Shown here: piece by piece, positions 1-64,000 of the stretch | How positions within the stretch are numbered: position 1 is the first letter of the stretch | Layout of the letters: each line of letters starts with the position of its first letter | DNA from: Chitinophagales bacterium | GTDB taxonomy: Bacteria; Bacteroidota; Bacteroidia; Chitinophagales; Saprospiraceae | Length of the DNA stretch: 64,000 nt | Direction of reading: 5' to 3' | Assembly (NCBI GenBank): GCA_013298845.1 | Contig: JAAFJN010000003.1 | Span: 116,989 to 180,988 of the forward strand | Translations under genes and position numbers: made by a program | The notes under the pieces: model-generated | What the model saw: the letters and a program-made list of their open reading frames with translations, nothing else | Told to the model about the DNA's origin: nothing | Database searches by the model: none

Positions 1-2
1 AA

Positions 3-251
3 CCCCGCGTGCACCACTGGAAAAGCCTGCTCACGGCGCGGGCCATTGAAAACCAGGCTTATACCGTTGGGGTGAATATCGCGGGTACCGACGGCAACGG
101 TTTGGTGTATTCGGGCGATTCGTCGGTGGTAGATTACGCGGGACAATTATTGTCGGGTGCGGCTTTTTCGGAACAGGTGGTGACGCTGGAACTGGAACTG
201 GAGCCGCTGCGCGCATACCGGGAGCGATTTCCTTTTTTGGAAGATGCGTAA
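3..251 (+). CDS. Nitrilase-family amidohydrolase (omega-amidase-like), C-terminal fragment
   Basis: The gene enters from the left edge, so only the last 82 or so codons are present and the true start lies outside. The reading frame is open from base 3. The stretch ARAIENQAYTVGVN followed by GTDGNG and YSGDS is the signature of the C-terminal half of carbon-nitrogen hydrolases, close to the YafV/omega-amidase branch, in which the last active-site loop and dimer strand lie here. Such enzymes hydrolyse omega-amides such as 2-oxoglutaramate in the cytoplasm. The catalytic Glu, Lys and Cys are upstream of the window and cannot be checked, so substrate specificity is inferred. The gene runs convergently toward crtZ and the two share the hairpin at 414-445. 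Confidence 0.8.
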   Translation, partial: PRVHHWKSLLTARAIENQAYTVGVNIAGTDGNGLVYSGDSSVVDYAGQLLSGAAFSEQVVTLELELEPLRAYRERFPFLEDA

Positions 252-413
252 AAAAAACACGTTCCCGAAAAGGACTAAGTTTTTACGTTTAATTAAAAAA
301 TACACCGTAACTTTACGGTCTAAAATCACACTGAGTAATTTTATTTACTAACCTTTTGAACTTTGTTTTTCGCCGGAAGGTGAACAAAAAACAAGCAATA
401 TTTACAAATTTAT

Positions 414-445
414 TTGCGCCTTTGAGGTTTTTCCCAAAGGCGCAA
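414..445. terminator. Bidirectional intrinsic terminator between nitrilase gene and crtZ
   Basis: TTGCGCCTTTG at 414-424 pairs perfectly with CAAAGGCGCAA at 435-445 around a 10-base loop. The plus-strand stem is followed by TTGCTTTTTT, and the minus-strand stem by an A/T-rich tract. It sits between two convergent genes, as expected for a shared terminator. Confidence 0.75.
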
Positions 446-465
446 TTGCTTTTTTAGCGCATTTT

Positions 466-960
466 TTATTCACTTATTTCTACTTCCTCCGTTTTCCGGT
501 CTTTTCTTTTGCCAAAAAACTTAGGATGCACCACCAATAAACCAAAAGACTCACATTCGTCTTTGGAGTTTTTGGAGTGGTGCGCACCGTGTGCACGCAA
601 CACCGCGCGGGAGTACTCGCTATCCAATTGTCGGAACCAGTTGAACCGACGGTGAATGTACACGTCGTGGATCAAAAAATAGGTTAAGCCGTACAGCGAA
701 ATGCCAACCCCAATAAAAAATACCCAGAAATACTGATCGGCGTTCATGCTGCCAAACATGTAGCAAAAAGCCGACGGGACGGCAAAAACCAGAAAAAACC
801 GGTCGTTTTTCTCCCAAAATCCGTGTTTCTGATGCTTCGGGAAATGGTGGTCTTCGTGCCAGTTCCAAAGTAAACCATGCATGACGTACTTGTGGGTAAA
901 CCACGCCATAAATTCCATGCCGACGTAAGCGGCGAGTGTTACCAGTATGTAAGTAATCAT
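466..960 (-). CDS. crtZ: Beta-carotene hydroxylase CrtZ-like (fatty acid hydroxylase superfamily)
   Basis: A 164-residue integral membrane di-iron hydroxylase. The four histidine clusters of the CrtZ family are visible in order: HKYVMH near residue 23, HEDHH near 36, HDVYIHRR near 100 and HGAHH near 125. The length matches bacterial CrtZ (about 150-175 residues). CrtZ adds 3-hydroxyl groups to the rings of beta-carotene to give zeaxanthin, consistent with yellow-orange pigments common in this phylum. Several hydrophobic segments span the membrane between the His boxes. It lies 23 bases downstream of hemH on the same strand, so the two are probably cotranscribed. No other carotenoid gene is nearby, so the assignment rests on motif order and length. 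Confidence 0.88.
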   Translation of the reverse strand: MITYILVTLAAYVGMEFMAWFTHKYVMHGLLWNWHEDHHFPKHQKHGFWEKNDRFFLVFAVPSAFCYMFGSMNADQYFWVFFIGVGISLYGLTYFLIHDVYIHRRFNWFRQLDSEYSRAVLRAHGAHHSKNSKDECESFGLLVVHPKFFGKRKDRKTEEVEISE

Positions 961-983
961 TATGTTGAATTTGTTATTGTGCG

Positions 984-1988
984 TTATCGTACCAAATCCG
1001 CCACGACTTTTATCCAGGCGGGGTTATCGTTGAGGCTGGGAACGAGGTCAATGTGCTCGCCGCCCCATTCCTCAAATTCTTCTTTGTATTCGTCCCCAAT
1101 TTCGATGGTCGTTTCGAGGCAATCGGCGGTAAAGGCCGGACAAAACACCAAAAGGCGTTTGGCATTTTTATTTTTGGCCAAATCCTCGATGATCCGAATC
1201 GTGTAAGGCTGGGTCCACGGGTCATTCCCGAGGCGGCTTTGAAACGAAATAGTGTATTGGTCGCGGCGCAGCCCCAGCCGTTCGGCAATGGCGTACGTGG
1301 TAGCGTAACACTGGGCCGAATAGCAAAACTGATTCACCGAAGTGAGGGTTTCGCAGCATTTTTCGACCTTCAGGCAGTGGTTGCAATCGTCGGCTTTGCG
1401 CAAATGACGCTGCGGCACACCGTGGTAACTGAACAGGATATGGTCGTAACCGTTGATGTCGAATTGACGGGCGTTGTTGGCGTAAATGTCCACCATAGGA
1501 CCGTGGGTAGCGTATTCGCTGATAAAGTTTACCGACGGAATGACCTGCTGTTTGCTCAAAATACGCATCACCTCTTCGTGCACGGAGCCGGTAGTGGCGC
1601 TGGCGTATTGCGGAAACAGGCTAAACACCACAATTTTTTTAACGCGGGCTTTCATCAGGCGGGCAATGGCCGATTCCAGCGATGGGTTCTGATAACGCAT
1701 GCCCAGTTCAACCACGTATTGGTCGCCCAACTCGGCCTGAACACCTTTTACGAGGTTTTCACCGTAAATTTTGAGGGGGGAACCGTTTTCGGTCCACAAT
1801 TCCCGGTAGGCTTCGGCGCTTTTGCCGGAGCGGAAGGGCGCTATAATACCCCGTACCAAAATATTGCGCGCCACGGCATTAATGTCCACCACGCGGGGAT
1901 CTAACAAAAACTGCTTCAAATAGCGATAAACTGCGCCGCGTGTGGGTGCATCGGGGGTGCCGAGATTTACGATGAGTATGCCTGTCAT
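984..1988 (-). CDS. hemH: Ferrochelatase
   Basis: A 334-residue ferrochelatase inserting Fe2+ into protoporphyrin IX at the last step of heme synthesis. The N-terminus ILIVNLGTPDAP, the metal-ligand histidine in FSYHGVPQRH (about residue 189), the SFQSRLGNDPWTQPYT segment and the acidic ligand region TADCLETTIEI (about 290) are all family signatures. A cysteine-rich insert after the His motif (CNHCL...CCETL...CYSAQC) resembles that of other Bacteroidota ferrochelatases as I recall them; whether it holds a metal cluster is unknown. The ATG at 1988 gives the usual N-terminus directly before the first beta strand. It forms an apparent operon with crtZ. The heme product would feed the di-heme peroxidase at 43.6 kb among others. 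Confidence 0.95.
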   Translation of the reverse strand: MTGILIVNLGTPDAPTRGAVYRYLKQFLLDPRVVDINAVARNILVRGIIAPFRSGKSAEAYRELWTENGSPLKIYGENLVKGVQAELGDQYVVELGMRYQNPSLESAIARLMKARVKKIVVFSLFPQYASATTGSVHEEVMRILSKQQVIPSVNFISEYATHGPMVDIYANNARQFDINGYDHILFSYHGVPQRHLRKADDCNHCLKVEKCCETLTSVNQFCYSAQCYATTYAIAERLGLRRDQYTISFQSRLGNDPWTQPYTIRIIEDLAKNKNAKRLLVFCPAFTADCLETTIEIGDEYKEEFEEWGGEHIDLVPSLNDNPAWIKVVADLVR

Positions 1989-2168
1989 TAAAATGTGTGG
2001 TCCGATTTTACCAAATCGAAGTTTGATGTTTGTTTTTAAGGTAACTCAAATAACACGTTTTTCGCGGCACTGTTTAATATTGGGCGTTTTTTTAAGGAAA
2101 AAATTACAACACAACGTTGGAATAACCCACAATGCGCCCTTCCCAATAAGCAGAAAAATGAAAAAAAA

Positions 2169-2198
2169 ATCGCCCGAAAGTGGGTGCTTCCGGGCGAT
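2169..2198 (-). terminator. Intrinsic terminator of the sigma/anti-sigma operon
   Basis: ATCGCCCG at 2191-2198 (read on minus) and its complement at 2169-2176 form a GC-rich stem. On the minus strand it is followed directly by a run of T residues (the A-run at 2160-2168 on plus). It lies about 30 bases past the stop of the gene at 2231-2962. Confidence 0.75.
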
Positions 2199-2230
2199 GG
2201 GTTTTTCGTATTTGTGTCTTTTGTTGTTGG

Positions 2231-2962
2231 TTATTGCGCCATTTGTTGGGCGGCAGCGCGCATTTTTTCGTCACCGGGTCGCGCCGTTGTTTGCAAATAT
2301 TGCGCAGCGGCGGCTTGGGCGGCGGCGACATTTCCCGACAAATAATGCGACAAAGCGAGGTAATACCGGGCCGATGCGCTGTAATCGGGGTTATTGCTGT
2401 TGGCAATGGACTCCAGCGCCGGAATGGCCGATGCGTAATTGGCCGCGCCTACCCACGATACCGCCTGGTAAAAGGAATAAGCGGGATTGGGCGGGGTAAT
2501 TTGCCCAAACAAGGCGGCGGCTTCGGGGAAATTACCGGCCTGGTATGCATTGGATGCTCGTTGGAGCAGGTTATCGCTGGTATTGTCGCCCGCGCTGGCA
2601 AATTCATTGGGGTAACGGGTGAATGCAATGGCCGATTCGGCCCCCGTTTTGTCCTGAAAATACGGCGCAAGGGCGGGCATTGCCACTGCTATCACAACGA
2701 TAGCAGCGGCAACGGCCAACAGTGTTTTCGTCCAGATGGTCCAGCCGGAACCACCCGATGGTTTGGATTCTTCTTTTTGTAAGATTGCTTTGAGTTGTGC
2801 GCGTTCGTTGCTGATAACAGCAGCGGCTACTTTTTGCTGAAAACCAAAAACATCCGCAAAAACGGGGTCTTTTGTTAGTAAGGTATCCATTTCCCGTTTT
2901 TCGTCGGGGCTTATTTTCCGACTGAAATACCGGTCTAATAGATATTCGTAACGCTCTTCCAT
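2231..2962 (-). CDS. Membrane TPR protein, probable anti-sigma factor
   Basis: Predicted 243 residues from the ATG at 2962, chosen because it follows the sigma gene stop by 17 bases; an upstream in-frame start would lie inside the sigma gene. The N-terminal about 65 residues (MEERYEYLLDRYFSRKISPDE) look like the cytoplasmic anti-sigma head seen in Bacteroidota sigma-regulator pairs. A single transmembrane helix follows at about 79-98 (LLAVAAAIVVIAVAMPALAP), then an outer region with tetratricopeptide-like helices at about 130-240 (YQAGNFPEAAALFGQ, ASARYYLALSHYLSGN). Gene order and topology suggest that it holds the sigma factor at the membrane. The outer TPR portion may sense an envelope signal; that is inference. 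Confidence 0.7.
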   Translation of the reverse strand: MEERYEYLLDRYFSRKISPDEKREMDTLLTKDPVFADVFGFQQKVAAAVISNERAQLKAILQKEESKPSGGSGWTIWTKTLLAVAAAIVVIAVAMPALAPYFQDKTGAESAIAFTRYPNEFASAGDNTSDNLLQRASNAYQAGNFPEAAALFGQITPPNPAYSFYQAVSWVGAANYASAIPALESIANSNNPDYSASARYYLALSHYLSGNVAAAQAAAAQYLQTTARPGDEKMRAAAQQMAQ

Positions 2963-2979
2963 AACTTTTTGATTAAAAA

Positions 2980-3510
2980 TTAAATACAGTGCTTTTCGTA
3001 TAATTCCCGCAATTGTTTGAGGCATCGGCGGCGCATTTGGCGCACCACATCACCGCTGGCATACCCGGCAATTTCGGCAATTTCATTGCTGTTTTTTTCG
3101 TGAAAAAAAGTAAGTTTGACCACAGCGGCGCAGCCTTCACCCAGCGATTGGATTAATTTTTCCAAACAACTGTTGCGCTGAAGTTGGATCATCTCCTCCT
3201 CCGGGCTGTTGACAAACTCGTTTATATCGTCATCACTAATTTGCAGGCCATCGGGCAATGGTATGGGGTCACGGCCACGGCCACGCAAGCGTTCCCGAAG
3301 CAAATTCCGGCCAATACCAAACAAAAACGTGGCGGGTTTGGCGGTAAATACAAGGTTGCCAGCCTGTATTTTTTGCCACAGAATAACACAGGCATCTTGA
3401 TAAACATCAATGACATCGGTGTCACTCAGGCCAGTCCACGACTTTGCCCAATGCGCAAATTTGTTTTTATTCTGGTTGTATAGGTCTGTGAAGTTTAGTC
3501 CGTCGTACAT
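2980..3510 (-). CDS. ECF-type RNA polymerase sigma factor
   Basis: 176 residues, in the ECF range. Region 2 is recognisable around residues 30-90 (DVYQDACVILWQKI, then TFLFGIGRNLLRERLRGRGR). Region 4 is at about 115-170, with the helix-turn-helix sequence NEIAEIAGYASGDVVRQM followed by a basic helix (RRRCLKQLREL). The linker carries a short acidic stretch (ISDDDINEF). It is followed by a membrane TPR gene 17 bases downstream, the usual sigma/anti-sigma layout. Targets cannot be read from this window. Conserved spacing suggests translational coupling of the pair. Confidence 0.88.
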   Translation of the reverse strand: MYDGLNFTDLYNQNKNKFAHWAKSWTGLSDTDVIDVYQDACVILWQKIQAGNLVFTAKPATFLFGIGRNLLRERLRGRGRDPIPLPDGLQISDDDINEFVNSPEEEMIQLQRNSCLEKLIQSLGEGCAAVVKLTFFHEKNSNEIAEIAGYASGDVVRQMRRRCLKQLRELYEKHCI

Positions 3511-3601
3511 GTAATTTCGTTATTTAGGGGGATTCGTTCGGACGATTGTTACTCATTAATGCAGCAAGTACCATTTGTGTGAACATTTTTATGAAAAAAA
3601 A

Positions 3602-5632
3602 TTATCGAACAATAAACGTTTTTTTCTCCACCCCAATTCCTTTGAACGTCATGGATTTCCAACGGGCGGGTAATTTGGTTTTGAGTTGCGTTACCCCGGT
3701 GGGTGTAATATCCAACCCGCCGAAGCCCATCATGGTGGCTTGCAAAAAACCACCGGCTCCGGTGGCAAAGTACGGATTGGTACCTCCGGCGCATTCGGCC
3801 AACACCCCAAACGGTGGCGCTTCGTTGGGTTTATAACTTTTTACCCAAAGTCCGTACGCGCGTTCGGCGTCGCCGGATCGGGCGGCGGCTACCGTCAGAA
3901 TGGCGTTACCCATTGCCGGGCCTTCGGGCGACATACGGGGTTCGTAATAATCAAGGTCTTTTTTCACCTGTTTCGGGTCCGTCACGATGTGCAGCGGATA
4001 CGACAACAGGTTTACGTCGGCCTGTTTGATGATTTCGCCGTTGTACGTGGCGTTTTCGCGGGTTGTGCCGTCGGGGAAGTGGAGAATGGGAATATTGGCG
4101 GCTACGTGCGCCCAATCGGGGTTGGGTTCCATACCCAGTTCGCGGGCGGCCTCGCTGGCGTAACCGAGCACGGTAATGGCCATGCCGTTGGTAAAGGCGT
4201 TATTGTCAATGTTTTCCTGCCATTCGTTGGCCCCAATGACGTTGTTGATATTGTATTTGCCCGGCCCGTCGCGCTCCACGCGAGAGGACCAAAAATCGGC
4301 CACTTCTTTTAACATGGGCCAACCGCGCTCGCGGAGCCATACTTTGTCTTTGGTCACCAAATAATATTGCCAGGCGGCCCAGCCAACGCAACCGGTAATA
4401 TGGTGCTGAAACGGCCCGGTCAACGCCCAAACCGGCGTTTCTTCTTGTCCGGTGGTGGTGCTTTCCCAAGGGTACATGGCTCCTTTGTAGCCGTGCGAAA
4501 AGGCATTTTGTTTGGCTTCGTCGAGGAGTTGGTAGCGAAATTCGAGGAGCGAACGGGCAATTTCGGGGTGCAGGAGCAGGAGGGGCGGGTACATCCACAA
4601 TTCGGTGTCCCAAAACACGTGGCCGTTGTACCCCAATCCGCTGAGGCCCATGGGCGAAAGGCTGAGTGCCGTGCCTTCGCGGGCAAAGGAATACAGGTGG
4701 TACATGGCCGAATGCACGTCGCGGGTGGCCTCTACATCGCCTTCGATGGTAATATCCGACGACCAAAGTTGATCCCACGCCTGGCGGTGGCGTTTGAGCA
4801 GGCGTTCGGTGCGTTCCAGGGCCGCAAAAATGGTGAGGCGTTCGGCTTCGTTGTGCGGGTCCATGGTGTGCGCCGAAGAAATAAGGGTGCCCACGATGGC
4901 AAAACGATAGGTTTCACCAGCCTTTAGTTTTTTGTGAAATTTGGCCAAATGCATGTTGTAATCCCAATCTTCGTGGATCAAATCGGGTTCGGCGTCGTGT
5001 TTTTCTTCAAATACAAAACTGCTGGACGCTGCCACCGTGTATTTGCCCGAGGGGCTTTTTCCCACCGAAGTCAGCAGGGGAATTAACACGTGGGGGCGGT
5101 CAATTTCGGAGTAATAATTGCGGACGTCTTGTAGCATTTCGGGGGCTTCGATCACGGCCATGGGGGTAATGGTCACGTCTTTTTTGGCCTTAATTTCGAT
5201 CATGCTCAGGGCCGAATACGGCAGATGCCGCAGGGCCAACAGGGTATGGCTCACCGATAATTTATCACCCACGTTGTAGGTAGTGAGTAGTTCGGCGTTG
5301 CGCATATCGAGCGATTGGGTATAATCGCTGATATCGCCCCGGCCCACGCGACGGCCATCTACATCGAGGTTCATGTTGACAAAATTGAACCCTTTGAGGA
5401 TATTGCTCACGCGGCCGCGCAGGTAATTGTCGTAAGCGCCGTTGAGCACGACATCTTTTACTTTCATCGGTTCGGGCGACGATACGAGGCCAATCATGCC
5501 ATTAGCGACCGTAATACCGAAATATTTGGAGGGATCAATGTTTTTGGCGGTAATGTGCCATTCGTCATTTTGGGCAAAAGCCCATTGGCATAAACCCAAT
5601 ACAAAAGCGCAAAACAGGGTTGTTTTTTTCAT
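3602..5632 (-). CDS. Secreted glycoside hydrolase family 65 enzyme
   Basis: 676 residues from the ATG at 5632; the two codons upstream (TTG ATT) are not needed. An N-terminal signal peptide (MKKTTLFCAFVLGLCQWAFA) predicts export to the periplasm or surface. The middle carries the GH65 barrel signatures HVFWDTELWMYPPLLLLHP and GANEWQEN followed by IDNNAFTN; the Glu of GANEW occupies the place of the GH65 general acid. Family members hydrolyse or phosphorolyse alpha-glucosides such as trehalose, kojibiose or glucosyl-galactosyl units. The sequence looks closer to the hydrolase (acid trehalase/ATHL1-like) side than to phosphorylases, but the exact substrate is not readable. It is a single gene with no sugar transporter adjacent. 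Confidence 0.85.
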   Translation of the reverse strand: MKKTTLFCAFVLGLCQWAFAQNDEWHITAKNIDPSKYFGITVANGMIGLVSSPEPMKVKDVVLNGAYDNYLRGRVSNILKGFNFVNMNLDVDGRRVGRGDISDYTQSLDMRNAELLTTYNVGDKLSVSHTLLALRHLPYSALSMIEIKAKKDVTITPMAVIEAPEMLQDVRNYYSEIDRPHVLIPLLTSVGKSPSGKYTVAASSSFVFEEKHDAEPDLIHEDWDYNMHLAKFHKKLKAGETYRFAIVGTLISSAHTMDPHNEAERLTIFAALERTERLLKRHRQAWDQLWSSDITIEGDVEATRDVHSAMYHLYSFAREGTALSLSPMGLSGLGYNGHVFWDTELWMYPPLLLLHPEIARSLLEFRYQLLDEAKQNAFSHGYKGAMYPWESTTTGQEETPVWALTGPFQHHITGCVGWAAWQYYLVTKDKVWLRERGWPMLKEVADFWSSRVERDGPGKYNINNVIGANEWQENIDNNAFTNGMAITVLGYASEAARELGMEPNPDWAHVAANIPILHFPDGTTRENATYNGEIIKQADVNLLSYPLHIVTDPKQVKKDLDYYEPRMSPEGPAMGNAILTVAAARSGDAERAYGLWVKSYKPNEAPPFGVLAECAGGTNPYFATGAGGFLQATMMGFGGLDITPTGVTQLKTKLPARWKSMTFKGIGVEKKTFIVR

Positions 5633-5704
5633 AATCAAAGCGGGTGAATCGTAAATTTATCGGGTAAAGATAGTAGAGGTGCGATGCATTGCGGTTACGG
5701 GATG

Positions 5705-5975
5705 GGGTATTTTATCCACAATTTTATTCCCGGCATTTTATCCACAATCCCATCCGTAGAGACGCACGGCCGTGCGTCTGCACGATTGGGTATTTTATCC
5801 ACCATTCCATTCCGGCATTTTATCCACGATTGGGTATTTTAACCGCCATTCCATTCGGATATTTTATTGAAAAATCCATTCCGGTATTTTATCCGCAATC
5901 CCGCAGACGCACGGCCGTGCGTCTCTACGATTGGGCGTTTTATCCACAATTCCATTCCGGCGTTTTACCAAAAAT
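5705..5975. repeat. Intergenic repeat island: TTTTATCCAC units plus two GACGCACGG palindromes
   Basis: Almost the whole 408-base gap between the GH65 start and the next gene is repetitive. A roughly 24-base unit around CATTCCGGCATTTTATCCAC recurs about eight times with small changes. Two hairpins built on GACGCACGGCCGTGCGTC are centred near 5769 and 5913. The same combination recurs at 23.8-24.1 kb and 40.3 kb. An open frame across 5689-6003 encodes only the repeat and is not a gene. Confidence 0.85.
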
Positions 5976-6003
5976 TGAAATACGTTTGTTTTTTGGAAAA
6001 TAG

Positions 6004-6011
6004 TATCTTTG
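6004..6011 (+). promoter_or_regulatory. Bacteroidota -7 promoter box (TATCTTTG)
   Basis: TATCTTTG matches the TAnnTTTG -7 consensus and lies 35 bases before the ATG at 6047. A -33 TTTG at the ideal distance is not evident (the nearest, at 5985-5988, leaves 15 bases), so strength is uncertain. Confidence 0.5.
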
Positions 6012-6046
6012 TGTAAGGATTCATACAAACAATGTAAAGACCAATT

Positions 6047-6700
6047 ATGAAAAGTCCATCTCTTATTTTTGCCCTTATACTACTTGTTAACGCATCGTGG
6101 GGACAAGTTTCAACACCCATTGAAATAAAGTGGACCAACCATTTATCCGGGAATTTTTCATTTAGAAAAAATTGGAGTTATCCGCTTGGTGTTGATGTAA
6201 AGAAGGACGGTAAAGCGGGCTGCGCAGACGGAGGACTTTGTCCCGAACGCTGTTATTCCATGCTTGATAGCAACGGTATTGTCCTTAAAGACTCTGCGTA
6301 CCTGTTTTATCAGTTGTTGGATACCACCCACCAATTTCACACGATATCCTGTGACGCATTATGCTCCGAATTCGGGGGCACCAACTTCATCGAAGCGATA
6401 CGCATTAACAAAGATAGTGTCTTCTGCTATACAGCCACTGACATTGCAACACATTGCAGTTTAAAACTGGGCATTACGGGAAATACATGCACCGCAACTA
6501 TTCAACTCAATAGCATTATCCCCAACGGCGATATGACCTATTATTGTAACGGTGGATTCATTGAAATTGATAAAAAATTTTTGGAAAAAGGCATTCTGAA
6601 GTCTAATTTTAATTTTACATTTACCAATAAAAAACACCCTCAACATCCACTTTATTGGAAAGGTAAAACGTACGCCCCCGTTAAACCGGTGAAATCTTGA
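6047..6700 (+). CDS. Secreted cysteine-rich protein of unknown function
   Basis: 217 residues with a clear signal peptide (MKSPSLIFALILLVNASWGQ). The mature part contains nine cysteines, clustered as GCADGGLCPERC, SCDALC and single sites further on, suggesting several disulfides outside the cytoplasm. No family was recognised. The C-terminus lacks an obvious type IX sorting domain. The gene is visibly more AT-rich than the core genes around it and sits directly behind a repeat island, hinting at later acquisition. It has its own TATCTTTG box and is followed after 84 bases by the flavin-binding gene on the same strand; cotranscription is possible but not certain. Confidence 0.6.
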   Translation: MKSPSLIFALILLVNASWGQVSTPIEIKWTNHLSGNFSFRKNWSYPLGVDVKKDGKAGCADGGLCPERCYSMLDSNGIVLKDSAYLFYQLLDTTHQFHTISCDALCSEFGGTNFIEAIRINKDSVFCYTATDIATHCSLKLGITGNTCTATIQLNSIIPNGDMTYYCNGGFIEIDKKFLEKGILKSNFNFTFTNKKHPQHPLYWKGKTYAPVKPVKS

Positions 6701-6784
6701 TGACATAATAGCGCTTGACAGTGTTCCAAGAACCCCAAAAGCAGTTACATTAATCGTTAATTATACACTCCACAACAAACAGAT

Positions 6785-7267
6785 ATGATAGACAAGGACA
6801 TAAAAAAATACATCGACGAAAGTGTTTTATGTTGGTTAGCAACCTCAAACGGACAAAATGAACCTAATGTCTCCCCCAAAGAAATGTTTACTTACCAGGA
6901 CGACAAGACTTTACTTATTGCAAATATTGCGTCACCCGTTAGCATTGAAAATATAAAAGAAAATAACAGTGTTTGCGTAGGTTTTGTCCATATTTTTGTT
7001 CAAAAAGGATATAAACTGAAAGGAACGGCAAAAATAGTCCATAAAAACGATGATGGGTTTACCGAAAAAGTGAAGCCTTTAACAGACTTGTTTACCGATG
7101 AATTCCCTATTCAATCGGTTATTGAAATAGAAATTAAACAAGTGGACTCTATTCAGGCACCGAGTTATTATCTTTATCCGGAAAGAACGGAACAATTTCA
7201 AATAGAAAGTGCCATGAGAACGTACAAAGTAAAACCCACAGGGGAAGACTTGGATTCCCAAAGTTAA
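6785..7267 (+). CDS. Pyridoxamine 5'-phosphate oxidase-like flavin-binding protein
   Basis: 160 residues. The N-terminal pattern LCWLATSNGQNEPNVSPKEMF followed by TLLIANIASPVSIENIKEN and VCVGFVHIFVQKGYKLKGTAKI is the split-barrel fold of PNPOx-like proteins, which bind FMN (or heme/F420 in some branches). Length and single domain fit the general stress/putative oxidoreductase subgroup rather than true PdxH, which carries a longer C-terminus. The reaction is unknown. The composition is AT-rich like the preceding gene. It converges with the long gene at 7288-13062, leaving only 20 bases between stops. Confidence 0.8.
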   Translation: MIDKDIKKYIDESVLCWLATSNGQNEPNVSPKEMFTYQDDKTLLIANIASPVSIENIKENNSVCVGFVHIFVQKGYKLKGTAKIVHKNDDGFTEKVKPLTDLFTDEFPIQSVIEIEIKQVDSIQAPSYYLYPERTEQFQIESAMRTYKVKPTGEDLDSQS

Positions 7268-7287
7268 CATCACCATTGTATTTTTTA

Positions 7288-10200
7288 TCAAAAATCCCGC
7301 CGTATTTCCAATTTCCCAACACCATTGTTCCCATAAAATACCGGGAAATACATTTGTTCCATCCGGGCCGGATTTAACGTGAACGTGCCGCTAAACCGTG
7401 CCTCCAAAGGAATCCGAAACGTGTAATTACCCACCGGGAGCCGGGTACAAAAAATGGCCGCGCGGTTTTTGAAATATTCGCGGTGGGTTTCGGGCCAGGC
7501 CGCCGGTGTTTTTTCGCCGTAAGTGCATCCGGCGGGAATGGGCACCTCCAACATGATGTATTCGGCGGCGGCTTTTACGGCAACCTGCACTTCGAGGGTA
7601 GCGGTGGTGCCGTAGGTCAAAGCGGTTGTTTCGGCGTTTTTTGCGTCTAAAATGCGCGTTTTTACCGTAAAAACATCGGTGCGCGGGGTAGGTTGGGCAT
7701 TGAACCAATCCTGGTAAGCGGTCAGGTACAGCGGCTCCACGCCCGTTTTGACCACCGATAAAGGTTGTTCGGGATTCAACTGCAACTGAACGGGAAACGT
7801 TGTTTGCCGTTGACCATTCAGCACCAGCACCGGGGTGGCTCCGCTGGCTTTTGCGGCCAGCAAAACGGGCGATAACAACGCCACAATTTGGGCTTTTTCA
7901 AACGTGGTGTATGACATTTGCCGGCTTTGTAACCAATATTGGGCAATGCTGTCGCAAAGATCCACCCAACCCGCTTTTTGGGCAATTTCATACGCCAAAA
8001 TAGTATTGGTATTGCGGCGGTTGTACCAATCGGTGGTTATTTCGCCGCAGTACAAACCACCCAAAGTCGTTGGTTGCAGCAGCGTGCGCAAGGCAGTGCG
8101 CGACACGGGTTGGTGGCACAATTGGCGCAATTGTAACCGCACCAACGAAGGATAAGCATCCGGGCCGGTGGCGTGGGCCGCAATGGTATCCGCCACCGCT
8201 ATGTACGGAGTGCAATCTTTGTCGGAGCCATGTTGCCGCAACAAACGCAGGGCCTGGATTTGGTCGTTCCAGCGCATTCGGGGTAATTCGAGGCGGAGCA
8301 AGGTGTACGTTGGAGCCAAATAAGGCACGTTGTACCCTGCTTCCTGCGCGCTCGACAAGGCATTGGCCACGTAGAGCGTCATCCACCAGTTGGTAGCATC
8401 TTTGAACCACCAGCCCCAACTACCGTCGGGATTTTGGCTGTTTTGCAGGCGTTTAAGGCAGGTTTGAATCTCCTTTTCGAGTGAAACGGGCTGTTGTTGC
8501 GCCGCTTTTATTTTTTTCAAACTCAACAAAGCCAACAGTCGGCTGGCCGTTTGTTCGTTGCACCCGTAAGGATAGGCGCGCAGGTATTCAATGTCTTTGA
8601 GCAAAAGATCGAGCGCACTGTTGTTGGCAAACACCGTAACGGGGCCTTTGGCGGAATCAAAAGCCCACTGAAAGGCCGTATCGCGCCACAATGATGTGTA
8701 TTGACCACTGTGCTCTTCCATGCCCAATGGCAGCACCGGTAGGGTGCGTACCTCGCCGTCGCGGGTATTTCCGCCGGACAATTCGTAGGTAATTTGCACC
8801 GAATCGGTGGAAGATTCGGGCAGGGAAACGGACTGGAATTCGGCCATTCCGTAGCCTATTTTTTGCGTTTTTTCCTTTAAAACGACCTTGTTGAATAAAA
8901 AACGGGTGTTTACCAACAACGAATCTTTGCTGGCGTTGGTAGCGCGCCCGGCCACCTCGAAACGGTCGCCCGCTATGGCAAACCGGGGCAATGCCAACTG
9001 CGCCGAAACGGTTTTGAGGGCACGGGTGCGGGCCTGCGTAAAACCGGCCTGTCCCCGGCGACCAGCCGCAATGGCGTATTGGTCCCAGGCCGTAATATCG
9101 TCGGGGAAACGTACCCGAAACACGGCTTCGCCTTTGTCATCGGTAGAAAGCCGGGGTTGGAAATAGGCCAGATCGTTAAACTTGGAGCGGAGCACCGGGG
9201 CAGCGGGCGGCGGTGCCATTGTCGAATCGCCGGATACGCGAATACCGTCTATGTAGTATTCCGTAGTCCCGGCTCGGCTGCCTACTATATTGATTTTGTC
9301 TTCACCAAAACCCAACAAACGCACGTTTCCCGCCTGAATATCGTCTAAAATCAAATCGCTCTGGCTAAGTCCGTAATTGACCCCGTACCCTGTTATCACT
9401 ATTTCATCTAACGTACTGCTGGCCGTTAATTCGATGGGAATCACCGTTTCAAAACCATCTTGCAACACAATACCTTCGTATCGAAACGGGCTGTATCCGG
9501 TGTAACTCACCTGCACCGATACCACGCCGTTAAACTGCCTGGATATATTCACCCGGTATTTGCCCTCAACATCGGTCATGGTTGCCCCCAGCAGTATATC
9601 GCCCTGAAATACCCGTACCGATGCCCCAATCAGCGGCTCGTTGGCACCCGGGTCGCGCACCACCCCCGACACGACTACGCTGCTTCCCCAACCGTCGGTA
9701 CCGGGCAACAGCGGGCGTTTGAGTATATGGTTGCCCGGTCGGTTACCAGCGTCGGACAATGGCTGGAAAATATCGTTAATGGCTTCGCCGGGGTTGGGTG
9801 CCCTAAACACCGGTTGTTTCCAGCGCAGACAAAGGGTGGTATCGGGTCGAATGACAATGGTTTGGGTGGCAATTTTCCCTGATTTTGCATAAATAACGAG
9901 GGTATAACAGCCGGGCGAAATACCCTTTAATTCGGTATTTTGGGCGGAAAAAAGCCCCAAACGCCGGGAATCCGTTGTCAAACTCACCCCCAATAAACTG
10001 GTATCACTGAGGATGTGCAGCCGCAGGTTTCCCGCCGCCGAACGCGCTACGTCTAACCGGGCGTAAGCGTACCTCGGTTCAGGTTTGGTTAATAACGGTA
10101 TGTTGTGGGGCGCCAAAGCCCGTTTGCCCAGCCCGATTTCGGGGGCGATTTCGGGTAATTTACCCAATCTGGCGGGCCAGTGCGATTGGTATAACCGATC

Positions 10201-13062
10201 CAATTGGTCGTTTATGTCGTATTCAAAACCCGGTTCAAAGTTCAACTGCGTTCTTTCGGGCAACAACGGCGTTTGGAGTTGTACCGGCGAATGGGCCTCC
10301 AGCGGACCAATATACACGGGGCCACGGTGGTACGGTTGTTGTTCGTATAAACGGATATTCGTTCGGCTATTCCAAAAGAAATAATAAGTCGGGGTTGGGG
10401 AGGGGCGCAATTGCAAAATGGTTTTGCGCAATACCTCTTGCTCGGAGCGGGTTAAGGAATCGGGGCGGGGCTGCCAACGTACCAAAGTGGAGGACAGTAA
10501 TCCGGTCGTATCCGACGCCACAACGGGTTGAGCAACGCCCGACCAGCCGTTGGCGCACAACGAAAAATGGTATTTTTTACCGGCTTTCATGTGCACATTG
10601 TCCAAGGTAAATTCGCCTTTTTTGGTGCGAATCCGAATGTTTTGGCGACCAATTTTTCCGTAAAAACTGTACGGCGTGTATTGGGTCACGCCGTGATAAT
10701 ACACCAACATTTCGTCCACCCAAATCATATAAATTGGCTCGGCCTTGTAATTTTGGATAATAAAAGGCGAAAACTGCGGCTGTTTTAGAAAAAATGAATC
10801 TTGTTCGGGTTTTAACGCCTGCGCGGGGTTGGGCGTGGAAAACACCGGCGGTACAATGTTTTGAGCCATCGCCATCGCCGATGGTTGCGCCAAATTCCCC
10901 GGCGGGGCAACCTTGCGCAATTGGTAAAAAGGAAGGGAATCCAGCGCCAAACGGCGGTACCATTGGGCGGAAAGCGGTACATAAAACGACGCACTATTCA
11001 ACGATTCGAGGTCTTCCCACAACGGGTACAAACGAGGGATTTTGTCCTTTTTATCCGAAATACGCGGCGTTGAATACGGTTTTTTGTCGCCAAACTGGCT
11101 ATTGTAACCACCGGCAGTTACATCGGCACCTGCGACCGGGCGTTGATCGGGGGTAGTTACCGATACTTTTATTTGTACCGTTTCACCCGGCTCCACGCGC
11201 GGCGGTGCCTGAAGCGAAACGTTAAGCACTTTTTCAAAAAACGGCGATTTGTCTTCAAACGATTGCTGCTCACCCGCCCAGGTGTAGGCGTAATGCACCG
11301 TATAATCGTGGGCAATATTGGCGGTGCTCCAGGTCCAAATGTTATCGGCGGTAGTGCCTTCCGACAGTAGGGTATTGCGCCGAAAAATGCGATACACGAG
11401 GGGAACCCGCTGTGGGTTTTGCGCCGTAAAAACAAGGGTGTCGTTCAGGCGTTGGTGCCCAAAAACCAAGCCGTGATCTTCGTGATCCACTATAACCGAA
11501 ACGGGATAATTTCCTTTGTTATTTACTCGAAACGACTCAATTTCGGGCCGAATTTTTATTAAAAAAGGCAAATCGACCAGACTGTCCTTTTGGGTATCCG
11601 GCGTAAAAATGCGGAGTACCGCCTTTTTGCCCAAAGAATCCGGGTGGTTCCAATGGGCCGTCAACTGGCCGTTTTCGGAGCGGGCTTCGAGCGGGGGCAG
11701 CACTTGTTTGACCGTTGCCGATAACGCCTTCTTTTTCATTTCGCCGCTGCCGCTCAAAAAATAGACGTGCGTTTGTACGTCATAATTGCCTTCGGGAAAA
11801 AACCGGGGTGGAGCGACTACGTCGGTGTAACCGGAAACGGCCAAATTACCCGAACTCCGCCACAAGGTATCGGGTAGGTACAGTTCGTTGGGGCCAAAAT
11901 CACTCAACTGTCGGGCCATGACGACCACGGAATACGTGCCATCGGGAACGGGCTGTTGGTTGGTCGTGAATGCGCTCAGGCGATACCGCACGGTGTCTCC
12001 TTTGGTGTAATTGTTTTTATTCTGGGTAGCGGTGTACACCAATTCATCGAGGACGTAATCTTCGTATCTAAAATCGGCGGAAAACGTGTATTCGACCTTT
12101 CGGCGGCGTTTTAGCCAACCTTTCCCGCGCCAATATCCTTTGGAATTCAATTGGATATAATAGTTCAGATCCAACGTTAATGAATCGCCGAGCGGCATTT
12201 TATAGGTAAAAACACCGGGTTTTTCGGGCAAAACCGGCACTTGGGCCAGTTTTTTGTTCTTGCCGGTGATCTGCAACGCGGCGGGTTTATTCCAGGGGCG
12301 GCCTTTGTAGTCGGTGACCCAAAATTTCACTTCGAGGGTATCGCCGGGGCGGTAAACGGGTTTGGAAAAAGCAGCGTACCCATTCATTCGGATACTGCCG
12401 GGACGGGTTCGCTGGAACAGGGCGGCTATTTTTTCGCCCGTGCCGTAACCATACCGCATTTTATACCGCCAATATTGCACTTTTAACCGGGGTTTCATGA
12501 CCTGTCGGCCCAGCGGGGTGAGGCTCCAACGTGCCCGTCGTTCGGCGGCGGGCGAAAAATTATCGTCTTTGTTGAGTTGGTAAAACGCCGTCATCGAACC
12601 CACCGAAATGTCGATGATGCCGCCTTTTTTGCGTTTTTTCAGGCGATAGGTTTGGGTTTTTGAATCAAAAACGAGGCTTTTTTTGCCCAATGTCACTGCG
12701 GCACTGCGGATGGGTTGGCCGAGGGTATCTACCACCCGAATTTCCAGGCCACTGCGGGTTTGAAGCAGCAGCGGCGCAAATCCGGGGTTGGACCATGCCT
12801 GCACCATGATTCTTTCCTGGTTCGCCCGAACCCATAAATAATGCCCGGGCGGCAGTTGGGTTTGATCAAAATTAAACTGGTATTCCTGCACCGGGGTGTG
12901 CAGCCAAAGCGAATCCCAGACGGGATCTTTGGTAAATATCTTTCGGGCTTCGTCGTTGGAAACACGGTAAATAAGGTTCCGGCTGCTGTGCTGCTGCGGG
13001 TTTTGGCTAAATGCCCAAAAAGGGGCCAATAAACACCAAAAAAGTGGAATAATTGTGCGCAT
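7288..13062 (-). CDS. Alpha-2-macroglobulin family protein with inserted carboxypeptidase-regulatory and plug-like segment
   Basis: About 1924 residues from the ATG at 13062, where a signal peptide begins (MRTIIPLFWCLLAPFWAF). The open frame extends 34 codons further, but only through repeat DNA. N-terminal macroglobulin beta-domains include an MG2-like block near 240-330 (RPGDTLEVKFWVTDYKGRPW). The bait/alpha-2-macroglobulin region contains FRVRFPDDITAWDQY near 1300. The thioester domain retains its Cys-x-Glu-Gln motif as YGCNEQTASRL, with Cys at about 1501, so covalent trapping of proteases is plausible. Unusually, a CarboxypepD_reg-like domain (about 1130-1215) ending in EIVITGYG and then YYIDGIRVSG sits before the A2M domain. 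That pair is typical of SusC/TonB receptor N-termini. The location is probably periplasmic or outer membrane. Confidence 0.87.
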   Translation of the reverse strand: MRTIIPLFWCLLAPFWAFSQNPQQHSSRNLIYRVSNDEARKIFTKDPVWDSLWLHTPVQEYQFNFDQTQLPPGHYLWVRANQERIMVQAWSNPGFAPLLLQTRSGLEIRVVDTLGQPIRSAAVTLGKKSLVFDSKTQTYRLKKRKKGGIIDISVGSMTAFYQLNKDDNFSPAAERRARWSLTPLGRQVMKPRLKVQYWRYKMRYGYGTGEKIAALFQRTRPGSIRMNGYAAFSKPVYRPGDTLEVKFWVTDYKGRPWNKPAALQITGKNKKLAQVPVLPEKPGVFTYKMPLGDSLTLDLNYYIQLNSKGYWRGKGWLKRRRKVEYTFSADFRYEDYVLDELVYTATQNKNNYTKGDTVRYRLSAFTTNQQPVPDGTYSVVVMARQLSDFGPNELYLPDTLWRSSGNLAVSGYTDVVAPPRFFPEGNYDVQTHVYFLSGSGEMKKKALSATVKQVLPPLEARSENGQLTAHWNHPDSLGKKAVLRIFTPDTQKDSLVDLPFLIKIRPEIESFRVNNKGNYPVSVIVDHEDHGLVFGHQRLNDTLVFTAQNPQRVPLVYRIFRRNTLLSEGTTADNIWTWSTANIAHDYTVHYAYTWAGEQQSFEDKSPFFEKVLNVSLQAPPRVEPGETVQIKVSVTTPDQRPVAGADVTAGGYNSQFGDKKPYSTPRISDKKDKIPRLYPLWEDLESLNSASFYVPLSAQWYRRLALDSLPFYQLRKVAPPGNLAQPSAMAMAQNIVPPVFSTPNPAQALKPEQDSFFLKQPQFSPFIIQNYKAEPIYMIWVDEMLVYYHGVTQYTPYSFYGKIGRQNIRIRTKKGEFTLDNVHMKAGKKYHFSLCANGWSGVAQPVVASDTTGLLSSTLVRWQPRPDSLTRSEQEVLRKTILQLRPSPTPTYYFFWNSRTNIRLYEQQPYHRGPVYIGPLEAHSPVQLQTPLLPERTQLNFEPGFEYDINDQLDRLYQSHWPARLGKLPEIAPEIGLGKRALAPHNIPLLTKPEPRYAYARLDVARSAAGNLRLHILSDTSLLGVSLTTDSRRLGLFSAQNTELKGISPGCYTLVIYAKSGKIATQTIVIRPDTTLCLRWKQPVFRAPNPGEAINDIFQPLSDAGNRPGNHILKRPLLPGTDGWGSSVVVSGVVRDPGANEPLIGASVRVFQGDILLGATMTDVEGKYRVNISRQFNGVVSVQVSYTGYSPFRYEGIVLQDGFETVIPIELTASSTLDEIVITGYGVNYGLSQSDLILDDIQAGNVRLLGFGEDKINIVGSRAGTTEYYIDGIRVSGDSTMAPPPAAPVLRSKFNDLAYFQPRLSTDDKGEAVFRVRFPDDITAWDQYAIAAGRRGQAGFTQARTRALKTVSAQLALPRFAIAGDRFEVAGRATNASKDSLLVNTRFLFNKVVLKEKTQKIGYGMAEFQSVSLPESSTDSVQITYELSGGNTRDGEVRTLPVLPLGMEEHSGQYTSLWRDTAFQWAFDSAKGPVTVFANNSALDLLLKDIEYLRAYPYGCNEQTASRLLALLSLKKIKAAQQQPVSLEKEIQTCLKRLQNSQNPDGSWGWWFKDATNWWMTLYVANALSSAQEAGYNVPYLAPTYTLLRLELPRMRWNDQIQALRLLRQHGSDKDCTPYIAVADTIAAHATGPDAYPSLVRLQLRQLCHQPVSRTALRTLLQPTTLGGLYCGEITTDWYNRRNTNTILAYEIAQKAGWVDLCDSIAQYWLQSRQMSYTTFEKAQIVALLSPVLLAAKASGATPVLVLNGQRQTTFPVQLQLNPEQPLSVVKTGVEPLYLTAYQDWFNAQPTPRTDVFTVKTRILDAKNAETTALTYGTTATLEVQVAVKAAAEYIMLEVPIPAGCTYGEKTPAAWPETHREYFKNRAAIFCTRLPVGNYTFRIPLEARFSGTFTLNPARMEQMYFPVFYGNNGVGKLEIRRDF

Positions 13063-13075
13063 GGGAAGTGTTGTG

Positions 13076-13395
13076 GAGAGGTGAATTGGTTGTAAAGGGT
13101 TGAATTTGTTGAATTTGTTTTGCCCGTCGTGACGTACACGGTTGTTGCTCGTTGTGGCGTACACGGTTTTTACTCGTTGTGGCGCGTTCGTTTTTTACAA
13201 AGAGTCGCTACAATTGTGCAAATTTAACGAAAAACGGGAGTGTGACAATCTGGGGAGTGTGCCAATCTGCCAAATCTATCAGATTTGGTAGATTTTATCC
13301 GGGAATAACACCTCACAGTGTACGCCACAACGAGCAACAAAAAACGCACACGCTACAACGGGCAAAACCAATTCAACAAATTCAACCCTTCACAA
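13076..13395. repeat. Inverted GTTGAATTT repeat arms around a hairpin core
   Basis: The 342-base gap between the macroglobulin gene and murQ holds GGGTTGAATTTGTTGAATTT at about 13097 and its inverted copy near 13366-13390 (AATTCAACAAATTCAACCC). Each arm is extended by related GTGTACGCCACAACGAGC sequence. Between them, 13264-13294 forms a hairpin in which CTGCCAAATCT and AGATTTGGTAG flank ATC. The same hairpin recurs at 23708-23741, and the arm sequence at 16427-16466, 23565-23580 and 24110-24141. Confidence 0.8.
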
Positions 13396-13404
13396 CCCTC
13401 CTCA

Positions 13405-14214
13405 CTACCCCAAATAAGCATCAATAGCCGAGCGCACACTACCGAACTGCTCCAAATACTGTTTAGCCGTGTCGTAATCGGTAATGCCAGCCCCTTCCAT
13501 TACCATTTTTACACCCCGATCCACCAGTTTTACGTTGCTCAATTGCATATCCACCATGCGGTTTCCGCGCACGCGGCCCAATTGAATCATGGTCGCCGTG
13601 GAAATCATGTTGAGGATGAGTTTTTGGGCCGTTCCCGATTTCATGCGGGTGCTACCGGTTACAAATTCGGGACCCACCACGGCTACAATCGGGAAATCAG
13701 CCTCTTCTATGAGCGGTGCGCCGGGGTTACAGGTGATGCAACCCGTTACGATTCCGTTCGCGCGGCAGGTGCGCAGGCCGTGAATCACGTAAGGCGTCGT
13801 GCCCGAAGCGGCAATACCAATAACGGTATCTAATTCGCCAATGTCGTGCGCCTGGAGATCTTCCCAGGCTTGGGTAGTACTGTCTTCGGCGTCTTCGACC
13901 GATTTACGAATGGCAGTGTCGCCACCGGCAATAATGCCCACTACCCACGAAGGCGGCGCGCCGTAAGTCGGCGGAATTTCGGAAGCATCTACCACGCCCA
14001 AACGGCCGCTGGTACCCGCGCCAATGTAAAACAGCCGCCCGCCCGCGCGCATTCGCGGAACAAGGGTCGTGACCAAGGCTTCCATTTGAGGAATAGCCTT
14101 GGCCACCGCCGCCGGAACGGTCTGGTCTTCCTGGTTAATGCCCGTGAGAATTTCCTGAACGCTCATTTTATCCAGGTCCTGGTAATTTGAACTCCGTTCT
14201 GTAACTTTTTCCAT
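13405..14214 (-). CDS. murQ: N-acetylmuramic acid 6-phosphate etherase
   Basis: 269 residues of SIS-domain enzyme that cleaves the lactyl ether of MurNAc-6-phosphate, giving GlcNAc-6-phosphate and lactate during cell-wall recycling in the cytoplasm. Diagnostic features are YIGAGTSGRLGVVDASEIPP, containing the catalytic Glu of the ASE motif, then GIIAGGDTAIRKSVEDAEDS and the second-half GNRMVDMQLSNVKLVDRG. It is slightly shorter than E. coli MurQ (298), lacking most of the C-terminal helical tail. The ATG at 14214 places the usual ERSSNYQDLDKMS start motif at the N-terminus. It is divergent from the small gene at 14229 with only 14 bases between, so their promoters must overlap the coding starts. 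No PTS or MurK gene is adjacent. Confidence 0.95.
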   Translation of the reverse strand: MEKVTERSSNYQDLDKMSVQEILTGINQEDQTVPAAVAKAIPQMEALVTTLVPRMRAGGRLFYIGAGTSGRLGVVDASEIPPTYGAPPSWVVGIIAGGDTAIRKSVEDAEDSTTQAWEDLQAHDIGELDTVIGIAASGTTPYVIHGLRTCRANGIVTGCITCNPGAPLIEEADFPIVAVVGPEFVTGSTRMKSGTAQKLILNMISTATMIQLGRVRGNRMVDMQLSNVKLVDRGVKMVMEGAGITDYDTAKQYLEQFGSVRSAIDAYLG

Positions 14215-14216
14215 AG

Positions 14217-14224
14217 TACCTTTG
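14217..14224 (+). promoter_or_regulatory. -7 promoter box (TACCTTTG) for a leaderless small gene
   Basis: TACCTTTG matches TAnnTTTG and lies only four bases before the ATG at 14229. The same spacing is found at the Cys leader peptide (34181). Transcription would begin at or next to the ATG. Confidence 0.5.
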
Positions 14225-14228
14225 CGCT

Positions 14229-14378
14229 ATGTTATTAAAATGGCTGTTTACTTTATTGGCTATTCTTTGGCTTTACGAGGCCATTACCCGCATTAACCGC
14301 GACCGCAATAACCGGATGAAACCGCCGCGTGGCGGCTCCGGGTACACGGACTACACGGATTATGAGGAAATTAGATAA
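14229..14378 (+). CDS. Small single-helix membrane protein (DUF4834-like)
   Basis: A 49-residue frame. The first 20 residues (MLLKWLFTLLAILWLYEAIT) form one membrane helix. A basic juxtamembrane segment (RINRDRNNRMKPPRG) follows, and the tail GYTDYTDYEEIR is acidic and tyrosine-rich. Small Bacteroidota proteins of the DUF4834 type share this plan of an N-terminal helix, basic linker and YxDYEE-like end; membership is inferred from memory, not searched. The stop overlaps the stop of the convergent HEAT-cyclophilin gene by a few bases. A TACCTTTG box four bases before the ATG supports expression, probably as a leaderless message. Confidence 0.6.
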   Translation: MLLKWLFTLLAILWLYEAITRINRDRNNRMKPPRGGSGYTDYTDYEEIR

Positions 14379-16398
14379 TAGTCACCTTCAAAATTTTATC
14401 GCCCACCTGTAACTGGTGCACAATATCCATCCCGGAGCGCACTTTCCCAAAAATGGTGTAACGCCCGTCGAGGTGCGGCGTGGGGGAGTGGGTAATAAAC
14501 CACTGCGTCCCTTCCGTATCATTTCCCGCCGAAGCCATACCCACCATTCCTTCCTGATCGTACCAAACCGGCCCAATTTCGGTGCGGATGGTATAATCGA
14601 GTGCGCCGTAGCCGTCGCCGCGCGGGCAACCGCCCTGCACCACAAAGTTCGGCACCACGCGGTGAAAGGTTTTATTGTCAAAAAAGCCGTCTTTGGCCAA
14701 GTTGATAAAGTTTAATACCGATCCGGGTGCCCATTCGGGGTAAAACGCGATTTCAAATTCCCCTTTGCTCGTTTGTACTTTGGCGCGGGTTTCGGGTTTT
14801 ATCAACGCAAAAGACGCCCATTCGATGGGGTGATTAAAGCCCGGTTTGGCCTGAATGGGTGGCGGTAATTCGGCAAAATAAGAAATGGTTTTTTGCAAAG
14901 CCTGGTACGCTTCCACGTCGCGGGGCATTTTGAGGCGGTTCAAGGTTTCGTTGAGGTTATCTACCCGCGCTGAATCGCGCAAAGATTTGTAATTCAACGC
15001 ATCTACCGTCAGGGCCGCCGATACTTCACTGATGATCCCGGCGTCGCCAGTAGCGATTAGTTCCCGCACGTAATAGTAGAGGTTGCGGCGCGCATCGCGG
15101 GAGCCTTCGCCAAACGCCGAATAAAAATCGGGGCGTTCGCAAATGGTGCGCAATGCCGCTGCGGCCGCCGACTTCACCACGGGGTGCGTCGCCGAACGGC
15201 CTTTTTCGTAAATCCAGTTGTATTGCCACACAAACTCCGCCAAACCGGCCAAACAGGCGGCCTGTTCGTAAGGGTTAGCGGAGTTTTGGTAAATTTCGCG
15301 CAGCCTGAAATTGATATAATCTTTTGATTCCTGGTCTTCCCGCGATGAGAGCCATTTGTTGGAGGCGTGGTACAAGGCCACTTGCGAAGGCCAGGGCAAA
15401 GCGCCGTTGTTGCGGGCAATTCGCCAATAAAAATCGCCGTCTTTTGGGCGACCATTGGCAATAAAAAACTCCGAAGCCGTGCGCGAAACGTGCATATTGG
15501 CATCGGTAATGGCCGGAATCACCAACGAACGAACGGTGTCGTAGTCGAATTTGGCCAGCGCGTTGATGATATTGCACTTTACCCGCCAATCGGTCTCGGT
15601 CCCAATGGCCGTAGACAACAGGCGAAACGCCGGACCGGTCTGCGATTTCCCGATTCCTTTGGCCAATGCCATCCGAATTTCGGGTTCCTGGGCGCGTACA
15701 AAAGCGGCGGTCATCCGCACGGCCTGCATACTATCGGGCGCGAGTCCTTCGGTGCGGGCCAGGTAATGCGCTGCCATGAGGCGGGCCGGTTCGGGAATCC
15801 GTTCGTCGGCGCAGTATTTTACCATGAGTTCGGTTGCAGCCGGATCGGTAATTTTGCGTTGTCCAAAACGGTAAATGGCGCGGCATTGCCCCTGCAACAA
15901 TAAAGTATCGGAGGGCAAATAAGTGGTTACGGCGGCGATATTTTTGAGCGCCAGCACACTGCCACATTTGCCCACGGCTTCGAGAATTACGGCGTTAAGG
16001 CGTTGCTGCTGCGAGGTAGAATCACCCTGCGCAAAACCGGCAATCAACGGCATTTCGGCCAGTCGGGAACCGGTTTGTCCCAGTGCAAAGGCTGCCGCAA
16101 TGCGCACCTCGTCCACCGGATCTTTGAGTAAAGCGCTCAATGGCTGCACAATAGTGGAGTCTCCGATGGAGGCAAAAGACAACGCCGCCACGTAACGGAG
16201 GGTCGCTTGCGGATTTTTGAGATAAGCCAAGAGGCTGTCTTTCATGTACCGCTCCCTGAAATCAAATACCCGTTGTACCTGTTTGTTGGTCAGGTCTACG
16301 TTTACTTTGTCGGCAGCACCCTGCGATTTGTCAGCGCTGGGTGGGACACAAGCGGCAAACAGACTAAAGAAGAGGAAAAAAATGAATATATTTCGCAT
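14371..16398 (-). CDS. Lipoprotein with HEAT repeats and C-terminal cyclophilin-type prolyl isomerase
   Basis: 675 residues from the ATG at 16398. The longer frame upstream lacks a signal, whereas this start gives MRNIFIFFLFFSLFAAC, a lipobox ending at Cys17. Residues about 50-500 are alpha-helical HEAT/PBS-type repeats (ATLRYVAALSFASIGD, DEVRIAAAFALGQTG, ARLMAAHYLARTEG). The last about 150 residues are a cyclophilin: KGEFEIAFYPEWAPGSVLNFINL, FDNKTFHRVVPNFVVQGG, GMVGMASAGNDTEGTQWFI and LDGRYTIFGKV. The catalytic Arg of FHRVVP and the QWFI loop are kept, so it is probably an active isomerase assisting folding of envelope proteins, with the repeats as docking surface. The exact client is unknown. 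Confidence 0.9.
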   Translation of the reverse strand: MRNIFIFFLFFSLFAACVPPSADKSQGAADKVNVDLTNKQVQRVFDFRERYMKDSLLAYLKNPQATLRYVAALSFASIGDSTIVQPLSALLKDPVDEVRIAAAFALGQTGSRLAEMPLIAGFAQGDSTSQQQRLNAVILEAVGKCGSVLALKNIAAVTTYLPSDTLLLQGQCRAIYRFGQRKITDPAATELMVKYCADERIPEPARLMAAHYLARTEGLAPDSMQAVRMTAAFVRAQEPEIRMALAKGIGKSQTGPAFRLLSTAIGTETDWRVKCNIINALAKFDYDTVRSLVIPAITDANMHVSRTASEFFIANGRPKDGDFYWRIARNNGALPWPSQVALYHASNKWLSSREDQESKDYINFRLREIYQNSANPYEQAACLAGLAEFVWQYNWIYEKGRSATHPVVKSAAAAALRTICERPDFYSAFGEGSRDARRNLYYYVRELIATGDAGIISEVSAALTVDALNYKSLRDSARVDNLNETLNRLKMPRDVEAYQALQKTISYFAELPPPIQAKPGFNHPIEWASFALIKPETRAKVQTSKGEFEIAFYPEWAPGSVLNFINLAKDGFFDNKTFHRVVPNFVVQGGCPRGDGYGALDYTIRTEIGPVWYDQEGMVGMASAGNDTEGTQWFITHSPTPHLDGRYTIFGKVRSGMDIVHQLQVGDKILKVTII

Positions 16399-16426
16399 AA
16401 TTTGACCCGGCAAAGGTAGCATTTGG

Positions 16427-16470
16427 GAGGGTTGAATTTGTTTGTAGCGTTGAATTTGTTGAATTAACCC
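16427..16470. repeat. GTTGAATTT minisatellite copy
   Basis: GAGGGTTGAATTTG, GCGTTGAATTTG and TTGAATTAA occur in succession in the 74-base gap between the M14 peptidase stop and the HEAT-cyclophilin start. This is the same unit as the arms at 13.1-13.4 kb. Confidence 0.7.
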
Positions 16471-16472
16471 CC

Positions 16473-18986
16473 TTAAAAGAACAAAGCATTGGCAAATACC
16501 AATTTCCCAACTTCCCAAAAAGAGCGAAACAAAGGATTATCGGCAAAATACACTACCGAACCATTCCCCATGTTCTGCACCGCCACCACCGGAGTGTTTT
16601 GCAATTGTGGTTTTACGCGGCTGCCCACAAACCCAAACACCTCGATGGCCTCGTCAATGCGGATGGGGGCGTTGAGTCTGGTGTTCATTTGGTAGGCCGT
16701 CGAATTGGTTTTTAAGGAATAAAAAGAACCGCCCAACCCGTAGGAAATCGGGTGAGAAGGGTCCACCATGGTTTTTACAATGGCACCGGGCAATTGATCA
16801 CTGATGTGGTGCCGCTCGGCATTTTGGTACGGGATGGGTTCGGGTTTACCGTCCGAATCTTTTTTATCGTCGGTTTTGGTGGTCAATTCAAAACCATCTT
16901 TATCGGCTAATGATTTGGCACCGCCGTCGAAAGCAATGATTCGGCCGCCGTCGGAAGCCCATTCGCGCAAAAAATCGAGGGTACGCTCGTTAAAACGGTA
17001 GCCGCCGTTGGGGATAATAAGGGTGTTTATGCCCTGTAAAGACACCTCGTTTACTTTGTCAAAACGCACCATGTCCACTGGGTAACCCAATTCCTGCTCG
17101 AAAAAATACCAAACACTGCCAAACGCATTTTCGTCCACTTCTTCGCCGTACAAGACGGCTACGGCGGGGGCATTGAGTAATTTATACTTGGCCGAACCCA
17201 TATCGGGGCCTTTGCCAATGGTACCCGAATAAATGGGGTATAATTTGACGTTCGACTGCGCCGCTGCGGCTTTTACCAAATCATCCAGCGTTGATTCCAA
17301 ATTGCGGTTATCGGCGCGGTTGATAATCAAAGTGCCCATGTCGAACTGCTGATCGGCGGCGTTAAATGTCTCGGTGGCGTACCGGATTTTTACCCCTTTA
17401 TCGGTCAACTGCGCGGCCCAGGTAAACTCGGCCATCGAGCGACGTTGCACGCACCAGGCATACGGCGCAGTGCTGATAACGACTTCTGGGGCTTTGTACG
17501 ATTCGTACGCTTTTTTCGGATCAATGCGTTGTTTGGCGGCAAATGCGTCCAAACCGTGCGCAAATGGCAACGACCAGGCCGTAATATCGTACGTGAGCGA
17601 ATCACTGATGTACGGGGCCGGTTCAAACAACACCTGGGTCAAAACGGCTTTGGGCTGATACGCGCTAATGACAATATCGTCGGGTTGAACGGTGTAAGAA
17701 CCATCTTTTCCGCTGATGTAATCAAAACCTCGTGCGCTGGTTGTTGCGCCTGCGCGCCCGTACTGAATGCGGTGGCGGTCGAGCAGTGAGCAAAGGGTCT
17801 GGATGCGGTTGGGGTCATTCGTGGCTTTAATCACAAAAGCACCGTATTGGCCGGGCGGTTCCTGCAAACCCTTGGCGTAAAACATTCGGAAGTTTTCCAC
17901 CAACTCGAGGGCGTGTTTGCTGGCCATTTCGATGGTCGAGCGGCAGGTCGTCAGGTGGTGGGCAATGCGGTCGTGGAGGGTCAGCGTATCGCCGTTGGCG
18001 GTGATAATCGCGCGTCCCGCCATGCCGTGTCCGGCCTGTTCGTAGGTCATACCAATGGAACCGTTGAACATGGGATAAGTATCGCCGTACGATGGATAAA
18101 GCAAGTCAAAGACCTCGCTGCTAAAGTACAACCAGCCGTTTTTATCAAAATAGCGGGCGTGGTTTTCGCCCATTTTGATTTGAAAATCGCGTTGCCACGT
18201 TGTAATAAAGGCGTGCATGGGTTCGGCGGCGGGGGCAAAATAATACGGATCGTCAATGTATTGTTCGTGCACATCGGCTACCACGTGGGGCATCCAGTTG
18301 TGGAATAATTCGAGGCGCAGACGGGTTTCGGTTTGTGTAGCCCAGGCCCAGTCGCGGTTGAGGTCGAAATAATAGTGGTTGGGGCGACCGCCGGGCCAGG
18401 GTTCATCGTGTTCGCGCGATTTGCCGTGGGGATTTTTGAGGGTATTCGAGGCCATGCGGTACCAACTCGAATAGCGGTCGTAGCCGTCGGGGTTGCTGGA
18501 GGGGTCAATAATCACCACGGTGTTTTTTAACCATTCCCGGAGGTCGGTCTCGCTTTGGGTCGCCAGTTGCCAGGCCAGCAACATACTGCCCTCGGAACCG
18601 GAAGGTTCGTTGCCGTGTACACTCATATTTAACCAAACCACCGCCGGGGCATTGGTCATATCGGGCATCATGCGGTCTTTGGCCATGCCCGTGAGGCGGA
18701 TATTGTTGAGGCGAATTTGCTCCAAACGGGCGATATTTTCGGGCGAAGAAAAATAGGCAACCTGCAAAGGCCGCGCTTCGTTCGTGGAACCGTACCGCTC
18801 CAATTTCATGGTAGTGGGCGCATTGGCCGCCAAATACTCAAAATAATCGGTGAGCATATGGTGGGGCGTGAACTGCTCCCCAATTCGGTGCGGAAGAAAT
18901 TGATCCGGGGTGCGCAATGTCGTTTGAGCGTTGGCGCCGATGCCGGGCAAAAGGACCAACCAAAGGAATAAGTACCTAAATGTCAT
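16473..18986 (-). CDS. Secreted M14-family zinc carboxypeptidase-like protein
   Basis: 837 residues with a signal peptide (MTFRYLFLWLVLLPGIGANA). The peptidase M14 domain occupies about residues 35-380. The zinc ligands are in SVHGNEPSGSEG (HxxE), the third ligand is probably the His of VVADVHEQ, and the catalytic Glu is in GMTYEQAGHG. A long C-terminal part (about 400-837) includes a class I glutamine amidotransferase-like region (INTLIIPNGGYRF, GGRIIAFDGGAKSL, VAVQNMGNGSVVYFADNP), as in large Bacteroidota M14 proteins. It probably trims peptides outside the cytoplasm. It is followed by the HEAT-cyclophilin lipoprotein on the same strand, with repeat DNA between. Confidence 0.88.
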   Translation of the reverse strand: MTFRYLFLWLVLLPGIGANAQTTLRTPDQFLPHRIGEQFTPHHMLTDYFEYLAANAPTTMKLERYGSTNEARPLQVAYFSSPENIARLEQIRLNNIRLTGMAKDRMMPDMTNAPAVVWLNMSVHGNEPSGSEGSMLLAWQLATQSETDLREWLKNTVVIIDPSSNPDGYDRYSSWYRMASNTLKNPHGKSREHDEPWPGGRPNHYYFDLNRDWAWATQTETRLRLELFHNWMPHVVADVHEQYIDDPYYFAPAAEPMHAFITTWQRDFQIKMGENHARYFDKNGWLYFSSEVFDLLYPSYGDTYPMFNGSIGMTYEQAGHGMAGRAIITANGDTLTLHDRIAHHLTTCRSTIEMASKHALELVENFRMFYAKGLQEPPGQYGAFVIKATNDPNRIQTLCSLLDRHRIQYGRAGATTSARGFDYISGKDGSYTVQPDDIVISAYQPKAVLTQVLFEPAPYISDSLTYDITAWSLPFAHGLDAFAAKQRIDPKKAYESYKAPEVVISTAPYAWCVQRRSMAEFTWAAQLTDKGVKIRYATETFNAADQQFDMGTLIINRADNRNLESTLDDLVKAAAAQSNVKLYPIYSGTIGKGPDMGSAKYKLLNAPAVAVLYGEEVDENAFGSVWYFFEQELGYPVDMVRFDKVNEVSLQGINTLIIPNGGYRFNERTLDFLREWASDGGRIIAFDGGAKSLADKDGFELTTKTDDKKDSDGKPEPIPYQNAERHHISDQLPGAIVKTMVDPSHPISYGLGGSFYSLKTNSTAYQMNTRLNAPIRIDEAIEVFGFVGSRVKPQLQNTPVVAVQNMGNGSVVYFADNPLFRSFWEVGKLVFANALFF

Positions 18987-19070
18987 GGGTATTAAAAAGT
19001 GTTCTTCTTGGCGTTATTTTTTTAGCGGTGTAAAGTTCCGAAAAAAAATGATATTAGCCCTTGAAAATAT

Positions 19071-20123
19071 TTACCCATTCCCCATGCGCCGCAACAACCG
19101 CCAATGCGATACCACACCGCCCCAATACGTCGTGGAATTGGGCGTAATGCCGTTGTCGGCCAATACTTTGTACAATACCCGACTCATCCGGGGATAATAA
19201 AAGTGGTGCACCGCCGGAAACAGGTGGTGGGCCGTGTGGTTGTTAAAACCGCCCAATAAAAAATTGACGGCCCGACTAAACGGGTGCATGTCGTTGGAAC
19301 TGCCAATTTGGTTCATCACCCACGACGTATGAATCTGCCCGTTGCCGTCCACCTCGGGGTACAACGTGCCTTCCACGTGGTGGGTCATTAGAAAAGTAAA
19401 CAGCAAAAATACCGACATCAGCAGGTGCATGGCCACAAAGGATGCGATCACTACCCACCATTCCTGACCGGAAAACAGCAACGGAATGACCAATAAATAG
19501 GTGAAATAAACGATTTTTTGCACCCAAAACGATATTTTATACGCCGTGGTTTTATACCGCGTCAAACGGGCGTCTTTGTTGGTAAAAAACAACGCAAAGT
19601 CTTTGATAAAAATCCAATACAACGAATAAATGGTGTACGCCAACGGCCCGTACCAATGCTGATACCGGTGAAACCACCGCCGGGGCGCGTCGGGTGAAAG
19701 GCGAATCAGGCTGGTCATCTGGATATCGGGGTCGTATTCCTGCACGTTGGGGGCCAGGTGGTGCGCCTGAATATGCCGAATTTTCCACGCCTCCGCGTGC
19801 GCCCCCATGAGGGTGTACAAGGCCACAAAAACCCAGTGGTTGGCCGCATTTTGCCGAAAAACCGTGCCGTGCGCCAAATCGTGCGCAAAATTAAACGCCA
19901 ATAACAGGGTGCTGTAACCGTATCCCACAAAAGCAAGGGCAAAGAACCACGGCGACTTTACCCAAAACAACGCCGAATACAGGGCCACACTCAGCCCCGC
20001 GTACAGGATAAATGCGGCCCACAGCCAGCGCCGAAAAGGCAGTGCCGACGTGGTAGCATCGTTTTTTACGGCGGTTTGAATAGCGGCCAACAAACGTTGG
20101 TCGTTAGGATGGATTTGGTGCAT
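19071..20123 (-). CDS. Membrane fatty acid desaturase (downstream copy)
   Basis: 350 residues. The three histidine boxes of acyl desaturases are present: HDLAHG (about residue 95), HIQAHH (about 132) and HTAHHLFPAVHH near 313. Four or more hydrophobic helices separate them. The enzyme introduces a double bond into acyl chains using a di-iron centre and an external electron donor. Regioselectivity is not readable. Its start overlaps the end of the upstream desaturase by 20 bases in another frame, indicating translational coupling. The two are paralogues: box spacing, the QxxGSSNDMHPFSRAVNFLLGGFNNH-type region and length all correspond. The tandem pair may act on different positions or chains. 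Confidence 0.9.
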   Translation of the reverse strand: MHQIHPNDQRLLAAIQTAVKNDATTSALPFRRWLWAAFILYAGLSVALYSALFWVKSPWFFALAFVGYGYSTLLLAFNFAHDLAHGTVFRQNAANHWVFVALYTLMGAHAEAWKIRHIQAHHLAPNVQEYDPDIQMTSLIRLSPDAPRRWFHRYQHWYGPLAYTIYSLYWIFIKDFALFFTNKDARLTRYKTTAYKISFWVQKIVYFTYLLVIPLLFSGQEWWVVIASFVAMHLLMSVFLLFTFLMTHHVEGTLYPEVDGNGQIHTSWVMNQIGSSNDMHPFSRAVNFLLGGFNNHTAHHLFPAVHHFYYPRMSRVLYKVLADNGITPNSTTYWGGVVSHWRLLRRMGNG

Positions 20124-21219
20124 ATTGGTGGAATTCTGACCGTTCTAAGTGTTCATCGGTGCCCATTTTTTTCAAAAAACGAAAATGCGCTTTTAACGAA
20201 TCCCAATAGGGCATTTCCATATACACCACGCCGTGTTTTTGGGCAACATCGCGAAAAATGGGCAAAAGACGGAGATAGTGCACGTGGCAAATTTGGGGCA
20301 GCAGGTGGTGCACGGCGTGGGCATTAAAACCGCCCAAGGTCCAGTTGAAAAATACGCTGTCGGCGTTATAATCCACCGAAGTGCGCATTTGTAAGGTGGG
20401 CCAACTCATCTTCAGGCGGCCATCGGCATCGGGTAGGGGATGCACGACGTAATCCGATACGTGCGAAACGCCCAGCACAGCCACAAAAATGAGCGAAACC
20501 AAGAGGTGATTGAGCAAAAATGCCCCGATAACGTGTTCCCAACCAAAGGGCAATACCAACGCGGGCAACACCATCATATAACCGATGTACAACACTTTAA
20601 ACAAGATCAATTTGATCACTTCGCCCGGCGGAATCACCACTTTAATGGTGCGGCTCGAATAGTTAAACAGCATTAGGGCTTCGCGGAACAGGAACCAATT
20701 GAGCGAATACAGCAGGTACAACAACGGCGCATAATACACCTGGTAGCGGTGAAACCATTTGAGCGGTTGGGTTTCGGTCATGCGAAACAGCGGATTGTGC
20801 AAAACGTCAATGTCGCTGCCCTCCACATTGGTGTACAGGTGGTGCGATTCGTTGTGGTTTTTGCCCCACACGTAAGCGTTGTTGCCTTGCAGGTTAAAAC
20901 TGATCTGGAACAGGATTTTATTCCAAAATTTGCTTTTTACCGCCACGCCGTGCGCCGCATCGTGCGAAACGTTAAACGCCGTGAGCAATACTGCCAAGCC
21001 CATGAGCAGGTACCACCCGTAAAACAGGGGCAACGCGGTAGCCGTAATCATTAAGGTGTAAAAAAGGGCAACGGCCGCGAAATACAGCACCATTTTGAAT
21101 TTAAACAGCGTGTTTCCCGTTTTTTCAAGGCCATTATCGGTGAAGTATTGGTCGGTTCTTTGGATGAGTTCTTTGTAAAATAACGTGCCTTCATCTTGGG
21201 TAAATTTTAATCTTTTCAT
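20104..21219 (-). CDS. Membrane fatty acid desaturase (upstream copy)
   Basis: 371 residues from the ATG at 21219 (MKRLKFTQDEGTLFYKEL); the extra 23 codons upstream give a poorer N-terminus. His boxes are HDAAHG, HNESHH and HAVHHLLPQICH, with hydrophobic stretches between. The N-terminal soluble segment resembles that of linoleoyl-CoA/acyl-lipid desaturases of this phylum. It leads an apparent two-gene operon with its paralogue. Both probably tune membrane fluidity; an electron donor is not encoded next to them (the ferredoxin at 43 kb is far away). Confidence 0.9.
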   Translation of the reverse strand: MKRLKFTQDEGTLFYKELIQRTDQYFTDNGLEKTGNTLFKFKMVLYFAAVALFYTLMITATALPLFYGWYLLMGLAVLLTAFNVSHDAAHGVAVKSKFWNKILFQISFNLQGNNAYVWGKNHNESHHLYTNVEGSDIDVLHNPLFRMTETQPLKWFHRYQVYYAPLLYLLYSLNWFLFREALMLFNYSSRTIKVVIPPGEVIKLILFKVLYIGYMMVLPALVLPFGWEHVIGAFLLNHLLVSLIFVAVLGVSHVSDYVVHPLPDADGRLKMSWPTLQMRTSVDYNADSVFFNWTLGGFNAHAVHHLLPQICHVHYLRLLPIFRDVAQKHGVVYMEMPYWDSLKAHFRFLKKMGTDEHLERSEFHQYAPNPS

Positions 21220-21315
21220 GGTGTGTATAGTTTCCACAAATTTAAGGGAATAACACCATCGAAAAACAGCGATTATTGCCAAAACCACATTATTTTTACT
21301 CGAATATCAGTCCGT

Positions 21316-23559
21316 TTAGCGCTTTTTGGGCGCTCCTCCCAACAATTGACCAACGCGGGCCAATTCGGCTTCGGTTTCTTTCAGATGAATGGCCTCGTAC
21401 ACGTCAATTTGTTCGCGTTTACTCAGGTGAAAACTCAACGAAGCGCTGCGCTGCCGCTTTACCGGTTTGTAAATAAGCCGACTAATGTGCAAAGGGGCGG
21501 GGTGGAGCACATCGGCGAGTAGGGAAACTTCGGTATCCTGCATTAAATCCTGAGATGCGGCCAGTTTGGCGGCCGTTTCGGCCGGAGTAAACAAATTATC
21601 CACAAATCCTTTTTCGCGCGGGGGCAAAATGGGTTCAAATTTTTCAAAACTGCTGATTTGCACCACCACTACGCCGCTGGTGTTTTTGGCAATCCAGTCT
21701 TTAAAATAATGGGCAAACCGCACGGCGAGGGTAATGCCAAAATTATCGCGCAAACCCGCGTCCATAATTTCGAGCGAAGGTTGGGTGGGCAGCCAGGCAT
21801 TGGGCAACACAAACGGAAAAGTGCAATTCATGCGCAACGCCGTGCTGAACAACAAACTGTCGCCTTGGTGCTGCGCAAACAAACGACTGCATTCCACGCC
21901 GTCAATTTCGGTACCCAGGGGCTGCCCTTCGCGGTCCACCGGGCGGGTCAAAAAACTCATTCCGAGCGGACTAACAATTAACCGGCGGCTGTCGTTGACA
22001 ATAAACGGCGACAATACCATCATGGGAATAAGGGCCGATTGTTCGTCCTGGCGATAATCGGATACTTTTTGGTTGAGGCGCCATTGGAGGTTGGCGTTGA
22101 GTTGTTTTTCGAAATAATACCCGCGATCAATGGGGTAATCCTGCCCGGCAAAATGGTATTTTCGGAACGGAAAAATCATGTCGTTCGAGACCAAAGCGGA
22201 GGTAATGGAGTTGAGCAAATCGCGTCCGGCATCGCGGAAAAGGGTAGGGTCGGCGGCTTTTGCGCTGCTGTCGGTGCGTTCACGCCGGAGGGCTTCGCGG
22301 AGGTACGCCGCGCCCAGCATTCCGCCCGATGCCCCGGAAATGAAGGCTGTTTGTTCCAGCAAACGGCCATTGGTTAGGCTGTCCAAGTGTTGCATGACCC
22401 GAATGGCCCACAAACCGGCTTTGTGCCCGCCGCCGCTCACGCACACAAGCACCAATTTGGGTTTGTCCGTTGCCTGGCGTTTTTTCCATTGGTCGAGGGT
22501 GCCAATCATGGCGGCTTTGTCCACCGCCAAAATGGAATCGGTGCTTAGTTTTTCCAGCAGCGCGTAATCGTATGGCACGGGCGGCTTGGTATAATCCAAA
22601 CCGTAGGCGTGGTTGCGGTAATTGAAAAACCCTTTGGCGGTAATGGCGTTAATGAGGGCCAGCAGCGCGAAAAAGACCAAGGTGCCCCATTGGCGAAACC
22701 AAAAAGCAATGGCTCCAAAAAACGCCATAACCATACTGCCCAATACAAATACGCTCACGCCCGTGGGTACCTGCGCCCAACTGATTTCCAACAACCAACC
22801 GTGTACCATGAGCAGGAGCAAAGCAACCACTTGCACAAAAATGGCGTTGGCGTGGTTTTGCTGGAAAACTTTATTGAGCCAGTAAGGGTCATAATGCGCC
22901 ACACTGCGCACCAATCGGAGTGACAGGTGCTCGGTGAGGTAAGTATCCACGCGCCACCGGGTAGCACCGGCTTTAATCTCTCCAATGGTCGGAATCCGTT
23001 GTCCGGGGGCCAATAAACGGCCGCCAGGGCGCGGCACAAATTGCCCGGGGCGCAAAAACGCCGCCATATCTTTATTGGTAAAAAACAAATACAGGGCTAA
23101 AAACAGCACTAAAGTCGCAAAACCCGTCAAAAAAGCCATCGTATTCACCACAATATCGCGGGCGTGGGTTAACTCATCGTGGCTTTGGAACCAAATAGTC
23201 GACGTTAAATATACCGCCAAAAAAGCCAATGGAATCAGGCTGTTGTTCAACGAAAACTTGGTAAATGGTGCCGTTAAAGTGGCCAAAAACGGGAACCGAT
23301 TGGCGCACAACAGGTAGGTGGTCAGGTTCCAGATCATAAAAAAGGCCCCAAATGCGGCGCCCGTCAGGAAAAAACTGGTCCAGCCGACCTCACCTTGGTA
23401 CTCGGGCGTCAGCATCAGGTAGTGCATTCCCAAGGCCCGCCCCGCCGTTCCCGTCACCAACATTCCCAAAACTACCCACAGCGCAATCAACACCAAATGG
23501 CTCCTGAAATGCAGGGCCAATAAGCGCACCGGAAATGAGTATTGTAACTGGCGATACAT
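21316..23559 (-). CDS. Membrane-anchored patatin-like phospholipase
   Basis: 747 residues. The first about 330 residues hold around seven to eight hydrophobic helices (LIALWVVLGMLVTG, FATLVLFLALYLFF, VVALLLLMVHGWLL, AFFGAIAFWF). The C-terminal half is a patatin domain. The oxyanion loop is VCVSGGGHKAG near 377, the nucleophile elbow is ISGASGG (GxSxG) near 408, and the catalytic Asp is probably in IMDAGLRDN near 625. Patatins hydrolyse acyl esters of phospholipids. A polytopic N-terminus joined to a patatin is uncommon compared with soluble or barrel-linked patatins. The gene is monocistronic with repeat DNA upstream. Confidence 0.82.
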   Translation of the reverse strand: MYRQLQYSFPVRLLALHFRSHLVLIALWVVLGMLVTGTAGRALGMHYLMLTPEYQGEVGWTSFFLTGAAFGAFFMIWNLTTYLLCANRFPFLATLTAPFTKFSLNNSLIPLAFLAVYLTSTIWFQSHDELTHARDIVVNTMAFLTGFATLVLFLALYLFFTNKDMAAFLRPGQFVPRPGGRLLAPGQRIPTIGEIKAGATRWRVDTYLTEHLSLRLVRSVAHYDPYWLNKVFQQNHANAIFVQVVALLLLMVHGWLLEISWAQVPTGVSVFVLGSMVMAFFGAIAFWFRQWGTLVFFALLALINAITAKGFFNYRNHAYGLDYTKPPVPYDYALLEKLSTDSILAVDKAAMIGTLDQWKKRQATDKPKLVLVCVSGGGHKAGLWAIRVMQHLDSLTNGRLLEQTAFISGASGGMLGAAYLREALRRERTDSSAKAADPTLFRDAGRDLLNSITSALVSNDMIFPFRKYHFAGQDYPIDRGYYFEKQLNANLQWRLNQKVSDYRQDEQSALIPMMVLSPFIVNDSRRLIVSPLGMSFLTRPVDREGQPLGTEIDGVECSRLFAQHQGDSLLFSTALRMNCTFPFVLPNAWLPTQPSLEIMDAGLRDNFGITLAVRFAHYFKDWIAKNTSGVVVVQISSFEKFEPILPPREKGFVDNLFTPAETAAKLAASQDLMQDTEVSLLADVLHPAPLHISRLIYKPVKRQRSASLSFHLSKREQIDVYEAIHLKETEAELARVGQLLGGAPKKR

Positions 23560-23741
23560 TTTAAGGGTTGAATTTGTTTTGCAGCCGCGAGGGCTATCCG
23601 TACATTGTTGCCTGTTGGGCAGCCAAGAGGGCTATTCGTATATTATTGCTGGTTGGGCAGCCACGAGGGCTGCCCGTACGTTGTGGCATATCCGCTATCG
23701 AAGTGTGAAAATCTGCAAAATCTATCAGATTTGGCAGATTT
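23560..23741. repeat. GGGCAGCC palindromes plus AAATCT-ATC-AGATTT hairpin
   Basis: Three consecutive units of the form GCAGCC(A)CGAGGGCTGCCCG with partners TTGTT and GTACG lie at about 23581-23605, 23616-23640 and 23656-23680. They are preceded by one GTTGAATTT unit. A hairpin (TGCAAAATCTATCAGATTTGGCA) follows at 23708-23741, the same as at 13264-13294. No coding signal is seen. Confidence 0.8.
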
Positions 23742-23820
23742 ATGCCACAGGTGTACCCTGAACCTTTGCTCGCGGTGATATTCGGGGCCAATATTCGGAT
23801 ATTTTTTGTTGTTTTTTTAA

Positions 23821-23878
23821 AAAAAATTCCACCCCGTAGAGACGCACGGCCGTGCGTCTCTACGGGGTGGAATTTTTT
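23821..23878. repeat. Perfect 58-base palindrome
   Basis: Positions 23821-23849 are the exact reverse complement of 23850-23878. The centre is GACGCACGGCCGTGCGTC, extended outward by TAGA, CCCC and TTCC steps to A-tracts on the left and T-tracts on the right. No mismatch occurs in 29 base pairs. It could form a cruciform or act as a two-way terminator. Confidence 0.95.
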
Positions 23879-23879
23879 A

Positions 23880-24141
23880 TCCACAATCATCATTGCGGCA
23901 TTTTATCTAAATTCCGTGCAGACGCACGGCGCAATTGGGGATTTTTTCCTACAATCATCATTGCGGTATTTTATCTGAAATTTGGGCAGACGCGCGGCGC
24001 AATTGGGGGGTATCTGCAATCATAATTACACGGCATATTATCTGAATTCTGTGCAGACGCACGGCCGTGCGTCTACGGCGGGTTAACAAAAAAACGAACA
24101 CCCTACGACGGGCAAAACAAATTCAACCCTTCACAACAAAT
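23880..24141. repeat. TTTTATC repeats with GACGCACGG half-palindromes and GTTGAATTT arm
   Basis: Three diverged copies of an approximately 65-base unit follow the palindrome, each with a CATTGCGGCATTTTATCT-like segment and a GCAGACGCACGGC segment (near 23922, 23985 and 24053; only the last is a full palindrome). At 24100-24141 the inverted GTTGAATTT family (AAATTCAACCCTTC) reaches the stop codon of the siroheme synthase/TSUP gene. Confidence 0.8.
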
Positions 24142-25653
24142 TTAACCAATCCAACCCTTCAACACCCACAAACTCCAGAAAACAATCATGCTGCCCACGG
24201 CAAAAGACATGATCCTCACGGGTAACCGACCGGCAAAACGCGCACCAATGGGGGCCGCAATCACCCCGCCAATAATCAGACCCGTAATAACGACCCAATG
24301 CGATAAACCAATGGCCGAAAAAAACGTGATGGCACTGGCCAGGGTGACAAAAAATTCGGTCAAACTCACCGAACCAATCACGTATTGCGGGCTTTTTCCC
24401 TTGGCGATCAAAGTACTGGTCACCAATGGCCCCCAACCGCCGCCGCCAAACGAATCCAAAAAGCCACCGGCTGCCGCTAACCACCCCAAATTTTTTACTT
24501 TTTTGCGGTTTTGCTGCCGAATAAATGCTTTTGACAAAATACGCAACCCCAGTAAACACGTGTAAGTAGCCAGTATGGGTTTCAGGTAGGCGCCGTATCG
24601 TTCGCCCAAAAATACCAATAACAAAGACCCCACAATGGCTCCCAACACGCCCGGCACCAGCAACGCCCGCACCAAACGGCGGTTGATATTCCCAAACCGA
24701 AAATGCGAATACCCCGAAGCCCCCGCCGTAAATACCTCCGCCGTGTGAATACTCGAACTAATGGCTGCGTAAGGTACCCCCGCGCTTAACAAACACACCT
24801 GCGTGGTGACGCCGTAACCCATGCCCAACAAACCATCGGTGAGTTGTGCCAAAAAACCCACCCCAAAAAACGTCCAAAATTCGCCGGGAATAGCCCCAAC
24901 GTAGCCGCCCCAGGTGTTAAAAGGAAAATACACCGAAATGACATTGCACAGCAGCGAAATAAAAAAACCGGCGAAGGCAAAATGGGCAATCCGCCGCCAG
25001 CGCGTATCGCTGATGCGCTCCAGGTTTTGACTGGGAACAATGGCATTCAGGGCTTCTTCGCCCGCCGCAATGGACGCGGTGAGCGCATTGAGGGAACGGA
25101 CTTTTTCCGAAAAATCGCCTTTGAGTTGGGCGCGAATTTCGGTCATGTTCGATAACAGTTCGTTCAATTCACCGGGCAAGGCTTCGTTTAAAGTCTCTTT
25201 GAGGCGTTTGGCCACGGTAGGTGATTTGCCATTGGTCGAAATGGCAATTTTTAAATCTCCTTTTTGCACCACCGAACTCAGGTAAAAATCGCATAAATCG
25301 GGCGTATCGGCCACGTTGACCAAAATACCCCGTTCCCGGCACACCGTGCGGATGTCGCGGTGCAGTTCCCGGTTATCGGTCGCCGCAATCACAATTTGTT
25401 GCCCGTCGAGGTCCGACCATTCAAAGGGCTTTTCCACGAGTTGCACCTGCGGATAATCGGCGGCAAAAGCGCGCACATCGGCGCGAATTTCGCGGCCCAC
25501 CATCGTGACCAGTGTTTCGGGACTGTTGCGCAATACCGCCGTTATTTTTTCCAAACCCACGTTACCCCCGCCCACGATGAGCACGCGCATGGTTCCCAGT
25601 TTTAGAAAAACGGGAAAAAGGTTATTTCCTGCTAGCATCTTTTTTTTAGACAT
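24142..25653 (-). CDS. Precorrin-2 dehydrogenase (siroheme synthase) fused to a TSUP/TauE permease
   Basis: 503 residues from the ATG at 25653; an alternative ATG at 25638 is possible, and the longer frame runs through repeats. Residues about 10-220 are the CysG-N/Met8 type enzyme: NAD-binding VLIVGGGNVGLEKI (about 24-37), ATDNRELHRDIR, and DFYLSSVVQKGDLKIAISTNGKSP. The enzyme oxidises precorrin-2 to sirohydrochlorin and may also insert iron to make siroheme for CysI. Residues about 230-503 form about eight membrane helices of the TSUP family (GFLAQLTDGLLGMGYGV, GGFLDSFGGGGWGPLV), which move sulfite, sulfate or organosulfur anions. It is the last gene of the cys operon, so coupling siroheme supply to a sulfur anion carrier makes sense. 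Transport direction is unknown. Confidence 0.88.
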   Translation of the reverse strand: MSKKKMLAGNNLFPVFLKLGTMRVLIVGGGNVGLEKITAVLRNSPETLVTMVGREIRADVRAFAADYPQVQLVEKPFEWSDLDGQQIVIAATDNRELHRDIRTVCRERGILVNVADTPDLCDFYLSSVVQKGDLKIAISTNGKSPTVAKRLKETLNEALPGELNELLSNMTEIRAQLKGDFSEKVRSLNALTASIAAGEEALNAIVPSQNLERISDTRWRRIAHFAFAGFFISLLCNVISVYFPFNTWGGYVGAIPGEFWTFFGVGFLAQLTDGLLGMGYGVTTQVCLLSAGVPYAAISSSIHTAEVFTAGASGYSHFRFGNINRRLVRALLVPGVLGAIVGSLLLVFLGERYGAYLKPILATYTCLLGLRILSKAFIRQQNRKKVKNLGWLAAAGGFLDSFGGGGWGPLVTSTLIAKGKSPQYVIGSVSLTEFFVTLASAITFFSAIGLSHWVVITGLIIGGVIAAPIGARFAGRLPVRIMSFAVGSMIVFWSLWVLKGWIG

Positions 25654-25654
25654 G

Positions 25655-25790
25655 TGGGGCGCGACCCTTATGGTCGCCCTTTGTTGGGGCGCCCCTCGTG
25701 GGTGCCCTTTGTTGGGGTGCGCCCCTCGTGGTCGCCCCCGCCTTTTCGTCACGCGGCCCGTTTTCGCCACACGGCCGTGTGGCGCTACGG
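25655..25790. repeat. Palindromic GGGCGACC/GGGCGCCCC repeats inside the cys operon
   Basis: Between cysI and the siroheme synthase/TSUP gene there are tandem GC-rich inverted units (GCGACCCTTATGGTCGCCC, GGGGCGCCCCTCGTGGGTGCCC, then GCCACACGGCCGTGTGGC) joined by TTTGTTG. They belong to the GGGCAGCC palindrome family. Strong hairpins here could lower expression of the last gene or protect the upstream mRNA. Confidence 0.75.
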
Positions 25791-25792
25791 GT

Positions 25793-27508
25793 TTACGCGT
25801 GAAAATCCAAACCGTGGTGGGTGGCGGCAACAATCTCCTTTCGGATGACAAAATCACCAAAATGTTCGCCGCGCGTCCGTTCGCGGGAGAATGCCTCCAA
25901 CAGCGGCGTCAGTTCGCGCAGAATGGCCGCTTCGTCCAGCATTTCGAGGTAGAGTTTATTCAGACGAGAACCATCGTGGGCACCGCCGAGGTACAGGTTG
26001 TAATAGCCCGGCGATTTACCCACCAAACCGATTTCGGCGAGGTAAGGGCGGGCGCAACCATTTGGGCAACCCGTCATACGAATATTAATGGGTTCGCGGT
26101 CGAGGTGTGTTTGGCGCAATATCCCGTCAATTTTATCCAACAACGACGGTAAATAACGCTCTGCTTCCGCAAATGCCTGCGAACAAGTATTCAAGGCAAC
26201 GCACGCCAGCGCAAATTGCCGCATGGCCGTTTGGTTAAAAGTCGTGTTCAATAGGCCGTATTTTTCCATAATGGCCTCAATGGCCGGGCGTTTTTCGGGG
26301 CTGATGTTGCCAATCACCAGGTTTTGGTTCCCCGTGAGGCGAAAATCGCCGTCGTGAATACCCGCAATGGCCCGCAGCGCCGTGCGCAAAGCGTATTGGG
26401 GCGTGTCCACAATCCGGCCGCCTTCCACAAACAAGGTAAAATTAAATTTCCCCGATTCGGTGGTTTTCCAACCCAATGGGTCGCCGTTGTGCGTAAATTC
26501 GTACGGCTGCGCCGCGCCAAAAGCAACGCCTGCGCGTTGTTCCACCTCGGCTTTAAACGCATCCAAACCCATGCGGTCCACCGTGTATTTGAGTCGGCTG
26601 AATTTGCGGTTTTCGCGGTTGCCAAAATCGCGTTGCGTCGTAATAATGGCTTCACAAACGGCCAATGTATCGGCTACCGACACAAAACCCAGCACATCAC
26701 CGAGGCGCGGGTACGTTTCCGGCATGCCAAAAGTCATCCCGAGGCCACCACCGGCGGTCACGTTAAACCCGATGAGTTCGCCGTCCTGCTGAATGGCAAT
26801 CAAACCGATGTCGTTGGCAAAAATATCGGTATCGTTGTGCGGCGGTACGGCGAGGGCAATTTTGAACTTGCGCGGCAGGTACGTTTTGCCGTACACCGGC
26901 TCCACGTCTTTGCCTTCGGTTTTGGTGGTGCGGAACGGTTGGGTTTCGTCCACCTGTTCGCCATCGAGCCAAATTTCGTAATAAGAAGTTGTTTGTGGCG
27001 TAAAAGCATCACTAATGGCCTTCCCGACCTCAAAAACCGCTTGGTGTACGCGGCTTTCGTTGGGGTTAGGGCTGCACATCACGTTGCGATTCACGTCGCC
27101 GCAACCCGCAATGCTGTCCAGAAGTACGTCATTAAACCCGCGAATGGTCGCCTTCAAATCGCGTTTGCGAATGCCGTGCAATTGAAAGGCCTGCCGCGTG
27201 GTGAGTTTAATGGTGCCGTTGCCGTATTGGTCCGATAACTCGTCCATGCGCAGCCATTGGGCGGGCGTAGCCACCCCGGCCGGGACCCGAATCCGAATCA
27301 TAAACGAAAACAAAGACTCCAGTTTTTGGGCTTTGCGTTCGCTGTCGAGGTCGCGGTCCGTTTGTTGGTACGAACCGTGAAATTTAATCAGGTTGGTATC
27401 GTCGGGGAACAACGCGCCGGTAATCCGGTTATCGAGGCTTTCGTTGAGCGAGCCGCGCAAATAATCGCTGTTGTCCTTTATGTGTTCTACTTCTGATAAC
27501 TTTTGCAT
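25793..27508 (-). CDS. cysI: Assimilatory sulfite reductase hemoprotein (beta) subunit
   Basis: 571 residues, the normal length for CysI. It carries siroheme and a [4Fe-4S] cluster and reduces sulfite to sulfide with six electrons. Recognisable are FHGSYQQTDRD near the N-terminus, LTTRQAFQLHGI (siroheme side), GCGDVNRNVMCSPNP, and the cluster-binding half LNTCSQAFAEAERYLP plus TGCPNGCARPYLAEIGLVG with the four ligand cysteines. The C-terminal ending with HFGDFVIRKEIV is typical of the NADPH-dependent enzyme. The start ATG at 27508 lies 34 bases after the DUF2490 gene. Its electron donor is cysJ in the same operon. Regulation is presumably through the leader at 34.0-34.2 kb. Confidence 0.97.
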   Translation of the reverse strand: MQKLSEVEHIKDNSDYLRGSLNESLDNRITGALFPDDTNLIKFHGSYQQTDRDLDSERKAQKLESLFSFMIRIRVPAGVATPAQWLRMDELSDQYGNGTIKLTTRQAFQLHGIRKRDLKATIRGFNDVLLDSIAGCGDVNRNVMCSPNPNESRVHQAVFEVGKAISDAFTPQTTSYYEIWLDGEQVDETQPFRTTKTEGKDVEPVYGKTYLPRKFKIALAVPPHNDTDIFANDIGLIAIQQDGELIGFNVTAGGGLGMTFGMPETYPRLGDVLGFVSVADTLAVCEAIITTQRDFGNRENRKFSRLKYTVDRMGLDAFKAEVEQRAGVAFGAAQPYEFTHNGDPLGWKTTESGKFNFTLFVEGGRIVDTPQYALRTALRAIAGIHDGDFRLTGNQNLVIGNISPEKRPAIEAIMEKYGLLNTTFNQTAMRQFALACVALNTCSQAFAEAERYLPSLLDKIDGILRQTHLDREPINIRMTGCPNGCARPYLAEIGLVGKSPGYYNLYLGGAHDGSRLNKLYLEMLDEAAILRELTPLLEAFSRERTRGEHFGDFVIRKEIVAATHHGLDFHA

Positions 27509-27542
27509 TTGCTGAGTTTTATCTTACTTTTGTCAAAAAAAT

Positions 27543-28184
27543 TTAAAGTCGTATCAACAACGTCGTCCGCCAAATATCCGATTCCAAAGTGCTGCCTTTG
27601 CGTTGTTGATAAATGTGTAAATACCCCATTTCAACGGCAATTTTTTGGGAAAAACGCCCTTCAAACGCGGCATAAACGCGGTTTTGGTCAAAAGCATCGG
27701 TGTGGAAAAGGTATTCCTCACTGAGTTTAAATATCCCCCAAGTCCACGGCGAATAATTTAACTGCAACCGGTGCCGCATGCGAAACCGAAACCGTAAGGT
27801 AGCCCGGTTGGGCTGGTCAAACCACCGTTCTTCCACCCGGATGCGCTGCTGAATATTCCATTTCGACCACAAGTGCCATTGCATGTGGGCCTCCTGAAAC
27901 AAACGGTATTCGGGTACTCCGGTTACCGTCGAATAACTGGCACCCGGTGCTACCGACCACTTTGTATTGAGGCGTCGCCGGGCGCTGGCGTGGGTGATAA
28001 ATTGTATATGATCGTTGGTTCCCCATTCTTTCCGTTCGTCGGCCTCTAAGTGAATTTCCCAGGGGGTGCTGCCGCTGATTTGCGCGTATAGCCGCGTCCA
28101 ATAAGCACTTTGCTGCTCAGTTTGAGCGGAAATACGGGTGAAAAAAACAAACCCTAACGTCACTGTAAATAAAAAACGAACCAT
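27543..28184 (-). CDS. DUF2490-type outer membrane beta-barrel in the cys operon
   Basis: 213 residues from the ATG at 28184, which opens a signal peptide (MVRFLFTVTLGFVFFTRISA). The mature sequence alternates aromatic/hydrophobic and polar residues (WSVAPGASYSTV, WNIQQRIRVEERWF, LRFRFRMRHRLQL, AVEMGYLHIYQQR) and ends with hydrophobic LLIRL, as in DUF2490 barrels. The family has no established function. It lies 91 bases after cysJ and 34 bases before cysI, so it separates the two sulfite reductase subunits yet is very likely cotranscribed with them. A role in outer membrane passage of a sulfur compound is a guess from context only. Confidence 0.75.
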   Translation of the reverse strand: MVRFLFTVTLGFVFFTRISAQTEQQSAYWTRLYAQISGSTPWEIHLEADERKEWGTNDHIQFITHASARRRLNTKWSVAPGASYSTVTGVPEYRLFQEAHMQWHLWSKWNIQQRIRVEERWFDQPNRATLRFRFRMRHRLQLNYSPWTWGIFKLSEEYLFHTDAFDQNRVYAAFEGRFSQKIAVEMGYLHIYQQRKGSTLESDIWRTTLLIRL

Positions 28185-28275
28185 TAAACCGAAATTAAAA
28201 TATTTTGTCGGCGGCAAAAATGAGGCGTTTTTTTGTGGCAACTGTGCGTTAAGTACGCGGTTTTTGGGAAATTTT

Positions 28276-30099
28276 TTAATACACATCCTCCAAAAATCGG
28301 CGCTGTTTTTTCAAACTGCTCAAGTATTCCTGCGCGAATTCGGCCCCTTTGCCCGATTCCTGGGCGATAATTTGGACCAAAGCCGCCTGTACGTCGTGGG
28401 CCATTCGGGTTTTATCGCCGCAAACGTAGAAGTACGCGCCATTTTCGAGGCGTTCAAAAATCAGTTTGCTGCGCTCCAGCAGGCGGTGTTGCACGTAAAT
28501 TTTATCCTTTTGGTCACGGCTAAAGGCCACATCGAGGCGGTCGAGGGTGCCGCGTTTGAGGTGGTTGAGCCATTCGGACTGGTACAAAAAGTCGGTTTCA
28601 AAGTGCGGATTGCCAAAAAACAACCAGTTGCGGCCCTGCGCCCCGCGTTCGGTGCGTTCTTCCACAAAAGCCCGGAACGGCGCAATACCCGTTCCCGGTC
28701 CCACCATAATAATATCGGTGGTATCGTCCGCCGGAAGTTTGAAATAGGCATTTTGTTCCACAAAAACCGGTACCGTTTGCCCGGTTTCCAAGCGGTCGGC
28801 CAGGTACGTGGAGGCGGCACCCCAATGCGGGCGACCGTTGAACTCGTACCGGACCGCACCCACGGTCAGGTGCACTTCATCGGGGTGGGCGTTCAGGCTC
28901 GACGCGATGGAGTACAAACGCGGCGGCATTTTGCGCAAAAAACTCAGCAAGGTGGTTTCCGACATGGCTGCCGGGTATTCGCGGAGCAAATCGGCCAAAT
29001 TGCGGCCGTACAGGAAGGCGCGCAAGGTGTCGTTATTGCCCAATATGTCTTTGAGTTTGGCATTGCCCGTCCAGTTGGCGTAGTTTTCCACCACTTCGCG
29101 GTTGAGCGTCGTGATTTCGGCTTCGTGGAGCAAAATATCGCGGAAACGGCCCTCTTTTTCGTTAAATTTTACCTTTCGGTCGCCGTCCAACATGGCGGTG
29201 TTTAAAATTTCTTTCACCAGTGCGGGCGGGTTCGAGGCGTACACCCCCAACGCATCGCCCGGTTCGTAGGCAATACCGGAACCTTCCAGCGATAATTCGA
29301 GGTGCCAGGTTTCTTTATCCGAACCCCGACCATTCAATTGGATTTTTTCCAAAACCGTCGCCGCAAACGGGTGTTTGCGGGTGCCGGTAACCGGTGCCGC
29401 CGGTGACACCGCAGGCGCGGAAGGATGCACTTTAGCCGACGAAATTGCCGCTACCGGCACGGGCAAATGCACCAATACGGCTTCCAGCCAAGCCTCGGCG
29501 GTATCGGCGTAATCCACGTCGCAATCGGCGCGGGCCACGAGGCGTTTGGCCCCTAATTCTTCCAATCGGGTATCAAAATCTTTACCGGTTTGGCAAAACT
29601 GCAAATAACTGCGGTCGCCCAATCCGCACACGGCAAATTGTAAACTTTCGAGGCGGGGTGCGCGGGCGCTAAACAGCCATTTGTAAAAGGTTTCCGCCGA
29701 AACCGGTGGTTCGCCTTCGCCCTGCGTGCTGGTAATGAGCAGGACAATTTGTTCGTTTTTGAGGTTTTTAACGGCGTAATCGTTCAAATCTTCCACTTTT
29801 ACGGCCCAACCGGCATCCCGGAGCCGCGCTGATGTTTGTTGGGCCAATTTTTTGCTGTTGCCCGTGTGTGAGCCGTACAAAATGGTAATGCCGGGCCGTT
29901 CGGCCACTAATTCGGCCGCTTGCGGGGTCGTGGGAATGCCGTTGGCAGTTAACTCCGGGGCAATGGTTCCGGCCGTAGCGGGTTGTTGTTGGGCAATGCC
30001 GTACAGGTAACCGCTGAGCCACATTTGCTGAAGGCTGTTTTGGGCGGCCAGGCGTTGAAGGAGTTCATTGTCGAAACCTATGGGAGGCGTGGTAATCAT
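28276..30099 (-). CDS. cysJ: Assimilatory sulfite reductase (NADPH) flavoprotein (alpha) subunit
   Basis: 607 residues. A flavodoxin domain (about 70-205) has the FMN loop ILYGSHTGNSKKLA and TSTQGEGEPP. An FAD-binding connecting domain follows from about 235 (HLELSLEGSGIAYEPGDALGVY; RLYSIASS near 398), then the NADPH domain (MVGPGTGIAPFRAFVEER; FFGNPHFETDFLYQSEW; YVCGD) with the classic C-terminus KKQRRFLEDVY. It passes electrons NADPH to FAD to FMN to CysI. A Pro/Ala-rich linker joins the first two domains. It starts 14 bases after cobA. All cofactor motifs appear intact. Confidence 0.97.
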   Translation of the reverse strand: MITTPPIGFDNELLQRLAAQNSLQQMWLSGYLYGIAQQQPATAGTIAPELTANGIPTTPQAAELVAERPGITILYGSHTGNSKKLAQQTSARLRDAGWAVKVEDLNDYAVKNLKNEQIVLLITSTQGEGEPPVSAETFYKWLFSARAPRLESLQFAVCGLGDRSYLQFCQTGKDFDTRLEELGAKRLVARADCDVDYADTAEAWLEAVLVHLPVPVAAISSAKVHPSAPAVSPAAPVTGTRKHPFAATVLEKIQLNGRGSDKETWHLELSLEGSGIAYEPGDALGVYASNPPALVKEILNTAMLDGDRKVKFNEKEGRFRDILLHEAEITTLNREVVENYANWTGNAKLKDILGNNDTLRAFLYGRNLADLLREYPAAMSETTLLSFLRKMPPRLYSIASSLNAHPDEVHLTVGAVRYEFNGRPHWGAASTYLADRLETGQTVPVFVEQNAYFKLPADDTTDIIMVGPGTGIAPFRAFVEERTERGAQGRNWLFFGNPHFETDFLYQSEWLNHLKRGTLDRLDVAFSRDQKDKIYVQHRLLERSKLIFERLENGAYFYVCGDKTRMAHDVQAALVQIIAQESGKGAEFAQEYLSSLKKQRRFLEDVY

Positions 30100-30113
30100 A
30101 AGCCAAAGTGCGG

Positions 30114-30914
30114 TTAGGGTTTAATGTTGTATTCGAGGTTCAAAATGGTTTGATCGAGGGCCACGCGCTGGCGCACTACTTCCCCGATCACAATCACCGC
30201 CGGACTGCCAATACCGGCTTGCGCAACGATTTGGTTAATATTGGAAGCCGTGCCAAATACTTCGCGTTGTTCGGGCAAAGAGGCGTTTTGAATCACCGCA
30301 AAAGGCAGGGCCGGTTTGCCATTTTCGCGGTAAATGCGGGCAATTTCTTCCAATTTATGCACGCCCATCAGCACCACAACGGTGGCATCGGTTTGGGCTG
30401 CCGTGGCAATTTCGGGATTGAGCACCCCCGTATCGGTCGTGGCGGTAATCACCCAGAAACTGCGGCTCGCGCCCCGGGTAGTGACGGCAATCCCGGCGGC
30501 TCCGGCGGCGGCAATTGAACTGGATACGCCCGGAATATAGTCCGCGGCCACGCCATTCTCTTGGGCAAACTGCAATTCTTCCAAACCCCGGCCAAACACA
30601 AACGGGTCGCCGCCCTTGAGGCGCACCACGTGTCCGCAGCAACGCGCATACGCCACAATACGTTCGTTAATTTCTTCTTGCGTAAATGCCTTGGCGCCAA
30701 GGCGTTTTCCCACGTAAACGCACGAAGCAGCGGCGGGAGCGTATTGTAATAAGGATTCATTCACCAAGGCATCGTACAACACTACATCGGCTTGTTGCAG
30801 TGCTTTGATGGCTTTGAGCGTGATTAAATCCGGGTCGCCGATACCGGCCCCTACAACCGTAAGGCGTGGAACGATAGTATTGGACGGGTTGATTTGTATT
30901 GCGTCGTTGTGCAT
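30114..30914 (-). CDS. cobA: Uroporphyrinogen-III C-methyltransferase (SUMT)
   Basis: 266 residues. The S-adenosylmethionine-dependent enzyme methylates uroporphyrinogen III at C2 and C7 to give precorrin-2, the precursor of siroheme. Family signatures include VVGAGIGDPDLITLKAIKAL, DVVLYDALVNESLL, VRLKGGDPFVFGRGLEEL and PGVSSSIAAAGAAGIAVTTRG. A stand-alone SUMT here complements the precorrin-2 dehydrogenase domain of the last operon gene, so together they replace a trifunctional CysG. It lies 26 bases after cysN and 14 before cysJ. Its presence in the operon ties cofactor supply to sulfite reductase demand. Confidence 0.96.
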   Translation of the reverse strand: MHNDAIQINPSNTIVPRLTVVGAGIGDPDLITLKAIKALQQADVVLYDALVNESLLQYAPAAASCVYVGKRLGAKAFTQEEINERIVAYARCCGHVVRLKGGDPFVFGRGLEELQFAQENGVAADYIPGVSSSIAAAGAAGIAVTTRGASRSFWVITATTDTGVLNPEIATAAQTDATVVVLMGVHKLEEIARIYRENGKPALPFAVIQNASLPEQREVFGTASNINQIVAQAGIGSPAVIVIGEVVRQRVALDQTILNLEYNIKP

Positions 30915-30940
30915 GAGGAACGTGTATTATTGAGTGTTTG

Positions 30941-32224
30941 TTAAATGGCAAATTCAGCGGCGGGTGCTTCTTCCGGGTGAACGGGCAATAACATACCCGC
31001 CGCTACTGTGTCAAATGTGTTTTCGTTAATCAGAATCAGGCCGCCAGTATTGCGGTTGTGTTGGTAAGCGTCAAACACCAGAGGTTTGGACGTACGCAAA
31101 CGCACCCGCGCGATGTCATTTAGTTTCAAGGTGTCCGTGGGGTGTTGTTCAAAGGTGTGCACATCGGTGCGGTGGTAAATTTCCCGAACAATGGCTTTCA
31201 CCGTGGTCGAATTGTGCCGCAGCAGGTAGCGGTCGCCCGTTTGCAGGGCGCGTTCGCTCATCCAGCAAAGGTCCAATTCAATATCTTGCGTCGTGGCAGG
31301 GGCCGTTTCGCCGATTTTAACAAATGTATCGCCGCGCGAAATGTCAATATCGTCCTCCAAATGCAGCACAATGGGTTGCAACGGACCGGCTTCCAGTACT
31401 TCCTGTTGGTTGTATTCAATGGCTTTTACGGTAGAAACAATATCCACCGGCAGCACTCGGATTTTGTCCCCCACGGCGAGGTGGCCGCTGCGCAAACTAC
31501 CGGCGTAACCGCGATAATCGTGCAGTTCGTCGGTGCCGGGGCGAATGACGTATTGCACCTGAAACCGCGCTTCTTCAGCGGCATTGTTTTCGGATACTTC
31601 CACCGTTTCGAGGTGATCGAGCAGGGTTTTGCCGGTGTACCAGGGCATATTGGGCGATTTATCTACAATATTATCCCCGGCAAGGGCACTCACCGGAATA
31701 AAAGTCACCTCCGGAATGCGCAGCGATTGCACGAGTTTTTGGTAATCAGCGGCAATGCGGTAAAAAGTTTGCTCGTCGTAACCCACCAAATCCATTTTAT
31801 TCACGGCCACGGCCAGGTGCGGAATGCCCATCAGCGCGGCTACCAAACTGTGGCGGTGGGTTTGCTCTACTACACCTTGGCGCGCATCAATCAGGATAAT
31901 CGCCAAGTCGGCGTTGGAGGCCCCCGTCACCATGTTGCGGGTGTATTGCACGTGACCGGGTGCATCGGCGATGATGAACTTGCGGCGCGGCGTGTTGAAA
32001 TATTTGTACGCCACGTCAATGGTAATGCCCTGTTCGCGTTCGGCGCGCAGGCCATCGGTGAGCAGCGAAAGGTCAATTTCGTTGCCCTGTTTGTTTTTGC
32101 TTTGTCGCTCCAAAGTGTGCAAAATATCGTGCGAAACGGCTTTGGAATCGTATAATAGACGGCCGATCAGGGTGCTTTTCCCGTCATCCACAGAACCGGC
32201 GGTGATGAATTTTAGAATTTGCAT
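30941..32224 (-). CDS. cysN: Sulfate adenylyltransferase subunit 1 (GTPase)
   Basis: 427 residues. A translational-GTPase G domain occupies the first about 210 residues: P-loop GSVDDGKSTLIGRL, switch with GITIDVAYKYF, DAPGH, and NKMD near 142. Two beta-barrel domains follow. CysN hydrolyses GTP to drive CysD-catalysed APS formation from ATP and sulfate. No APS kinase (CysC) domain is fused at the C-terminus, and none is encoded elsewhere in the operon. The cysD stop is 14 bases upstream, as expected for a stoichiometric complex. Confidence 0.97.
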   Translation of the reverse strand: MQILKFITAGSVDDGKSTLIGRLLYDSKAVSHDILHTLERQSKNKQGNEIDLSLLTDGLRAEREQGITIDVAYKYFNTPRRKFIIADAPGHVQYTRNMVTGASNADLAIILIDARQGVVEQTHRHSLVAALMGIPHLAVAVNKMDLVGYDEQTFYRIAADYQKLVQSLRIPEVTFIPVSALAGDNIVDKSPNMPWYTGKTLLDHLETVEVSENNAAEEARFQVQYVIRPGTDELHDYRGYAGSLRSGHLAVGDKIRVLPVDIVSTVKAIEYNQQEVLEAGPLQPIVLHLEDDIDISRGDTFVKIGETAPATTQDIELDLCWMSERALQTGDRYLLRHNSTTVKAIVREIYHRTDVHTFEQHPTDTLKLNDIARVRLRTSKPLVFDAYQHNRNTGGLILINENTFDTVAAGMLLPVHPEEAPAAEFAI

Positions 32225-32238
32225 GTTTTTGTTGAATT

Positions 32239-33147
32239 TTAAAAATACCCATTTTTCTTCCGGTCTTCCATAGCCGCTTCGGAGAGGCGATCATCGAGGC
32301 GGGTGGCACCGCGTTCACTCACTTTGGTGGAGATAATTTCGCTGATAATATCGTCAATCGTGATGGCCGGGCTTTCGACGGCGGCGGTGCAGGTAGCGTC
32401 GCCCACGGTGCGGAAACGAACATCGCGCACGGTGGTTTCGTCTTCCGGATCGAGTCGAATGTGTTCGGTAATGGCCAACAATTGCCCGGTGGGCGTTACC
32501 ACACAATCGCGGGAGTGGGAGAAATAGATTTCCGGCAATTCGATGTTTTCGCGGCGGATATAATTCCACACATCCAATTCGGTCCAGTTACTAATGGGAA
32601 ATACCCGTACGTTTTCACCTTTGCGAATGGCCCCGTTGTAAATATCCCACAGTTCGGGCCGCTGGCGTTTGGGATCCCAGCCCCCAAATTCGTCGCGGAT
32701 ACTAAAGATGCGCTCTTTGGCGCGCGCTTTCTCTTCGTCCCGGCGCGCGCCGCCGATGCAGGCATCAAATTCAAATTCTTCAATCGTTTCCAATAATGTA
32801 TAGGTTTGTAAGGCATTTCGGCTCGGGTATTTGCCCGTTCCATCCTTCAAACCCTGTCTTTTAATGGTATCTTCTACCTTGCGCACAATGAGTTGCTCGC
32901 CCAATTGCGCGGCGAGGCGGTCGCGATAGGCCAATACTTCGGGGAAATTATGACCCGTATCCACGTGTACCAACGGGAACGGGAATTTGCCGGGACGAAA
33001 GGCTTTTTCCGCCAGTTTTACCAGCGTAATAGAGTCCTTACCCCCCGAAAACAACAAGGCTGGCCGCTCAAATTGCCCGGCTACTTCGCGTAGAATATAG
33101 ATGGCCTGGGCTTCCAGATGATCGAGATAATCTAAATGTTTCGACAT
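32239..33147 (-). CDS. cysD: Sulfate adenylyltransferase subunit 2
   Basis: 302 residues, matching CysD. The PP-loop ATP pyrophosphatase signature is ALLFSGGKDSITLVKLA near residue 30. FPLVHVDTGHNFPEVLAYRD and CIGGARRDEEKARAKERIFS follow, and the C-terminus SERGATRLDDRLSEAAMEDRKKNGYF is characteristic. It makes APS and pyrophosphate from sulfate and ATP in complex with CysN. It lies 108 bases downstream of cysH, the largest gap in the proximal half of the operon; I see no hairpin strong enough to be a terminator there. Confidence 0.97.
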   Translation of the reverse strand: MSKHLDYLDHLEAQAIYILREVAGQFERPALLFSGGKDSITLVKLAEKAFRPGKFPFPLVHVDTGHNFPEVLAYRDRLAAQLGEQLIVRKVEDTIKRQGLKDGTGKYPSRNALQTYTLLETIEEFEFDACIGGARRDEEKARAKERIFSIRDEFGGWDPKRQRPELWDIYNGAIRKGENVRVFPISNWTELDVWNYIRRENIELPEIYFSHSRDCVVTPTGQLLAITEHIRLDPEDETTVRDVRFRTVGDATCTAAVESPAITIDDIISEIISTKVSERGATRLDDRLSEAAMEDRKKNGYF

Positions 33148-33255
33148 TTAATGTTGTAATGTTTATTTTTTTTGATTCATCTTTTCACTAAGGCCACAAT
33201 GTACACACCGTGCCCGGTTGGTAAAAAAATAATTTGGTCACGAAAAACGCGCTAT

Positions 33256-33984
33256 TTATGCGGTGGCGGCGTGGCTATGCAGGCCGCATTCTTTTTTACT
33301 GCTGTCTTCCCACCACCAGCGTCCCGCCCTAAAATCTTCGCCGGGCTGAATGGCGCGGGTACAAGGCGCACAACCAATACTCACAAATCCTTTTTTGTGC
33401 AAAGGGTTGGTGGGTATGCGGTGCGTGTCCACATAAGCCTGTACTTGCTCAAACGTCCAATCGAACAGTGGGTGAAATTTAAATAATTGGTGGGTGGCGT
33501 CCCATTCAACGGGTTGCATATCCTGGCGGTTGGCCGATTGTTCGGCGCGAATACCGGTAATCCAGATGCTTTGATTTTTTAAAGCGCGGGCCAACGGTTC
33601 CACTTTGCGGATATGGCAGCACTCTTTACGGTTTTCGACGGATTGGTAAAAACTATTGGGGCCTTTTTGGGCGAGGAGTTGTTCAAGGGCGTTGGCTTGG
33701 GGGGCAAATACTTCGATGGGTTGTTGGTAAACATCCAGGGTGCGCGACCAGGTGGAATAGGTTTCCTGAAAATTGCGGCCCGTATCCAGCGTAAATACCC
33801 GAATGGGCAGTTTTTCCGAAAAAATAAGGTGCGAAATCGCCTGATCCTCTAACCCGAAACTCGTGCTGAATACGATGCTCCCGGCAAAGGTTTCCGACAA
33901 CCAGGCCAGCGCCGCCTGCGGGCTTTGTTCCCGGTGCGGCTGCAAGGCTTCTGACAGTGTTTCGAGTGTGTATGTTGATGGCAT
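33256..33984 (-). CDS. cysH: Phosphoadenylyl/adenylyl-sulfate reductase, probably APS-type
   Basis: 242 residues from the ATG at 33984. The longer frame (to 34188) runs through the attenuator hairpin and has no family similarity, so the internal start is preferred. The PP-loop region is GSIVFSTSFGLEDQAI, followed by LDTGRNFQETYSTW. The cluster signature is complete: Cys122-Cys123 (KECCHIRKVEPL), 81 residues, then Cys205-x-x-Cys208 (CAPCTRAIQPGEDFRAGRWW), plus the catalytic C-terminal KKECGLH. The CC...CxxC set marks [4Fe-4S] enzymes that reduce APS directly with thioredoxin, consistent with the absence of cysC. It is the first gene after the leader, 35 bases beyond the terminator stem. Confidence 0.95.
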   Translation of the reverse strand: MPSTYTLETLSEALQPHREQSPQAALAWLSETFAGSIVFSTSFGLEDQAISHLIFSEKLPIRVFTLDTGRNFQETYSTWSRTLDVYQQPIEVFAPQANALEQLLAQKGPNSFYQSVENRKECCHIRKVEPLARALKNQSIWITGIRAEQSANRQDMQPVEWDATHQLFKFHPLFDWTFEQVQAYVDTHRIPTNPLHKKGFVSIGCAPCTRAIQPGEDFRAGRWWWEDSSKKECGLHSHAATA

Positions 33985-34018
33985 AAAAACCAGTTGAGTG
34001 AAAAATTTGATCAAAAAT

Positions 34019-34054
34019 AAAAAGCCCTTCGGTTGGGTTACCGAAGGGCTTTTT
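34019..34054 (-). terminator. Intrinsic terminator (attenuator) upstream of cysH
   Basis: A perfect 15-base-pair stem: AAAAAGCCCTTCGGT (34019-34033) and its complement 34040-34054, with a six-base loop. In the minus-strand transcript the stem ends in GGGCTTTTT followed by ATTTTTGA, giving the U-tract. Read from upstream it lies 40 bases after the leader peptide stop and 34 bases before the cysH ATG, so it can only act as a conditional terminator. Its 5' arm and loop can instead pair with leader segment 34122-34131. Confidence 0.88.
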
Positions 34055-34094
34055 ACGCTACGAAAATTTATATCGAAACAAGTTTTTTTAATGC

Positions 34095-34181
34095 TTATGA
34101 TATAAATGTGAAGCGACCGCCTCGGTAACCCGATGGTGGACAACAACAACAACACATCATATTTGCAGTTAAAAAAATCAT
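34095..34181 (-). CDS. Leader peptide with five consecutive cysteines (cys operon attenuator)
   Basis: A 28-codon frame from the ATG at 34181 to TAA at 34095. The order is MIFLTANMM, then five TGT (Cys) codons at 34154-34140, then PPSGYRGGR and a short hydrophobic end. Cys is normally one of the rarest amino acids, so five identical codons directly upstream of cysH-cysD-cysN are very unlikely by chance. The two prolines after the run could further slow a ribosome. The ATG lies four bases after a TACCTTTG box, so the message is probably leaderless. Ribosome stalling at the Cys run when charged tRNA-Cys is scarce would favour the antiterminator and let transcription reach cysH. Function is inferred from layout. 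Similar polycysteine leader ORFs acting as cysteine attenuators are described in mycobacteria. Confidence 0.85.
   Translation of the reverse strand: MIFLTANMMCCCCCPPSGYRGGRFTFIS
34122..34131 (-). promoter_or_regulatory. Antiterminator arm in the cys leader
   Basis: In the transcript, GGGTTACCGA (codons Ser-Gly-Tyr-Arg of the leader, eight bases after the last Cys codon) is perfectly complementary to TCGGTAACCC, which spans the 5' arm and loop of the terminator (34035-34044). The match extends by a G-U and a G-C pair to 12. Pairing would break the terminator stem. Confidence 0.75.
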
Positions 34182-34185
34182 ACCA

Positions 34186-34217
34186 CAAAGGTAGGGGTTA
34201 ATTTTTCTGGCGGACAA
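34186..34217 (-). promoter_or_regulatory. Promoter of the cys operon (TTG-N21-TACCTTTG)
   Basis: On the minus strand, TACCTTTG occupies 34193-34186 and TTG 34217-34215, separated by 21 bases. This fits the Bacteroidota -33/-7 arrangement and is identical in spacing to the promoter at 39200-39231. The start point would fall at or just before the leader ATG. Confidence 0.7.
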
Positions 34218-34430
34218 GAAAAAAAATAAGTTTTTGAAAAAAAGATGGAAAAAGAAAGAAAAATTGCGATTTTCGGCATTTAATTCGCCTGCAAATTTCT
34301 TTAGCAAAATTTTTTATTATTAAAAAATGTCTACTAAAATGGTAGGACTTTTGAAGAATAAGAGTATTTTGTTGGGCGTGCTACCAAAAATATCATTACA
34401 ACCGTAGGTCCACTTCTTCACTTTCCAGGG

Positions 34431-35171
34431 CTAAAATCCCTCCAACCACTGCATCACATCCATTTTTTTGCGGACCGATACGGGAATGGTTTCTCCGTTT
34501 TTGAGCAGTAAAAAACCGCCGTCTTTTTTTTCAAAACCTTTTACGAAGCGAAAATTGACCAAATGCGTTTGGTGAACGCGCATAAAGCGGTGCCGTTCCA
34601 GCAGTTGGTCAAATTGCTTGAGGGTTTTGGTAACGTATATTTTTTCGCCGCTGGCCAACACAAAACGGGTATTGTTGCCATCGGCTTCACACCGCACGAT
34701 TTGGTCAATTTCGGTGATAATGATGCGTTCCTGCGTGTGTAACGACAAACGGGTGGGTAATAGTTCCGGCTGGGCAATGGCCTCGCGCAATACATTGAGG
34801 CTTTCGCGGTTGCTGCCCAATTGGCGCACGGCGCGTTCTACGGCCTCGGCCAATTGTTCGGGCGCGATGGGTTTGAGCAGGTAATCTACCGCCGCGTACC
34901 GGAACGCCCGCAAAGCGTACTCTTCCGATGCGGTGGTAAAAATGATGCGGGCTTCCAATTTTGGAAAAATTTCCAGCAAATCAAAACCCGTCCCGTCGCC
35001 CAACATAATGTCGAGGAAAATAATGTCGGGTTTTACCTGCTGAATTAATTTTGCCGCACTCACCACCGAAGTCGCCGACCCCACAATGGTCACCTGCGGG
35101 CAAAAAGCCGCCAAATCGGCTTCGAGGGCCGCAATCACCTGCGGCATATCTTCCACGATAATTCCCTTCAT
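34431..35171 (-). CDS. LytTR-family response regulator
   Basis: 246 residues. The N-terminal receiver (about 1-120) has the acidic pair near the start (VEDMP), the phosphoacceptor Asp in IIFLDIMLGDGTG (about residue 53), TTASEE and the Lys of YLLKPIAP. The C-terminal LytTR DNA-binding domain (about 145-246) has IIITEIDQIVRCEADGNNT and RFMRVHQTHLVN. It starts 9 bases after the TIR-like/SDR gene, so it belongs to that operon. No histidine kinase is adjacent; a partner must be elsewhere, or the regulator responds to another input. The terminal gap to the cys promoter (34218-34430) is AT-rich, with nothing further recognised. Confidence 0.93.
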   Translation of the reverse strand: MKGIIVEDMPQVIAALEADLAAFCPQVTIVGSATSVVSAAKLIQQVKPDIIFLDIMLGDGTGFDLLEIFPKLEARIIFTTASEEYALRAFRYAAVDYLLKPIAPEQLAEAVERAVRQLGSNRESLNVLREAIAQPELLPTRLSLHTQERIIITEIDQIVRCEADGNNTRFVLASGEKIYVTKTLKQFDQLLERHRFMRVHQTHLVNFRFVKGFEKKDGGFLLLKNGETIPVSVRKKMDVMQWLEGF

Positions 35172-35180
35172 GGTGTGCGA

Positions 35181-37349
35181 TTAAGAACGACCGGAACGAT
35201 CTACTACCGTAGCGCTGGCTTGTTGGGTGCCAAACATGTACACATCCTGCACGTTCACGTGCGCCGGGCGCGAGGCAATAAACCAAATGGCTTCGGCCAC
35301 GTCGCGGGCGGTTAAGGGCTGAAAATCGTTGTAAATTTTGGCTTTTTCGCCGTCGCCGTCGAAGCGGGTAAGCGCAAATTCGGTTTCTTCCACGTGGCCG
35401 GGGCTGACCTGACTCACGCGAATACCGTATTTGTGCAGGTCGAAACGCATGGATTTGGTTAAGGCTTCCACCGCAAATTTGGTGGCGCAATACACGTTGC
35501 CGTTCGGGTACGCCTCTTTGCCCGCCGATGAACTGAGGTTAACAATGTGGCCGTGGCGGCGTGCGACCATGCCGCGTGATACCAACTGCGTCACGTACAA
35601 TAAACCTTTGATATTGGTGTCAATCATGGTTTCCCAGTGGTGCAGTTCGCCTTCGTGAATGGGCGCTAAACCTTTGGCCAAACCGGCATTGTTGATCAAA
35701 ATATCAATGTTTTGCCACGATTCGGGCAAATTGGTCAAACTTCCTTCCACGGCGCGTTGGTCCCGAACGTCAAAAACGAGGGGCAGTACTTCCACGCCAA
35801 ACTGGTTTTCCAGTTCGGTGCGCAGGTCAAATAAACGTTCGGCGCGGCGGCCGGTAACGATCAGGCGGTAACCGTGGCGGGCAAATTCCACGGCGGTGGC
35901 CCGGCCTATCCCCGATGTGGCCCCGGTAATCATCACAATTTCGTTGCGGCGGGTGGCGACCACCGGCGCTGGAGCCGGTAGGGGAGCGGGAATGGTATTT
36001 TCGGCGCGTACTTCGGTCTCTGCCGACGAAGATTCCTGCGGGTTATTGTCCGTTTGTTCGGGTTGAGCGGCTTCCGGCAGCGGGATATTTTCACCCATTT
36101 TCCGCAAACGCTCCACAATGGTTTCGTCGTCGGGGTCTTGGGCCATCGCTTTTTTAAGGTAAGCAATGCTGGTTTCGTTGTATCCGGTGAGTTGGTCGCT
36201 GGTCAAAAAGCCCAGTTTTTTCCAAATACCGGGCAAATCGGGGTTCGATTCGGCGGCGCGGTCCCAGCAATATTTAGCCATCAGAAAATCGCTGTCGGCA
36301 AAAGCACTTTCACCGGCGGCTTCGTAGGCGGTAGCGTCGTCTTGGGGGGCTAATATTTCCTCCGGTGCTTCGTCTTCGTGCAGGGCTTTTTCATATTCGG
36401 CCTGCAATTGCTCGTGGTGCGGGTATTGCTCCAAGGCCGATCTCAATACTTCAATACCCAATTCGCGGTTGCCGCGTTCGATCCAACTCCACGCGTCTTT
36501 AATGGTGTTATCAATGTCTTGTTCGGCGTAGTTCCCGGTTTCGGGGTGGGCTGTTTCCGCGTCATTGGGACGTACCAAATGCGCTTCCGGGTCAAATTCC
36601 GGCGCGGGTGGGGCCAAAGGTTCCTGAAACGGCTTCATAGGTTCCACGGGCCGGAACGTCAGCGGTCCCGATACCGGAACCGTGGTTGTGGAGGCCGGGG
36701 TTGTAACGGGCGGTTCGGGGGCAGATACTGTCGGTGGCGGGGCCGGCGTGGTAGCGGCGGGTTCGGGGTTGGTACGACTGGCCGGCATGATTCCCGCGAA
36801 CCGATACACGTCGTTAAATCCGGTAACACTCAAATAGTCCCATTTCACCGGGTCGGTATCGCGGAGGGCCGAAATTAACTCACCGGCCTGATCCGCAATC
36901 TCGTGCAACCGCTGTTGGTGCTGAAACAACTCCGCCCGATGGGCATCATCGGCGTGGTTGTATTGGTCGCTCATGGCCAAATAACGCTGCTGCCAGTAGT
37001 TCATGTACTGAATGGCGTACACCACCCGGTCAATGTGGGTTTCTACCGCTTTTATTTCGCCGTTTTCCTCGTGGGTGCCGTTGGCAATAACCACCATTAC
37101 CCGGCTCTGGCGCATGAGCGAGAGCAGGGCCGCCAACATGCCCGACATGGCGGCTTCACTTTTGATAAAATTATCGGTGAGCAGCAACACCACCGGGTGC
37201 GCAGCGGCAGCAACCGTTTCGGCGAAGGTGCCGGGCGTGGTGTAATCTGCGTCCGAGATGCGGGTAAAGGCAATTTCGGGGATATTTTTTTCCAAAATAT
37301 CCGCAAGATTGCCGTTCGAGTGGCTAAAGGCGAGGTATATCTGAGTCAT
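35181..37349 (-). CDS. TIR-like / TPR / short-chain dehydrogenase fusion protein
   Basis: 722 residues in three parts. Residues 1-150 resemble a TIR fold: IYLAFSHSNGNLADILEKN as the first strand and helix, HPVVLLLTDNFIKSEAAM as strand D with the SE box. The residue aligning with the NADase Glu (SxWCxxE) appears to be Gly, so catalysis is doubtful. A Pro-rich linker (about 195-265) leads to TPR-like helices at about 285-410 (AWSWIERGNRELGIEVLRSAL; AGESAFADSDFLMAKYCWDRA). Residues about 470-720 are a classical SDR: TGATSGIG, NNAG, NLSSSAG, and YCATK (Tyr about 620), closest to YdfG-type NADP enzymes. It sits in an operon 7 bases after a TlpA-like gene and 9 before a LytTR regulator. Its substrate is unknown. 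Confidence 0.82.
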   Translation of the reverse strand: MTQIYLAFSHSNGNLADILEKNIPEIAFTRISDADYTTPGTFAETVAAAAHPVVLLLTDNFIKSEAAMSGMLAALLSLMRQSRVMVVIANGTHEENGEIKAVETHIDRVVYAIQYMNYWQQRYLAMSDQYNHADDAHRAELFQHQQRLHEIADQAGELISALRDTDPVKWDYLSVTGFNDVYRFAGIMPASRTNPEPAATTPAPPPTVSAPEPPVTTPASTTTVPVSGPLTFRPVEPMKPFQEPLAPPAPEFDPEAHLVRPNDAETAHPETGNYAEQDIDNTIKDAWSWIERGNRELGIEVLRSALEQYPHHEQLQAEYEKALHEDEAPEEILAPQDDATAYEAAGESAFADSDFLMAKYCWDRAAESNPDLPGIWKKLGFLTSDQLTGYNETSIAYLKKAMAQDPDDETIVERLRKMGENIPLPEAAQPEQTDNNPQESSSAETEVRAENTIPAPLPAPAPVVATRRNEIVMITGATSGIGRATAVEFARHGYRLIVTGRRAERLFDLRTELENQFGVEVLPLVFDVRDQRAVEGSLTNLPESWQNIDILINNAGLAKGLAPIHEGELHHWETMIDTNIKGLLYVTQLVSRGMVARRHGHIVNLSSSAGKEAYPNGNVYCATKFAVEALTKSMRFDLHKYGIRVSQVSPGHVEETEFALTRFDGDGEKAKIYNDFQPLTARDVAEAIWFIASRPAHVNVQDVYMFGTQQASATVVDRSGRS

Positions 37350-37356
37350 ACTACAA

Positions 37357-38664
37357 TTATCTCATGCTGTTAATCAGCGCGGCAAATTCTGCCTTAAACG
37401 CTGCGTATTTACTGGTGGCCGGACCGTCAAATCCGGTGTGCACCTGGCGAATTTGGCCTTTTTTGTCAATAATCATCATCGTGGGGAATGCCATCACTTT
37501 GCTCAACACCGGGAACAATGCAGCCGCTTCGTTTTTGCTGGCGGTGCCGCCGTACACAATATCGTGGCGAATATCCATCACTTTGCGGTATTGGGCCAAT
37601 TGTGCATTGGCGGCGGCCACGTCTTTGTGCCGTTCAAAGGACACACTCACCACTTTTATTTCTTGGGCAAGGTCGGGATTTTCTTTCAAAAAATCGCGCA
37701 AAAAGATTTGTTCGTCGCGGCAATTGGGGCACCACGTTCCCATAATGGTCACAATCGAAATTTTATTGTCAAACTCTGGGCCGGGGTATTTTAGGGCGCG
37801 ACCGTCGGGGGTGGTGAGGTTAAACGCCAGCGATTTGCCCGCCACCAAACGGGTGAGGGTATCGGCTGCACCGAGGTCAAAATTGGCATCTTTCCACGAA
37901 GTCCAGAGGCTGGGTTTTCCTTTGCCCGATTTAAATTCACCTTGCAGCGTGTCGCCCACAATTTTGCCGGAAAACAAAAAGGCGTGGGAACCATCAAAGG
38001 CCGACATCCAGAATTTGTTACCCTGCACGGTGCCTTCCAAAAAGCGGTAATCGCCGGTTTCGGTTCGGAATGTCCCCGTGAGGCGGTTGCCTTCCTGCTG
38101 AAATTCGGCAACTGCTTTTTCTGGATCATCCCCTTCAACCCCGAACAAAGTTGCCCATTTGCCACTAATATCTTTGGCGGGTGGTACTTTCAGGCTGGTG
38201 AAACGGTAGTTTTTGGCGGCATCGGCCACGAACGGAATGCGGTAATTATCTTTGGTGGTGACGCAAAAATAGCCCTGCATCCCGGCTCCGCGCACTTCGG
38301 CGTGGATATAACTTTGGTATTCGGGAAAATAAAAATTATACGTGTCGCGGGCGGTGGTGCGGTCGCGTCCAAATCGGATGCTGTCGCACTTAATCCGTTC
38401 CGAACCATTAATAAATTCGATGTAAAAATCGTCGGGCGTGGTATATTTTACCTCAAAGTTAAAAGGCAGTTCACCGGGTTTAAACTGGTCATAAATAATC
38501 ATGACACTGTCTTTATCGGTGGTGGAAAACACGGGTGGCTCGAGGGTTAATACCCCGCGCCAAATGCCGGGAGCGATTAATTTATACGCGTTATTGGCTT
38601 CTAAACAAGCGTTTAACCAGGCTGCCGTGCAGCAAACGAAGAGGAATAAGGAAAGTTTTTTCAT
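37357..38664 (-). CDS. TlpA-like thioredoxin-fold lipoprotein
   Basis: 435 residues with a lipoprotein signal (MKKLSLFLFVCCTAAWLNAC, lipid Cys at 20). The first about 280 residues are a beta-rich domain found N-terminal to TlpA domains in Bacteroidota (GIWRGVLTLE near the start; GKWATLFG in the middle). The C-terminal thioredoxin fold holds the redox pair in GTWCPNCRDE (Cys312 and Cys315), AFPTMMIIDKKGQI as the cis-Pro region, and a closing helix. It probably reduces or exchanges disulfides in the periplasm. It leads the operon with the TIR-like/SDR and LytTR genes. A TATTTTTG box lies at 38675-38682, just upstream. Confidence 0.9.
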   Translation of the reverse strand: MKKLSLFLFVCCTAAWLNACLEANNAYKLIAPGIWRGVLTLEPPVFSTTDKDSVMIIYDQFKPGELPFNFEVKYTTPDDFYIEFINGSERIKCDSIRFGRDRTTARDTYNFYFPEYQSYIHAEVRGAGMQGYFCVTTKDNYRIPFVADAAKNYRFTSLKVPPAKDISGKWATLFGVEGDDPEKAVAEFQQEGNRLTGTFRTETGDYRFLEGTVQGNKFWMSAFDGSHAFLFSGKIVGDTLQGEFKSGKGKPSLWTSWKDANFDLGAADTLTRLVAGKSLAFNLTTPDGRALKYPGPEFDNKISIVTIMGTWCPNCRDEQIFLRDFLKENPDLAQEIKVVSVSFERHKDVAAANAQLAQYRKVMDIRHDIVYGGTASKNEAAALFPVLSKVMAFPTMMIIDKKGQIRQVHTGFDGPATSKYAAFKAEFAALINSMR

Positions 38665-38767
38665 AAATACAGGGCAAAAATACGGACTCGGGAACGATAA
38701 ATAACATTTTATCCGTCCCTTCTACCGAAATGCGCCTGTTAAACACCGTGGATGCTTTAAATGTTGG

Positions 38768-38857
38768 TTACTTGATGCGAAAATGCACCAAATCGGCCAC
38801 AGAAACTAAAATTTCACTGACCCAGTACGACACGAATGCGATTAAAATAATAAACAT
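38768..38857 (-). CDS. Possible small membrane peptide
   Basis: A 29-residue frame from ATG at 38857, MFIILIAFVSYWVSEILVSV then ADLVHFRIK, has one hydrophobic helix and a charged end. It has no recognisable ribosome binding site or -7 box, and such short frames arise by chance. It is listed because the residue pattern is that of a real single-span peptide and the surrounding spacer is otherwise empty. Confidence 0.25.
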   Translation of the reverse strand: MFIILIAFVSYWVSEILVSVADLVHFRIK

Positions 38858-39199
38858 GTTTTGCGATTTTTGTGGGCTAATGACTTAAAAAATTAGCCGG
38901 GATGAAACAATGTTTACTAAAGGGGCAATAACTGTGCCAAAGGGGGGATTGTATTCCATTATCCACGATTAGGTGTTTTGTCCAAAATTTGGTTTGTGCA
39001 GAGTTGCTTTTGTGTGTTTTTGATCAGAGACCTTTTTTTACCCTATTTTTATCTTGCTTTTTTTGTCCGAAAAAAAGCCTTGACCGGTTAATAGTTTTCT
39101 AATTAAGTGTTTGATTGTAAGTTTTTTATGCGTTGTAAAAATGTTTTTTATTTTGTAAAAGCCTTCATTTGCCCTGTCCAAAACGTGTAAAAGTGTCCT

Positions 39200-39231
39200 T
39201 GCGGGTGGAAAAAGGATGCCCCTATCTTTGC
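39200..39231 (+). promoter_or_regulatory. Promoter (TTG-N21-TATCTTTG)
   Basis: TTG at 39200-39202 and TATCTTTG at 39224-39231 are separated by 21 bases, the same geometry as the cys operon promoter. It would give a 5' leader of about 105 bases before the ATG at 39342. Confidence 0.65.
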
Positions 39232-39293
39232 ATCAACAAAACACGGAAGTTTATACTTTCCCGATAACAGTGCTGAAGAACAAGTCAAGTGGT

Positions 39294-39307
39294 GATGCGT
39301 ACGCATC
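39294..39307 (+). promoter_or_regulatory. 14-base palindrome in a 5' leader (possible operator)
   Basis: GATGCGTACGCATC is a perfect palindrome between the promoter at 39200-39231 and the gene start. It may bind a regulator or form a hairpin in the RNA; no second copy was noticed nearby. Confidence 0.3.
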
Positions 39308-39341
39308 TTTCACAAATATTCTATTCTAAATTTTATTAAAA

Positions 39342-39833
39342 ATGATTAGATTTTTATCCATTTTATTGCTTTTAATGGCGAGTTTTTGGTGCATTAAGTG
39401 TACTAAAAATGAAATTCCGCACGGCGGATATCCCGTTAATATTTACGTCTCAAATCTTACCTTTTTCCTCCGAGACTCAAGCGGTAAGTCCCTTATTGGG
39501 GGTTTTAATAGTATCTACATTCCTGATGATGTTAAAATAACTAATTATGAAGGAGTAGATTCCGTAAATTATAAGATTGCAGGCGATGGATTGGTATATA
39601 TCAATCCATCAGACATAACAGATAAAGTTGGTTTTGATATAGATAAGTATTTTTTAATTCACTTTCCTGTGTCTGCAATAAACTCAACTGAGGATATTGA
39701 TACACTTAATGTAAGATACAACCTAATTAATCAAAGTTCCACCCTTTGGTACGATACCGTAGCGATATATTATAACCAACAATTGATTCATCGTGGAAAT
39801 TTTCCTGGTGAAAATTTAAAAATTATAAAATAA
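39342..39833 (+). CDS. Putative exported protein of unknown function
   Basis: 163 residues. The N-terminus (MIRFLSILLLLMASFWCIKC) is a signal sequence. Cys17 or Cys20 could be lipidated, but the lipobox is not canonical. The rest (NIYVSNLTFFLRDSSGKSL, TLNVRYNLINQSS, DTVAIYYNQQLIH) looks beta-rich. No family was recognised. Base composition is clearly more AT-rich than the flanking core genes. It is followed 10 bases later by another AT-rich exported-protein gene, and both probably come from the promoter at 39200. The pair looks like an accessory insertion bounded by the repeat at 40266. Confidence 0.55.
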   Translation: MIRFLSILLLLMASFWCIKCTKNEIPHGGYPVNIYVSNLTFFLRDSSGKSLIGGFNSIYIPDDVKITNYEGVDSVNYKIAGDGLVYINPSDITDKVGFDIDKYFLIHFPVSAINSTEDIDTLNVRYNLINQSSTLWYDTVAIYYNQQLIHRGNFPGENLKIIK

Positions 39834-39843
39834 AGTATAAAAA

Positions 39844-40233
39844 ATGAAAAACATACCTTTTATCTTGTTTTTTGGTTTAATGCCATTTTTTACCCACGCA
39901 CAAACAGGATTTCAATGTGGCACAACAGCAGTTTATGCAGATCGCGACACTTCAGAAATTCCTTGGTACGGAAATAACCAAATTCTTTATGAATACTTAC
40001 AAAAAAATTCAAAACTCTTGATTGATGTAAACCATATTGAAGAAAGAGGTGATGGTGAATGCCCTGAAATAGAAGGCCCATGCTCAAAGCGTCCAGTTGC
40101 TGCGTATGTGAAATTAGAAAATGACACGAATGTAAACTTCGAGTTCTTAAAGCAAAGTCCAGATCTATCCCAGGCTAATACTACAAGAAAAAGATTTGAT
40201 GAATATGCCGGTTTTTGTTTTTATGTGAGGTAG
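39844..40233 (+). CDS. Small secreted protein of unknown function
   Basis: 129 residues with a signal peptide (MKNIPFILFFGLMPFFTHA) and a mature region with four cysteines (FQCGTT, GECPEIEGPC, GFCFY), suggesting two disulfides. No known domain was recognised. Charged and polar residues dominate the middle. Its AT-rich composition and 10-base distance from the previous gene suggest a two-gene accessory unit. The stop is followed by repeat DNA. Confidence 0.55.
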   Translation: MKNIPFILFFGLMPFFTHAQTGFQCGTTAVYADRDTSEIPWYGNNQILYEYLQKNSKLLIDVNHIEERGDGECPEIEGPCSKRPVAAYVKLENDTNVNFEFLKQSPDLSQANTTRKRFDEYAGFCFYVR

Positions 40234-40265
40234 CGCGACATCTGCCATCAGAATTAATGCGCTTG

Positions 40266-40362
40266 GTGACTATTGGATATTTTATCCACATTTGTGCCCA
40301 TAATTTATTCCGGCATTTTACCCAAAATCTTGCAGACGCGCGGCCGCACGTCTCTACGGGTT
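40266..40362. repeat. TTTTATCCAC repeat with GACGCGCGGCCGCACGTC palindrome
   Basis: Two TTTTATCCAC/TTTTACCCAA units and one imperfect GACGCGCGG palindrome followed by TCTACGGG are of the same kind as at 5.7-6.0 kb and 23.8-24.1 kb. The stop codon of the convergent GSCFA gene (40354-40356) lies inside the repeat. Confidence 0.75.
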
Positions 40363-41328
40363 ATTCCCCAATAACCGCCGCTCCGCCGACCAATTCATGC
40401 TCGGATACTCTTTTTCCAACGCCGCAATGGCCTCCAATTGGCGGGCCTGAAACGTTTTGTGCTGGGCGGTATCGGGGTTAAAGGGCCGGTGCGCGGCGGC
40501 GGTAACGATTTTTTCAATCCGGCGGTTCAGTTCTAAGGTGTCGGGCGACATAAAGGTGTCCGAAAAACGCGACCAAATGTACTGAATGGCCGTCTCCGAG
40601 GGGTGCAGCATGTCATTAGTGTAAAAGCGATAATCGCGGAGGTCGTCCATGAGTAGTTCGTAGGCGGGAAAATACGCGGTATCGGGCAATGCGCGGCAGA
40701 GGGCTTCGCAGGCCAGCAGCAGGGTGGCTTTGCTCCGTTGGTTCTCTACGGCCCCGCTCCGCCAATGCCGCACGGGGCTGACCGTCAGCACGACTTTGAG
40801 GGTGGGCCGCTGTTCGCGCAACCGCCGGACCAATTGGCCAATAACATCGGTAATGGTATCCACCGGGAGGCGTTTTTGCCCAAACAAGGCGGCCGGCTTT
40901 TTGTGGCAATTCGCCACGATGCGTTCGTTTTCTAACCAATAAAATACATCGGCGGTGCCAAAAGTCAACAACAATACATCGGTTGTTTGCAAAAAAAGCC
41001 GCGTCGCATCGGCGGTAGTTTGGGCTTGCTCCACGGCATCGGAGAGGGTTGGCCGGGCCAAATCGGAGTGCATGTCCCAATGCCGCCAAATTCCTTCGTG
41101 TTCAAAAAAATTGGCGGGCGCATAGGTGGCTGCGGGCCACACCGATTGCGCCAGCGAAACGGGGTTGTAAATAACGCCGAACGGGTTAATGCAGGTCGAA
41201 AATTTGAGTCGGCTCAATTGCGCCCCAATGTGGGTGGTAAAACAGGAACCGGCCAATAAAACGGGCGTGGAATGGTCCATTTTGAAGGGCGCGGGGGGTA
41301 TTTGAAAGGTAGTTCTAAACTCAGACAT
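40354..41328 (-). CDS. GSCFA-domain protein (SGNH-like hydrolase)
   Basis: 324 residues from the ATG at 41328 (MSEFRTTFQIPPAP); upstream codons lack similarity. The family-naming motif is visible as LLAGSCFTTHIG, followed by FGVIYNPVSLAQ, LLTFGTADVFYW, NCHKKPA and VLTVSPVRHWR. GSCFA proteins have an SGNH/GDSL-like fold and are presumed acyl-ester hydrolases of unknown substrate; the Ser of GSCF would be the nucleophile. It is divergent from the gene at 41430. The C-terminal codons and stop fall in a repeat element, so the end of the protein may have been altered by the repeat insertion. Confidence 0.88.
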   Translation of the reverse strand: MSEFRTTFQIPPAPFKMDHSTPVLLAGSCFTTHIGAQLSRLKFSTCINPFGVIYNPVSLAQSVWPAATYAPANFFEHEGIWRHWDMHSDLARPTLSDAVEQAQTTADATRLFLQTTDVLLLTFGTADVFYWLENERIVANCHKKPAALFGQKRLPVDTITDVIGQLVRRLREQRPTLKVVLTVSPVRHWRSGAVENQRSKATLLLACEALCRALPDTAYFPAYELLMDDLRDYRFYTNDMLHPSETAIQYIWSRFSDTFMSPDTLELNRRIEKIVTAAAHRPFNPDTAQHKTFQARQLEAIAALEKEYPSMNWSAERRLLGNNP

Positions 41329-41429
41329 GAATTCTTGCGTGGATTTTCCCGACAAAATTCTACATTTACGCCGAAATTCCGGCACTTCTTTACATCTATT
41401 GCCTTTAAGTTGTTGGTTTTCTTGTTTTT

Positions 41430-42755
41430 ATGTCATTAATTAGCCGCCTGTTTTCCCCAAAATCCACCAAAAATAGCGATCCCAATCTGCTTTTTGGGCG
41501 CTATTCCGACGCTTACAAAACGGAAGCGCAACAGGCTGCGTGGAACCGTTCCCTGCTGCTGTTTGAAGAAAAACGCCCGCTGGATGCGTACCGCGAAATG
41601 TTGGTTTTTCTCCGCGATGAAGCCGTCAATAATGTCACCTGGACCGAGGACGAAAAAGGGCTTCGTTTCGAGTTCCGGCAGGGGTCGCGCCGCATTACGG
41701 GCCACGCCAACCGCGATACCATCAAGGTCGAAAGCCGAATTGCCTGGGTGGACGAACACAAGGTGAATTTTATGCGGCGACTGGTGGAACAGAACTTTAA
41801 ACTGCGCTATTCGCGGTTTGCCCTCTCGCCCGATAATTGTCTGGTCATTGTTTTTGACAGTTCTACCCGCGACGGCTCGCCTTATAAATTGGTGCAGGCG
41901 TTTATGGAACTGGCCCTCAATGCCGATAAGCAGGACGATATTTTGCTCGAAGAATTTAAAGCGCTGCGCCCCGTGGCCGAGGCAATGGAAATTTTGCCCA
42001 TCCCAGAAAATGAGCGGCGCGTTAAAGTGCAATACATCCGGCAGGAAATACAGGCCATTATGGATGCCTTGGAAAAAGCCCAGCCGGACCCTAATCGTTA
42101 CCCCGGTGGTTACGTGTATTTGATGTTGGGAACGGCGTTTCGCCTCGACTATTTAGTGCGCCCGGAAGGCTACATGATGGATGTTTTGGAGCGGGTGTTC
42201 AAAACCTATTTTACCAAAGACGATAAGTCACCGGCGGTAAAAGTGGAGGCTATGAAAAAACTGTTCCTCAAAATTGTGGATCGCCCCGACGAGGCGCTCA
42301 TGACTGAGTTGTACGATACCGTGAGTACTTTTGGGATCAATCCTGCGGTGGGCCACGACCGGATTCAGTCGCTTATGGACGCTGAATTGCCCAAAATGGA
42401 GTGGCATTTGGAACAAAAACACGGCGAATCCTTACAAATGGCCATTATTCGTTACGCCATGGGGTATGCTTTGTACCATTGCGCACCGCCGCCGCCCGAC
42501 CGCGCTTACCTGCATTTGTTGTACCGCATTACCGATTATCGCTTTTTTCAAAGCCTTGGTTATGCCGAATCGTACCATACCCCGGAAGGTGGCCTCAAAA
42601 AATCGGCCATTGAAGCGGCCATTAAAGAGGTGGCTGAACAATGGCGCGGCCAATTCAAAAAGATAAAGCCGGATACCAACGGCCTGGATTATTCATCGCT
42701 GCCGTTGTTTGCCCGTTCGTATTTAAAAATGGTGCGGAATTTGGATTTGTCGTGA
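41430..42755 (+). CDS. Conserved protein of unknown function (possible YbjN/CesT-like domain)
   Basis: 441 residues, no signal peptide or membrane helix. The segment at about 40-165 (RPLDAYREMLVFLRDEAVNNVTW, then NRDTIKVESRIAWV, FMRRLVEQNFKLRYSRFAL and CLVIVFDSST) has the strand-helix pattern of YbjN or type III chaperone-like folds, seen in many cytoplasmic proteins of unknown role. Helical remainder to about 430, with YPGGYVYLMLGTAF and EWHLEQKHGESLQM. The function is not known. It is a single gene convergent with iscX; the inverted GGGCAGCC palindromes at 42774-42870 lie between them. Confidence 0.6.
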   Translation: MSLISRLFSPKSTKNSDPNLLFGRYSDAYKTEAQQAAWNRSLLLFEEKRPLDAYREMLVFLRDEAVNNVTWTEDEKGLRFEFRQGSRRITGHANRDTIKVESRIAWVDEHKVNFMRRLVEQNFKLRYSRFALSPDNCLVIVFDSSTRDGSPYKLVQAFMELALNADKQDDILLEEFKALRPVAEAMEILPIPENERRVKVQYIRQEIQAIMDALEKAQPDPNRYPGGYVYLMLGTAFRLDYLVRPEGYMMDVLERVFKTYFTKDDKSPAVKVEAMKKLFLKIVDRPDEALMTELYDTVSTFGINPAVGHDRIQSLMDAELPKMEWHLEQKHGESLQMAIIRYAMGYALYHCAPPPPDRAYLHLLYRITDYRFFQSLGYAESYHTPEGGLKKSAIEAAIKEVAEQWRGQFKKIKPDTNGLDYSSLPLFARSYLKMVRNLDLS

Positions 42756-42773
42756 TCCACGCCCCGGCGTGGG

Positions 42774-42870
42774 TAGGGGCAGCCCTCGTGGCTGCCCGAT
42801 CTTGGATAATCCCGGATTTAACAATCCCATCAATGCCACAAGATGGGCAGCCACAAGGGCTGCCCGTACA
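42774..42870. repeat. Pair of inverted GGGCAGCC palindromes
   Basis: GGGGCAGCCCTCGTGGCTGCCC (about 42776-42797) and GGGCAGCCACAAGGGCTGCCC (about 42845-42865) are each palindromic and are inverted relative to each other around about 45 bases. They lie exactly between two convergent genes, so a terminator role is plausible. Confidence 0.8.
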
Positions 42871-42874
42871 CCCG

Positions 42875-43123
42875 CTAGCGGGTTTGGGAGCGCCATTCGT
42901 ACACCCATTTCGCCTGAATTTGTTCCAGGTGTCCTTCGCTGGATTCTTCCTTGGTTCCTTCAAAATTGGGAATTTCGAGAATCCACGTTAACAGGTCGGT
43001 GAACCGAATCCGGTAAATTTTTCCTTCGTTAAACTCCGGGCCAAATCGCTCAAATAATTTCATGGCGATGTCCTCGTGGTCTTCCCAATGAATGGGCATA
43101 TTGTCTATGTCTGAAAAAGGCAT
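42875..43123 (-). CDS. iscX: Fe-S cluster assembly protein IscX
   Basis: 82 residues. IPNFEGTKEESSEGHLEQIQ and WEDHEDIAMKLFERFGPEF match the small acidic IscX (YfhJ) family, which binds IscS and iron and modulates cluster assembly. It lies 74 bases downstream of the ISC-type ferredoxin gene on the same strand, the normal order for fdx-iscX, although the remainder of an isc operon is absent from the window. The ATG at 43123 gives the usual start. Confidence 0.9.
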   Translation of the reverse strand: MPFSDIDNMPIHWEDHEDIAMKLFERFGPEFNEGKIYRIRFTDLLTWILEIPNFEGTKEESSEGHLEQIQAKWVYEWRSQTR

Positions 43124-43197
43124 AATGAATGAGTGTCGTTTTTTTGTTAATTCAGCCCCGAAAAGGGGTAAATATCAGAAAATGGGCAAAACACAAG

Positions 43198-43539
43198 TTA
43201 GTGTTCGTGCCCAATGATCCGCGACTGGTCGGGAATAGTAACCGTCACCACGGCATCATCTTCGAGGATAATGCATTGACAGGCCAAACGGCTTTCCAAA
43301 CGCGGATTGGTTGCGCGATCAATAAAATCTTCCTCCTTATCTGATATTTCTTCGAGGAAATTTTCCCCTTTTTCCACATAGATATGACAGGTAGAGCAGG
43401 CACACACGCCGCCACAGTTGTGGTTGAGGTGCACATCTGCCTCTTCGGTAACTTCTAAAATAGAGGTGTCCGTAAAATCCCCCGTTACCGTCTTGGTGGG
43501 GATTTTGGTATCTTCAAACTGAAAAATGATAGTTGCCAT
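43198..43539 (-). CDS. fdx: [2Fe-2S] ferredoxin, ISC/adrenodoxin type
   Basis: 113 residues. The cluster ligands are Cys42, Cys48, Cys51 (NCGGVCACSTCHIYVE) and Cys87 (RLACQC), in the CX5CX2C...C spacing of Fdx/adrenodoxin proteins. The segment FLEEISDKEEDFIDRA between them is the interaction helix. It supplies electrons for Fe-S cluster assembly or to oxygenases. A CAAAAGTA (TACTTTTG on minus) box at 43551-43558 could be its -7 element. It is followed by iscX. Confidence 0.93.
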   Translation of the reverse strand: MATIIFQFEDTKIPTKTVTGDFTDTSILEVTEEADVHLNHNCGGVCACSTCHIYVEKGENFLEEISDKEEDFIDRATNPRLESRLACQCIILEDDAVVTVTIPDQSRIIGHEH

Positions 43540-43592
43540 ATAAAACGGCGCAAAAGTAGCGCAAATTGACGCAACAAACGCTACTGCCCGAT

Positions 43593-44618
43593 TTATTGTT
43601 CTGAAAAAAGTGGATTTCTTACAAATTCCTCGTCGTCCAATGTTTTCAAAAAAGCGATAATATCCAATTTCTGCTGGGCCGACAACGAAAAACCCAATTG
43701 TCCGTTGGGTTGAATCAACAACGGATCGAGGTTGCGCGACATTTCCAAACCGCCGGTGTAATGGTCCAATACCGCTTCGAGGCTGGCTTTTTTGCCATCG
43801 TGCATGTAGGGTTTGGTGTACGTCAGGTTGCGCAGCGAAGGCACCCGGAATACGCCCAGGTCGGCAGAGTCAAGCGAAATTTCAAAACGACCTTTGTCGC
43901 GGTCGTAGTTTTTGGTTAAGCCATTATCGCGGAAACTAAAATCGGTAAACAACGGCTCTTGGTGGCAGGTGGTGCAATTTTGTTTAAATAATTCGTAACC
44001 ACGGGCTTCTTCGGCGGTGAATTGGGCGTTGTTTTCGCCGCGTTGCACCTGGTCATATTTGGAATTGGCGCTAATTAATCCACCCATAAACTGCGCCAGG
44101 GCAAACAAAAACCGCCCCGAAGTCACTTCTTCGGTGCCATAAGCGGCTTTAAATAGGGGCGGATAAGCGGGGTCATTTTTTATTTTTTCCAATACATTGG
44201 CGGGGCTTTCGTCCATTTCCACCGGACTGGTAATGGCATTAATGGCCACTAATTCTAAATTTTGTACGCCACCATCCCAAAAAAAGAGCGGTTCCCACAA
44301 CATATTTTGTACGGGCAAACTGTTGCGCCGCCCCAACTTGTTATCAATCCCGTGACTCACCACGTGGCCGTGTTGGGTAAATGCAGAGGTGGGAATATGG
44401 CACGACCCGCACGAGGTGCTGTTGTCGCGGCTCAGTTGTGGGTCGTAAAATATTTTGCGGCCCAATTCAAACCCTTCTTTGGTAATGGGGCGGTTGGCAA
44501 CGTCAAAATGGGGTTTGGGGAAATTGGAAGGCAATTCCAATGACCACTCGTCTTGTGGTGCCTCTTTACAAGCAGCAAACAAAACGATCATAAATAAAGG
44601 AAAAACAAAACGATACAT
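43593..44618 (-). CDS. Di-heme cytochrome c peroxidase / MauG-MbnH-type lipoprotein
   Basis: 341 residues from the ATG at 44618, which gives a lipoprotein signal MYRFVFPLFMIVLFAAC (Cys17); the longer frame starts within the minisatellite. Two CxxCH heme-c sites are present: CGSCHIPTSAF and CTTCHQEPLF. FELGRKIFYDPQLSRDNSTSC and SLRNLTYTKPYMHDG are typical of bacterial di-heme peroxidases and the MauG relatives. In a standard peroxidase it would reduce peroxide. However, it shares an operon with an MbnP gene, and MbnH (a MauG relative) is the enzyme that oxidises a Trp of MbnP. That role is inferred from neighbourhood. Confidence 0.9.
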   Translation of the reverse strand: MYRFVFPLFMIVLFAACKEAPQDEWSLELPSNFPKPHFDVANRPITKEGFELGRKIFYDPQLSRDNSTSCGSCHIPTSAFTQHGHVVSHGIDNKLGRRNSLPVQNMLWEPLFFWDGGVQNLELVAINAITSPVEMDESPANVLEKIKNDPAYPPLFKAAYGTEEVTSGRFLFALAQFMGGLISANSKYDQVQRGENNAQFTAEEARGYELFKQNCTTCHQEPLFTDFSFRDNGLTKNYDRDKGRFEISLDSADLGVFRVPSLRNLTYTKPYMHDGKKASLEAVLDHYTGGLEMSRNLDPLLIQPNGQLGFSLSAQQKLDIIAFLKTLDDEEFVRNPLFSEQ

Positions 44619-44642
44619 GGTGTATATTTGGATGGATGAGTT

Positions 44643-44892
44643 TTGAACCGTCGAACATTTGAACATCGAACATTTGAACACCGAACACCGAACACCGAAT
44701 TTTGAACACCAAAGTAATATTAATTGGATAAGGTTAAAATACTCCGTAATGCATTAATTCCGTGTTGAAGCGACAATTGCCTAAATCACAGGTTCATAGC
44801 GCTGATGTCTGAATGTAGTGAGGTGGCCTCACCAGCAGACACTTCGATGTTCAAAATTCGGTGTTCGGTGTTCGGTGTTCAAATGTTCAAAA
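44643..44892. repeat. GAACACC minisatellite arms in inverted order
   Basis: A run of GAACATTTGAACATCGAACA and GAACACCGAACACC units at about 44650-44712 faces its inverted copy (GGTGTTCGGTGTTCAAATG) at about 44845-44888. About 130 unrelated bases lie between. The same family flanks 58289-58553. It is located between two cotranscribed genes, so it is transcribed and could fold into a long stem. Confidence 0.85.
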
Positions 44893-44913
44893 TAAAGTTA
44901 CCCGAACGCGTTC

Positions 44914-45762
44914 TTAGTTGTGGATATGATCCAGCGTAAACATATCCGCGTAGTTGTTCGCCAATGTTTTAGAAAAATCACCCCAGTGCATAACGGGGTT
45001 ATCGGCCACTTTGAAACTGGTTGGAGCCGTAAAAATTTCCAAAACATTCACGTAAACGTGCGCGTGTGGTTCTACGCCTTCGCTCGTGCCACCGTGGCTG
45101 TGACCGCTGCCCAATTGACCTACTTGCGCCAATTCGCCGGATTTTTCCAAAGTCACCGTTTTGATATTGTTCATGGTTGGGCTGGCGGGGTTATTGCCAC
45201 CGTATCCACCCACGTGGTAAACAACATCGCGCTCCTGCGTTGAAGGATCAATGGGGGCCTGCGGAGAAGTACCCTCTACTTTTACGAAGATATAACCAGA
45301 GTTCCAGGCCCAGTACATACCAGCCGCGTTGGTCACCGGATCAAGTGCCGCCGGGCGTTGTTCGGCCGGAGTTGCACTCATCAAACTGTCCACACCAATC
45401 GTGAAACGCACTGATTTGTACGCGCCACCGGGGATGTTTTCCAGTTTAACTTCGTTGGCAACCCCATTTTCGTGTTGAATGAGGAAATAGCAATCGTTTT
45501 TAGGTACGATGTACTCGCTGCCATCTTCTCTTACCAACACGAAGTTGCTCACAAAATAGTTGAACTTGCTGAACTTGATGGTATCGCCCGCTGCAGTGAC
45601 GTAGTTGGTACCAAGGTTAAATGGCACGCTGCCGGCCTGGTGGTCCATTTCAACCACGAGACTTCCTTTTTCAGCGTATTCTGCTTCATCGTGGTCGTGG
45701 CAAGCAGTAACCGTCATCATCGAAATTGCCGCTAAAGCAGCCAAAAAATGTACTTTTTTCAT
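44914..45762 (-). CDS. MbnP-family copper-binding lipoprotein
   Basis: 282 residues with a lipoprotein signal (ALAAISMMTVTAC, Cys21) followed directly by a His/Asp/Glu-rich stretch (HDHDEAEYAEKG). MbnP hallmarks include FNLGTNYVTAAGDTIKFSKFNYFVSNF, GMYWAWNSGYIFVKVEG and late SFKVADNPVMHWG. In the methanotroph MbnP, a Trp in the WxW motif is oxidised to kynurenine and helps bind copper; here the candidates are Trp151 and Trp153. A GSGHSHGGTSEG insert adds histidines. It probably binds a metal at the periplasmic face. It is followed by the di-heme peroxidase gene and preceded by an outer-membrane barrel gene. Confidence 0.88.
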   Translation of the reverse strand: MKKVHFLAALAAISMMTVTACHDHDEAEYAEKGSLVVEMDHQAGSVPFNLGTNYVTAAGDTIKFSKFNYFVSNFVLVREDGSEYIVPKNDCYFLIQHENGVANEVKLENIPGGAYKSVRFTIGVDSLMSATPAEQRPAALDPVTNAAGMYWAWNSGYIFVKVEGTSPQAPIDPSTQERDVVYHVGGYGGNNPASPTMNNIKTVTLEKSGELAQVGQLGSGHSHGGTSEGVEPHAHVYVNVLEIFTAPTSFKVADNPVMHWGDFSKTLANNYADMFTLDHIHN

Positions 45763-45798
45763 AAAAAATTAAAAAATTAAAACGTATGTTTTTGTGAA

Positions 45799-46770
45799 TT
45801 AATGTGCGAAATCTTGCGTGGGAATGGGTGTGGGAATGGTAACGGGCTGCATCTTTCGGGTACGGCCTAAAGCGTAGGCTACACCCACCTGTAAGCGCGG
45901 GCGCGGCGTAACAAATCCTTGCGCCAACGCCGAATGAACGGGAATTTGGGTGCTGGCACTGAGGGTCATTTTACCCACGAATACATCCAGACCGGCCCCG
46001 GCAAACCAGGCTTCACCGCCCGATTCACTCAGGTACGAGGAGCCGTCGTAGTCTTTTCGGGCTTTTTCGTGTTGGGCGTTGAGGTGCGGCACCCAAACCG
46101 TGTTTTTGATACTTTTAGTCCAAAAAACGCGCGCCGAGCGGGTTGTTCGGTTGCCAAACCTGTATTCGTTTAGCCCAACGGCCAATCGTTGGTGCGCGCC
46201 TTCCAAAAGCACCCCTACCGAGCGGTATTTGAACAGGTAAAGCGCCGAAAACAGCGCATGAACATTGCCAGTGCCGGGTTGTACATTGGCGTGGAATGCT
46301 TCACCTTCTGCACTGGTGCGGTTGGTGGCACCCGTGGGCAACGATGCCCCCGTGCCCACGAGCAAATAATGTTGCCAAACCCTGGATTTGGAAAAAGGAA
46401 GTACCGAAACGTGGCCCCAAAGGCTGGCATCGCCCAATCCGTTAATGTTCTGGTGCGTACCATCGTCAATGGTGCGTTGGTTGTACCGGAGTGGCACAAT
46501 GCCGGATAACTGAAGGCGGCGGTTAATCTGCCAACGCCCCCACAATTCTGCCGTCTGGAAGTGTTCTAATGCGCCGTAGCCGCTCCCGTGCGGACGAGAA
46601 CGATAGGCTTGCGAATACCAACGAGCACCCACGATATGCTTTTGTGTAAGCGCCAGAAGACCCGTTTGGGTACTGCCCGCCGCACAGCCGCAAATATCGC
46701 AAGCGTGTACACTGGTAGATGCCAGCATTTGAACACCACACAGCAGCAGCGTGCTGTATAGTAGTTTCAT
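45799..46770 (-). CDS. Outer membrane beta-barrel with N-terminal CDICGC motif
   Basis: 323 residues. A signal peptide (MKLLYSTLLLCGVQMLASTSVHA) precedes mature ACDICGCAAGSTQTG, a Cys-rich metal-binding-like tag at the very N-terminus. The rest is a predicted barrel of alternating strands (GARWYSQAYRS, LQLSGIVPLRYN, HYLLVGTGASLPTG, MTLSASTQIPVH, LQVGVAYALG). It could carry substrate across the outer membrane or act as a binding partner of MbnP; the function is unproven. It sits 36 bases before mbnP and 99 after the small CNGSC protein gene, so all four genes to 43593 are likely one operon. Confidence 0.78.
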   Translation of the reverse strand: MKLLYSTLLLCGVQMLASTSVHACDICGCAAGSTQTGLLALTQKHIVGARWYSQAYRSRPHGSGYGALEHFQTAELWGRWQINRRLQLSGIVPLRYNQRTIDDGTHQNINGLGDASLWGHVSVLPFSKSRVWQHYLLVGTGASLPTGATNRTSAEGEAFHANVQPGTGNVHALFSALYLFKYRSVGVLLEGAHQRLAVGLNEYRFGNRTTRSARVFWTKSIKNTVWVPHLNAQHEKARKDYDGSSYLSESGGEAWFAGAGLDVFVGKMTLSASTQIPVHSALAQGFVTPRPRLQVGVAYALGRTRKMQPVTIPTPIPTQDFAH

Positions 46771-46869
46771 AAAAAGGAATTAAAAAATCAGGAAATTACG
46801 TAGCGTACGGCCTTGTTGGGGCAATTGGCCCAACAACGGAATAAACAGGTACGCTAAAATAAAAGGGAA

Positions 46870-47280
46870 TTAACACGGAGGATGAAAAACACCACTGACC
46901 ACGAGGCGTTGCGCCAAGGGCCGACAGGTATAACCTTTTTGGGTGGAATAAATATCGTTGGGGGTAAGTGGTACTAAAAGCGCAGCGGAGACCGGCGTAT
47001 AATCAAATCCGAAGGAGTCCAACGCTTTTTTGAGTGGTAATACCGGGGCTTCCGGGCTTTCGTTGCCGGCCATTTCGTCAACGGCGCAACAATCGGCTTT
47101 TTGCAGGGCTTTATTCAAGACGCAGGAGCCGTTACACTCCATTTCGGGTTTGTCCCGGTTTTCGCATAAGGTAGTGGCAATGTAGTCTTGGTTTTGGAAA
47201 TACCACGCCCAGACCCCTATTTTTAAACAATAGGGAACCAATAAAAGTATAACCAATGACGATGCCAATATGCGTTTCAT
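46870..47280 (-). CDS. Small membrane-anchored cysteine-rich protein (CNGxC type)
   Basis: 136 residues. One N-terminal helix (ILASSLVILLLVPYCLKIG) is followed by the conserved pattern YIATTLCENRDKPEMECNGSCVLNKAL, which I recognise from conserved hypothetical proteins of Bacteroidota near metal genes, and then KADCC. The C-terminus is hydrophobic and ends PPC. The paired Cys suggest metal or disulfide chemistry outside the cytoplasm. It leads the MbnP-like operon. A TACATTTG-like box (47289-47296 on the opposite strand reading) lies just upstream. The role is not known. Confidence 0.65.
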   Translation of the reverse strand: MKRILASSLVILLLVPYCLKIGVWAWYFQNQDYIATTLCENRDKPEMECNGSCVLNKALQKADCCAVDEMAGNESPEAPVLPLKKALDSFGFDYTPVSAALLVPLTPNDIYSTQKGYTCRPLAQRLVVSGVFHPPC

Positions 47281-47329
47281 TACAAAGGCAAATGTACGCT
47301 GAATAAGTTACAAGCAGCCTATAAAAGTA

Positions 47330-47367
47330 AAGGGTATGGCTATTTTTTTACACTTAGCCATATCCTT
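47330..47367 (-). terminator. Probable terminator downstream of parC
   Basis: AAGGGTATGGCTA (47330-47342) and TAGCCATATCCTT (47355-47367) form a 13-base stem with one wobble. On the minus strand it is followed by TTTACTTTTAT. It is AT-rich and therefore weaker than the other terminators here. Confidence 0.5.
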
Positions 47368-47375
47368 GAACAATT

Positions 47376-50072
47376 TTATAAATCAATGGTATCGCCCGGT
47401 TTAAACTTCTGCGCGGGCGTTGGTTTGGTGGCTGGTGCATCTTCCACTTCACCGAATAAATTTACCTGGTGTACTTCGGGTGCGGCCGGAGCGGCGGGTG
47501 CTACAACCGGTTCCGGTTTGGCGGCGGCGGGCGCGGCCACTTCTTTTACGGCCGTCAGTAATTGATCACTGAGTTTGTTGCCCACGGCTTTCCAGCCTTT
47601 TACGTCCATAAAATCGCCGAGGGAAATTTCACCGGTCATGGGTTTTCCCTTAATTTTCATGGTGTACTTAATGCGTGGGTTTTCGGCCACGGAACCGTAC
47701 AACAATTTCGATTTGGGGTGATCGGTCAGGAACGAATAACGCTCTTTAATTTTAGTGGTTTCAATGTGGAACCGTTTCACCATTGTCCAGCCTTTGTGCC
47801 CGTCGTAATGCAAAGCACTAATGGCTACTTGAGGACTCAGGCGACCAACGTGCAAAATCTCCTTCATATCGAAACGTTGGTTGAGATCGGTGTCGGTCAC
47901 CTCGTAGGAACCATCGTTGTACAAAATCAGGATATTGTCGCCGGTGTCAAATTCGCCCAGTAATGCGCCGCGCTCCTGGATATTGAGTCGGCCGGTTACG
48001 TTGTCGAACCAAAGTTTACGCGCCCCGATGGTGCTTTTCCCGGCTTCTTTTTGTTTAATGCCCCGGACCGGGTATTTGGTCAAAATATTCCCCTGTGCAT
48101 CGCGGCCTTTAATGCCCATTTCGCCAAAATCGTAGTCAAATACCTTAATTTTAGCCGTTGAACCGGCGCTAAGCGTAACGTTTACAATTTCACTTTCACC
48201 GTTGGGGTTGGCCGTCAGGTACAGGATTTTGGAACCCTTTCCGGTGCCGCCCACGTGGTATTCTTTATCGCGGGTAATGGCGGTGACGTTAAACCGTTTG
48301 GCCATGGTGCGCCCAGAGCCACCATCCACGTACACCAGATTATAGGTGGTGCGTTCGTCGTTCTTTTTCCACACGTCCACGTGGATAATGTCTTTGCCCA
48401 CGAATATTTTATCGCCCACGCGTACCACTTTCATCACGCCGTCGCGGCGGAAAACGATGATATCGTCAATGTCGGAGCAATCGCACACAAAATCGTCTTT
48501 TTTGAGGCTGGTACCAATAAAACCGTCGGTGCGGTTCACGTACAATTTGGCGTTATTGGCCACTACTTCGGTTGCCCGGATTTCGTCAAACACCGCGATT
48601 TCGGTTTTGCGTTCGCGTCCTTTGCCGTATTTGGCCAAAAGATCGTCGAAATAAGCAATGGCGTAATCCGTCAGGTGCGCGAGGTTGTGCAACACCTGTT
48701 CCAGTTCGGCGCTCAATTTGGCCATGTCTTCGTCGGCCTTGAACGAGTTGTACTTGGAAATGCGTTTGATTCGGATTTCCGTCAGGCGCCCAATATCTTC
48801 TTCGGTAACGTCGCGGAGGAGTTTAATACGTTTGGTTTCTTTGTCGTATCCCGGTTCGGAGGGCGTAACGACGTATTTTTTTAACCCTTTATCAATCGTT
48901 TCCACCACCGATTCCCAGGTTTCGCACTCTTCAATGTCACGGTAGATCCGGTTGGTGATGAATATTTTTTCCAACGAAGCAAAATGGAGTTTTTCCTCCA
49001 GTTCATTTTTGCGAATTTCCAGTTCCATCCGCAACAACTCTTTGGTGTTTTCGGTGGAAATGCGGAGTAACTCGTTCACGTCGGTAAACAACGGACGGTT
49101 ATCCTGAATGACGCAACAGTTGGGCGAAATACTCACCTCGCAGTTGGTAAACGCGTACAAAGCGTCAATGGTCACGTCGGGGGAAACGCCGGCTTGCAGT
49201 TCAATTTCGATGTCCACATCGGCGGCCGTTTTATCAATGACCTTTTTGACTTTGATTTGACCTTTATCGTTGGCCTTCAAAATGCTTTCGATCAGGTCGG
49301 AGACGTACACGCCGTAGGGAATTTCGGTGATTTGCAGCGTTTTTTTGTCAATTTCGCGAATTCGGGCGCGTACCCGGATTTTGCCGCCGCGACCGCCGCC
49401 GTTGTAATTGGCGACATCTACCAGTCCACCCGTGGGGAAATCGGGGTGTAAATCGGTTTTGCGGCCTTTTAATACGGCGATACTGGCCTTAATCAGTTCG
49501 ATAAAGTTGTGCGGCATCACCTTGGTGCTCAAACCGACGGCAATACCATCTACGCCGTGGGCCAGCAGCAGCGGGAATTTCATGGGCAGGTTCACCGGCT
49601 CGCGTTTACGGCCGTCGTAACTCAGTTGCCACACGGTGGTGTCGTGGTTAAACGCCACGTCGAGGGCAAATTTGGTCAAACGCGCCTCAATATAACGCGG
49701 GGCGGCGGCATCGTCGCCCGTGCGGTAATCGCCCCAGTTGCCCTGGCAATCAATAATTAATTCTTTTTGGCCAATGTTCACCATCGCCTCCCCAATGGCC
49801 GCATCGCCGTGGGGGTGGTATTGCATGGTTTGACCAATGAGGTTGGCTACTTTGTGGTAACGCCCGTCGTGCTGCTCGAACATGGCGTGCAGAATACGCC
49901 GCTGAACGGGTTTCAAGCCGTCTTCCATGGCGGGTACTGCACGCTCCAGAATAACGTAAGAAGCGTAGTCCAGAAAGTAGTTTTGATACATTCCGGACAG
50001 TGTAATAATCTGATCTTCACCACTTTGTGAAGTAGTGGGTGGTGGTGCTGTATCTTTTTGACGCTTGGCCAT
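47376..50072 (-). CDS. parC: DNA topoisomerase IV subunit A (ParC/GyrA family)
   Basis: 898 residues from the ATG at 50072 (MAKRQKDTAPP); 17 codons upstream are unlikely to be used. The winged-helix breakage-reunion domain has MEDGLKPVQRRILHAM, YHPHGDAAIGEAMV and the catalytic Tyr127 in APRYIEARL. A tower/coiled-coil region follows (SFKADEDMAKLSAELEQVLHNL), then a C-terminal beta-pinwheel (GFIGTSLKKDDF, MKVVRVGD, RTMAKRFNVTAITRDKEYH) without a perfect GyrA-box. That favours ParC over GyrA. An Ala/Pro-rich tail ends the protein. It decatenates chromosomes together with ParE, which is not in the window. Confidence 0.93.
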   Translation of the reverse strand: MAKRQKDTAPPPTTSQSGEDQIITLSGMYQNYFLDYASYVILERAVPAMEDGLKPVQRRILHAMFEQHDGRYHKVANLIGQTMQYHPHGDAAIGEAMVNIGQKELIIDCQGNWGDYRTGDDAAAPRYIEARLTKFALDVAFNHDTTVWQLSYDGRKREPVNLPMKFPLLLAHGVDGIAVGLSTKVMPHNFIELIKASIAVLKGRKTDLHPDFPTGGLVDVANYNGGGRGGKIRVRARIREIDKKTLQITEIPYGVYVSDLIESILKANDKGQIKVKKVIDKTAADVDIEIELQAGVSPDVTIDALYAFTNCEVSISPNCCVIQDNRPLFTDVNELLRISTENTKELLRMELEIRKNELEEKLHFASLEKIFITNRIYRDIEECETWESVVETIDKGLKKYVVTPSEPGYDKETKRIKLLRDVTEEDIGRLTEIRIKRISKYNSFKADEDMAKLSAELEQVLHNLAHLTDYAIAYFDDLLAKYGKGRERKTEIAVFDEIRATEVVANNAKLYVNRTDGFIGTSLKKDDFVCDCSDIDDIIVFRRDGVMKVVRVGDKIFVGKDIIHVDVWKKNDERTTYNLVYVDGGSGRTMAKRFNVTAITRDKEYHVGGTGKGSKILYLTANPNGESEIVNVTLSAGSTAKIKVFDYDFGEMGIKGRDAQGNILTKYPVRGIKQKEAGKSTIGARKLWFDNVTGRLNIQERGALLGEFDTGDNILILYNDGSYEVTDTDLNQRFDMKEILHVGRLSPQVAISALHYDGHKGWTMVKRFHIETTKIKERYSFLTDHPKSKLLYGSVAENPRIKYTMKIKGKPMTGEISLGDFMDVKGWKAVGNKLSDQLLTAVKEVAAPAAAKPEPVVAPAAPAAPEVHQVNLFGEVEDAPATKPTPAQKFKPGDTIDL

Positions 50073-50221
50073 TTGTTGAATATTTGATTGCAAAGGGACG
50101 GCAATTGCCGCGCTCCTGTCCATTATCGGGGGGCAAAAGTAATGGTTTTAGTAAACTTTTTTAAAAAAAATTGTTTTAAACAAATTCTTTTAGAGGCATT
50201 TTGTCAGAATCCTGGTTCTGA

Positions 50222-51472
50222 CTAATCACGCGTCCCCGGCAAATAAATCAAAGTCGCGGAATTTTCTTTGGTGAGGAAACGCCGCGCCGCCCTTTGAATA
50301 TCATCGGGGGTGATGGCCATGTACAGGCCCACTTCGTTGTTCATGTGTTCGGCGCCGTTGAGCAGTTCAAATAAACCCAAATTTTGCGCTTTATTCATGA
50401 TGCTCAATTCCGAAAACACAATGGTACTTTCAAAACGGTGTTTGATTTTGTCCAATTCTCGCAGCGGCAAGGTTTCGGTTTTGAGCGTTTCCAATTCCGC
50501 CCAAATGGCATCAATGGCGGTTTCGGGGCTAATACCTTCGGAGGGGCGCCCTTCGATGACCAACAAACCGGGGTCGGTATTGGCGGTGACATAAGCGTCA
50601 ATTTGCGAAAAAATCTGCTTTTCTTTTAACAAATGCCGGAACAAACGCGCCGAACGGCCTTCGGCGAGCACGTCGGTAATGGTATCGGTGGGGTAAAACT
50701 CAGGATCTAGGCGACCGGGCATCCGAAAGGCGATGAACACGGCCGGAACCGGTACCTGTGGCGAATGCACAATTTTGGTGCGGTGCTCGGTTTGGGGTGG
50801 TTCTTGCACCAGTTGGCGTTGAAAACCGCCGGGACCGCCGGGAATATCGGCAAACCATTTTTCGGCCAACCGGAATGCTTCGTCGCTTTTTATGGGGCCA
50901 CAAATGCTCAAAACGGCGTTGGCTGGGTGGTACCAACGCTCATAAAACGCCCGTACATCGTCGAGGGTCGCCCGTTCAATGTGTTCCGGTACTAACCCGA
51001 TGACCGGCCAGCGGTACGGGTGTTGTTGGTACATGAGTTCGGACAGGTGGTGCCACATATCGCCGTAGGGTTCGTTGAGGCAGGTTTCTTTAAATTCCTC
51101 CACCACGACGCGGCGTTGTACTTCGAGCGATTTTTTGTTGATATTTAAATCGAGCATACGGTCGCTTTCGAGCCAAAGCGCCGTTTCGATATTTTGAGCG
51201 GGAATAGATTCGTAAAAAGTAGTGTAATCGTTGGTAGTATAGGCGTTGTTATCGCCCCCGGCGTTTTGGAGGGGTTCGTCAAAATCCTTCACGTTTTTGC
51301 TCCCGGCAAACATCAAATGCTCGAACAGGTGCGCAAAGCCCGTTTTTTCGGGGTCTTCGTCGCGCGAACCAACGTCAAAAGCCACATTCACCGCCGCCAA
51401 AGGGGTTGAATAGTCCTCATGTACCAACACTTTCAGGCCGTTGCCGAGTATTTCTCTTTTAAATTGAACCAA
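50222..51472 (-). CDS. M16-family zinc peptidase (pitrilysin-like)
   Basis: 416 residues. The inverted zinc motif HLFEH is at residues 48-52, followed by the typical FAGSKNVKDFDEPLQNAGGDNNAYT and the downstream acidic region EFKETCLNEPYGDMWH. RWYHPANAVLSICG marks the second half. The catalytic copy is complete. Many Bacteroidota carry two adjacent M16 genes, one active and one inactive; only the active one is seen here. It has no signal peptide, so it is probably cytoplasmic, or its export is unclear. It lies 50 bases after the hydroxyacyl-CoA dehydrogenase with a minisatellite between. Confidence 0.93.
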   Translation of the reverse strand: MVQFKREILGNGLKVLVHEDYSTPLAAVNVAFDVGSRDEDPEKTGFAHLFEHLMFAGSKNVKDFDEPLQNAGGDNNAYTTNDYTTFYESIPAQNIETALWLESDRMLDLNINKKSLEVQRRVVVEEFKETCLNEPYGDMWHHLSELMYQQHPYRWPVIGLVPEHIERATLDDVRAFYERWYHPANAVLSICGPIKSDEAFRLAEKWFADIPGGPGGFQRQLVQEPPQTEHRTKIVHSPQVPVPAVFIAFRMPGRLDPEFYPTDTITDVLAEGRSARLFRHLLKEKQIFSQIDAYVTANTDPGLLVIEGRPSEGISPETAIDAIWAELETLKTETLPLRELDKIKHRFESTIVFSELSIMNKAQNLGLFELLNGAEHMNNEVGLYMAITPDDIQRAARRFLTKENSATLIYLPGTRD

Positions 51473-51473
51473 G

Positions 51474-51512
51474 TTTTTTGAGTGAAAAGTGAAAAACGAA
51501 AAGTGAAAAATG
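51474..51512. repeat. AGTGAAAA minisatellite
   Basis: GAGTGAAAAGTGAAAAACG and GAAAAGTGAAAAATGG occur in the 50-base gap between two genes on the minus strand. It belongs to the same unit family as the arms at 53974-54262. Confidence 0.8.
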
Positions 51513-51522
51513 GAAACGTTTT

Positions 51523-52683
51523 TTAAAAGAAGTTCTTTTTATCGCGGACCATTTTGCGGAGCAGGGGGCAGCAGCGATAACGATCTTCGAGGTATTCAAC
51601 GTACAAAACGTCAAGTTGTTGAACAACCAATTCAATTCCGATTTGATCGGCCCAGTACAACAATCCTTTGGGGTAGTTGACGCCCTGGGTCATGGCCGTT
51701 TCGATGTCTTCGCGGGTAGCAATGCGCAAATACAGGGCTTCGGCGGCTTCGTTAATCAACATCACCAGGATGCGGTCGAGGATGTATTTGCCCAATTTTT
51801 TGTCCTGAACGGGTTCGGGACGGACGGGCGCACCTTCGCGGTAATCGTAAAAGCCCCGGCCGGTTTTGCGGCCCCAATAGTGCGCGTCTTTCAGGCGTTT
51901 TTGGGTAAAGGAGGGTTTGTACCGGGAATCGTAATAAAAAGCCTTAAAAACGGTTTCGGTAACGGTGTAGTTGATGTCGTTGCCAATAAAGTCCATTAAC
52001 TCGAACGGACCCATTTTGAAACCGCCCAATTCGCGCATGGCCCAGTCAATGGTAACCTCATCGGCAATGCCTTCTTCGAGAATGCGCAGTGCTTCGCCGT
52101 AATAAGGCCGTGCCACGCGGTTCACGATAAAGCCGGGCGTATCTTTGGCAATAACGGTGGTTTTGCCCCAGGAATCCACCAATGAACGGGCTTTTTCCAT
52201 GGTGGCGGCGTTGGTTTGGAGGGCAGGAATAATTTCCACTAAGCGCATCAACGGCGCGGGGTTGAAAAAATGTACCCCGATAATACGCTCCGGGTGGCTC
52301 AATTGCGCCCCCATGGCCGAGATGGAAAGAGAACTGGTATTGCTGGCAATAATGGCGTCTTTAGTAACCATCGTTTCGACGCTTCGGAAGGCCACTTGTT
52401 TGGCTTCGATGTCTTCGGCGATGGCCTCTATGACCATAACACAGGATTCAAAATCGCTCATGTGGTCGGTATAGGTAATGCGGCTGTTCATGGCGTAAGC
52501 CTCCGCATCGGTCATTTTACCTTTTTCCACGAGGGTTTTGAGGGTGCCCTGCATGTTTTTATTGCACTTATTGAGAGCGAGGGAAAGGTGGTCACAAACA
52601 ATTACTTTGTGCCCGGCGGCGGCGGCAACCTGAGCGATTCCTCCGCCCATTGCTCCGGCGCCAAGTATTCCTATGGTGGTCAT
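51523..52683 (-). CDS. 3-hydroxyacyl-CoA dehydrogenase (3-hydroxybutyryl-CoA dehydrogenase-like)
   Basis: 386 residues. The NAD-binding loop is GILGAGAMGGGIAQVAAAAGH. Catalytic and binding signatures include VIEAIAEDIEAKQVAF, ASNTSSLSISAM, GVHFFNPAPLMRLVEII and DTPGFIVNRVARPY. After the first 3HCDH C-terminal domain (HYWGRKTGRGFYDYREG), a second, partial copy fills about 300-386 (DRILVMLINEAAEALYLRIA, DTAMTQGVNYPKGLL-like). It oxidises L-3-hydroxyacyl-CoA in fatty acid, butanoate or phenylacetate degradation; the exact pathway is not readable. A TATCTTTG box on minus at 52716-52723 may be its promoter. Confidence 0.92.
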   Translation of the reverse strand: MTTIGILGAGAMGGGIAQVAAAAGHKVIVCDHLSLALNKCNKNMQGTLKTLVEKGKMTDAEAYAMNSRITYTDHMSDFESCVMVIEAIAEDIEAKQVAFRSVETMVTKDAIIASNTSSLSISAMGAQLSHPERIIGVHFFNPAPLMRLVEIIPALQTNAATMEKARSLVDSWGKTTVIAKDTPGFIVNRVARPYYGEALRILEEGIADEVTIDWAMRELGGFKMGPFELMDFIGNDINYTVTETVFKAFYYDSRYKPSFTQKRLKDAHYWGRKTGRGFYDYREGAPVRPEPVQDKKLGKYILDRILVMLINEAAEALYLRIATREDIETAMTQGVNYPKGLLYWADQIGIELVVQQLDVLYVEYLEDRYRCCPLLRKMVRDKKNFF

Positions 52684-52808
52684 TTTTTAATGAGAACTCT
52701 TTTTAAAAAAGGCCACAAAGATACGCCCATACGGGACAGATGGCGGCTTTTTTTTCAAAAATAAACGAATAAATCCCAAACTCCCAACCCAATGGCCCTG
52801 ATTCTTGT

Positions 52809-52816
52809 TACCTTTG
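52809..52816 (+). promoter_or_regulatory. -7 promoter box (TACCTTTG) for ribBA
   Basis: TACCTTTG, 25 bases before the ribBA ATG, shares TACCTTTGCGCT with the box at 14217. No matching -33 TTG was found at 19-21 bases. Confidence 0.45.
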
Positions 52817-52841
52817 CGCTCCTTTTGCGGATCATATAAAA

Positions 52842-53975
52842 ATGTCAGATATTCAACTCAACACAATAGAAGAGGCGTTGGCTGATTTGCGCCAGGGAAA
52901 AGTAATCATAGTCGTGGACGACGAAGACCGCGAAAATGAAGGTGACTTTATCTGTGCCGCCGAAACCATCACGCCCGAAACCATTAACTTCATGGCGACC
53001 CACGGGCGCGGACTTATTTGTACGCCCATGGAAGAGCGCCGCGCCGAGGAAATGGATTTGGACCTCATGGTGCGCTCCAATACCGCCCTCCACGAAACGG
53101 CATTTACCGTTTCCATTGACCTCATTGGACAGGGTTGCACCACGGGTATTAGTGCGTATGACCGCTCTACCGGTATCAAGTGGCTTACCAATCCCAACGC
53201 CAAACCGGCTGATTTTGCCCGTCCGGGCCATATTTTCCCGCTGCGGGCCAAAAATGGCGGAGTGCTTCGCCGCACCGGCCACACCGAAGCGGCAGTGGAT
53301 TTGGCGCGTCTGGCCGGGCTGTACCCGATGGGGGTACTGGTGGAAATTTTGAACGCCGACGGCACGATGGCGCGTTTGCCGGAACTATTGAAAATTGCGC
53401 AAGAACACCAACTCAAAATCATCACCATTGACGATCTTGTAGCCTACCGTATGCGCACCGAGCGGATGGTACGCCGCGAGTGTTCTACACCCATGCACAC
53501 GATTTTTGGCGATTTTGAGGCAACGGCCTACGTAGATACAACGTCAGGAGATAATCATCTGGTGTTGCGCAAAGGCGAATGGACCGAAGATGAGCCGGTA
53601 TTGGTGCGGGTGCATTCGTCGTCGGAAACGGGCGATATTTTGGGTACTTTGCTGGCCGATTACAATACACAAATCGCGCAATCGCTGCAAATAATCCAAA
53701 AAGCGGGCAAAGGAGCCTTTGTGTATTTGCGGCAAAACGATAAAAGTAATACCCTGCTGGCGAAAATTAACCATTACAAAAATTTACGCGATCAGGGTAC
53801 TTTGGATAAATTTGAACTCAATTCGCCCATGGGCAAAAAAGATTTTGGCGTTGGTGCCCAAATTTTGCGCGACCTGGGCATTTCAAAAATAAAATTATTA
53901 ACCAACCATCCCCGCCGCCGCATGGGCCTCATCGGTTACGGGCTGGAAATTGTAGAAAACGTGGAGTTTGAGTAG
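52842..53975 (+). CDS. ribBA: DHBP synthase fused to a degenerate GTP cyclohydrolase II domain
   Basis: 377 residues. Residues 1-205 are an intact RibB: IVVDDEDRENEGDFI (metal/substrate acidic loop), HGRGLICTPM, GISAYDRSTGI-like loop, GHTEAAVDLARLAGL. It makes 3,4-dihydroxy-2-butanone 4-phosphate for riboflavin. Residues about 210-377 have the GTP cyclohydrolase II fold (VRVHSSSETGDILGT, LITNHPRRR-like end), but the three zinc cysteines expected in GD.FGS.RCDCG are absent: the segment reads GDILGTLLADYNTQ. The GRGIGL loop is also replaced (QNDKSNT). GCHII activity is therefore unlikely, and an active RibA must be elsewhere. The intact reading frame argues that the domain keeps a structural or regulatory role. 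Confidence 0.9.
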   Translation: MSDIQLNTIEEALADLRQGKVIIVVDDEDRENEGDFICAAETITPETINFMATHGRGLICTPMEERRAEEMDLDLMVRSNTALHETAFTVSIDLIGQGCTTGISAYDRSTGIKWLTNPNAKPADFARPGHIFPLRAKNGGVLRRTGHTEAAVDLARLAGLYPMGVLVEILNADGTMARLPELLKIAQEHQLKIITIDDLVAYRMRTERMVRRECSTPMHTIFGDFEATAYVDTTSGDNHLVLRKGEWTEDEPVLVRVHSSSETGDILGTLLADYNTQIAQSLQIIQKAGKGAFVYLRQNDKSNTLLAKINHYKNLRDQGTLDKFELNSPMGKKDFGVGAQILRDLGISKIKLLTNHPRRRMGLIGYGLEIVENVEFE

Positions 53976-54262
53976 TGAAAAGTGAATAGTGAAAAGTGAG
54001 AAGTGAAAAGTGTAGAGTGAATAGAACGGAGTGTTAGGAGTTCGCTCGATGTGAATTGGTTATCCGTCATGAAATCAAAATACACAGAGCGCTATTGTAT
54101 ATGGCACCGTTAGCGTCACTATTCACAACATATATCTTTTACAAAAGGTGTACGGAGTTGTCAACTAACTACCCACACGCTCCACTTTTCACTCCCCACT
54201 TTACATTTTCACTCTTCATTTTTCACTCTTCACTCTTCACTCTTCACTCTTCACTTTTCACT
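53974..54262. repeat. AGTGAAA minisatellite arms in inverted order
   Basis: AGTGAAAAGTGAATAGTGAA units at 53974-54022 face a longer inverted array (CTTCACTCTTCACTC, repeated) at 54180-54262. About 155 unrelated bases lie between. The array ends eight bases before the ubiE start. Heptamer phase varies between AGTGAAA and AGTGAAG. Confidence 0.85.
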
Positions 54263-54269
54263 AAAAAAA

Positions 54270-54995
54270 GTGGTTACACCTTATAAAGATGCGTCCTCCG
54301 GCAAAAAAGAGCAGGTGGAGCAGATGTTCGACAAAATAGCGCCCAAATACGATGTCCTGAACCGCGTTCTTTCGCTGGGAATTGACGTGTGGTGGCGCAA
54401 ACGCGCGCTGGGTTATCTGAAAGCAGATCAGCCACAGCAAATGCTGGATGTTGCGACCGGTACCGCCGACGTGGCCATTATGGCGGCTAAAATGCTGCGA
54501 CCCAAACAGATTATCGGGATTGATATCGCCAATAATATGCTGGATTTTGGCCGCGTTAAGATTAAAAATGCGCAATTGGACCCCATTATTACCCTCGAAA
54601 CGGGCGATAGCGAAAACCTCCGTTTTCCCGATCAATCGTTTGATGCGGTAACGGTGGCCTTCGGGGTGCGTAACTTTGAACACTTGGAAAAAGGGCTGGC
54701 CGAAATGGCGCGGGTATTGCGCCCCGGCGGTCGGGTAGTGATCCTGGAGTTTTCCAAACCACACCTTTTTCCGTTCAAACAACTTTATAATGCGTATTTC
54801 AGATACGTTTTACCCTTCATCGGGCGTTTAACCAGCCGCGACGTTCGGGCCTATACCTATTTATTCGAAAGTGTACAGGTATTTCCCGAAGGTGACGCGT
54901 TTTTATCCATACTTTCAAAAACCGGTTTTCACCAAGCGCAATGCGAGCGATTAACACTTGGAATATGTTCAATTTACTCCGCAACAAAGCAGTAA
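54270..54995 (+). CDS. ubiE: Demethylmenaquinone methyltransferase UbiE/MenG
   Basis: 241 residues starting at a GTG (54270). No ATG gives the conserved N-terminus, and the usual FDKIAPKYDVLNRVLSLGIDVWWRK begins at about residue 20. The SAM site is LDVATGTADVAIMA, and ENLRFPDQSFDAVTVAFGVRNFEHLEKGL is a family signature, as is VLRPGGRVVILEFSKP. It methylates demethylmenaquinone in the last step of menaquinone synthesis. The porT start lies inside its 3' end by 31 bases, a strong sign of coupling. Confidence 0.95.
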   Translation: MVTPYKDASSGKKEQVEQMFDKIAPKYDVLNRVLSLGIDVWWRKRALGYLKADQPQQMLDVATGTADVAIMAAKMLRPKQIIGIDIANNMLDFGRVKIKNAQLDPIITLETGDSENLRFPDQSFDAVTVAFGVRNFEHLEKGLAEMARVLRPGGRVVILEFSKPHLFPFKQLYNAYFRYVLPFIGRLTSRDVRAYTYLFESVQVFPEGDAFLSILSKTGFHQAQCERLTLGICSIYSATKQ

Positions 54996-55708
54996 TCACC
55001 CGCCTGAAACAAGGTGCATTGCTGTTATTACTCACCTTCGTGTCTGCCTCGGCATTACAGGCACAGTACCAACAAGGAAATTTTAATTTCCTCGATTTTC
55101 AGGCAAAACAATACTATTTTGGTATTACTTTGGGCTACAACCAGGGCGATTACCGAATTTTCAAATCCAAAGAATTTATCCGCAGCGATTCGTTTGCGCG
55201 GGTTGAATCGGTGGGTGGACCGGGTTTTAACCTGGGTATTGTGTCCAACCTGCGCATTGGCGATTATTTCGACCTGCGCTTTTTGCCCACTTTGTCGTTT
55301 GCCGAACGCAATTTGCGCTACACCCGTGCGCTCAATCAGGCGCGCCCGCTGAACCGCAAAATTGAGTCGGTATTGGTCGAAATGCCGTTTCACGTGCGGT
55401 ATAAATCGGCGCCGTACCACGATTTTCGCCTGTTTGTGATTGGCGGGGTAAAATACTCCTTCGACGTGGCGAGTGACTCCCGTTCGCGGCAGGCGGCGGG
55501 TTTGGTCAGGATTTCGCCCACCGATTTTCAGTTTGAATACGGGACGGGAATTCAGTTCTTTTTCCCTTATTTTATATTCTCGCCGGAAATTAAAGTTTCG
55601 CAAGGAATTAACAATATTCTCATTTACAATAATAATTTAGGTCAAAGTACCATTCTCGATAAAGTGATGAGCCGTACCTTTACGCTCTCCTTCCATTTCG
55701 AGGGGTAA
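54965..55708 (+). CDS. porT: PorT-family outer membrane protein (type IX secretion)
   Basis: 247 residues from the ATG at 54965, inside ubiE. After a signal-like N-terminus (GALLLLLTFVSASALQA) the protein alternates strand-like segments (YYFGITLGYNQGDYRIF, GFNLGIVSNLRIGDYFDLRFLPTLSF, VEMPFHVRYKSAPYHDFRLFVIGGVKYSFD) and ends SRTFTLSFHF, a beta-barrel terminus. This fits PorT of the type IX secretion system, needed for export of proteins with C-terminal sorting domains. The ubiE-porT order is familiar in this phylum. Its partners are elsewhere. Confidence 0.88.
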   Translation: MFNLLRNKAVITRLKQGALLLLLTFVSASALQAQYQQGNFNFLDFQAKQYYFGITLGYNQGDYRIFKSKEFIRSDSFARVESVGGPGFNLGIVSNLRIGDYFDLRFLPTLSFAERNLRYTRALNQARPLNRKIESVLVEMPFHVRYKSAPYHDFRLFVIGGVKYSFDVASDSRSRQAAGLVRISPTDFQFEYGTGIQFFFPYFIFSPEIKVSQGINNILIYNNNLGQSTILDKVMSRTFTLSFHFEG

Positions 55709-55718
55709 ACACATCTAC

Positions 55719-57101
55719 ATGTTATTGACCAATAAAAACATTCTTAGGCTGGGTTTTTCTACATATTTAATACTAGGTTTTTTTGCTGGCTATTATTATA
55801 AAGAACGCACCGCCTTTACCGACATCTCCTTTCACCTCTTCGAGTTACTTCGAACGGGTGAAATGGCCATTCAAAACTTCCGTTTTGGGGCGTTTTTTAC
55901 GCAAGCCTTTCCCCTTTTGGCCGCTAAAGCCGGGCTTTCGTTGACCCAAGTCGCGGTTTTGTATTCGCTTTCGTTCATTGTTTTGCCGTTTTTGCTGTTT
56001 TTAATCATCCTTCGCGGACTAAAACAGGAAAAAATGGCCCTGGTATTACTGCTGTTCAGTACCTTGATGGTTACCCATACCTTTTATTGGACGCAATCCG
56101 AACTGCCTCAAGGCGTGGCGTTCGCAACCTTGTACTTTGCGTTGCTGACCAAAGCGGTCCAGCAAGAGTACATCCCGAATTATTACGTGGGTTGGACATT
56201 TCCGCTGGTGTTTTTGGTAGTGTTTGTGCATCCACTCATGCTGTTCGCGGTGGTGTTCACATTGTTGTTTTTGGCGCTGCACTATCCAGCGAAGCGCGGG
56301 TTTATCCTGTATAATTTAATGGGATTCGCGCTGGTGTATTTCATCAAAACCAAGGTTTTTAAAACGGAATACGACTCCCAGGCTATGGACGGGCTGAAAA
56401 ACGCGTTCAAACTTTTACCCCGTTTTTGGAGTTTGGAATCCAGTCAACGATTTTTAGGGTATTTGTGGACCGACTATTTTATGTTGTTGGCTACCTTTGC
56501 GACGGTAAGTATTTGGTACTTTTGGCAAAAAAAATGGCTTCAATTGGCGTTGATGTGGCTGTTTAGTGCGGGATTTCTGTGCATTGTAAACGCCACTTAT
56601 TCCAAAGGTGCCCACCAATACTACATCGAAAACCAATACCTCTTGCTTTCGTTATTTGTCATCTTTCCGTTTGTTTTTGACTTTTTACCCGCCATCCCGT
56701 CAAAACCGTGGTCTAAAGCCATTGTACCGTTGATACTGGTTGTTGGGTTGGTGCGCATCTGCACTTCCAACGATTTGTACACGGCGCGACTTCAATGGTT
56801 GCGCTCCTTTATGGAAAAGAGAGCGGAAGAACAGCCAGGAAAATTGGTCTTGGATGCCTCAAAAGTGCCACCGGATACTTTGATGCTTACTTGGGGGAGT
56901 CACTACGAGTTTTGGTTGTTATCGACGCTGGAACAAGGTGTAACGCGCTCCATTACGATTGAAGAAAAAAAGGATGAATACAATTGGACCATGAATAACA
57001 ACCATGCGTTTGTAACCCGTTGGGGTGTATTCGATTATAAAGCATTAAATCCGCGTTACTTTGTGTTTCCCGATACGGTATCGGGGTACAAAAGGTACTA
57101 A
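55719..57101 (+). CDS. Polytopic membrane protein (GT-C glycosyltransferase-like), unknown
   Basis: 460 residues. About ten or eleven hydrophobic helices cover residues 8-360. A short luminal-like loop after the first helix (YYYKERTAFTDISFHLFEL) has the acidic residue expected of GT-C enzymes, but no full motif can be claimed. The last about 100 residues are soluble (VLDASKVPPDTLMLTWGSHYEFWLLSTLEQG), as in EpsG/Wzy or GT39-like proteins. It starts 10 bases after porT and is followed by a lipoprotein phosphoesterase after 32 bases, so ubiE-porT-membrane protein-phosphoesterase may be one unit. Function not known. Confidence 0.6.
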   Translation: MLLTNKNILRLGFSTYLILGFFAGYYYKERTAFTDISFHLFELLRTGEMAIQNFRFGAFFTQAFPLLAAKAGLSLTQVAVLYSLSFIVLPFLLFLIILRGLKQEKMALVLLLFSTLMVTHTFYWTQSELPQGVAFATLYFALLTKAVQQEYIPNYYVGWTFPLVFLVVFVHPLMLFAVVFTLLFLALHYPAKRGFILYNLMGFALVYFIKTKVFKTEYDSQAMDGLKNAFKLLPRFWSLESSQRFLGYLWTDYFMLLATFATVSIWYFWQKKWLQLALMWLFSAGFLCIVNATYSKGAHQYYIENQYLLLSLFVIFPFVFDFLPAIPSKPWSKAIVPLILVVGLVRICTSNDLYTARLQWLRSFMEKRAEEQPGKLVLDASKVPPDTLMLTWGSHYEFWLLSTLEQGVTRSITIEEKKDEYNWTMNNNHAFVTRWGVFDYKALNPRYFVFPDTVSGYKRY

Positions 57102-57133
57102 ACGGATGTACAAAGGTTATCAATCACAACATA

Positions 57134-58282
57134 ATGACTAAAACGACCTTTTTTACGACCTTGTTTTTGGGGTTTATGGCCTGTTCCTCAACGGCCTATT
57201 TTGAACCTTCAGAAAGACCCGTTGCGCTGGCTTCCGACTATAGCAAAGCAGGGGTTGATGGTCCGCACGTGTTTTATCGGGGTGGTAAAATTGTGGTAAA
57301 ATCGGTGGTGCTGGAAGATACCGTGCCCGTTGCCCGCAAGGCCGTTTATCGCAAAAAAAGCGAAATTCTACTCACCTGCGTCGTTCCCGAAACGGGCGAT
57401 GCCTTTTCCTTCAGCCTGCAAGACAGCCTTATGCTGGCTCCAGCGGTATATCCCTCCGCCCCCGACCGCATGTTGGTACTGTCGGACATTGAGGGCAATT
57501 TTAAAGCCCTAAAAGTCATGTTGCAGGGCGCAGGGGTAATGGATGAAGATTTTAACTGGGTGTACGGCAAGGGGCATTTGGTGTTGTTGGGCGACTTTTT
57601 CGACCGTGGCATTCATGTAACCGAGTGTCTTTGGCTGATGTATAAATTGGAAAGCGAAGCCCGCGAAGCCGGAGGGATGATACATTTTATCCTCGGCAAC
57701 CACGAGGTCATGAATATGGCGGGCGATACGCGCTACGTGCGCAATAAATATTTTGAAAATGCCGAACTCCTCAACGAAGAATATGAGAATTGGTTCAGCG
57801 AAGAGACGGAACTGGGGCGTTGGTTACGCGCTAAAAATACAATGGAGCAAATTGGTGATGTCTTGTTTTGCCACGCGGGTATCAGCCCGTCGGTAACCAA
57901 CAGCCGCCTCGATTTGGAGACCATTAACCGCCTGGCGCGTCGGTGGTTTGGTAAACCGGCCAAAAGCATTAGCGACCCGGATGCAGCCCTCATTTTTGAC
58001 GATAAAGTTGGGGTGTACTGGTACCGCGAAATGGCCCGCAACAAGGCCAGTAAAGAAGACGTAACGGCGGCCTTACAAAAGTTTAACGCCAGTAAATTGG
58101 TGATCGGGCACACGTTGGTGAACGACGTGACGGCCTATTACCGTGGCCGCGTTGTTTGTATTGATCTTTTCCACGAAGAAAATGTGCGGCAGGGTTTTAT
58201 GAAAACGCTGCTGATCGAAAAAGGGTTGTTTTACGGGCTGGATAGCCGGGGCGACCGCACAACGGTGGTGTCGCCGATGTAG
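57134..58282 (+). CDS. Calcineurin-like metallophosphoesterase lipoprotein
   Basis: 382 residues with a lipoprotein signal (MTKTTFFTTLFLGFMAC, Cys17). The phosphoesterase metal motifs are LSDIEGNFKAL (Asp-x-Glu in place of Asp-x-His), LLGDFFDRGI, ILGNHEVMNMAG, FCHAGISPS and IGHTLVND. These resemble the Shelps-type and PPP-like phosphatases. The first motif with Glu is a variation seen in some of them. It probably acts on phosphoesters at the periplasmic side; the substrate is unknown. Its last 24 codons are duplicated at 58390-58461. Confidence 0.88.
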   Translation: MTKTTFFTTLFLGFMACSSTAYFEPSERPVALASDYSKAGVDGPHVFYRGGKIVVKSVVLEDTVPVARKAVYRKKSEILLTCVVPETGDAFSFSLQDSLMLAPAVYPSAPDRMLVLSDIEGNFKALKVMLQGAGVMDEDFNWVYGKGHLVLLGDFFDRGIHVTECLWLMYKLESEAREAGGMIHFILGNHEVMNMAGDTRYVRNKYFENAELLNEEYENWFSEETELGRWLRAKNTMEQIGDVLFCHAGISPSVTNSRLDLETINRLARRWFGKPAKSISDPDAALIFDDKVGVYWYREMARNKASKEDVTAALQKFNASKLVIGHTLVNDVTAYYRGRVVCIDLFHEENVRQGFMKTLLIEKGLFYGLDSRGDRTTVVSPM

Positions 58283-58288
58283 TCGTTA

Positions 58289-58553
58289 TAACAATTGAAC
58301 AATTGAACATCGAACACCGAGCAATTGAACACCGAACAATTGAACATCGAACACCGAAGTGTGTTTGTTCCTGACAACGCCTTATTTTCCTGATTGAAAA
58401 AGGGCTGTTTTACGAATTATACAGCCGAGGCGACCGCACAACGGTGGTATCGCCGATGTAGTCGAAAATAGGCATCCCGCGACGAGAGGTGCATTTCGGA
58501 GTATTTTATTATTTCGATGTTCGGTGTTCAATTGTTCGGTGTTCGATGTTCAC
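58289..58553. repeat. GAACACC minisatellite arms in inverted order
   Basis: TTGAACAATTGAACATCG and GAACACCGAGCAATTGAACA units at 58289-58362 face an inverted array at 58514-58553. The core contains the duplicated phosphoesterase tail. The 3' arm reaches the stop codon of the DUF3857 gene. Confidence 0.85.
58390..58461 (+). pseudogene. Duplicated C-terminal tail of the phosphoesterase gene
   Basis: These 24 codons align without gaps to 58211-58282, the end of the gene upstream. There are about ten base differences, of which five codons are synonymous changes and only two alter residues (Gly to Glu, Asp to Tyr); the stop and the TCG after it are kept. The excess of silent changes suggests that it was once the end of a functional paralogue, of which the rest has been deleted. 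Confidence 0.75.
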
Positions 58554-61500
58554 TTAAATACCACGTAGCGCTGTTCGGCTGCCACTACCTGCTCCACAAA
58601 ACTGCGGAGGTCTTCGTAACGCGCTGGAGGAACCTCATTGATGTTGATGTTGACGGTGCGCACCACTTTTAGTTTTTGCGGTGCTACTTTTACGTATTCG
58701 AGGCTATACGTCAATTGATCAAAACTATATTTAACATTCGAGGGTATATCGGTGAATTGTTTGCCCTCCGGAGCCGTTAGGGTAATTTCGTCAGCGTACA
58801 TATCCGCGTCATCGTACATGTGGAAATACAAGGGGAAACGGCGCGGTTCGTCTTGTTCGGGGAAAGCGTCCGGCGTGACGAAAGTGTAGTAAAACGGCAC
58901 TTTGAAGGTGTTCATATCCCCCACTTGAATGACCTCGTTTTTTACGTTAAAACGCACATTCAAATGCAGCGTATCTTTGAGTTGTTTCAAATCGCCGAAC
59001 GTAAATTCTTTTACCGATACCGTATTATTGAACCGGCTACTGACATCAGACTGCACGGACTCCAAAATATCCTTGCGCGATTCGTCAATGTAGTTGTACC
59101 GCGCGTCAGTGGCCAATGCCCCTTCCAAAACCAGGCGATTGGATACCACCAAGTCTTTCTTTTCTACTTTTATCTCCCCAATTTGTCGGCGTGTATTCAT
59201 GGTGCGGTTCACCGGATTGAGTGAAAACAGGTCGGTTGTGTTCTCTTTTTCGGTCTTGTACGGGATTTCGAGCACTTTAGACGTAATATCCGTGTGGGCC
59301 AAACTACCAAAAGGCAAATATTTGTCGGTGAGTTCGAGGTACCAGTCTTTTTGGTCGGCGTTGACCTTTACAATACAATGGTTAAAGTCAATGGAGGGCA
59401 GCAAGAGGGCTTTGTAGCCATTATCGCTGGTGTTGACCAGTACCAAATTGGCTTTGAGGCCCACTTCGCGCGCGAGGGTGGCGTACAGGGTAGACAAATC
59501 CTTGCAATCGCCTAATTTGGTTTGAATGACGCGGGCGCTTTTTTGCGGGATCAGGCCACTTTGGCGGAACGGTACCGAACTGTACTTAATTGTAGAAACA
59601 ATGTAGTTGTAAATGATTTTGGCGCGTTCAGTTTCCGACACTTTTTCGTGCCCGTTGGGGAACAATTCTTTCAATACTTCTTTTACTTCGTATTCAACTT
59701 TGGCCTGCGACGACGATAAATCGGAGTACCAGCGTTTTACCTCGTTCCAGTCTTTAATGGTCGAAATGTGCACCACTTTATAAGCATCTACGTAAGGCGG
59801 CATGAGCGATTCGCTTTCTACCACCGGTTCCGCACGGGTTTCCCAAACGGAGCGTTTGTAATCGCCCTGATCGGTAACCACGGGTTTTATATCGCCATTG
59901 GCCACCAGCGATTCAAACTGCACATCTTTGTGGTACAACAACGTAAAACGCGATTTTTCAATGGGAATTTCGCCATTGAAGCCAAAGGTACGGGTGTATT
60001 CGCGCGACATTCGGTCCCCGCTAATGTAGTTGACGATTTTGTATTTTAGCACAATAACATCGCCAATTTGCAAATTGGTAAACACCAGGTTATTATCGTT
60101 TCGCTCGGCTTCGGTGCGGGCACCGTCGGGTTTTATGACCTCGGTTTTGTCAAATACAACCCGCTGCGAATAGTCGTTGTACGAAACTGTGGTTTCCTTC
60201 CAGGTTTCTACGCCTTTTTCGTTGGTAATTTTGATGACGTACGTGACAAAATCTTCGCTGATTTTTTCGGGATACACCACCGAAGCAAAATCATCGAGCA
60301 GGTAATAAAACGAATATTGATCGTCGAACTCCTTTTTTTGGTACGATTTGATGAGTTCATCGAGGTTTTCACTGGCGATGGGCAAATAATCATACAGCGC
60401 TTTTTTGCCTTCCAGTTCCCGGATACGCGCCCTTATTTTATCGGAATTAGGGAAATAATGGAGCGATTTGGACAGGTACTCCAGTTCTTTTTTGTCGGCA
60501 CCGTCCAACTGAGCGATACTGGCCGCTGTTTGCCAAAAAGTGGGGTCATATGGTGCTATCGCCACCGCTTTTTTAATCCACGATTCGGCTTTGGCAGGAT
60601 CTTTTTTGTTGTAATAATATTTGGCCAATGCTTCGGCTTCGGTGGGATCGGCGGTAAAATGTTCGTAAAAAGACTCCAAAATTTTTAGACCTTTTTGTTC
60701 CATGCCCTGCTCAAAGTAGAGGTCTTTGAGGGTAGAAGCCAGGTCGTAGGTGTATTGTTTTTCGAGTAAGTTTTCGTATATTTTAATGCCCGCCTTCGGG
60801 TTTTTGTCCATTTTTGTGGCCACATTGTATTGCAAATTGGCAAAATAACGTGATTCGGGGAATTTTTTGGCCCCCGCATCCACGAGTTGGAGCAGGTCGT
60901 CTATTTTATTTTGTTTGCTCGTGATCTGAATGCGCGACTGCCACACTTCTTCGTCATCTGCGTAGTTTTCGGCACGAAATTCCACAATTTTCAGGGCCTC
61001 GTTCCAGTCTTCACGTTGGTACGCTTCCTGCGCCCGGAAAATACACCCGAGCAAACTTTCGGGGTCTTCGTTGATAAAGAACAGGCGTTCCTGTGCCTCT
61101 TCGGTTTCGTTTTTCAGCGAACTGTACACGATGCGGCGTGCGTTGCGGAACAGGCTGCTTTTCGGGTGTTTTTCCACCACTTTATTCAATACGCCGAGTG
61201 CTTTTTCGTACTCTCCGCAGTGCGAATACGTCAGGTAAAGCAGGTATTGGTTCAGGCTGTTTTCGGGGTCGGCGGCGACTTTGGTTTTGAAAAACTGGGT
61301 AAAAGGAAATTCCGGCGGTTCGGGTTGTTCGGGTCTTTTATCGGTGGTATAAGGCTGGTATTGTCCCGTGGATTTTACGTTGGTCAGCAGTTTGTCCTTT
61401 TCGTCGAGCAATTGCAGGTTAAAACGCGCCCCTTCGCTATCAATACGGCCCAGTTGCACCAAAATGCGGTTGGTTCCTTTTTGAAGTTTGACGGGGATTT

Positions 61501-62353
61501 TGTACAAATCAAATGGTGCTGAGCGCGACTCTTTATCACTCAGGACGAGGCGGTCATTTACCCAAACTTTAATCCCTGTTCCGCCGTAACTCACCCCCAA
61601 AAAGGCGTTTTGATCGGTTTCCGATTGTACAAAATTTTGGCCGTAATAAATGGCCGTGTTATAACGCAGGAACCAACTGGGTCGCCACCAGTTATCGGAA
61701 GGTTGTTCGACGGGCATGAACCAGGCAATGTCGCTGTTGTAAATGGATTTAAACTTGGCGTCGGGTTTAGGGTTGGTAATGGGCGGGTAATTTTTATCAA
61801 AACCACTTTCCGACTGGTTCTCAAACGGGCCGGCAATTTGCCATTTGTTAAGGTTGCTGTTTTTACCCCAATATTCGTTTCGTTTTTCAAAATCGCTTTG
61901 GGTTTGATAATAATCGCCGAGGCGGCTATTGGCCCATTGCCGCAAAATCACCGATGTTTGCGGGGAATTGGCCGTGCTTTCTACCACTTCCAACTGGTTT
62001 TTGTTCATGTTAGACGACCACCCGGCCAGCCCCGGGGTGTACCAAAGGGCAAAAAGATAGGGTTCTTTGTTGTCCATTGTTTTTAGCGCCTTTTCCATGA
62101 GTTTGGCGTCGTCTTCGTTTTTTGACTCCATCAAATTCAACACGCAAAGCGACAAATAAGCGTCGGAGCCGTACTTAGGGTCTTTGAGGGCGGCATTGAA
62201 TAATTTTCGGGCGGTTGCACGGTCATTTTTGTGCATGGCAGCCCAGGCTTCGGTGTAATCGTTGGCCCAGGCGGCGTTAAAAAAGGAAAATACAGTGACT
62301 ACGAGTATCAGCAAAGGCCGTACCCAGTGGATGTGTTTTCTGGAAGTAAACAT
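58550..62353 (-). CDS. TPR protein with DUF3857 and transglutaminase domains
   Basis: 1267 residues from the ATG at 62353 (MFTSRKHIHWVRPLLI), which begins a signal sequence ending near FFNAAWA. Residues about 30-640 are TPR-like repeats with an inserted beta domain at about 180-330 (NKWQIAGPFEN, LGVSYGGTGIKVWVNDRLVL, a PA14/F5-8-like fold). DUF3857 is at about 680-850 (YNDYSQRVVFDKTEVIKPDG, LQIGDVIVLKYKI). The transglutaminase core has Cys950 in TKLGDCKDLSTLYATL, His in FNHCIVKV and Asp in YLELTDKYLP. The triad is intact. It is secreted or periplasmic, a frequent but uncharacterised Bacteroidota architecture. It has no operon partner. Confidence 0.88.
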   Translation of the reverse strand: MFTSRKHIHWVRPLLILVVTVFSFFNAAWANDYTEAWAAMHKNDRATARKLFNAALKDPKYGSDAYLSLCVLNLMESKNEDDAKLMEKALKTMDNKEPYLFALWYTPGLAGWSSNMNKNQLEVVESTANSPQTSVILRQWANSRLGDYYQTQSDFEKRNEYWGKNSNLNKWQIAGPFENQSESGFDKNYPPITNPKPDAKFKSIYNSDIAWFMPVEQPSDNWWRPSWFLRYNTAIYYGQNFVQSETDQNAFLGVSYGGTGIKVWVNDRLVLSDKESRSAPFDLYKIPVKLQKGTNRILVQLGRIDSEGARFNLQLLDEKDKLLTNVKSTGQYQPYTTDKRPEQPEPPEFPFTQFFKTKVAADPENSLNQYLLYLTYSHCGEYEKALGVLNKVVEKHPKSSLFRNARRIVYSSLKNETEEAQERLFFINEDPESLLGCIFRAQEAYQREDWNEALKIVEFRAENYADDEEVWQSRIQITSKQNKIDDLLQLVDAGAKKFPESRYFANLQYNVATKMDKNPKAGIKIYENLLEKQYTYDLASTLKDLYFEQGMEQKGLKILESFYEHFTADPTEAEALAKYYYNKKDPAKAESWIKKAVAIAPYDPTFWQTAASIAQLDGADKKELEYLSKSLHYFPNSDKIRARIRELEGKKALYDYLPIASENLDELIKSYQKKEFDDQYSFYYLLDDFASVVYPEKISEDFVTYVIKITNEKGVETWKETTVSYNDYSQRVVFDKTEVIKPDGARTEAERNDNNLVFTNLQIGDVIVLKYKIVNYISGDRMSREYTRTFGFNGEIPIEKSRFTLLYHKDVQFESLVANGDIKPVVTDQGDYKRSVWETRAEPVVESESLMPPYVDAYKVVHISTIKDWNEVKRWYSDLSSSQAKVEYEVKEVLKELFPNGHEKVSETERAKIIYNYIVSTIKYSSVPFRQSGLIPQKSARVIQTKLGDCKDLSTLYATLAREVGLKANLVLVNTSDNGYKALLLPSIDFNHCIVKVNADQKDWYLELTDKYLPFGSLAHTDITSKVLEIPYKTEKENTTDLFSLNPVNRTMNTRRQIGEIKVEKKDLVVSNRLVLEGALATDARYNYIDESRKDILESVQSDVSSRFNNTVSVKEFTFGDLKQLKDTLHLNVRFNVKNEVIQVGDMNTFKVPFYYTFVTPDAFPEQDEPRRFPLYFHMYDDADMYADEITLTAPEGKQFTDIPSNVKYSFDQLTYSLEYVKVAPQKLKVVRTVNININEVPPARYEDLRSFVEQVVAAEQRYVVFK

Positions 62354-62550
62354 ATAATAATTGAGTGTTTTAAATGGGGCGTGTATTGCCGAAGCAACGG
62401 CCCGCAGAATGATTGAGGTGAACGTTTTAATATGCAACAAAATTACTTCACTCCACGCATGTATCCAAAACAGCAATGCATGAAAATGGTCGCAACAGCG
62501 ATAAAACTATGCATAAATCCGGCTAACGCTCACCATATATCAGACCAGTC

Positions 62551-63360
62551 CTAAAACACTTTCGACAAAACGTATAAAAGATACGCTTCATCCTGGTTAT
62601 TAATCCCGAGGCGATTGTTGGTCAAATGCAACAAATGCGGCAGGTTGCGGGTGGTTAGTTCCGGTCCCATTTCTTTAAAAATCAATTGGTTGCCCTTTAA
62701 CCAGCGCAGCCATTCGGGTTGTTTGGCGTCGAAACGCTCCTCGGTGAGTGAAAGATGGAACTGGTTAAGGGCATCTTTCAGGAATTCCGACTGGGGGTGG
62801 TAGGTTTCTTCAAAATCGGCACGGACGGTTGTGATTAAGTCCATTTGTTCGTCGCCTTCGAGGGGTTTAAAAAAGGCTTTTATCCACTCGCTGCCCAGGG
62901 ATTCAAAGTATTTCCCTGATTCAGTTTTGTTTAATCCGGTAGCAAACACCGTGGATAGGTGCAGGCGCAAGGCATCGAACATGGCATCGCCGTAAGTGTA
63001 GTCTTTTGTTTTCAGGCGCGACAACGCCACCCGGGAACTGATGTGAAAATATTCTTCGGCCCACGCCATGCCTACATCGCCGCCAAAACGGGCCGTTTCC
63101 GGTTCGTAGTTGACCATGCTCCAAGTGCCTTTTTTCTTAAAAGCCTTGTCAAAAGCCGGTTGCAGCGTTTTATCCAACCAATTGGGTTCGCCTTTGAAAC
63201 GCAACCGCAGGTGAATACCCGAATCCGTATCGTAATAGCGGATAAAAAACACCCTTGTCCCGCGTGTATTCCATATTTGCTGTTCGCAAAACGGTAAAAA
63301 ATCATCCACAAGAAAAATATCCTGCTCTTCTTTGGGTGTAAAATGAATGGAACGCCACAT
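62551..63360 (-). CDS. Solitary SpaB_C / thiopeptide-type bacteriocin biosynthesis domain protein
   Basis: 269 residues. MWRSIHFTP, FLVDDFLPFCEQ, RVFFIRYYDTDSGIHLRLRFKG, NYEPETARFGGDVGMAWAEEYFHISSRVAL and the C-terminal WLRWLKGNQ plus HLTNNRLGINNQDEAYLLYVLSK correspond to the small domain that follows or partners with LanB dehydratases. In those systems it catalyses glutamate elimination from glutamylated Ser/Thr or otherwise acts on RiPP precursors. No LanB, cyclase, transporter or obvious precursor gene is adjacent, so the partner must lie elsewhere or the protein has another job. It is monocistronic. Confidence 0.82.
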   Translation of the reverse strand: MWRSIHFTPKEEQDIFLVDDFLPFCEQQIWNTRGTRVFFIRYYDTDSGIHLRLRFKGEPNWLDKTLQPAFDKAFKKKGTWSMVNYEPETARFGGDVGMAWAEEYFHISSRVALSRLKTKDYTYGDAMFDALRLHLSTVFATGLNKTESGKYFESLGSEWIKAFFKPLEGDEQMDLITTVRADFEETYHPQSEFLKDALNQFHLSLTEERFDAKQPEWLRWLKGNQLIFKEMGPELTTRNLPHLLHLTNNRLGINNQDEAYLLYVLSKVF

Positions 63361-63553
63361 TGTTCTTTTAAATTAAATGATATACTTCGATACCGTTGTT
63401 CGCTAAAAACGCACCCGATGCCGAATTTGGACGGCAAAATTGACGGTTTTTAACCAGAAAAATATTTTTTTTATAGTTTGCGCTAAAAACAAAGCAGCAT
63501 TTGACCAAAAATGCGTTAAGTAACAATATCTAACCATTCAACCTCTCCATACT

Positions 63554-64000
63554 ATGCTAAAAACAACATTGATTACCCTTTTTTGCTCGTTGAGTCTCTT
63601 TGCATCGGCGCAAACGGAACTTAACACCGCCCTCCAAAAAATGAGTGAACTCCTGAAACCCACCGTGGAAGCCGATAAAGAAACCATCGTTCAACAAATG
63701 ATCTGGGACGAAAAATCGCCGTGGCGCGTTACGTTGTCCGTTGAAACAACAACCAAAAAAGATAAGTTTACGGAACGGTACGAATTTAATGTCGCCGACT
63801 TTAACCCGTACCTCGTTACCCGAAAATCGCAGGACAAATACCAGGGCGTTGAATGCGGTACCGACCGCGACCGCAAATACATTAGTTACTGGGAAAATAA
63901 CGAAAAAAGCGCCTATCAGTACAAATTTCTCGCTTATTTTAAAGATGCCAATGCCGCCGATGAATTTGTAAAACAATTCAAAGCCGCCATCCCATTGGCC
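63554..64000 (+). CDS. Secreted protein of unknown function, N-terminal part
   Basis: 149 codons are visible; the gene runs off the right edge. A signal peptide (MLKTTLITLFCSLSLFASAQ) is followed by a mature region rich in Lys, Glu and aromatic residues (SPWRVTLSVETTTKKDKFTERYEF, KYISYWENNEKSAYQYKFLAYFKDA). No family was recognised. It is the first plus-strand gene after the SpaB_C gene, divergent from it by 193 bases in which no operator or precursor peptide could be identified. Confidence 0.65.
   Translation, partial: MLKTTLITLFCSLSLFASAQTELNTALQKMSELLKPTVEADKETIVQQMIWDEKSPWRVTLSVETTTKKDKFTERYEFNVADFNPYLVTRKSQDKYQGVECGTDRDRKYISYWENNEKSAYQYKFLAYFKDANAADEFVKQFKAAIPLA

Follow-up and report, generated by a model that had tools for sequence, protein, structure and literature searches.

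The classical points of comparison are the trp/his-type attenuators of Proteobacteria, in which codons for the end product lie in a leader peptide and are followed by protector, antiterminator and terminator elements. The leader that we describe here stands ahead of the cysH operon in a 64,000-nucleotide stretch of Saprospiraceae DNA (the window), and it has the same codon logic and the same order of elements; the differences are that cysteine would be the amino acid sensed, that the promoter is of the Bacteroidota type with the AUG 4 nt past the -7 box, and that such leaders often come two in series. Poly-Cys leaders as such are already known, and attenuation on Cys codons has been predicted before. 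Mycobacteria have leaderless short ORFs with poly-Cys runs (Canestrari et al. 2020, as cited in PMC9094748 and PMC13236596; earlier, PMC4633059 and PMC1262725), and, as far as the accessible parts of these papers go, what they have in common with our leader is a poly-Cys short ORF ahead of cysteine-pathway genes, which in our case is predicted to be leaderless or nearly so; the mycobacterial run, however, lies near the stop codon with no conserved terminator hairpin in the accessible text of PMC1262725, whereas in the window a putative protector, an antiterminator and a terminator follow the run. For the uORFC-8-2 motif of Rhodobacterales cysS, with its Cys codons and intrinsic terminator, ribosome-mediated attenuation was predicted in 2021 (PMC8632094); the accessible portion of that paper describes two Cys codons before a cysteinyl-tRNA synthetase gene in Alphaproteobacteria, unlike the 4-11 Cys codons before sulfate assimilation or cysteine synthesis genes in the Bacteroidota leaders (five, before cysH, in the window).

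Within the phylum, leader-peptide attenuation has been proposed in general terms (accessible parts of PMC9723704 and PMC7366714) and, more specifically, for amino-acid operons of Flavobacterium psychrophilum (PMC9723704), a proposal that shares with ours the phylum and the leader peptides, and whose accessible main text names no cysteine or sulfate case. An earlier note on this DNA knew of no described poly-Cys leader with an intrinsic terminator in this phylum; precedents for such attenuators nevertheless exist in uORFC-8-2 (PMC8632094) and in the phylum-level proposals (PMC9723704). Among the matches listed in open-access full text, no report appeared of a cysteine attenuator of Bacteroidota sulfate assimilation, of cysteine attenuators in series, or of a poly-Cys leader combined with a SAM riboswitch.

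Judging from the sequence, we think it very probable that the window leader is a cysteine-responsive, ribosome-mediated transcription attenuator. The earlier note had arrived at this reading from a TTG-N21-TACCTTTG promoter with an ATG 4 nt on, a 28-codon frame with five TGT codons, a terminator stem with a T-tract and an exact complement to it just past the Cys run, all lying before cysH-cysD-cysN-cobA-cysJ-DUF2490-cysI-siroheme synthase/TauE, and each of these parts is found as described (Table 1). The hairpin holds 17 pairs, one of them G-U; the exact complement is the 10-nt core of an element 2:3 duplex of 15 pairs with one bulged C (34131-34116 with 34049-34035, -26.9 kcal/mol); and the operon's gene identities were confirmed with Pfam and NCBIfam. 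The Cys run is followed by 42 nt to the stop codon and then by the terminator, which contributes most of the advantage that the leader's fold has over shuffled sequences (z -6.1, 0/200). Known Rfam families were rejected as an identity for the leader, since the 11 matches at E up to 1 all lie far below their gathering scores.

Table 1. Parts of the cysH leader and genes of the operon behind it, by position in the window
Feature	Positions	Strand	Remarks
TTG, -33-like element	34215..34217	minus	21 nt ahead of the -7 box; consensus from the accessible part of PMC7366714
TACCTTTG, Bacteroidota -7 box	34186..34193	minus	followed by TGGT, then the leader ATG (gap 4 nt)
Leader ORF MIFLTANMMCCCCCPPSGYRGGRFTFIS, 28 codons	34095..34181	minus	ATG at 34181, stop ends at 34095
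Five Cys codons (all TGT), proposed sensor	34140..34154	minus	within the leader ORF
Element 1, 5' arm of putative protector hairpin	34130..34139	minus	adjoins the Cys codons on their 3' side; local fold -10.9 kcal/mol, z -2.0
Element 2, antiterminator strand	34116..34131	minus	CCGAGGCGG half pairs with element 1; whole pairs with element 3
Element 3, GCCCTTCGGTAACCC, terminator 5' arm and loop	34035..34049	minus	partner is element 2 or 4
Intrinsic terminator, a hairpin of elements 3 and 4 with A/U extension	34017..34056	minus	runs into T-tract; from folding
cysH, PAPS/APS reductase, first gene	33256..33984	minus	NF002537, TIGR00434, TIGR02055 over cut-off; ATG at 33984, 32 nt past the hairpin
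cysD	32239..33147	minus	NF003587, TIGR02039 over cut-off
cysN	30941..32224	minus	TIGR02034 over cut-off
cobA-like tetrapyrrole methylase, siroheme branch	30114..30914	minus	PF00590
cysJ	28276..30099	minus	TIGR01931 over cut-off
DUF2490 protein	27543..28286	minus	PF10677
cysI	25793..27508	minus	TIGR02041, NF010029 over cut-off
Siroheme-synthase N-terminal domains fused to TauE/SafE	24142..25860	minus	PF13241, PF14824, PF01925; start codon uncertain

In the mechanism that we propose, RNA polymerase would start at the leader AUG or within a few bases of it. With ample Cys-tRNA the ribosome would clear the Cys codons, and element 2 would be either covered by the ribosome or paired with element 1; with element 2 so occupied, the terminator (3:4) would form and transcription would end about 30 nt before cysH. 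With scarce Cys-tRNA the ribosome would halt on the Cys codons and mask element 1, leaving element 2 free to pair with element 3 before element 4 is made, so that no terminator would form and the whole sulfate-to-sulfide operon would be transcribed. We infer the stalling, the efficiency of termination and the role of cysteine as the signal in vivo.

What do the relatives say? A CysH search of the own genome and 60 relatives gave matches in 30 of the relatives and, leaving out five weaker second CysH-like matches, 18 cysH loci of the same genus (L001-L017 and L030, a partial match), one of which (L007) has only 107 nt of upstream DNA. The leader is present at all 17 loci with enough upstream DNA, and these hold 20 leaders, because L003, L010 and L011 carry two each (in the last two another gene lies between the leaders and cysH). 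In every one of the 20, 4-7 consecutive Cys codons are preceded, at a distance of 9-16 codons (9 in the window), by an in-frame ATG, and a hairpin of the type GCCCTTCGG...CCGAAGGGC is present. When two leaders from another genus (L060, L061) are added, a TAnnTTTG box lies exactly 4 nt ahead of the ATG in 15 of 22 cysH leaders and 8 nt ahead in two, and it is absent from five (L004, L006 and the second units of three tandems). This spacing and the conservation of the ATG mark 34181 as the conserved start; the nearer ATGs at 34160 and 34157 were considered and set aside as a family start, given that an ATG so close to the run (within 6 nt) occurs in only 3 of the 20. The transcript is therefore predicted to be probably leaderless or nearly so, and about 3.7% of Bacteroides 5' UTRs are shorter than 10 nt (accessible part of PMC7366714). 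In the 20-leader alignment the invariant columns outside the terminator all lie within the run of Cys codons or at two positions of the antiterminator core. The 12 CysH loci of other families (L018-L029) show no such leader, a weak negative, since an operon there may begin with a gene other than cysH.

The device is not confined to cysH. A plain 15-mer Cys pattern has 27 matches in the own genome (overlaps included) as against nine for the reversed control, and reading of context picked out from these a second leader, MNRLFTPCCCCCCCLPRGQRATHGMEKRD, upstream of cysE-cysK (L058), where the serine acetyltransferase scores over the cut-off of NF041874 (EpsC) and under that of TIGR01172 (cysE), and cysK over that of TIGR01139. 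Its terminator, GGCTCTTTCCC..., has a fitting partner in the post-Cys strand GTGGGCAAAGAGC (-16.2 kcal/mol), and the logic is the same with stem letters that differ from those of the cysH leader. Of 23 loci in the genus that match CysE strongly (the own genome counted), 16 were found to carry a leader, with at least two of the other seven on short contigs; a -7 box is seen in nine of these 16 leaders, 13-20 nt from the ATG. A third leader of the own genome, upstream of a TonB-dependent receptor gene (G000:C82, L089), was found by a covariance model, R1, which matched 33 of 199 Saprospiraceae genomes. Thirty of these came with a locus, and our detector, which looks for a Cys run with an in-frame ATG, a stop codon and a hairpin with a T-tract, confirms a leader in 19 (the window and 18 others) and does not in 11. 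R1 is not specific, as it also matches L101 (E 2.4e-6) and L102 (8.2e-6), neither of which has a Cys leader.

Together, the CysH, pattern and R1 searches yielded 52 detected leaders, of which 51, from 37 loci, form our first set (the match at L054 lies inside a coding gene and was dropped). Their runs comprise 4-11 Cys codons (TGT:TGC 223:76), varying in length by whole codons and in third bases between T and C, and each of the 51, that of the window included, has a strong hairpin with a T-tract at 43-93 nt. Outside the Cys run the peptides have little in common between loci, and they differ even between leaders of one genome. Two complete leaders stand in series at 14 of the 37 loci, a frequency that is biased by the way in which these searches chose the loci. 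The genes behind the leaders, some scanned as examples and the remainder labelled by reading, include cysH, a nitrite/sulfite-reductase-like gene with a cobA-like gene, a cysM-like synthase gene (under the cut-off of TIGR01138, and often beside a JAB-like peptidase gene) and a peroxiredoxin gene; no NCBIfam model scores over its cut-off on the nitrite/sulfite-reductase-like protein.

To look across the phylum we took the best 80 of 569 Bacteroidota loci around the nitrite/sulfite-reductase-like gene (the named set). Among these best 80, the detector finds 39 Cys-run leaders on the gene strand, in 26 loci, and none on the other strand, as against 12 and four for the next amino acid, Leu; short ORFs with at least four consecutive Cys codons number 47 and zero. 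Four of the 26 leader loci (L125, L136, L137, L151) have no convincing terminator. Loci named Saprospiraceae (16), Lewinella, Neolewinella or Phaeodactylibacter carry a leader in 15 of 19 cases, eight of them with two; of the remainder, L135 does contain poly-Cys runs, two of them, which escaped the detector, and L123, L126 and L155 have no leader by the detector. Of the 61 other named loci seven have a leader, in Chitinophagales, Cytophagales and unplaced Bacteroidetes MAGs, and two leaders are found in 11 of 21 leader-bearing named loci once the duplicate L109 is removed. An R1 search of the phylum matched 19 of 296 genomes, the own one included, and among the 18 others only L249 and L252, both from other families, hold at least four consecutive Cys codons near the match, the former before a cysK-like and the latter before a nitrite/sulfite-reductase-like gene (by reading). 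R1 is a weak probe outside Saprospiraceae; within that family the candidate poly-Cys device is common, and elsewhere it does occur, though more sparsely.

An attenuator of this type depends on the fit between antiterminator and terminator, and we compared the duplex energy of each leader's own pair with that of permuted partners, a test that corrects only partly for relatedness. Across the 51 first-set leaders the own duplex averages -16.75 against -11.88 for permuted partners (sd 0.42; 0/20,000 permutations), and it lies below its row mean in 48, with the own partner the best of the whole row in only 14. At the 14 tandem loci, where both leaders have genome and base composition in common, the own pairing is better than the swapped one in 11 (Wilcoxon p 0.0037). 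A second set of 32 leaders from the named loci behaves alike (-13.24 against -8.86, sd 0.47; 0/20,000; 29 of 32 below the row mean); seven of its 39 rows had been dropped, namely the two of L109 (a duplicate of L096), those of L125, L136, L137 and L151, and one overlapping row of L132. Tested apart, L125, L136, L137 and L151 give no significant difference (n=4; -8.5 against -8.42), and nor do the 16 cysE leaders alone, whose stems are alike (1,817/20,000; 8 of 16 below the row mean). The antiterminator starts a median of 10 nt (range 4-18) past the last Cys codon in the 51 leaders, and this is about where a stalled ribosome would end, going by its footprint.

Covariation within the 20-leader alignment gives a more varied picture. 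For the terminator, counted together with three protector pairs and compared with 500 shuffles, 94.3% of cells are paired against 90.3% (0/500), six cells are changed on both sides against 1.3 (0/500) and covariation is 0.115 against 0.058 (0/500); weaker results come from the pairs changed on both sides (3 against 1.2, 31/500) and from further pair types (7 against 5.9, 125/500). In the antiterminator the core is almost invariant and the extension shifts register; here the shuffles are matched and not exceeded, both by column-wise covariation (0.111 against 0.116, 298/500) and by paired cells (77.3 against 76.6%, 173/500), which is why the tests of own against swapped duplexes were used too, and the true register beats slid ones (77.3% of cells paired against at most 54.7%). 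The comparison with relatives, which the earlier note had singled out as able to overturn it, has come out in its favour: the Cys codons, the probably near-leaderless start and the terminator are kept, with an antiterminator that matches on average, and the second occurrence in this genome, ahead of cysE-cysK and with other letters in its stem, supports ribosome-mediated attenuation further.

The earlier note had also been troubled by a ribosome that reaches the stop codon, as it would leave the antiterminator arm partly free. A putative protector hairpin goes some way towards an answer, and it is likely to be a missing part of the switch. Its local fold in the window has -10.9 kcal/mol (z -2.0), and over the 51 leaders the local fold of this region is hardly better than that of shuffles (mean z -0.26); the swap test nonetheless favours the own partner, both with a 12-nt arm (0/20,000, 51 leaders) and with strictly non-overlapping strands (37/20,000, 48 leaders). 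When a ribosome is modelled as stalled with Cys codon 1 or 3 in its A site, the nascent chain adopts the antiterminator at -37.1 kcal/mol, and with codon 5 there it does so at -29.8 kcal/mol. In the model without a ribosome, the protector forms while element 3 is still to be transcribed, and once element 3 is out and element 4 is not yet made, the antiterminator is the minimum (-37.1). In the complete leader the terminator is the minimum-energy fold in every modelled state, the stalled ribosome included. Since the complete leader goes to the terminator, and the leader before element 4 to the antiterminator, regardless of the ribosome, the switch must be kinetic on this modelling, as the earlier note had suspected; energies alone would not settle its outcome, and timing would still matter.

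A different combination turns up in Cytophagales. A SAM-I aptamer (RF00162) lies ahead of a C-terminal or atypical poly-Cys ORF in nine of ten loci tested (the tenth, from Flexithrix, L131, has no aptamer), and among 14 further loci one was found only in L174, where a poly-Cys ORF is present too. In the ten genomes with both parts (the nine and that of L174) the aptamer ends 6-10 nt ahead of an in-frame ATG of the ORF (L185 has an additional ATG 2 nt past the aptamer), and the ORF's run of 5-8 Cys codons is separated from the stop by 0-3 codons. Nine of these genomes belong to Cytophagales genera (Pontibacter, Cesiribacter, Fulvivirga, Botryobacter), and L182 is an unplaced Bacteroidia MAG. 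The same ten genomes have 33 SAM matches, 30 of them with loci, and a Cys ORF (3-8 consecutive Cys) is found at 20 of these 30. None of the eight metH loci has one, as against 20 of the 22 before other genes (p 7.7e-6; with the eight starting loci removed from the 20, 12/14 against 0/8, p 1.4e-4), the exceptions, L221 and L225, having ORFs with scattered Cys. The loci other than metH precede O-acetylhomoserine sulfhydrylase, cysH, ferredoxin or nitrite/sulfite-reductase-like genes; these labels come from reading N-termini, and a single representative per gene type was scanned, that for metH being a fragment that scores below the model's cut-off. No downstream intrinsic terminator better than -12.4 kcal/mol was found for these Cytophagales leaders, which may therefore act at translation or via Rho.

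Might the window leader itself work in that way? The idea would be that control is mainly translational or Rho-dependent, with stalling altering access to the cysH start or to a Rho site, and that the hairpin is an ordinary terminator for short transcripts. Precedents exist: in the accessible text of PMC1262725 the poly-Cys leaders of Actinobacteria have no conserved terminators, the accessible part of PMC13236596 cites the M. smegmatis ones as attenuators of translation, and the Cytophagales runs end at most three codons from the stop with no terminator better than -12.4 kcal/mol. We nevertheless regard this as improbable for the window, because all 51 leaders of the first set have a strong hairpin with a T-tract at 43-93 nt and because the 5' arm of the terminator fits the strand past the Cys codons.

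A very small chance is left to the thought that the short ORF encodes a functional Cys-rich small protein (metal- or sulfide-binding, for example) with a terminator of its own, its match with sulfur operons reflecting co-expression. The in-frame ORF is conserved and has its own promoter box and terminator, as such a gene would; but the peptides share little outside the run and differ within one genome, the RNA past the run fits its own terminator, and a free protein would need neither a terminator before the operon nor serial copies. We give slightly less credence still to a metabolite riboswitch or T-box with an incidental ORF, for which one might cite the structured 5' leader with its terminator and the SAM-I aptamers found ahead of related Cytophagales genes. 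Against it, every Rfam match in the window leader falls far short of its gathering score, and the invariant columns, the terminator aside, lie in the Cys run and at two antiterminator-core bases. The preferred reading, attenuation by a ribosome on the Cys codons, draws on the parts and their order, their conservation, the fit of element 2 to 3, the weaker fit of 1 to 2 and the recurrence at cysteine-pathway genes, and the genes behind the leaders (cysH, cysE-cysK, cysM-like and nitrite/sulfite-reductase-like) suit an attenuator.

Beyond the window, we incline, with moderate confidence, to a broad cysteine-sensing RNA regulon in Bacteroidota, in which poly-Cys leaders would control sulfate assimilation, nitrite/sulfite-reductase-like, cysE-cysK, cysM-like and TonB-dependent receptor genes, often two complete ones in series as a steeper or two-step gate. 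In Cytophagales, with SAM-I 6-10 nt ahead, one leader would read both methionine (SAM) and cysteine status, and the riboswitch would probably control whether the sensor ORF itself is translated. For Bacteroidota the gain would be a concrete, testable means of sensing cysteine in sulfur assimilation, with no dedicated protein required. Ribosome-mediated attenuation depends on ribosomes that follow close behind RNA polymerase, and in Bacteroidota both promoters and translation starts are unusual, so that a working attenuator, if true, would speak for the coupling of transcription and translation in these bacteria. The cysE-cysK copy, the arrangement in series and the composite of SAM and cysteine sensing would then be one sensing principle, reused and combined.

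At L133, L136, L137, L141, L151, L174, L179, L182, L185 and L186 of our comparison loci (and likewise in L219-L248) a short ORF with a poly-Cys end starts 6-10 nt past a SAM-I riboswitch, upstream of nitrite/sulfite-reductase-like, cysH or O-acetylhomoserine sulfhydrylase genes. Within the same genomes, such an ORF followed 20 of 22 riboswitches before non-metH genes, while metH had SAM-I without it (0/8); leaving out the starting loci gave 12/14 against 0/8. Series arrangements also occur, with two complete poly-Cys attenuators, each having its own terminator, preceding one operon in 14 of the 37 loci of the first set. With the same detector, Leu-run short ORFs with terminators numbered 12 on the gene strand versus 4 on the opposite strand (80 named loci L109-L188, the best 80 of 569), and these may be chance or Leu leaders.

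Poly-Cys leaders and serial pairs by position
Feature	Position	Sequence	Downstream gene
Poly-Cys leader	L089:475-599 = G000:C82:1374-1498 (window's own genome)	MIKGMLTYSFQMTMCCCCTARFTEAATSTFGKR	TonB-dependent receptor
Serial attenuator pair	L003, L010, L011, L064-L068, L070, L072, L074, L076, L077, L087

Other genes are similarly preceded by poly-Cys leaders: a peroxiredoxin at L090 and L091 (in whose same-genus genomes, G018 and G011, a CysH search gave no match), a cysM-like gene further along L090, and a cysM-like synthase at L095, L098, L099, L104, L107 and L108. In L098, L099, L107 and L108 a JAB-like peptidase comes after the synthase (labels from a scan of L099 and from reading the remaining loci), a pairing that recalls sulfur-carrier cysteine synthesis, known from mycobacteria. 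A TonB-dependent receptor gene in the window's own genome also has such a leader, and we would guess that this receptor perhaps takes up a sulfur compound or peptide.
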